From positions 1 to 21,642 of the IMG/VR virus record IMGVR_UViG_3300023174_000710: a stretch of DNA of 21,642 nt; one strand, written 5' to 3'. The notes beneath the pieces are model-generated. The model was given only the letters and a program-made list of their open reading frames with translations. It did not search any database and was not told where the DNA came from. The translations under genes and the position numbers were made by a program. The DNA comes from a virus. This document shows, in pieces, positions 1 through 21,642 of the stretch; position 1 is the stretch's first letter; every line of letters starts with the position of its first letter.

Positions 1-555
1 TTATGTCAAAATAACCATCCATGAGTTGTCTTGAAATGTGACGGCGTTGAAAGCCTCGGCCACGGCGCGATCCACCCCAGGCCAGCCGCACATGTAATCA
101 TGACCTGCTAGGATCCCGCCGGTCTTAATCTTGGGCAGCCAGGCCGCAATGTCCGCTTTTACGCTTTCGTAATCATGAGCCGCATCCAGAAACACAAAAT
201 CCAAAGATCGATCAGGATAGGTGGCGGCCGCCACGGTGGATGGCAGCCGGACGATTTGAATCAGATGCCGGATGGTGGAGATGTTTTCCAAAAAGGTTCG
301 GTAAAGACCGTCATTGCCAAGGCATTCATCGTCTTTGTGCTCTTCCGATCCAAGCCAAGTATCCACCGCATCGACTCGTATTTTTTTGCCGGTGTTGTGA
401 GCCGCCACGGCAAGGTGTGCAACGGAACGCCCTTTCCAGCATCCGACCTCCACGATGTGAGCCGGATTAGGCAGCTTGGCAACAACCTGATCATACAAGC
501 CGGAGAAACTAAACCAATCCTCTCCGCCGATGCTTAGGTGTTGCAAAGTTGCCAT
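1..555 (-). CDS. class I SAM-dependent methyltransferase (Methyltransf_24-like)
   Basis: The 184-residue protein is complete, with its TAA stop at the very edge of the window. Residues about 35-50 read VEVGCWKGRSVAHLA, the glycine-rich SAM-binding loop of Rossmann methyltransferases. An acidic strand end follows (VDAVDTW), then LDFVFLDAAHDYESV, typical of the Methyltransf_24 family, whose members often methylate sugars. The acceptor cannot be read from sequence. The gene overlaps the upstream glycosyltransferase by 22 nt and is the last of three sugar/methyl genes behind the capsid gene, so a role in decorating a glycan on the virion or host surface is inferred. It has no signal peptide or membrane segment, so it is cytoplasmic. 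Family is confident; substrate is unknown. Confidence 0.8.
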   Translation of the reverse strand: MATLQHLSIGGEDWFSFSGLYDQVVAKLPNPAHIVEVGCWKGRSVAHLAVAAHNTGKKIRVDAVDTWLGSEEHKDDECLGNDGLYRTFLENISTIRHLIQIVRLPSTVAAATYPDRSLDFVFLDAAHDYESVKADIAAWLPKIKTGGILAGHDYMCGWPGVDRAVAEAFNAVTFQDNSWMVILT

Positions 556-1208
556 TTTGTCTCAGATCCAGTTGCGACCCTTGTCGCGTGCTGGTGCTCT
601 TTATGAAACTCCGGCCCCGGACAAAACGTGCCCCGCTCCGCCCCAATGTTCTGGATCCGGCTGACGTACGGGAACATTTCCCCCATGCCAAGTTTCTCGC
701 GGATCCGCTGCACCCCGCCGTCCCAGAATGATGGATCCCATGACGGCTTGAGATATTTATCAAAGTTGGATTTCCATGTGGCCCAACCCCAAGGGGTGAA
801 CCATTGACGGAATCCACAAGCGCTTTCCTGTGCCGCCCCGCCGTGCTGATTATAGCCTGAGATCGTGAGCGTCTTGGAGGTGGCGTTTCGTCCGGCCCAC
901 TCAAACCAGCGCAGGCAGTCCGGGCTTGGCACGGTGTCGTCCTCCAAATGGATATGAAAATCGGATTGCTCAAATCCGTACGTCATGGCGTACAGAATAG
1001 CTGCCCCGCAACCAAGGTGTGCGGGCGAAACATGCACGCCGATCCCCTGCCCCTTGGCAATCTCGACCAGCTCTTTGGATTTGTCGGATGGATCCAGTAC
1101 GGCCGTGACGCTGTATTCGATTACTCCGTTACATTTGGCCAAAGCGCCGATGACTTGCGCAAAATAGTCAGGCCGATTGTATCCGGATAAGGTCAGCGTT
1201 TTACGCAT
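534..1208 (-). CDS. glycosyltransferase, GT-A fold
   Basis: The 224-residue protein opens with a beta-strand and loop typical of GT-A enzymes (TLTLSGYNRPDYFAQVIGAL), then VTAVLDPSDKS. Around residues 83-96 it has FHIHLEDDTVPSPDCL, where EDD fits the metal- and nucleotide-sugar-binding DXD motif. The pattern resembles GNT-I/alpha-1,3-mannosyl type transferases. It overlaps the preceding gene by 8 nt and the following methyltransferase by 22 nt, so the three are almost certainly co-translated. No transmembrane segment is visible. It probably transfers a sugar onto a virion or host-envelope acceptor; donor and acceptor are unknown. Confidence 0.75.
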   Translation of the reverse strand: MRKTLTLSGYNRPDYFAQVIGALAKCNGVIEYSVTAVLDPSDKSKELVEIAKGQGIGVHVSPAHLGCGAAILYAMTYGFEQSDFHIHLEDDTVPSPDCLRWFEWAGRNATSKTLTISGYNQHGGAAQESACGFRQWFTPWGWATWKSNFDKYLKPSWDPSFWDGGVQRIREKLGMGEMFPYVSRIQNIGAERGTFCPGPEFHKEHQHATRVATGSETKWQLCNT

Positions 1209-3324
1209 TTTTTAGAAGTGCGTAGGCAGCCAGGTTGCCGCCGGTGCCTTTATTGTTTTGCAAGGCATCCTCGCCCAATCCCTCTTGGCGGATACGAAGG
1301 CCGTTGGAACGTGAAAAATCAGAACGGTTGCACACGAGAGTTTTGATGCCTTTCTTTTGCAGCTCCGTGCTCATGACGTAATCGTCGGCAAGGAAGCGGG
1401 CCTTCTCCTTGTCGGTCATTTGCGAGAACTCTTTTTCGCTGACGGGCGGGAATAGATCGATATCGGGAAAATCTTTCTTTCGGCAACACACACCGCCAAA
1501 TCCTTCCAAGATTTCAGCGTGCCCCAGGTGATCCGGGGCAATGGCATAGCCGGTGGATCCCGTCATAAAAAACCCGCACTGCCCCATGGCCGCGCCCTCC
1601 GGGCATTCTTGTGCCAGAGTCTCAATCATACGCGGGCTGTACAGAATGTCGTCATCGCACCAGAGGATCAGATCGTCCGGCTCCGCGTTATGGTAGGCGC
1701 CGACAAATTTGCTGGCCGGGCCGTGGTCGCCCCCATTGTAAATTGTAATTTTACCATCCGCCTCCAGTTGCTTGATGGCGGCTGGAAGATCCGGCATGCG
1801 CTCCCCTGTCCTGGCTAACTTTTTGGGCAAGTGCAGGACAATCTTGTCCGCTGGGCGGGATTGGTTCAGCAGGCTGTTCAGCGTGGGCAGGATGGTGTGG
1901 ATGCGTTTTGGCGTGGTGGTTAACCCAACAATAACGCGACCCGCCCGATCCACCGGATCCGGAAGGCGCTGTGCCCCATCAGGCACGGTGCCGTTTTCAA
2001 TCAGCTCGTGATCCCATCGCAGTCCTGGCATTTTTCCATCCTTGGCGGTGACGGTTAAAAGGATGTCCCCAGCGGCTGCGCCCATGGCCTCATCCGCGGA
2101 GTGGATTATCCGATGCCGATCTGCCTGCTTATTGCCCCGCTGGGTGATGAGCATGTGCTGGATGGCGTTGGGATCGTCTGCGGTGTCGGTGTAGAGAGCG
2201 AGCGATCTAAGGCAATCTTCGGGCTCGCCAACATGAATGACGGTGATCCGGCCCCAAGCCGTCCGGAATCCTTCCCGCACCAAGATGTCGGCATCAAGGT
2301 TTTGCTTACTGGCGCGCAGGCATTGAGCCATGAGCGCTCTGGGCAGATGTTTGTACCATCTGTTTTCTTGATTCCAATCCGTGGTGTGCGGCATGGAATC
2401 CACTTTTTTTAGAATGTGGAATGCGGTGGTGAAATCGTCGTGATCCATCCTGTCGGCCGCCAACAGGCCGTGTGCCTCGCGGCGTAATGGGCAAAGGGTG
2501 ATGGCTTTCCCAATGTGCTCCAATCGTTTTGCCCGGTCAGACAGCATCATGCTGGCCTGCGTGTGAAGCTGATAGCGCTCAGCCGGGCCCAGATCGCCGT
2601 GCTCCAGCGCCAGCAGGCAAGGCCCGATGGCTTGCTGGTATTCGTTCTTAAGAAAATGCTCTTGCGCCAAGTAGTACCACTCCATGCCGATGCCGTTGAT
2701 CCGGCTGGCGATGATTCTCTTGTTGCGTTCCGCGCTGCTTGTCTTTGGCCCATTTGGGGCATGGAGGATTTTTAAGTGCTCTGCCACGCCAATCTTGGTG
2801 TCCTTTGCGGGCGTCACTCTTTCGTGGATCTGGCGCTCCCAATGAGCCGGCAGCTTGCCATCGTCCATCCGGCGGAATATTCGTTCCCGCTTGTTGTTGC
2901 GCATGCCGGAGTTTTGGACGTCGTAAATGGTGACTAGGATGTCCCACTCAGTCTTTCCGGCCTCCCGATCCATGATGGCTTGCCGATGAGCGTCCGCCTG
3001 CCCTGGCTCAAATATGTCGTCGCAATCTGCCCAGATCACATACTTGCCTGTGGCTAGGCTGAAAGCCTTGTTCCTAGCGGCTGCAAAATTGTCGATATGA
3101 GGCCAATCCTTGTGTTCGGGGCTGTTCTGATACTCCTCGCACACTAAAGCCTCACCAGCGGCCTCCTGAGCGCATTGGCGTACATCGTGCGCATTGTTTG
3201 CGCCAACTGCCGGAACGACTACGACCTGATCCCATAGGCCACGAGAGGATTCGATAAGTCGACGCAAAATCGCCCCCTCGCCGGGGCCGGCGATGAGGGC
3301 GATTGAGACAGTGGGGGTGGTCAT
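1201..3324 (-). CDS. bifunctional glycosyltransferase: GT2 domain, helical-repeat middle, second GT domain
   Basis: This 707-residue protein has two GT-A-like domains. The N-terminal GT2 domain has AARN at about 82-85 and a DXD-type motif WADCDDIF at about 98-105. A helical, TPR-like middle (about 190-420) contains repeated Ala/Leu helices. The second domain (about 462-707) starts VIVGLTTTPKRIHTI and carries LWCDDDILYSP (CDDD about 556-559). I chose the ATG at 3324 over a GTG at 3369 because the fold begins right after it and the extra 15 codons lie in a strong hairpin. Neither start has a good Shine-Dalgarno site. Its place behind the capsid gene suggests glycosylation of a virion protein or a host surface glycan. 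The double-domain design would suit sequential sugar additions; this is inference. Confidence 0.75.
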   Translation of the reverse strand: MTTPTVSIALIAGPGEGAILRRLIESSRGLWDQVVVVPAVGANNAHDVRQCAQEAAGEALVCEEYQNSPEHKDWPHIDNFAAARNKAFSLATGKYVIWADCDDIFEPGQADAHRQAIMDREAGKTEWDILVTIYDVQNSGMRNNKRERIFRRMDDGKLPAHWERQIHERVTPAKDTKIGVAEHLKILHAPNGPKTSSAERNKRIIASRINGIGMEWYYLAQEHFLKNEYQQAIGPCLLALEHGDLGPAERYQLHTQASMMLSDRAKRLEHIGKAITLCPLRREAHGLLAADRMDHDDFTTAFHILKKVDSMPHTTDWNQENRWYKHLPRALMAQCLRASKQNLDADILVREGFRTAWGRITVIHVGEPEDCLRSLALYTDTADDPNAIQHMLITQRGNKQADRHRIIHSADEAMGAAAGDILLTVTAKDGKMPGLRWDHELIENGTVPDGAQRLPDPVDRAGRVIVGLTTTPKRIHTILPTLNSLLNQSRPADKIVLHLPKKLARTGERMPDLPAAIKQLEADGKITIYNGGDHGPASKFVGAYHNAEPDDLILWCDDDILYSPRMIETLAQECPEGAAMGQCGFFMTGSTGYAIAPDHLGHAEILEGFGGVCCRKKDFPDIDLFPPVSEKEFSQMTDKEKARFLADDYVMSTELQKKGIKTLVCNRSDFSRSNGLRIRQEGLGEDALQNNKGTGGNLAAYALLKNA

Positions 3325-3333
3325 CTTTAGGGT

Positions 3334-3370
3334 GGTGGCCGGCCGCACCCCCCGATGCGACCGGCCCACC
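3334..3370 (-). terminator. strong GC hairpin between capsid gene and glycosyltransferase (attenuator or processing stem)
   Basis: The stem lies just past the capsid stop. The outer arms GGTGGCCGG (3334-3342) and CCGGCCCACC (3361-3370) pair with one bulge. Inside them CGCACC (3344-3349) and GATGCG (3354-3359) pair, with one G-U in the leftward RNA, around a four-base loop. No U-run follows, so it is not a classic intrinsic terminator. It may trim expression between the abundant capsid protein and the low-need sugar genes, or stabilise the capsid mRNA 3' end. Confidence 0.5.
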
Positions 3371-3384
3371 GATAATCTTAGTCT

Positions 3385-4257
3385 TTAGACCAAGCGAACC
3401 AGCGAGCTGGTCGATCCGCGTCCCACGCCAAACAGCAGGATGTAGCTGCGATTGGTGGTTCCGAGGGTAGGATTCACGAACTCCCTGACGGCCAAGGAAA
3501 GGCCGCTGGAAGGATCGGTCACTACGTCCTGGCTGCCAGGATAGTTGTCGAGAGCTTCGGGTACGCGAGCCGCGACGATGAGGGCTTCTTTCTGTGCCGC
3601 AAAACCCTTGGACACTGCCGAGGGAAGCGCGGTGTAGGAGAACACCTCAATGCCGTTGACCATTCCAATGGAGCCGGTTTTCACCGTATCACCTTGGATC
3701 TGAGCGTTGGCAACGATGCTGCTGTCGTTGAGGAGGCTGGCTTTGTTATCCGGGGAGATGATCGCGTAACGATCATTCGACGGAACTTTGTTATTGTCCA
3801 AGCTGTATCCCAAGCTGACGACGCCGCGGTAGCTCAACGCACCGGCCGCAACCGTGAGAGTGCTGGCATAGGTGCTGGTCACGAGACCGAGCAGGCTATC
3901 CGTCATGCTCTTACCCAAGGCATAAGCTGCCGAGGAGGCAAAGCGGTTGATCAGGTCGATGGAGGAGCTGAACTTCTCGTCATCGCGGATGGCGTAGGTG
4001 CTGTGGATCAGGTTGCTCAAGCTGATGGTGGCATCAGTCTGAGTGCGATCTTGGGCAACGTAGCCGGCCGTGGTGCTGTACGCACCGGCGGTGCCTACGG
4101 TCACGAGGTGGGTGGTGATGGTGTCGTTCATGCGGGCCGGGACGTCTGAGAAGTCCGTTACCGCTTTGGTGAGGAAAGGCAGGGAATCGACCAGCGTGGT
4201 CAGTGCGCGTTGCGCAATGGCCTTGCCGTTCGAGACCGAGCCGAGTGTGTTAGCCAT
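3385..4257 (-). CDS. major capsid protein
   Basis: The 290-residue protein forms the icosahedral head shell. Its N-terminal half reads like coat proteins of the P22/HK97-fold superfamily: a helical start (GKAIAQRALTTLVDSLPFL), then VTVGTAGAYSTTAGYVAQD and ATISLSNLIHSTYAI, and a basic-hydrophobic C-terminus (SYILLFGVGRG). Position supports the call: it directly follows the protease-scaffold gene, 21 nt away. It has a strong AGGAGA ribosome-binding site eight bases before its ATG, the best in the packaging/head block, as expected for the most abundant virion protein. No protease-processed N-terminal delta domain is obvious; scaffolding appears to be supplied by the neighbouring gene. The exact family cannot be fixed by eye. 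Confidence 0.82.
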   Translation of the reverse strand: MANTLGSVSNGKAIAQRALTTLVDSLPFLTKAVTDFSDVPARMNDTITTHLVTVGTAGAYSTTAGYVAQDRTQTDATISLSNLIHSTYAIRDDEKFSSSIDLINRFASSAAYALGKSMTDSLLGLVTSTYASTLTVAAGALSYRGVVSLGYSLDNNKVPSNDRYAIISPDNKASLLNDSSIVANAQIQGDTVKTGSIGMVNGIEVFSYTALPSAVSKGFAAQKEALIVAARVPEALDNYPGSQDVVTDPSSGLSLAVREFVNPTLGTTNRSYILLFGVGRGSTSSLVRLV

Positions 4258-4278
4258 GTTTAGTGTCTCCTGTTAGGG

Positions 4279-5262
4279 TTATCGTGCGAACTTGATTTGT
4301 TTAAAAATCTCCGCCGCACGACGGGGATTCTTTTCTGCGTTGAACTGCGCCAGCAGCTCTCCGCGAGAAAGTTGTTTGGAAGATTCGACTTCAATGGGCT
4401 TGATGCCACGGGACGCTTCAAGCTCAATGACCTTGGCGGAAAGTTCAGCTTTTAAAGCCGCAGTTTCATTGGCCACCGGCTCCTCGGTTTTGATTTCCTC
4501 GGCCTTGGCCTCGACGGCCACGGGCTCCGGAGCGGCCTCAACCTTGGGCTCTTCAACCACGGCAGCTTCGAGTTTCTTTTCCCCGACCTTGGCAGCCATG
4601 GGTTCTTCAACCACATCGCTCACAGCATCAGCCGTAAGCATCGCCATGATGGCATCCAGCTTGGCGTTAATGTCGGACAGGGTAGGTTCAGCCAGCTTGA
4701 CCGGCTCTGCTGCCGGGGCCGCCGGCGCGACGGGCGCCGCTTCCGTGGCGGGCGTCTCTAATTTGGTTTCTTCAACCTGTGATGTTTTGGTCACGGCGTT
4801 TTGTTTGCTGTCAACCCGTGCGTGAAAAATCCCGGTAGGGTTGGCCGCTGGCGTAAGAACAAGATCAACGCTGTAAAGCGTCTGAACGTCCGCCAGCCTG
4901 GTGCCGTCCTCTGCTTCGCGAGGAATGCCAGAAAAGCTGATGGAAAACCCGATTTGACCAGGCAGAGTGCTGATTAGTTCGCTGAAATAAAAAAAGCCGT
5001 CGTGGCTTTCAAAAAGAGTTAGGTCGGCTCGGACACGTCCGCCATCTAGGCTAAAGTTTTCTAGATAACCGATGATGTTGCTGACGGAAGCACTATGGTC
5101 TGACAACACCTTAACCTGACCGGCCTCGTTACCTTTTTCGACTACCTGTAAAAGCGTTTCTGCGTCGATTACCATTCCATGGCCCAGGGCGGGGCCGGCG
5201 GTGATTACGGAAATGCCCTTGAATTTCTTTTCGGCCATGTGCTGGCCGAGCGTGTCAAACAA
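4279..5262 (-). CDS. prohead protease fused to a scaffold-like C-terminal domain
   Basis: The protein has 327 residues from the TTG start. The first 150 residues look like an HK97-type prohead protease: His56 in KVLSDHSASV and a serine in GFSISFSG (about 106-112) fit the catalytic His and Ser. Residues about 160-280 are Ala/Glu/Pro/Val-rich, and a helical charged tail ends in KQIKFAR, as in internal scaffolding proteins. The product probably directs shell assembly, then cleaves itself. The TTG at 5262 has AAGAAGAG just upstream; an ATG at 5238 is the alternative but has no visible ribosome site. The capsid gene follows 21 nt later. It overlaps the portal reading frame by 58 nt, unusual here. 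Confidence 0.78.
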   Translation of the reverse strand: MFDTLGQHMAEKKFKGISVITAGPALGHGMVIDAETLLQVVEKGNEAGQVKVLSDHSASVSNIIGYLENFSLDGGRVRADLTLFESHDGFFYFSELISTLPGQIGFSISFSGIPREAEDGTRLADVQTLYSVDLVLTPAANPTGIFHARVDSKQNAVTKTSQVEETKLETPATEAAPVAPAAPAAEPVKLAEPTLSDINAKLDAIMAMLTADAVSDVVEEPMAAKVGEKKLEAAVVEEPKVEAAPEPVAVEAKAEEIKTEEPVANETAALKAELSAKVIELEASRGIKPIEVESSKQLSRGELLAQFNAEKNPRRAAEIFKQIKFAR

Positions 5263-6878
5263 TCAGCTCTTCTTTTTGCGTGGCTTGCTTCTACGAATCC
5301 AACGGCCTTGGCCACCATGTTAAGCTCCTTGGTGGACAGATTGAAATCAGGGTCGTCCCTCATGGTAAAAGCCTCGGTCACCTGTGCGGCCGGCTCTGCA
5401 ATCTTGACCTCCGCCTGCATGGTCGCCGTTTCTGTTGATGCGCTCATTTGAGGTTGAGGCGCTTCGGTTGTTGGAACAGGAGTTTCGGCTGGCGGTTCAG
5501 ATGGAGGCGTTTGAGCGGTCGGAGCGGGTTGATTAGGAATAAACTGAACCTCTCCAACGGGGATGCCGGCCGCTTCGCACTTTTGTCTGATATAAACCTG
5601 TTCGGCAATTTTCTGGTCAATCGCATCCTGCCAATCCTCGCCTCTGCTGGCGTAGATGTCGGCGTAGGTTGTGAGGCCAAGTTTAAGATCCTCGCGGTCG
5701 GCCGCGCTATCCCTGCCGGCATCAATCGTGGTCTGGCGGGGCGTGTGATATGTGGCCTGCCACCACCGATCCATTCCCCTGGGCGGAGTTAGGTCTCCAC
5801 GCTTGATGGCTTTGGCCAGCGCCCACAGGCGCACGCGGGAAACTAGCTGAGTGATGATGGCCTGGCTGATTTCATCAAACCGACGCTGGGCTTGGGCAAG
5901 AGCAAATCTTTGAGACGGCCCGGAAAGATCGGAATCGTCGATATAGGCCAATGGAACACCAAGCCCATAAGCCACATCTCTCTTAAATTGTTTCATCATT
6001 TCAAGAACGTTTGGGCCAGGACGGTCATCCTTTAGCTGAACCAACTTTCTGCCATTTGGAACATTCCAAATGGCGCCTCCGCCGTAGATCCTGTCGGTTG
6101 TAATGCCGTCAGTATTGGTTGTATCGTTACCAAAAAATCCTGCAGTGCCCTCACCCTCTAAGGCCAAACCAATAGCCGAGGCGCGCTTCACGCTGACCAT
6201 GGTGTTGCTCAAAATCTCTTCCCGATCCTGGATGAGATTTAAGCAGGTGACCAAGCGGGATAGGCTGCGTAGCTCGTCTGCCCGATCTCGCTCCGCCAAC
6301 ACGATCAAATCAGGTGATTGAACTTCTGAAAATTTGTCGTCTTGGCCGAGGTTGATGTAGTAGGAAAGCGGACGGCCTTGGGCATTGACGCGAACTCCGT
6401 CAATGACCCGCTTTTCGCCTTGCAGATAGTCTGGCGTCTCACAGCGGTGAGCTTCAACCATTTGAAGCATCGGCCAGCCGTCTCCGTTGTCGGTAAGTAA
6501 AATAAAGAGTTCATTGTCGCGCAGCATGGTGCGAGTTGCGACTTGTTGAAGCGTGTTAAAATCCAACAATCCCCTGACATCGCAAGCCAGTGACCACGTG
6601 GCTAACCAATCCTCAGTCGCCCGGTTCCATCCCTCATCGCTGGTGCGCGATTGCATTTTGATACCACCGCCTATTGAATTTCTCACCATTGAATCAATCG
6701 CCCCACGAACGACGGGCGAATTGTAGAACCAGTAGCGGGCAAGCCCCAGAACCTGTTTACGGCTTTGATTGGTTACGTCGGTTCGAGTGTCCTGCGGAGT
6801 AACGTAAATGTGCTGGCGCTTGGTGTAGTCCTGCGCACCAGCCCGAACAATACGTCCAAACCAAGATCCCAAGCTCAT
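5205..6878 (-). CDS. portal protein, lambda GpB-like (Phage_portal_2)
   Basis: The 557-residue protein forms the dodecameric ring at the head vertex through which DNA is packaged. It starts MSLGSWFGRIVRAG and includes ARYWFYNSPVVRGAIDSMV, typical of lambda-family portals, then a long alpha/beta body and PLAYIDDSDLSGPSQRFALAQ, the conserved segment before the stem helix. The C-terminus is Pro/Thr/Gln-rich. The ATG at 6878 overlaps the upstream stop as ATGA, so I preferred it to a longer reading from 6989. The last 15-20 residues run 58 nt into the protease gene and look unnatural. One extra A in the A5 run at 5273-5277 (leftward strand) would instead end the protein at 5263, immediately before the protease TTG. 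Confidence 0.85.
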   Translation of the reverse strand: MSLGSWFGRIVRAGAQDYTKRQHIYVTPQDTRTDVTNQSRKQVLGLARYWFYNSPVVRGAIDSMVRNSIGGGIKMQSRTSDEGWNRATEDWLATWSLACDVRGLLDFNTLQQVATRTMLRDNELFILLTDNGDGWPMLQMVEAHRCETPDYLQGEKRVIDGVRVNAQGRPLSYYINLGQDDKFSEVQSPDLIVLAERDRADELRSLSRLVTCLNLIQDREEILSNTMVSVKRASAIGLALEGEGTAGFFGNDTTNTDGITTDRIYGGGAIWNVPNGRKLVQLKDDRPGPNVLEMMKQFKRDVAYGLGVPLAYIDDSDLSGPSQRFALAQAQRRFDEISQAIITQLVSRVRLWALAKAIKRGDLTPPRGMDRWWQATYHTPRQTTIDAGRDSAADREDLKLGLTTYADIYASRGEDWQDAIDQKIAEQVYIRQKCEAAGIPVGEVQFIPNQPAPTAQTPPSEPPAETPVPTTEAPQPQMSASTETATMQAEVKIAEPAAQVTEAFTMRDDPDFNLSTKELNMVAKAVGFVEASHAKRRADCLTRSASTWPKRNSRAFP

Positions 6879-7204
6879 GGATTGATTGGCTGCATAATGC
6901 CAAAGTTGGGGTAGCTGGTCTGGCCGTTGCCCTTGACCAGATAATTTTCCATTTCGGATGGCGTGGTGAAATCCTTGACGCGGCTCCACAGCTCATAAGC
7001 CATGTGGGCAATGTTGGCCGGGTTGATGCCGGGCTGTAACTGATAGCTAAACGATTTGCCGGCCACGGAAGCGGATACCATCACGCGTCCTCCGTTGTTA
7101 AAACTGGAATACTGATTGGCGGCAATGGCCTCAAGGGCAAGTCGGGTCGCAACCGGATCTTTCGACGATTGAATCCAAAGGGAAAAAATAAGCCCTCGCT
7201 CCAC
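6875..7204 (-). CDS. small protein in gpW/head-completion position between terminase and portal
   Basis: The protein has 109 residues from a GTG start, the only start codon between an upstream in-frame TGA and residue 42. In lambda-like phages this slot holds gpW, a small connector protein closing the filled head. The core GGRVMVSASVAGKSFSYQL has the beta-hairpin look of that group, with helices before and after it, but similarity is too weak to call the family. It is longer than lambda gpW. Its stop overlaps the portal ATG (ATGA), so the two are co-translated. Assignment rests mainly on position. Confidence 0.6.
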   Translation of the reverse strand: MERGLIFSLWIQSSKDPVATRLALEAIAANQYSSFNNGGRVMVSASVAGKSFSYQLQPGINPANIAHMAYELWSRVKDFTTPSEMENYLVKGNGQTSYPNFGIMQPINP

Positions 7205-7223
7205 GAACCAAAAATCGTGTCAA

Positions 7224-8954
7224 TCATGCCTGTGCCAGTGCGGCTTCGGCCGCAATCACCCGCCCGTAAACCGCAAAGCCTGCCAAATAGGTTTCGCAGT
7301 CGTAAAGATGGTCTTGCCGGCTTTTAATTCGGATCCATTCATAAACATCTTTCCCGGTCTTTCGGTTGATTCGATGCGCTTTGCGATGGCTGGCCATGTG
7401 TTCGCGGTAGTTTGGGCTTACATCGTGAGCTACCTCCCACAGCGGCCCCTGCCCTCGCCGCAACCAAGCCAGAAGATCCTGGCATGCCGGCGAGCTGAGA
7501 AGCAGCAGGCGGCAGCCGGCATCTGTTGGCTGTTCGGAGCTGTGCACGCTCTTGATCCGCGTCCCACCGCTTTCAATCAGATAGTGCGGCCGCTCCTCGC
7601 CTTTGATGGCCATCCACCCATATCTTGCGGCAATGCGGTAGGTGTCTTGGGTTTCGTATCCTGAGTCGATACATGTGTGCCGTGGTTTTACGCCAAGGTC
7701 ATGAAGTGTTTGACCAACATCCTCGATTGTTCGCCGGTGCCCCTCTTCAATCAATCGGCTAGATCCATCTCTGGCAAAAGCCCGCACCACAAACCAGTAC
7801 CCATCAATCTGCCGATCAATCGCGGCCAGTTTAATGTGATCGGTTTCCCATTCCTGCTTCTTTGCAAACGCTCCGGGCGGGATGCTGTTCAGTTCATCAT
7901 CATCAAACTGATCCTCCCAAGGCATGGCGCTCCACCCGTTCACGAATCCTTGTAAGCCGTGAAGATAATGCTTTTCGGTTAGAAACTTTCTGGCCGCGTC
8001 CGCAAACCCCAAGGTGCTGGAATACCATGACGGAAGGCGGAAGGATCTGCGACCCGTCTCGGCATTCGTGTTGGCCGCCACCCATCTCCCCTGCTCAATG
8101 GCCTTTCGCCTGTGGATCTCCGTCCATTTGGCCTCGCATTTTGTGCAATGGTAGGCGGCCGTTTCCGTCACCCGCTTCATGTCCCACTTGCCATCCTCAG
8201 ACCTTGCGCCTTCGTCCCATTTGATCTGACCAAACTCCATGGCCTGATACTCGCCGCAAGCATGGCATGGCACGTGGAATGTTTCCTGGGATCCGGCCTG
8301 ATAGTTGATCCAGATGTCGCCGGTGTTCAGCGTTGGCGTGCTGGTCAGGACGTGCTTACGCTGCGGAAAAGATTTGGTGCGCTCCAAGGCCAGCGAGTAG
8401 GCGGCCGCATCTTTTTCGGATGGCGGAGCAAAAGAGTCCAATTCGTCCAAAACGGCCACGCAGATTGGACGCGAGCTAAGGTTTGCCGGACTATTAGATC
8501 CGACCAGAGAAAGCGTCATGGTTGCAAACTGCATTTCCAAAATCTTGAAGTCGTCCATGTCGGCCGGAAACAATGCCTTGACCGGCTTACACTTTTGGAA
8601 CAGCGGAGCCAGCCGCGTCTCGCTGTACGACCGAGCCAGATCCGCGTTAGGCATGACGAGCAGTGCCGGCGCCGGATCGTTCGCAATCCTGTACGCAAGC
8701 CACACGGCCAGCGTCAGCGTCTTTCCTGTTTGGGATCCCCAGCAAAGCGTCACGGTGTGGACGCCCGGATCCGCCAGTGCTTCCAAAACCCCCCGCACGT
8801 AAGGCGTCCACGTTGTGCTGTAAAGACCAGGGCGAGCGGTCAGCCGGCTATCCAGTTGAATGTTCTTTTCCGCCCACTCAATCACCCCTGGCGGCTTTTC
8901 GTAGTGCCAGCGGATCCGTGCCCGGCGGTGCAGCTCCGCCTGTGCCTTGGTCAC
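7224..8954 (-). CDS. terL: terminase large subunit (GpA family)
   Basis: The 576-residue packaging ATPase-nuclease cuts the DNA concatemer and pumps it into the prohead. Visible motifs are Walker A CWGSQTGKT (71-79), Walker B VAVLDELD (about 166-173) and the coupling motif TSTPT (204-208). A GpA-type zinc site has Cys230, Cys233, Cys270 and Cys273. Likely nuclease acids are Asp380 (AAIDRQIDG) and Asp430 (CIDSGYE). The N-terminal PPGVIEWAEKNI matches lambda GpA-family openings, and the length is normal for the family. The GTG start overlaps the small-subunit stop by four bases (GTGA), coupling their translation. A GpA-type terminase suggests cohesive-end packaging. Confidence 0.93.
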   Translation of the reverse strand: MTKAQAELHRRARIRWHYEKPPGVIEWAEKNIQLDSRLTARPGLYSTTWTPYVRGVLEALADPGVHTVTLCWGSQTGKTLTLAVWLAYRIANDPAPALLVMPNADLARSYSETRLAPLFQKCKPVKALFPADMDDFKILEMQFATMTLSLVGSNSPANLSSRPICVAVLDELDSFAPPSEKDAAAYSLALERTKSFPQRKHVLTSTPTLNTGDIWINYQAGSQETFHVPCHACGEYQAMEFGQIKWDEGARSEDGKWDMKRVTETAAYHCTKCEAKWTEIHRRKAIEQGRWVAANTNAETGRRSFRLPSWYSSTLGFADAARKFLTEKHYLHGLQGFVNGWSAMPWEDQFDDDELNSIPPGAFAKKQEWETDHIKLAAIDRQIDGYWFVVRAFARDGSSRLIEEGHRRTIEDVGQTLHDLGVKPRHTCIDSGYETQDTYRIAARYGWMAIKGEERPHYLIESGGTRIKSVHSSEQPTDAGCRLLLLSSPACQDLLAWLRRGQGPLWEVAHDVSPNYREHMASHRKAHRINRKTGKDVYEWIRIKSRQDHLYDCETYLAGFAVYGRVIAAEAALAQA

Positions 8955-9439
8955 AGCGCAGCCTCTACCTGCCGCATGATCTGCCCCACCTCGTTCTCCA
9001 CCTCTGCCTCCACTTCAACCGCTGGCCGGTTAGCGCAGATTGGAGCCAACCGCTTTGCCATGCCTTTAAGCAGCGGCACAAGTGCGTTATCCCTTGCGGC
9101 CAGCACCTTGTCGGCCTCGTCTACCGGCACCATTTTGCCTTCCGCTTGATCAATGTCTGGGCGATCGCCCTTCATTCTGCGTAACGCCTCGACCAGCTTT
9201 GTGTAGTTACTGATTAACTCAGATCGATCCTCCCTTGTGTCGTCCTTTGCGCTTTCCCCAAGGCTCGCCGCCAGATCCTCAAGCCGCTGGATCTCCACGT
9301 CCAGCCCACCACCCTTGGCCTTAATCAACGGCTTGGCCTGCGGGCCGGATCCGGCCGCCAGGTCGCGGTAGGTCTGAGCACGGGATTTGCCGGTGGCCTT
9401 CATGGCCGCCCGCACCCGGTGGTTGGGTTCCCTTCCCAT
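8951..9439 (-). CDS. probable terminase small subunit (Nu1/DUF1441-like)
   Basis: The 162-residue protein immediately precedes the large terminase and overlaps it by GTGA. Its N-terminal KSRAQTYRDLA may be a short DNA-binding helix pair. The C-terminal half has VPVDEADKVLAARDNALV followed by a long helix with VEAEVENEV, resembling lambda Nu1-type small subunits, which recognise the packaging site and contact GpA through a C-terminal helix. No strong ribosome-binding site is visible before the ATG at 9439. Translation may be fed by the tiny gene upstream. Position is strong evidence; sequence similarity is moderate. Confidence 0.68.
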   Translation of the reverse strand: MGREPNHRVRAAMKATGKSRAQTYRDLAAGSGPQAKPLIKAKGGGLDVEIQRLEDLAASLGESAKDDTREDRSELISNYTKLVEALRRMKGDRPDIDQAEGKMVPVDEADKVLAARDNALVPLLKGMAKRLAPICANRPAVEVEAEVENEVGQIMRQVEAAL

Positions 9440-9445
9440 GATACG

Positions 9446-9529
9446 CTAAGACCCCAAGGCCACACTCAAGAAATCAACGCGAGTCGTCGCCACCGCGATC
9501 TGCCTCCGCTTAAAAGATTCCTTACGCAT
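9446..9529 (-). CDS. possible 27-residue micro-protein linking two operon genes
   Basis: An ATG at 9529 overlaps the stop of the upstream gene by eight bases and opens a 27-codon frame (MRKESFKRRQIAV..., ending ALGS) that stops at 9446, six bases before the terminase small-subunit ATG. It fills the only gap in this stretch, and its overlap is like the other junctions in this genome. It has a basic N-terminus and a hydrophobic C-terminus. It may simply keep ribosomes on the message for terminase. No function recognised. Confidence 0.35.
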   Translation of the reverse strand: MRKESFKRRQIAVATTRVDFLSVALGS

Positions 9530-10001
9530 GGCCGCCCAGCTCCTTATAGGCTCGCACGATAGGCTGTGCCTCTCTTAAGAATTGCTCCTTAAGATCAGCG
9601 TCTTGCTTTACATAGCGCATGCCTTTGTTAGATAGCCATTGGCTGACCTTAATCACCGGCCACAAGAATGGCTTAGGCTCAGTAGGTGTGCTGGTCGCAA
9701 TGGGATCCGGCAGCATCTCGGCCCACAGCATGATCTGCCTCACCACTCCTGGCTCACCGCCTGCCAGTTTGTGTTGGTGCGCAGCCACCCGCTCAAGCCG
9801 CTTGCCTTGCTCGTCAGTCAGCCCAACGGATTCCAAAAGTTTTCCAATATCTTCACCATCCCCCCGGGCCTGTCCAATTACATTGCCTGCCTTAGCTGCC
9901 AATCCAATTACCTCACCAACCGCTTGAAGCGTTTCCTCCCTGCGTTTGTTTAGTTCCTTAACAATCTGTTTCAGTTCGCTTTCTAGTTTTGTTGCTTTCA
10001 T
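9522..10001 (-). CDS. hypothetical helical protein (DUF3102-like layout)
   Basis: This 159-residue protein is mostly helical. It starts with a charged coiled-coil-like helix (LESELKQIVKELNKRREE), then AGNVIGQARGDGEDIGKLLESVGL and a Leu/Arg-rich helix. The C-terminal half has FLWPVIKVSQWLSNKG. The short helical pattern with a Trp-containing segment recalls DUF3102-type phage proteins, but only loosely. The ATG overlaps the upstream stop (ATGA) and has AAAGGAAT as ribosome site. It sits between an HTH protein and the terminase genes, so a role in packaging recognition or gene control is possible. Function unknown. Confidence 0.7.
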   Translation of the reverse strand: MKATKLESELKQIVKELNKRREETLQAVGEVIGLAAKAGNVIGQARGDGEDIGKLLESVGLTDEQGKRLERVAAHQHKLAGGEPGVVRQIMLWAEMLPDPIATSTPTEPKPFLWPVIKVSQWLSNKGMRYVKQDADLKEQFLREAQPIVRAYKELGGHA

Positions 10002-10471
10002 TTTATTCCTTTCATTCCTTTCATTAAAGCGCCGGTGTTGTATTTAGCCGTTTCACGACGGCGCTTGTCGTGATGACGCCTTGCCCTTGCTTCATAAGAC
10101 TTTCTGGCTGATTCGCTCTTGCCGGCTCTGAACCTCATCCCCAGCCGATCTGCCATATTCAGCGCCTTCTTGCTTACGGCCTGCTTGGTGATGTTGAACC
10201 GCTTGGCCACGCTGGTCATCGATTCGGTGGAGCGGTTCAGCACAATGGCCAGCACGCTGTGATCCAGCGTATCCGTCATGTTCTGCATGGCCGGATGCTC
10301 AGGCGCCTTCGCCATGAGGTACTCAATGACCATGACCGTGTTGGATATCCCGCAAGTGCTAACCGTGATCGTGGCGTAAGCCTCAGAGACCAGATCCCGC
10401 AGGCTATCAATCATCATCGCCGGATGCGTGTTTTGCCCCGGCATCTTTGCTAATATTTCCTGATCTATCAT
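9998..10471 (-). CDS. helix-turn-helix DNA-binding protein
   Basis: This is a 157-residue protein. Residues about 90-118 (SMTSVAKRFNITKQAVSKKA) form a clear helix-turn-helix like those of sigma region 4 or small-terminase DNA-binding domains. A very basic tail follows (ARKSYEARARRHHDKRRRE). It could be a late-gene activator or packaging-site binder. Its ATG lies only 20 bp from a block of eight GTGCAATAA-like repeats (10491-10615), which makes it the best candidate to bind them and to control itself. It opens the packaging block and overlaps the next gene by ATGA. Family not fixed. Confidence 0.7.
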   Translation of the reverse strand: MIDQEILAKMPGQNTHPAMMIDSLRDLVSEAYATITVSTCGISNTVMVIEYLMAKAPEHPAMQNMTDTLDHSVLAIVLNRSTESMTSVAKRFNITKQAVSKKALNMADRLGMRFRAGKSESARKSYEARARRHHDKRRRETAKYNTGALMKGMKGIK

Positions 10472-10490
10472 ATTAAATTAAACCCGCTTT

Positions 10491-10615
10491 GTGCAATGGT
10501 TGGTGCAGTAATGAAATAGGGCAGTGCATTAGTGCAATAATTGGGCCTAAAGGCCCATTATTACTGCACCTACATGCTCCCCAATATTGCACTAGTGCAA
10601 TTAGGGTTATTGCAC
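10491..10615. repeat. eight GTGCAATAA-like repeats in nested inverted arrangement (operator, iteron array or origin)
   Basis: In 125 bp there are eight 9-bp sites close to GTGCARTAA. On the + strand they lie at 10491, 10503, 10524, 10532 and 10595; on the - strand at 10561-10569, 10584-10592 and 10607-10615. The outer copies sit in an inverted repeat (GGTTGGTGCAGTAAT at 10498, and its near complement ending at 10620). The centre is a TGGGCCT-AA-AGGCCCA hairpin (10542-10557). The block lies after the primase-helicase stop and before the HTH gene ATG. It is either an operator for the HTH protein, an origin with iterons for the adjacent primase-helicase, or a packaging-site binding array. Confidence 0.75.
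10587..10600. repeat. perfect 14-bp palindrome TTGCACTAGTGCAA
   Basis: Two of the eight repeat copies meet head to head here to give a perfect 14-bp palindrome, the usual form of a dimeric HTH-protein operator. None of the other copies forms a perfect palindrome, so this may be the highest-affinity site. Confidence 0.7.
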
Positions 10616-10620
10616 CAACC

Positions 10621-12576
10621 CTAGAAAGGCTCATTTGTCACCTTTTTGCTGAATAAACCATCGCTGGATTCTTCGATAAAACCGTCCTCTTTTGCCTGCC
10701 TAATCCGTGTTTTGGCCTGCCGTTCCTGTAGCCCGGTTGCTTCCATTACAAACTCCACCACTTTGCTGTATTTAGCCCTTTCGGGTAACTTGCCCCAATC
10801 GATCGCGGATGCCTTGCGCCCCACCGTCTTTTCTGGCGCCCCAACCTCAATCCATGCCATACCCTTGTCGGCATGCTTTAGGTGGACGGCCGGGTGAACA
10901 TTGGAAGCGATTAAATCCTTCGCAGAATGGCTAGGACGCAATCCTGACCGCTTTCCGCGCTTGGTTACCTCCAGCTTATAAACGTACGCACCAGACTCAT
11001 CCTGACCGCAAGGCGATAGGTTTATGACCGTTCTTGCCCAATTTGTAAGCTCACTTGATCCAAACCCGCTATACGCCTTGTCGTGCCCCTGATACCCACT
11101 GCCCTCACGTGACGGCTTTGGCGTATGATGAATCAGCATCCAACAAAATCCTGCCGCCAAGGCCAACGGATTGAGCATGTTGCGTAAAAACACACTTGCA
11201 GTCTCCTGATTGCTCAGGTCGCCACCTATAAAAGCCAGCAGCGGATCCACCCATGCCAGATCCGGCTTATATTTGTCGGCCAGCCGGCGCATACGATCCA
11301 CAAACTTCTCTCCTGTGGACGTGCAATCGCGGGTGATAATCAGATTCTTTTTTACTAACTCAAGCTCTTCTGGCGTTAGATCCATGGCCTTGAGAATTCC
11401 CTGCAATGCCTCTGCCACGTCCCCTTCGTCATTCTCGGCCTGCACGATAAGCGATTTCAGCCCCTTGCCATGCGAACTGATGCCAAACAACTCACGCCCG
11501 GCCGCCCAGGTAATCGCAGCCTGTAGGCAAAGCACGCTCTTACCCAACCCGCTGGATCCTACCCAAAGTGCCGATCCGCCCCTGCACAGCCAACGCCTGC
11601 CCAGCAACTGAGTTGGATCGGCATCCTCCTTAAAATTGGTCAACTGCTCCCAAGTGTAAGGCTCTGGGATATCCCCATAGATAATGCGCTCCTGCCACTG
11701 CAAGAAGCTTATCGCCGGCTTACCGCACTCCACCAGCTCCTGCTGCTGTCCCGTGGCCGTACGCATCGCTCCGGGCAACCTGGACAAACGCCCTGCATCC
11801 TTGTTGGCCGGATCCGGCTTGGAATGCTCTAGGTGCTTATAGATGAACTCAACCCGATCCTTGAACTCCTGCTCCCCGGACGCATCTACAGTCACCCAAG
11901 CATGCAGACTGCGAGCACCGCTCTTGATGATTGCCTTGGTGGGCAAGCCGGAGCGCTTAATGATCGCCCACTGCTCAGCGATGGTGCTTTCATCAAACTC
12001 AATCAGGGCATGCTTGAATTTTACAATGTTTTCCGCCTTCCGCCCCTTGCGGTTGTTCGGGTTAATCGACACATACACGCCCACCGCATCCCCTTGCCAT
12101 TCCTTCAGCCCGTCGCCCTTGAACAGCTCTAGCCATTCCTCACGGGTGCGATTCTCTCCAGCTCCATCCGGGCGCTCACGATCCCCGTCATTAATTGATC
12201 GCGTAATGTTAATGTAATCGCCCACCTCAAAGGCAGTCGTCAGAAACTTCTCAACCGGCCCGCTTTCCACGCTGATGGGCATCGTCGGGATATGCGTCTC
12301 CTTGACGATGGTCAGCCCCTGCATCTTGTAAGCTGACTTCGGCCTCCACGGCTCCCTAGCTGGCTTGCTGTAAGCGCTCTTGACGGCCGCCACCGCCTCC
12401 CGCTGTGTAATCCCCACCTTCATGCCCCACGCCTCTGCCTCAGTCTCAGCATCAAACTGCGACAGCCCTTGATCCCGCATCTGGCAGCACAGCTTAAACA
12501 ACTGCGTGTTGCGTTCCCCTTCCGGAGCTCCGTTGTGATAGATGGCCTCAACAGCCGGTGGCAGTACGGGGATCAC
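10621..12576 (-). CDS. primase-helicase: primase-like N-terminus and RepA-type AAA ATPase
   Basis: This is a 651-residue replication protein. Residues about 15-75 look like a PriCT-type helical segment. Residues about 165-275 look like an archaeo-eukaryotic primase-like domain (KHALIEFDES at 188-197, SGARSLHAWV at 219-228). A RecA-like ATPase of the AAA_25/RepA group has Walker A VGSSGLGKS (339-347), Walker B LAWVDPL (440-446) and a sensor-like LIHHTPKP. A C-terminal winged-helix-like segment follows. It should unwind and prime DNA at the phage origin. The GTG start overlaps the upstream stop by GTGA. The repeat block directly downstream may be its origin or a regulator site. A clear DxD pair of the primase active site is not obvious, so primase activity is less certain than the ATPase. 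Confidence 0.85.
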   Translation of the reverse strand: MIPVLPPAVEAIYHNGAPEGERNTQLFKLCCQMRDQGLSQFDAETEAEAWGMKVGITQREAVAAVKSAYSKPAREPWRPKSAYKMQGLTIVKETHIPTMPISVESGPVEKFLTTAFEVGDYINITRSINDGDRERPDGAGENRTREEWLELFKGDGLKEWQGDAVGVYVSINPNNRKGRKAENIVKFKHALIEFDESTIAEQWAIIKRSGLPTKAIIKSGARSLHAWVTVDASGEQEFKDRVEFIYKHLEHSKPDPANKDAGRLSRLPGAMRTATGQQQELVECGKPAISFLQWQERIIYGDIPEPYTWEQLTNFKEDADPTQLLGRRWLCRGGSALWVGSSGLGKSVLCLQAAITWAAGRELFGISSHGKGLKSLIVQAENDEGDVAEALQGILKAMDLTPEELELVKKNLIITRDCTSTGEKFVDRMRRLADKYKPDLAWVDPLLAFIGGDLSNQETASVFLRNMLNPLALAAGFCWMLIHHTPKPSREGSGYQGHDKAYSGFGSSELTNWARTVINLSPCGQDESGAYVYKLEVTKRGKRSGLRPSHSAKDLIASNVHPAVHLKHADKGMAWIEVGAPEKTVGRKASAIDWGKLPERAKYSKVVEFVMEATGLQERQAKTRIRQAKEDGFIEESSDGLFSKKVTNEPF

Positions 12577-12785
12577 TTCTTGGCCTCCATGTCGCGTTTC
12601 TGATATGCCTCGGCTCGCTTAAGCAATTCCTTAATTACAACGTGCCCAAGCTCAAAACATTCCAGCGCCTTTTGCAGCTTCCAGTGCAGACCGATGGCCA
12701 TGTTTGGGTCTTTCATGGCCTCCCTCAGCCTGGCAATGCCACGCTTCTGGACGTCGTCAGTGCAGCGGATGCGTTTTACGGACAT
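12573..12785 (-). CDS. hypothetical 70-residue helical protein
   Basis: This small charged protein is rich in Lys, Glu and Ala, with predicted helices such as LHWKLQKALECFELGHVVIKELL. It begins at an ATG inside the end of the HNH gene (10-nt overlap) and ends overlapping the primase-helicase GTG. Its place suggests a replication accessory, perhaps a helicase partner, but no family is recognised. Confidence 0.65.
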   Translation of the reverse strand: MSVKRIRCTDDVQKRGIARLREAMKDPNMAIGLHWKLQKALECFELGHVVIKELLKRAEAYQKRDMEAKK

Positions 12786-13378
12786 TCTTCAATAGCCTCA
12801 GTTTCGGCTTCGTATTCTTCTTTTTGCATGCTGTGCAAATATGCACCTTGAATTAGCCTTGCCGGCCCAGTTATATCTTTCATTTCATCTGCTCCCTTCA
12901 AAATGTTGCACTTATAATGTGCGAGCTGAACATTATCCCATGTATGAGTTCCCCCTTTTGAAATCGCCACAATATGATCAATAGATGCGTTAGACATTTC
13001 TACCGGCTGATCGCACACACCGCATTTGCCGCCATCTTTAAGATATAATTCTAAATTTGTAATATAATGAGTTTGCGTATTTACCCTTCTTGCATGAGCT
13101 TTATGCCTTTTTACTGAAAGGCTTGCGCACCTTGAGGAACAGAACCTAAAGGGCGTGCTTAGGTTTGAGTAATGATCTGAGCCAGGATTTGTCCTTCCAC
13201 AATGGCAGCATATGCTATAACAAAATGCTTTCTCAACATACTTCAACAATGATGGTTTATAGTCCCCAGTTTTATTATTAAGTTTTTCAGTAGCGTCATA
13301 AATAGAAAGCTCATATGAGTCAAAATTGTCATATGCAATTTTCTTTTTTCTAAAATATTCTAATTGCGTTCCGTTCAT
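12776..13378 (-). CDS. HNH endonuclease with extra zinc-binding segment
   Basis: This is a 200-residue protein. The HNH core is GGKCGVCDQPVE, then SIDHIVAISKGG (Asp134, His135), Asn149, and LAHYKCNILKG (His154, Cys157, Asn158), with Cys119/Cys122 binding zinc. A separate zinc-ribbon-like segment lies at 57-84 (CCHC ... FCSSRC). The ATG at 13378 overlaps the upstream stop as TGATG, so I reject the longer reading from GTG 13441. The gene is clearly more AT-rich than its neighbours, which suggests recent arrival as a free-standing homing endonuclease. A packaging-associated HNH is less likely because it sits among replication genes, far from the terminase. The target is unknown. Confidence 0.85.
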   Translation of the reverse strand: MNGTQLEYFRKKKIAYDNFDSYELSIYDATEKLNNKTGDYKPSLLKYVEKAFCYSICCHCGRTNPGSDHYSNLSTPFRFCSSRCASLSVKRHKAHARRVNTQTHYITNLELYLKDGGKCGVCDQPVEMSNASIDHIVAISKGGTHTWDNVQLAHYKCNILKGADEMKDITGPARLIQGAYLHSMQKEEYEAETEAIEECP

Positions 13379-13506
13379 CACCACTGCCCAATCCCAAACC
13401 GCCCACGGTTTGCTCTGATTTTTGCCACGACATCCGCCCACTCCTCCATCGACCAGGTGCCGATGATGCGGGCATCGAATAGCTTAATTAGTTGGGCAAG
13501 GGTCAT
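13378..13506 (-). CDS. 42-residue hypothetical protein
   Basis: The frame starts at an ATG that overlaps the preceding stop (ATGA) and ends overlapping the HNH start (TGATG). The product begins MTLAQLIKLFDARIIGTW and contains EEWADVVAKIRANRGRF, a compact helical protein with an amphipathic end. A longer reading from 13623 runs antisense to nothing but duplicates the neighbouring gene in another frame, so I use the short start. Function unknown. Confidence 0.6.
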   Translation of the reverse strand: MTLAQLIKLFDARIIGTWSMEEWADVVAKIRANRGRFGIGQW

Positions 13507-13751
13507 TCTAAATTTCCGGCACACGCAATTGCCGCCTCTGTCGCCTCTTGTTCTGATTGTGCGTCTACTTCCAAGACGCCAATCCTTTTGCCCGGCAACC
13601 CACACGATATTCTGCTTGTCCAATGATATAGGTCGTTATCAAACCAAGTATGTACGTTTGCCCAATCGTCACCGTGTGGAGCGTTTTCGCCTAATCGCGG
13701 ATCCCATTTATTAGGATCGTTAGTAAAAAAATATCCTTTTACAGTTTTCAC
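13503..13751 (-). CDS. 82-residue hypothetical protein
   Basis: The GTG at 13751 overlaps the stop of the HTH gene (GTGA) and opens a frame of 82 residues beginning VKTVKGYFFTNDPNKWDPR. Trp-rich middle (DDWANVHTWFDNDLYHWTSR), then IGVLEVDAQSEQEATEAA, which reads as a strand followed by an amphipathic helix. This is a typical small soluble phage accessory protein. An in-frame GTG at 13787 would add 12 residues but lacks coupling. No family recognised. Confidence 0.6.
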   Translation of the reverse strand: MKTVKGYFFTNDPNKWDPRLGENAPHGDDWANVHTWFDNDLYHWTSRISCGLPGKRIGVLEVDAQSEQEATEAAIACAGNLE

Positions 13752-14029
13752 AACACCGCCTCTGGCAGCGGCCCCGTGATCTTCCACACGTAATTGCTGC
13801 GGTCGTATTCCAGCGGGTACCCAAAAAAATCCCGCAACAGATCCAAATCCCTGGCAATCGTCTTGTAGCTACATTCCAGCTCTACCCCCAGCTTGTGTGT
13901 GCCCGGAAGGCACAGATCATGCCTCAGCTTAGTGGCAATCACGCCCAGGCGCCGCAACGTTGGCCTAGTATCCCCGTTCCTTAACGCCCGCTTGCGCCGG
14001 CTCATGATTGTGGCCTTGGCCGTTCTCAC
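13748..14029 (-). CDS. HTH_11/DeoR-type winged-helix DNA-binding protein
   Basis: This is a 93-residue protein. After a basic start (MSRRKRALRNG) it has HKLGVELECSYKTIARDLDLLRD, a strong match to the HTH of WYL/DeoR-type regulators, where the recognition helix reads S-x-x-TI-x-RD. PLEYDRSNYVWKI follows as the wing. It lacks the WYL sensor domain, so it is a stand-alone DNA-binding unit. The GTG at 14029 overlaps the upstream stop by four bases; an internal ATG at 14005 is possible. It may regulate the early operon it sits in. Confidence 0.72.
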   Translation of the reverse strand: MRTAKATIMSRRKRALRNGDTRPTLRRLGVIATKLRHDLCLPGTHKLGVELECSYKTIARDLDLLRDFFGYPLEYDRSNYVWKITGPLPEAVL

Positions 14030-14433
14030 CTGGTCACCTCCACCGTCGCCACCTTTGGCAACCGCATCGCGTTAAACTGCGCCTCACTGGCGGCAAACAC
14101 GTCCACCACCGGCATCCGGCCCTTGCTGGCCTTCTTGCTCTTTACGGCCGTGCCGGTATCAACGGCCACCCATTCCCGCTTTCCACCCATCACGCGGATC
14201 TTGCTCCACAGTGGAATGATGTCGGGATCCACGGCACAATGGCGGCCGGCACGTAGCTTGGTGCCAGTGCTGGATTGATAGCGACTGCTCCACTCATCCT
14301 CGCCGGGCCAATAGCCGGTGATGCGCACCTTTATGCGCTTGGCCTCTTTCTGCGGGCGCATGTCGATCATGACGTTGGCGGCCTTGCCGGACGTAATGCC
14401 TAGGATCGCGGCGATGTAACACAACGATCTCAC
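14026..14433 (-). CDS. secreted 3D-domain cell-wall enzyme (MltA/RlpA-like fold)
   Basis: The 135-residue protein has a weak signal peptide (residues 1-19, RSLCYIAAILGITSG). It then has the 3D domain of peptidoglycan lytic transglycosylases: VRITGYWPG, STGTKLRAGRHCAVDPDIIPL (Asp69), WVAVDTGTAV (Asp92) and VVDVFAAS (Asp111), the three conserved aspartates of the family. It would cut glycan strands in the periplasm, either for lysis or for wall remodelling. It sits among replication genes rather than in a lysis cassette. The GTG start overlaps the preceding small gene (GTGA). Confidence 0.78.
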   Translation of the reverse strand: MRSLCYIAAILGITSGKAANVMIDMRPQKEAKRIKVRITGYWPGEDEWSSRYQSSTGTKLRAGRHCAVDPDIIPLWSKIRVMGGKREWVAVDTGTAVKSKKASKGRMPVVDVFAASEAQFNAMRLPKVATVEVTR

Positions 14434-14582
14434 AGCCCTTCCCTCATGCGATCGATCAGGTCATTCTCACGCGCTTCACTTGCAGCCAAAGCTGCTCGCG
14501 CTTCCGCAAGTTGCCTGGCTAACGATCGAACGCGATCCAGTAGCTGCTGGTAGGTGGATTGCTCCGGTAGAATCTCAATCAT
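14430..14582 (-). CDS. 50-residue coiled-coil protein
   Basis: The ATG at 14582 overlaps the nuclease stop by eight bases (ATGATTGA), and the frame ends overlapping the GTG of the 3D gene. The product starts MIEILPEQSTYQQLL and continues as one long amphipathic helix rich in Arg, Ala and Glu (LARQLAEARAALAASEARE) with regular leucine/alanine spacing, suggesting a dimeric coiled coil. Coupling at both ends and clean codon use support a real gene. It resembles small coiled-coil spanin or adaptor subunits in form only. Function unknown. Confidence 0.7.
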   Translation of the reverse strand: MIEILPEQSTYQQLLDRVRSLARQLAEARAALAASEARENDLIDRMREGL

Positions 14583-15351
14583 TCTGCACCGCCCTCGGAT
14601 CGTATTTTTTCTCTGCCCGCCAGATCACGCAGATAGCTTGAAAGACCTCAAACGCCGCCTCCACCTCCTCCGGACTCCACTCCTTTTCGCTGATGGCGCC
14701 AGTGGCCGGATCGATATAAACGTTCCGGCACCAGGTCGGCTCCTCAAAGTGGGCGAAGCAGTAAGCGGATAGCTGATAGAGATCGGTGCTGTATGAATCC
14801 GCCTTGTCCTTCTTAAACTTGCGGGTTTTAAAATCGATCACCTCAACACGTGGCCCGTCTGTAGCTACAATCTCCGCAATCAAATCCACCCGGCCGGCAT
14901 AGCCCACATCCTCATTCACCAGCACCTGCTCCGCCGCGTGCGTCTTGTGCACCTTCTTGAACCAAGCCGTCAGGTTTTCCCAATGCGGCTCAAACCCAGC
15001 CCGCAGGTCGGCTGGCCTTGGCCCATCCACGCCAATAATCTCCGCCAAGCTGTGGACGTATGTTCCGCGGTCCGCTGCTGCCTCCAGCTCTCCTTTGCTG
15101 GCCGCCACCACTCTCTTGGCAAAGTCCGGATCCGCCTCACCATCGACTCTTGGCAGCGTCAAGGATTGCAGGATGGCGGTCTCTTGCTTCCAGTTGTCTA
15201 AGCCAGGTTTGGCCACGACTCCCAAACAATTTGTAACGCTGGGATAGGCGCTGACCTTGCGGGCGTCCCGGAGGTTGCCATGTACCGGCTCACCCATTCG
15301 GGTGTAATAGTGCGAATTTTCCGCCTGTGCGGTTGCGATTAACTGTGGCAC
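14575..15351 (-). CDS. RecB/Cas4-like PD-(D/E)XK exonuclease
   Basis: This is a 258-residue protein. The nuclease motifs are in order: RGTYVHSLAE (His100), GYAGRVDLIAE (Asp156), VEVIDFKTRK (Asp173, Lys175) and STDLYQLSAY (Gln193, Tyr197 region). These match the RecB-nuclease family used by phages for recombination or DNA degradation. The iron-sulphur cysteines of Cas4 are absent. The GTG at 15351 begins just after the previous stop (TGACGTG). With the SSB-like gene upstream, it forms a likely single-strand annealing/recombination pair, although no annealing protein is visible. Confidence 0.85.
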   Translation of the reverse strand: MPQLIATAQAENSHYYTRMGEPVHGNLRDARKVSAYPSVTNCLGVVAKPGLDNWKQETAILQSLTLPRVDGEADPDFAKRVVAASKGELEAAADRGTYVHSLAEIIGVDGPRPADLRAGFEPHWENLTAWFKKVHKTHAAEQVLVNEDVGYAGRVDLIAEIVATDGPRVEVIDFKTRKFKKDKADSYSTDLYQLSAYCFAHFEEPTWCRNVYIDPATGAISEKEWSPEEVEAAFEVFQAICVIWRAEKKYDPRAVQND

Positions 15352-15352
15352 G

Positions 15353-15451
15353 TCAGGCGTTCCAGTTGATCAGGATCTTCCACGTCGAGACGGCCACGTA
15401 AGCCACCAGCATGGGGAATCCGATGCGAACGATCATTTCAAGTGTTTCCAT
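15353..15451 (-). CDS. 32-residue single-span membrane protein (YvrJ-like)
   Basis: The ATG at 15451 has a good ribosome site (AGAAAGG). The product is METLEMIVRIGFPMLVAY then AVSTWKILINWNA: one hydrophobic helix with a Gly-Phe-Pro kink, like the YvrJ family of tiny phage/Bacillus membrane proteins. It could act as a small holin or membrane anchor. A longer frame from 15535 begins at TTG and reads through a GC hairpin, so I prefer the short one. Confidence 0.65.
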   Translation of the reverse strand: METLEMIVRIGFPMLVAYVAVSTWKILINWNA

Positions 15452-15471
15452 ATTTACCTTTCTTGCGCTGA

Positions 15472-15531
15472 CCGCCGCCGGATCCGGGGGGACACCGGCG
15501 ACGGCCCCGCTTGGTTTTGTTTTTCCTCCTG
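15472..15531 (-). promoter_or_regulatory. orphan ribosome-binding site plus GC hairpin upstream of the small membrane gene
   Basis: Just after the SSB-like stop the leftward strand has AGGAGGAAAAACAAAACC but no start codon at normal spacing. A 10-bp hairpin follows (15472-15481 with 15495-15504, one G-U). A nearly identical AGGAG-AAAAACAAAACC element lies before the DGQHR gene (about 16889-16910). A leftover of a deleted gene, or a ribosome-standby site, would explain it. Confidence 0.45.
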
Positions 15532-15536
15532 GCAAA

Positions 15537-16025
15537 TTAGAAGGGGACGTTGCTGCCTTCCGGGCTGTAGTTGACTGCGACAGGCTGCTCTTTCGGAGCC
15601 CTGTCCTTGGCTCGCGTGTAATCCTTGGTCACCGTCAGCTTGGCTTTGCCGGCCTTAAGCACGGCAATCACGTTGGCGTAGGTGGATCCGTCCCGCTCGT
15701 TGTGCTGGACAACGATCTGGCAGTTCGACCCGATCAGCTTTTCCACGTCCAACTCCTGCGGTGGCGCCTTGCCGAACCAGCTCTTCACGTCTTTGAAAAG
15801 AGAGCTCTTTTCATTCAGTGACAGGCCGTAGCGCCGGCCAATGGTGAACGGGCGGCCGTCCTCCATCTTTTCGCTGAGTTGCCAGACCAACCGGATCTGG
15901 TGTTTCTTTCCGTACTGCGTGTCCTGAATCCCCAGATCCACCACGTCACAGCACACCGCATCGAAAGTGCCTTCCGGTGCCGGTGTGTACGTTCCTCCGT
16001 TTCCTCTGCTTGCTACTATTGGCAT
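15537..16025 (-). CDS. single-strand DNA-binding-like protein (DUF669-like)
   Basis: The 162-residue protein begins with residues about 15-50 (GTFDAVCCDVVDLGIQDT, then KHQIRLVWQL), an OB-fold-like beta pattern seen in phage DUF669/SSB-like proteins. It ends SPEGSNVPF, close to the C-terminal acidic-Pro-Phe tip through which SSBs recruit partners. It has a strong AGGAGG site. The RecB-like nuclease gene is close downstream, and the pairing is common in phage recombination modules. It should coat single-stranded DNA during replication and recombination. Confidence 0.72.
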   Translation of the reverse strand: MPIVASRGNGGTYTPAPEGTFDAVCCDVVDLGIQDTQYGKKHQIRLVWQLSEKMEDGRPFTIGRRYGLSLNEKSSLFKDVKSWFGKAPPQELDVEKLIGSNCQIVVQHNERDGSTYANVIAVLKAGKAKLTVTKDYTRAKDRAPKEQPVAVNYSPEGSNVPF

Positions 16026-16026
16026 G

Positions 16027-16887
16027 TTATTTTTCCTCCTGTATTGTTGTTTCTGTTAGTCCCGCAGCTGCGCTGATTTTTCTGACGTTTCCTTTTTGCT
16101 GTTCCGCAAAAAACAGCCATCCACTGTTGCTCGTGGTAAGTCGTTTAATGTTTTCCTTGAGGGCTGCAGCTTTTAATGCGTTAAATGCCCAGCAGGTGTG
16201 CCGATTTAAAAGATTGCTGCCGCCACACGGGCTTGCGCTATTTAAGAGCAGGTTTCTCAGCAACAAGGCAGGGCTGCCCTGCTCAAGTCCGGCCCCGCTA
16301 ATAAATGGATCTACAAATTCAGTCGCAAGGGTTGGGAACGATTTTATCGCAACCGCAAAGCAGCCAATAATGGGCCCAGTAAGTATTTTAGTTTTATTAC
16401 CTGACGATAGTTTTTTTATGCTTGGATATATGCCAAGTATTTGAAAGGCCACAGGCGTCGTGTTTTTATGTAGTCCTGTTGCCCAATTCAATATGGCTCT
16501 AGTAGCGGCCGCCACCCTGTTGGCGTTTTCAACTCCATGACGCAATGCCAACTGCTCTCCAGTTTGCCTTTTGTAACCATTGTCGATTGTGTCTATGGCA
16601 TACAAACGAACTCCATTAACCATTTCCGCTGCAATTCCACGCGTGACAAGTAGGCATATAGCAATGCCACTCAAAATAATTGCCTGCAATCTGTGCTGAC
16701 CATCAATAAGGCAATCGTTTTCATCAAACGCAATCCCTTGATGATTTAAGAACCAATGTCCTGCCCTCATCTCTCTGGCGTATGATTCAGCCCTAGACAT
16801 AATCAGCTTCCGCTGATTGCCTGCCTTTACCTTTTTTAAGTATTCTTCTGCTATTTTAGGTGTTATTTTTTCTACTATTGTTTTCAT
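16027..16887 (-). CDS. DGQHR / ParB-like domain protein
   Basis: This is a 286-residue protein. The N-terminal part has SYAREMRAGHWFLNHQG and then LIDGQHRLQAIILSG, the DGQHR signature of ParB/Srx-like fold proteins found in phages and mobile elements. The C-terminal half is mostly helical with KRQTGEQLALRHG. Some relatives bind or cut DNA; others have NTPase or modification-linked roles. The gene is AT-rich compared with neighbours, suggesting recent acquisition. A GGAG lies about 16 bases before the ATG, longer than usual spacing. Role unknown, but position suggests replication or host takeover. Confidence 0.68.
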   Translation of the reverse strand: MKTIVEKITPKIAEEYLKKVKAGNQRKLIMSRAESYAREMRAGHWFLNHQGIAFDENDCLIDGQHRLQAIILSGIAICLLVTRGIAAEMVNGVRLYAIDTIDNGYKRQTGEQLALRHGVENANRVAAATRAILNWATGLHKNTTPVAFQILGIYPSIKKLSSGNKTKILTGPIIGCFAVAIKSFPTLATEFVDPFISGAGLEQGSPALLLRNLLLNSASPCGGSNLLNRHTCWAFNALKAAALKENIKRLTTSNSGWLFFAEQQKGNVRKISAAAGLTETTIQEEK

Positions 16888-16914
16888 GGCTGGTTTTGTT
16901 TTTCTCCTTTTTGG

Positions 16915-17130
16915 TTATTCGTCATCGACGAAGTCGTTGCTTGTGTGTGCGGGGTTAAGATCGACAAATTCCTGATCCGCCAAGTGCCACGCAATTTTGT
17001 GTTTTCTGGCCAAATCCTTGGCCGTGTCCCATTGACCCTTGGCTACGGCATTGACCACACGCTCAGCGGAATTGCGGCAAGCCATCACCTCAATGTTTTC
17101 AATTAGGCGAAATTTGGTGCAGTCGCTCAT
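16915..17130 (-). CDS. hypothetical 71-residue protein
   Basis: A small soluble protein with two helices (SAERVVNAVAKGQWDTAKDLA) and an acidic C-terminus (NDFVDDE). Its ATG overlaps the stop of the nuclease gene (ATGA). An acidic tail in a phage early gene could mimic DNA or dock a partner, but no family is recognised. Confidence 0.6.
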   Translation of the reverse strand: MSDCTKFRLIENIEVMACRNSAERVVNAVAKGQWDTAKDLARKHKIAWHLADQEFVDLNPAHTSNDFVDDE

Positions 17131-17456
17131 TTGACCTTCCGGGTGATCAACGCCTTAAGCCAGTTCACCACCATCAGCACGTTCTCGCTGGTTAGGCATT
17201 TGGTCGTGAAATGGATCACGTTCCAACCTTCCATGATTGCCAGCCGGCCTTTCTCCGCATCCTTCACCTGTCCCATGCCTCCGCTGTGCCGGCCCCGGAT
17301 AAACACTCCTCCGTCCAGCTCGATGGCTGCCTTGGCCGCCATGTGAGCGTAATCAAACCTGAACCGGCGGCCGGGATAGAACGTGACTTCCTTGGTCAGC
17401 GCCGGCCCCTTATGGATCGCCCACAAGCGCTCGAATTGATGCGCTAGGCGGCTCAC
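17127..17456 (-). CDS. DUF559/Vsr-like endonuclease
   Basis: This is a 109-residue protein. RRFRFDYAHMAAKAAIELDGG (Asp35, Glu46, Asp48), then GRHSGGMG and EKGRLAIMEGWNVIHFT form the core of the DUF559/very-short-patch-repair-like PD-(D/E)XK fold, common in phages as a possible Holliday-junction resolvase substitute or repair nuclease. The GTG start overlaps the preceding tiny gene by GTGA and has TTGGAGGG six bases upstream. It probably processes branched DNA made during replication. Confidence 0.78.
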   Translation of the reverse strand: MSRLAHQFERLWAIHKGPALTKEVTFYPGRRFRFDYAHMAAKAAIELDGGVFIRGRHSGGMGQVKDAEKGRLAIMEGWNVIHFTTKCLTSENVLMVVNWLKALITRKVK

Positions 17457-17563
17457 AGCAACCCTCCAAAATTATTCGGACGCCATAGCTGGGTTGGGGT
17501 CGGGATAATAGCCCCACTGCCCCCTGCGACTGCCCAGCCTTCTCTTATGTCGGCGTGGCTCAT
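17453..17563 (-). CDS. 36-residue hypothetical protein
   Basis: An ATG at 17563 (ATGA overlap with the upstream stop) opens a 36-codon frame starting MSHADIREGWAVAGGSG, with a Pro/Thr-rich middle and ending NNFGGLL. Its stop overlaps the nuclease GTG. The last codons hold the nuclease ribosome site. The gene is bracketed by a 12-bp inverted repeat. Its double coupling suggests it is translated; it may serve mainly to pace translation of the nuclease. Confidence 0.55.
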   Translation of the reverse strand: MSHADIREGWAVAGGSGAIIPTPTQLWRPNNFGGLL

Positions 17564-17573
17564 GGCGTCCGAA
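17475..17573 (-). repeat. 12-bp perfect inverted repeat bracketing a tiny gene
   Basis: TTCGGACGCCAT (17475-17486) and ATGGCGTCCGAA (17562-17573) are exact complements separated by 75 bp. In the leftward RNA, the arm at 17562-17573 covers the start codon of the 36-residue gene, and the other arm lies just before the nuclease ribosome site at about 17461-17466. A long-range stem could block translation of the tiny gene. Confidence 0.55.
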
Positions 17574-17772
17574 ATTCCTCTTTTATATAAAAGCCCTTGG
17601 CCTCTGGTGCCTGTGTTGTCTGCTTGGCGCACAGGCTTGCCACCACTTCCTCCAACCGCTTGATCCGGCTCTGCATATCGACGATGGAGGTCAGGATCGA
17701 AAATTCGGCGGATCCGTAGCTCGTGGCCGGTGCCGGCAGCACTCCCTCTTGCTCAAGGTCGCGGACGCTCAT
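17560..17772 (-). CDS. 70-residue coiled-coil protein
   Basis: The start is fixed by ATGA overlap with the membrane-protein gene. After a flexible Pro/Ala start it has ILTSIVDMQSRIKRLEEVV, a heptad-like helix, then ASLCAKQTT. It looks like an oligomeric adaptor. It is translated directly after the 50-residue membrane protein, so the two may work together, for instance as a membrane-tethered complex. No family recognised. Confidence 0.6.
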   Translation of the reverse strand: MSVRDLEQEGVLPAPATSYGSAEFSILTSIVDMQSRIKRLEEVVASLCAKQTTQAPEAKGFYIKEEFRTP

Positions 17773-17921
17773 CGGCCCAGCTCCTTTCGGATGAAGTCAA
17801 TGACCCAGCAGACAATGGCCACGGCCACGGCGATCCCGGTAACCCCCCATGCAGCCAAAACGACATAAATGGAAAGCGTTTGGATCAGCTCCCATAGAGC
17901 TTTAATGAAATCCCAGCTCAT
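17769..17921 (-). CDS. 50-residue single-span membrane protein
   Basis: The ATG at 17921 and the stop at 17769 both overlap neighbours (ATGA). The product starts MSWDFIKALWELIQTLS and has a clear membrane segment at about 18-42 (YVVLAAWGVTGIAVAVAIVC), then a basic end (DFIRKELGR). It could be a holin or a membrane anchor expressed early. Its codon use matches the rest of the operon. Confidence 0.72.
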   Translation of the reverse strand: MSWDFIKALWELIQTLSIYVVLAAWGVTGIAVAVAIVCWVIDFIRKELGR

Positions 17922-18172
17922 TTGACCCACCCCAGATCCACGGCCTGTCGGGCCCAGGCGCGATTAACGGCGGCAACGGGGTGCCAAACAAATCCAGAGG
18001 CGCATGCGCCAGACTTGGCTGCCCCAGATCCAGAAAATACTTTAGCCGGATTGCGGCTTGTTACGTCTGTGTTACATTCCCTTTGTAAGTCTTTGTCGGG
18101 AAAGGGTCGGAGCGGTGGGATTTGAACCCACGATTTAGCCAAACAGTGTGTTTTCGTATTATTAGTTAGCAT
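17918..18172 (-). CDS. possible 84-residue protein whose 5' part spans the attachment site
   Basis: The frame ends by ATGA overlap with the membrane gene, and its C-terminal third (FVWHPVAAVNRAWARQAV) looks like real coding sequence. The only in-frame ATG is at 18172, upstream of the tRNA-derived core, so residues about 13-23 are translated from the tRNA fragment. It has no ribosome-binding site that I can see. If real, integration at the tRNA would replace its 5' end. It may instead be chance coding read through the core. Confidence 0.4.
   Translation of the reverse strand: MLTNNTKTHCLAKSWVQIPPLRPFPDKDLQRECNTDVTSRNPAKVFSGSGAAKSGACASGFVWHPVAAVNRAWARQAVDLGWVK
18107..18145 (-). other. tRNA 3'-end fragment, probable attP core
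   Basis: On the leftward strand there is a complete T-arm (GTGGG-TTCAAAT-CCCAC, 18115-18131), the 7-base acceptor 3' strand CGCTCCG (18108-18114) and a discriminator A (18107). CCA is not encoded. No matching 5' acceptor half (CGGAGCG) or D-arm lies upstream, so it is not a whole tRNA gene. Such fragments restore the tRNA after integration at its 3' end. The integrase starts 80 bp away. Isotype not readable; the longish bases before the T-arm allow a Leu or Ser type. Confidence 0.82.
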
Positions 18173-18223
18173 ATATTACTCTTAATTGTTGTTTGTTTTT
18201 GAGTAATTTGATACGGTTGTTAC
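18146..18223. promoter_or_regulatory. AT-rich attP arm with a 7-bp inverted repeat
   Basis: About 78 bp of AT-rich, gene-poor DNA sits between the tRNA fragment and the integrase start. It contains ATTACTC (18175-18181) and its complement GAGTAAT (18201-18207). Such arms normally hold integrase and excisionase arm-binding sites and the integrase promoter. No clear -35/-10 pair stood out. Confidence 0.45.
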
Positions 18224-19390
18224 GTGGCCGCTATTTACCGCAGAAAAGACAGCCAATGGTTCTGGTTGCGCTACAAAACCGCCAATGGTAAGTGGAGCGC
18301 AAAAGCGACTAGATACAGAACCGACAACACGCTTCACAGGGCAAAGGCTCAAGAGGAGGCCGCCAAGCTCTCCGTTGGAGAGCGGACGATCAAATCGGAC
18401 CACGGATGGGTCTCGGCGATGATTGAGTCGCACCCGGTCTGCCCATCCAGCAAAAGGCACTACCTCAACAGCTGGCGGCATCTTTCCAGATTTATTGATG
18501 AGCATGGCATAACCCTGGAAGAATTTTCCCCCATCCATGCGGATCAATACATTACCTGGCGCATTGCTCATCCGCGCACCAATGGCAAGCCCGTTTGCAG
18601 AAATATGGCTGTGGACGACGTAAAAGCTCTTAAATGGATCCACCGGCAGGGTCGGCTTCGCGGTCTTGTTCACTCCGTGGCAATGATTGACTACCGCGCT
18701 AAAAAAAGCCCTCCCAGCAAGCGCCCCGTATTCACAGATGACGAAATCACCCGTGTAAGAAAATTTATTTGCCACAGCGCGGAAGTGGATCCTGGCTTTG
18801 AATGGATGTTTATTTCCTTTGAGATTGGTTACACCACGGGATGCCGACTGCGCGAAACCCGGCTGGATCTCCGCCTGGTCGATCTGCATGCTGGCACAAT
18901 CACCTTTCCGGAGCCTAAAGGAGGAGTAACCCGCGCCTACACCATCCCAATTCCATCGACCATTGTGCCCCTTTTGTCCCGCCTGAAAGCGTCCGGCCGC
19001 AGGTACGCCTTCGATTGGCCGGGACACGGAACAAAAATCAGCCATCATTGGCGGGTGCTGTTTAATTTGTGCGGCCTGTTCAAACATACATTCCATTCCC
19101 TGCGGGCCACTCGGGTAACAAACCTTCGGAAGTCAGGGATTCCGCAATCCGTCGCAATGCGGCTGGTGAACCACTCCTCAACCCTCGTGCACGAACTGTA
19201 CCAGCGGCACTTTGTTGAGGACTTGCGCAAGCACGTGGACGCCGGGCTTTTGCCATCCACTTCTCAAAATCAGTCGGAAAGACAATTCCGTGGCTCATGG
19301 GAAAACCATGCTCAAAAGCCATCCGCCTCACCTTCCCGTATGAAATCGAATACGCGGCCGACAGCTCCCGCATATTTAGAGCTTGGTTAA
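18224..19390 (+). CDS. int: tyrosine recombinase integrase
   Basis: This is a 388-residue protein. The N-terminal region (1-60) has the AP2-like/arm-binding look (AIYRRKDSQWFWLRYKTANG). A core-binding helical domain spans about 60-160. The catalytic domain has TGCRLRET (Arg208), PKGG (Lys232), HSLR (His291, Arg294), His317 in VNHSS and Tyr326 in ELYQRH. It recombines attP with the host tRNA. GTG start, no clear Shine-Dalgarno site. Residues beyond about 345 look non-conserved because this stretch is antisense to the excisionase-like gene. It is the only long rightward gene near a leftward operon. Confidence 0.92.
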   Translation: MAAIYRRKDSQWFWLRYKTANGKWSAKATRYRTDNTLHRAKAQEEAAKLSVGERTIKSDHGWVSAMIESHPVCPSSKRHYLNSWRHLSRFIDEHGITLEEFSPIHADQYITWRIAHPRTNGKPVCRNMAVDDVKALKWIHRQGRLRGLVHSVAMIDYRAKKSPPSKRPVFTDDEITRVRKFICHSAEVDPGFEWMFISFEIGYTTGCRLRETRLDLRLVDLHAGTITFPEPKGGVTRAYTIPIPSTIVPLLSRLKASGRRYAFDWPGHGTKISHHWRVLFNLCGLFKHTFHSLRATRVTNLRKSGIPQSVAMRLVNHSSTLVHELYQRHFVEDLRKHVDAGLLPSTSQNQSERQFRGSWENHAQKPSASPSRMKSNTRPTAPAYLELG

Positions 19391-19436
19391 GCCCTCGTTT
19401 TTTCAAGGCTTCATTTTGATACGACGCCAAACTCAT
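19080..19436 (-). CDS. excisionase-like HTH protein, antisense to int 3' end
   Basis: The 118-residue frame starts at an ATG overlapping the RHH gene stop (ATGA). Residues 22-63 contain MRELSAAYSISYGKVRRMA then EHGFP and FPTDFEKWMAKA, the winged HTH layout of AlpA/Xis proteins (helix, turn, recognition helix, then 'G-x-P...F...E-K-W'). The last 55 residues are antisense to the catalytic part of int and look low in coding character. Xis normally bends attachment DNA and turns integrase to excision. It is co-translated with an RHH regulator, so excision is tied to that regulator. Family likely, not certain. Confidence 0.68.
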   Translation of the reverse strand: MSLASYQNEALKKRGLNQALNMRELSAAYSISYGKVRRMAFEHGFPMSHGIVFPTDFEKWMAKARRPRACASPQQSAAGTVRARGLRSGSPAALRRIAESLTSEGLLPEWPAGNGMYV

Positions 19437-19609
19437 CGAACGGCCTCCATTCCATCTTGAGCCGTTTCATCAATCAACTGCGCCACAAGCTGGGAAAGCG
19501 AAAGATTCTTTTTTTCAGCAATCTCCCGGCCCAGCTTTTTTATGCGCACCGGAAGATACAAATTTGTGACTTCTGCCGAGCTGTTTTTCGAGGAGACTGC
19601 ACGTGCCAT
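19433..19609 (-). CDS. ribbon-helix-helix regulator (leftward)
   Basis: This is a 58-residue protein. EVTNLYLPVRIKKLG, then AEKKNLSLSQLVAQLI is a clear RHH fold (beta-strand TNLYL, helix A, turn with LS, helix B), the DNA-binding unit of Arc/MetJ-type repressors. It is strikingly like the divergent RHH product at 19722 (TNL-LP...A-K...LSxS...VAQLI). The stop overlaps the xis-like start. No Shine-Dalgarno site precedes the ATG at 19609; the predicted promoter would start the mRNA at or very near this ATG (leaderless). Likely one half of the lysis-lysogeny switch. Confidence 0.78.
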   Translation of the reverse strand: MARAVSSKNSSAEVTNLYLPVRIKKLGREIAEKKNLSLSQLVAQLIDETAQDGMEAVR

Positions 19610-19615
19610 GTGCGT

Positions 19616-19644
19616 GTCTTATGCGCATTGTATGCGTGCGTCAA
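19616..19644 (-). promoter_or_regulatory. putative leftward promoter for the RHH-xis pair
   Basis: On the leftward strand TTGACG (19639-19644) and TAAGAC (19616-19621) are 17 bp apart. The -35 is good and the -10 is weak. Transcription would begin about seven bases on, at the ATG at 19609, giving a leaderless mRNA. The spacer contains TGCGCA and TATGCG half-sites, so a bound repressor would sit on the promoter. Confidence 0.4.
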
Positions 19645-19686
19645 CAAGAATCTTATTTTTTTCTCAAATTATTTTTTAGGGCAGAT

Positions 19687-19715
19687 TTGACCTGCGCAGT
19701 TATTACGCATAAACT
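19687..19715 (+). promoter_or_regulatory. putative rightward promoter for the second RHH gene
   Basis: TTGACC (19687-19692) and TAAACT (19710-19715) are 17 bp apart. The start point would fall at about 19722, the A of the ATG, again a leaderless mRNA. The spacer contains TGCGCA and TTACGCA. The match is four of six bases at the -10. Confidence 0.45.
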
Positions 19716-19721
19716 ACGCAA

Positions 19722-19931
19722 ATGAGCAAAGAGGCCACTAACCTTACCCTGCCAAAGCAGGTAAAAGCCAAAGGCATTGATTTGGCCAAGAAAGCCGGAA
19801 TGAGTCTTTCCACCTACGTAGCACAGCTGATTTTGAAGGAGGCGGCTCGCGATCAGGGTTTTACTGCCGAGAGCCCTGCATTGTATGCTCCCGCTCGGTC
19901 ACGGGGAAAAACTAGCCCAAAAGGGATATAG
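19722..19931 (+). CDS. ribbon-helix-helix regulator (rightward)
   Basis: This is a 69-residue protein. TNLTLPKQVKAKGIDLA then KKAGMSLSTYVAQLILKEA is an RHH domain. It shares spacing and many positions with the leftward RHH protein, so the two are paralogues or a duplicated pair. A 25-residue tail (YAPARSRGKTS) is basic and disordered. No Shine-Dalgarno site precedes the ATG. It is followed after three bases by a small membrane protein. It is the likely partner in a two-repressor switch; which of the two maintains lysogeny cannot be told from sequence. Confidence 0.75.
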   Translation: MSKEATNLTLPKQVKAKGIDLAKKAGMSLSTYVAQLILKEAARDQGFTAESPALYAPARSRGKTSPKGI

Positions 19932-19933
19932 TT

Positions 19934-20185
19934 GTGCAAGCATTTGCCGGCACTTCTCTTTTTATTGTCATTATTGCTGGGATTGCTCTTTTCATGCTTC
20001 CATTTGCCGTGCTGATGATCTCGTCTCGCACTTACAAAATCATGCAATCAGTGCGTCGCATGGAAGGCAGCCTTGCGCTTTTGGACGGCCAGTCTGCCAA
20101 ACTGGCTCAAGCCGTGGTGGAAATTAAAAAAACCAACGCTCTGCTGGCCAAAGCTCTTAAGACTTCCTCTGATTCTGATTCTTGA
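19934..20185 (+). CDS. small membrane protein with coiled-coil tail
   Basis: The 83-residue product starts at a GTG, with AAAAGGGAT upstream. It has one membrane helix at about 8-30 (TSLFIVIIAGIALFMLPFAV) and a cytoplasmic helical part (SVRRMEGSLALLDGQSA, then AVVEIKKTNALLAKAL) with heptad-like spacing. It is co-transcribed with an RHH regulator, so it would be made whenever that regulator is: if that is the lysogenic state, a superinfection-exclusion or membrane-sensing role would fit. The 3' end overlaps the convergent HTH gene by 29 nt. Confidence 0.68.
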   Translation: MQAFAGTSLFIVIIAGIALFMLPFAVLMISSRTYKIMQSVRRMEGSLALLDGQSAKLAQAVVEIKKTNALLAKALKTSSDSDS

Positions 20186-20441
20186 TGATCCGATAATATG
20201 GGTGCAGCCGGAAATAAGGCCGGCGCCTCACGTTCCCATTATCCACCCCACTCACCCCCGACCGAAACTTTTTCATTTCTAACTTACCCGATTTTACCAG
20301 TTTGGTCACGATGCGGCTGACGTGCTCCTTGGACATGTTTTGTTCTTTGGCGATCTCTTTGACGCTTTTGTAGCCCGGAGGAATCACGTCCGCCTTGCGG
20401 CTAAAAGCATCCTGCAATACCTCTGCCCAATCATTACTCAT
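20157..20441 (-). CDS. winged-helix DNA-binding protein
   Basis: This is a 94-residue protein. SVKEIAKEQNMSKEHVSRIVTKLVKSG is a MarR/ArsR-like helix-turn-helix, with the wing KLEMKKFRSG and a basic C-terminus. The ATG at 20441 overlaps the metallophosphoesterase stop (ATGA), so I prefer it to a GTG at 20456. It runs convergent into the RHH/membrane pair and overlaps its end by 29 nt. It may regulate early genes or replication. Confidence 0.7.
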   Translation of the reverse strand: MSNDWAEVLQDAFSRKADVIPPGYKSVKEIAKEQNMSKEHVSRIVTKLVKSGKLEMKKFRSGVSGVDNGNVRRRPYFRLHPYYRIIKNQNQRKS

Positions 20442-21175
20442 AGAGGGAATCTCCACTCATCTTTTACCGGTGTGGCAAGCCACGCCACGCAAGCGTCAGC
20501 ACAATACTCACCATAGGCAAAGCCGTGCCCCCAGCGGTACGTGGCTCGCCGATGCCTGGCGTATCCCATGGAGGGAATGTTCGCCAATGTGCCGGTGCAG
20601 ATGCCTACCGGGGATCCCCTCACCCGGCCCCTGGTGATCTCCGGCCGGTGCAGATGCGCCATGACGATGGGACAGCCAAGGCTCTCCACGGTATCCCTGA
20701 CGGCCGCCTCGCCGCACTGGAATCCGTGCAAGAATACGGTATCGCCTAGCAGGAAAAGGCCATCATCAATGTCGTATGGCAGCAGCCGGGCCTTCAATTT
20801 CTTCACGGCCTGCTCAATGGCCTGCGTTCCCTGCTCCGCCGCATAGGCCACGACAGCAGATGAGCTGCGCAGCATACCCCAGAGCCTCGCTTCGTGATTA
20901 CCAAGCAGCACTACTGACGGGGAAAGTTCTTTCAGATGGCTCATGCCGACTAGGTAATCGTCAGAAAAGCTCACCGTCTTATCCGGATCGTCCGGGGAGT
21001 TGCGTGCACCGGCTCGCCAGGCGGCCGTGTCCAGAAAATCGCCCAGATGGATTGTGGTCTCTGGTTTCCACCGGCGCTTGAAATCCAGCACGGTGTCCCA
21101 GCTTTTGCGGTCAATATGGGCGGCGTGCGTGCACCCTACGGCAAACCACCGACGCCATTTGCGGACGACGTTCAC
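20438..21175 (-). CDS. calcineurin-like metallophosphoesterase
   Basis: This is a 245-residue protein. The family motifs are GDFLD (45-49), GNHE (92-95), HG (150-151) and AHLH (173-176). The first motif, normally D-x-H, reads GCTH (14-17), with Cys15 in place of the Asp that binds metal. Family members hydrolyse phosphodiesters or phosphomonoesters, and phage relatives often accompany nucleotide metabolism. It may remain active with altered metal use, or be a divergent form. GTG start with AAGGGG close by. It lies between a MazG-like gene and a winged-helix gene. Confidence 0.8.
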   Translation of the reverse strand: MNVVRKWRRWFAVGCTHAAHIDRKSWDTVLDFKRRWKPETTIHLGDFLDTAAWRAGARNSPDDPDKTVSFSDDYLVGMSHLKELSPSVVLLGNHEARLWGMLRSSSAVVAYAAEQGTQAIEQAVKKLKARLLPYDIDDGLFLLGDTVFLHGFQCGEAAVRDTVESLGCPIVMAHLHRPEITRGRVRGSPVGICTGTLANIPSMGYARHRRATYRWGHGFAYGEYCADACVAWLATPVKDEWRFPL

Positions 21176-21192
21176 TTGCCCCTTGCCTCGTG

Positions 21193-21522
21193 TCAGCGCT
21201 TATCGAAACCCGTGGGCATTCCTTGGAGGATGTGGAGGATCTTGCGACAATTCTCTCTTGCTAGGCTTGCCGCCAGAGAATCATCCGTGCACCCGGCCAT
21301 GGCCAGATCCGCAATGGCTCCAAGCTGGATTCGGTGCGTATAAACATAGGCCACTAGATCCACGACCTCTTGCATGGCATCCGACCAGCACGGCCGCAGC
21401 CATAGGGATCCGCCATGCTCCTCCTGGCCCCGGCGGTACTTGGTGCTGAAATCCTTTGAAAACGTCTCTAGGATGGCTTTTAGATGGAGCTCATGTTCTG
21501 GACTCATAACGTGCGGCGTCAT
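21193..21522 (-). CDS. MazG-like all-alpha NTP pyrophosphohydrolase
   Basis: This is a 109-residue protein. STKYRRGQEEHGGSLW (EHGG at 35-38) and AMQEVVDLVAYVYT (Glu52, Asp55) match the helix-borne acids (E-x-x-E ... E-x-x-D) of phage MazG/dUTPase-like enzymes, which remove noncanonical or excess nucleoside triphosphates. The ATG at 21522 overlaps the upstream stop (ATGA). An internal ATG at 21507 is possible. This is the last complete gene on the right. Confidence 0.68.
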   Translation of the reverse strand: MTPHVMSPEHELHLKAILETFSKDFSTKYRRGQEEHGGSLWLRPCWSDAMQEVVDLVAYVYTHRIQLGAIADLAMAGCTDDSLAASLARENCRKILHILQGMPTGFDKR

Positions 21523-21642
21523 GGCTTGCGAATGCCCACCTTGCGCGATTGCATGGCCTGCCTGTTCTTCTCCGCGATCTTAGTGCCAGGGCTTTCTTTG
21601 GATTGAGGTATATCCCGCCACGATGCGTAGCGACTATCCTGC
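21519..21642 (-). CDS. C-terminal end of a gene cut by the window edge
   Basis: An open frame enters from the right edge (first full codon at 21641) and ends at TGA 21519-21521, which overlaps the next ATG (ATGA). The visible 40 residues (RYASWRDIPQ, then GTKIAEKNRQAMQSRK) are basic and probably disordered or helical. The coupling and basic composition support a real gene. Function cannot be told. Confidence 0.6.
   Translation of the reverse strand, partial: QDSRYASWRDIPQSKESPGTKIAEKNRQAMQSRKVGIRKP

Follow-up and report, generated by a model that had tools for sequence, protein, structure and literature searches.

Divergent Arc-type ribbon-helix-helix paralogues beside a phage integrase as a probable two-repressor switch in uncultured phages

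The DNA analysed here, an IMG/VR viral record of 21,642 bases (the window), encodes head, portal, large terminase, primase and exonuclease functions, almost all from the minus strand, and has beside its integrase gene (int) two short divergent genes, A58 and B69, whose products are confirmed by sequence and fold searches as ribbon-helix-helix (RHH) paralogues of Arc type. Judged from sequence, the two probably make up the two-repressor switch of a temperate phage, built from RHH paralogues in place of the HTH pair of CI/Cro. A lysis-lysogeny switch had been proposed in an earlier note on this DNA; the putative operator arrays of matched type on both promoters, and the cassette-like exchange of the A gene, operators and B gene between phages, support a switch or immunity region and so sustain that part of the proposal, whereas the role in the decision itself is what we infer from them. 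If the reading is correct, it would describe a primary phage switch made wholly of RHH paralogues, widespread among uncultured phages and identifiable by its sequence, with predicted immunity groups for phages that have no isolate. Targeted searches of the open-access literature turned up no paper describing a primary switch formed by divergent RHH genes next to int, a result that leaves absence unproven. The features are collected in Table 1.

Table 1. Positions and properties of the features in and around the proposed switch, numbered along the window
Feature	Position	Strand	Remarks
tRNA T-arm-like sequence, putative attP core	18112..18132 (about)	.	between int and early genes
Tyrosine integrase (int)	18224..19390	+	Pfam PF00589, 3.9e-7; PHROG 1, 4.9e-27; convergent with A-xis
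xis-like ORF, 118 aa	19080..19436	-	same place in relatives; no family match
A58, RHH, 58 aa	19433..19609	-	proposed lytic-side (Cro-like) regulator; first gene of A-xis transcription unit; family in 92 loci
Divergent promoter/operator region, 112 bp between A58 and B69 start codons	19610..19721	.	
OA, putative operator array, CACGCA-N5-TGCGCA-N5-CACGCA, 11-bp repeat	19611..19638	-	over PA spacer, -10 and start
PA, TTGACG-N17-TAAGAC	19616..19644	-	read from sequence; ends 6 nt before A58 ATG
PB, TTGACC-N17-TAAACT	19687..19715	+	consensus scan 9/12; ends 6 nt before B69 ATG
OB, putative operator array, TGCGCA-N5-TACGCA-N5-TACGCA, 11-bp repeat	19693..19720	+	over PB spacer, -10 and start
B69, RHH paralogue, 69 aa	19722..19931	+	proposed lysogeny (CI-like) repressor; found in 92 loci
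Small membrane/coiled-coil ORF behind B69	19934..20185	+	accessory position; not constant
Small winged-helix ORF	20157-20456		end of opposite gene array

The earlier note had described two RHH proteins of these lengths facing apart over the 112 bp, and both their coordinates and their strands agree with that description. Its suggestion of a duplicated pair is borne out by a single BLASTP comparison, in which 22 of 43 residues are identical (51% over 43 aa; E 4e-11), and in a six-frame search of the record with B69 as query A58 was the sole other match (E 3.2e-7). Both proteins match PHROG 582, 'Arc-like repressor' (A58, 2.7e-4; B69, 0.017). The RHH fold likewise withstood checking: the B-family profile aligned to Arc in the correct register, with FNLRWP opposite TNLTLP (E 0.1), and the A-family profile to a solved CopG-family RHH protein (E 0.017); AlphaFold monomer models have two helices, with pLDDT about 90 there, and do not draw the N-terminal strand, as the RHH strand pairs only in the dimer; and in Foldseek searches of the PDB Arc structures rank first for the A58 and B69 models (probabilities 0.96 and 0.99; E 0.11 and 0.2), the modest E-values being expected for chains this short. 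The two proteins have the layout of the MetJ/Arc RHH family, an N-terminal strand with alternating DNA-facing residues followed by two helices.

Relatives were collected by scanning viral contigs with B, A and int, the A scan covering the contigs of the B scan. The search for the same divergent pair in related phages, which the earlier note had proposed, recovered it in 92 of the 100 loci examined, with 67 unique pairs. Of the remaining eight loci, L029, L084, L090 and L093 end at a contig edge directly behind int, and the integrases of L106-L109 are only 34-37% identical and have no RHH pair beside them; the RHH pair is therefore a constant neighbour of this integrase family. The phage group is large and uncultured, and its host is probably a member of the Verrucomicrobiota. 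Searches of a phage collection with B69 and int for a host by homology gave no match, int found one weak partial match only among plasmids, and the B alignment matched none of the genome contigs. A match to int was found on one 3.4-kb contig binned as Verrucomicrobia UBA3063, which stops right after int; in 14 genomes of the class of UBA3063 (its contig included) that carry related integrases, no RHH pair was found within a few kb of these, and no intact prophage was found in a sequenced host.

The coupling of A58 to a xis-like gene, also claimed in the earlier note, is partly upheld, in that the start of the adjoining ORF overlaps the A58 stop by 4 bp; its identity as xis is less secure, as Pfam, PHROG and NCBIfam gave no family and the label 'xis-like' follows only from its size, its position and a short HTH-like N-terminus. 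About 310 bp (window 19080-19390) are shared, tail to tail, by this ORF and the 3' part of int, a convergent overlap that is present in relatives too. On the other side of the pair, the claimed coupling of B69 to a membrane protein proved not to be constant, since L009 leaves no space for such a gene and in L011 another ORF takes its place; the genes downstream of B vary between relatives. A membrane/coiled-coil ORF does lie directly behind B in L012 (6207-6443), L018 (4082-4312) and L020 (6204-6434), with a C-terminus nearly identical between class I and class III phages (classes defined below), and is possibly an exclusion gene. tRNA and Rfam scans of the window returned nothing. Beyond the start of int, a tRNA T-arm-like core, GGGTTCAAATCCC, is invariant in nine aligned relatives, with no whole tRNA, and is likely the attP core. 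GTAACA-type repeats flank this core on both sides (about 18020-18225), about 9 and 11 bp apart; they are kept across classes and are candidate Int arm or Xis sites.

Each of the two putative promoters between A58 and B69 is overlain by three YRCGCA hexamers, spaced start to start by exactly 11 bp. The PB site in L006, L011 and L012 scores 8-11 of 12 in the consensus scan, and PA was not returned by that scan and so is weak by consensus. No ribosome-binding site is visible for either gene, both of which start 6 nt past the -10-like hexamer (19603-19615 and 19716-19724), so that the A58 and B69 messages may be leaderless. In the window the exact triple array occurs at OA and OB only, and in none of 100 shuffles; two ladders of three or more hexamers appeared in 0 of 5000 shuffles of the 112-bp gap. 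A CG dinucleotide forms the centre of every hexamer, and the spacing statistic, which counts CG-CG distances over 20 non-redundant gaps against dinucleotide shuffles, gave 66 observed and 9.0 expected at 11 bp (z 19.8), 26 and 8.3 at 22 bp (z 6.5), and none observed at 10 bp. The ladder is present on the A side in 20 of 20 gaps and on the B side in 17 of 20, a clear PB ladder being absent in L003 (class III) and in L004 and L014 (class II). Five class I records, four of them of 33-37 kb, have the operator pair, with one mismatch allowed, confined to the switch bar one site, a degenerate copy of the ladder in the window (3177-3204), which lies within a gene for a 722-aa glycosyltransferase-like protein and is probably due to chance. 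The 11-bp ladders are thus of the form expected of RHH operators, repeated subsites that could be occupied by neighbouring dimers, and, as in a two-repressor switch, the same putative operators lie on both divergent promoters.

Among relatives the A strand defines at least five classes, namely I (EVTNLYLP), II (E[PQ]TNLY[IL]P), III (KTTLTIP), IV (KTNIVLP) and V (KTNFFFP), with one further pair in L046. Hexamer type tracks the class, and within a class the two promoters have hexamers of one kind: TGCGCA, CACGCA and TACGCA in class I; GGCGCA, AGCGCA and TGCGCA in class II; TACGTA in class III (on both promoters in L018); and TACGCA with GGCGTA in classes IV and V. In class III both paralogues have KTTLTI, and the replacement of N by T at position 11 of the strand, in the two proteins alike, accompanies the change from TGCGCA-type to TACGTA-type sites at both promoters. 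Agreement between A and B at the DNA-facing strand residues is 0.56-0.61 within a class and 0.35 between classes, whereas in the helices it is hardly different (0.44-0.45 within and 0.40 between). These observations are consistent with a matching of strand to hexamer rather than proof of it, the classes and independent events being few. In class I the strands of A and B differ at position 13 (Y versus T), so that their site preferences may differ. In a tree all A proteins form one clade and all B proteins the other (support 0.984), which points to a single duplication before the classes arose; the class structure of the two clades is parallel, and A and B distances are correlated (Mantel r 0.81; 0.69 with int distance removed). 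The 67 natural pairs, with matched operators in at least five classes, would allow direct tests of an RHH strand-to-DNA code and of how immunity specificity evolves.

The A gene, the operators and the B gene are replaced jointly between phages whose int is 98-100% and whose xis-like protein is 85-96% identical. In the class I phage L012 and the class III phage L018, int is 98% and the xis-like protein 96% identical. Their DNA agrees at 96% as far as the end of A, gives no match through A, the operators and most of B, bar 66 bp at the B end, and returns to 94% identity behind B. The block is likewise exchanged between L005/L006 (I) and L014 (II), where the int-side DNA is 99% identical and B is partly alignable, and between L051 (II) and L044 (IV). 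Block-wise exchange, in the style of heteroimmunity cassettes, is a property of the immunity regions of other temperate phages. Because the arrays change with the RHH pair while the xis-like protein is nearly identical, the comparison shows that the putative operators belong to the pair and not to the xis-like protein, a matter of some weight since directionality factors also use one-turn repeats (PMC7498355).

The earlier note had set the pair apart from the usual CI/Cro HTH pair, and domain searches agree: HTH_3 (the CI/Cro type) gave nothing over cut-off in 12 related records and the S24 peptidase/repressor no match in 14, the controls being positive in both cases, so that by homology a CI/Cro HTH repressor is not found. 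The 33-kb relative G004 has, besides a small winged-helix ORF, no other gene that was recognised as repressor-like, though records may be fragments and an additional regulator could have escaped notice. In the window, the winged-helix ORF is a candidate for such a regulator. It is 24-92% identical in relatives, often lies near a metallophosphatase-like gene, and has weak matches to replication-initiation and regulator families.

In the proposed mechanism A58 and B69 would each form RHH dimers, and neighbouring dimers would bind the 11-bp-spaced hexamers over both promoters, so that each protein could regulate both its own promoter and its partner's. Transcription of A58 and the xis-like gene would start at PA and run antisense to int, the same way as almost all phage genes; that of B69 and whichever accessory gene follows would start at PB. 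With B69 dominant, PA would be off, no Xis would be made, int would be undisturbed and the prophage would be stable and immune; with A58 dominant, PB would be off, and excision and lytic growth would follow. Binding and mutual repression by the two proteins are predictions from the sequence, and so is the polarity. A would be the lytic side, as its gene shares the orientation of almost all others in the phage, is coupled to the xis-like gene and lies antisense to int, and B would be the lysogeny side, given its opposite direction, its better promoter and the varying small genes downstream; varying small genes are common behind lysogeny repressors. In G004, almost all phage genes are read in the same direction as A-xis; int, and B together with the ORF downstream of it, are read in the other.

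It counts against this switch that the arrays are found only at PA and PB, and that silencing of the lytic genes beyond xis in a prophage is unexplained by the pair alone. A wider form of the model, which we hold only tentatively and regard as on the unlikely side, has a whole group of temperate phages relying on RHH proteins alone for the primary switch, in several immunity classes and with integration as part of its logic. With attP between PA-A-xis and the early genes, integration would cut the lytic genes off from PA and excision would rejoin them, in which case only PA and PB would need operators. When the stretch from attP to the first early gene was scanned for a conserved promoter, most relatives scored no better than shuffles and no consistent site emerged, which lends this idea little support, consensus scans being weak evidence for an uncultured host.

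The same facts may be read more narrowly, with the pair setting only the direction of excision and integration, through xis and through antisense to int, and with another, unrecognised regulator holding the lytic genes. The restriction of the arrays to PA and PB, the xis-like gene joined to A and the position of the lytic genes beyond attP all fit this account, which we nevertheless consider improbable: no other conserved repressor was recognised, and block exchange independent of nearly identical xis and int resembles selection for immunity specificity, which control of excision alone would not need. Much less probable still is that the xis-like protein is what binds the 11-bp arrays, the RHH proteins binding elsewhere or regulating weakly. 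Directionality factors do bind one-turn-spaced repeats at att and at switch promoters, as Apl does (PMC7498355), but sites of Apl type as the meaning of the arrays were rejected on the comparison of L012 and L018, whose arrays are of TGCGCA and TACGTA type despite their closely similar xis-like proteins, and the att region has instead the GTAACA-type repeats, which are similar across classes. That the two proteins are RHH regulators of antitoxin or plasmid type (copy number or partition) with no part in lysogeny, as weak matches to RHH antitoxins and to CopG/ORF56-type proteins might suggest, is the least credible account, since no toxin (as a type II toxin-antitoxin pair would require), partition ATPase or replication gene accompanies the pair consistently. 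Its constant neighbours are int and the xis-like ORF, and what lies downstream of B differs between relatives.

Taken as a two-repressor switch, the region is best compared with four known systems. In lambda-type phages the CI and Cro repressor genes are divergent, share multi-site operators over both promoters, and are exchanged between lambdoid phages much as cassettes; all three traits recur here. The proteins differ, in being RHH and not HTH and in being paralogues of similar size without a protease-sensing domain, and the putative operators are one-turn hexamer ladders and not 17-bp palindromes. With phages 186 and P2 (Apl/Cox) the region shares a directionality factor, here a putative one, on the lytic side and one-turn-spaced sites between the early promoters, the sites of 186 Apl being direct repeats 10-11 bp apart at att and between those promoters (PMC7498355); there the directionality factor binds the repeats, whereas here the repeats follow the RHH pair and not the xis-like gene. 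The Pf prophages of Pseudomonas, which are filamentous phages, also have an Arc-family gene near xis, with an Arc/Mnt domain in the xis/repressor region (PMC7549136), but it is a single longer gene and not a divergent pair of short paralogues.

The immI region of P22 also holds two small homologous RHH repressors in one region of a temperate phage, and Arc is the best structural match of A58 and B69. Arc and Mnt act in the lytic and the lysogenic state (PMC7549136), so that a homologous RHH repressor pair serving the two states of a phage has a precedent, and the contrast with P22 that the earlier note drew was overstated in this respect, while the place beside int and xis and the shared operators do differ. 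P22 immI lies within the late operon as a secondary region and controls ant (PMC8022706). Neither an adjacent antirepressor under control nor a standing secondary to a main repressor is found here: no ant gene was recognised, the neighbours being the xis-like gene, int and a small variable ORF, and no primary switch of HTH type was found. The present pair is thus set apart from that of P22 by its position with int and xis, by putative operators of the same type on both promoters, by a set of exchangeable classes, and by the lack of a recognised antirepressor or main HTH repressor.
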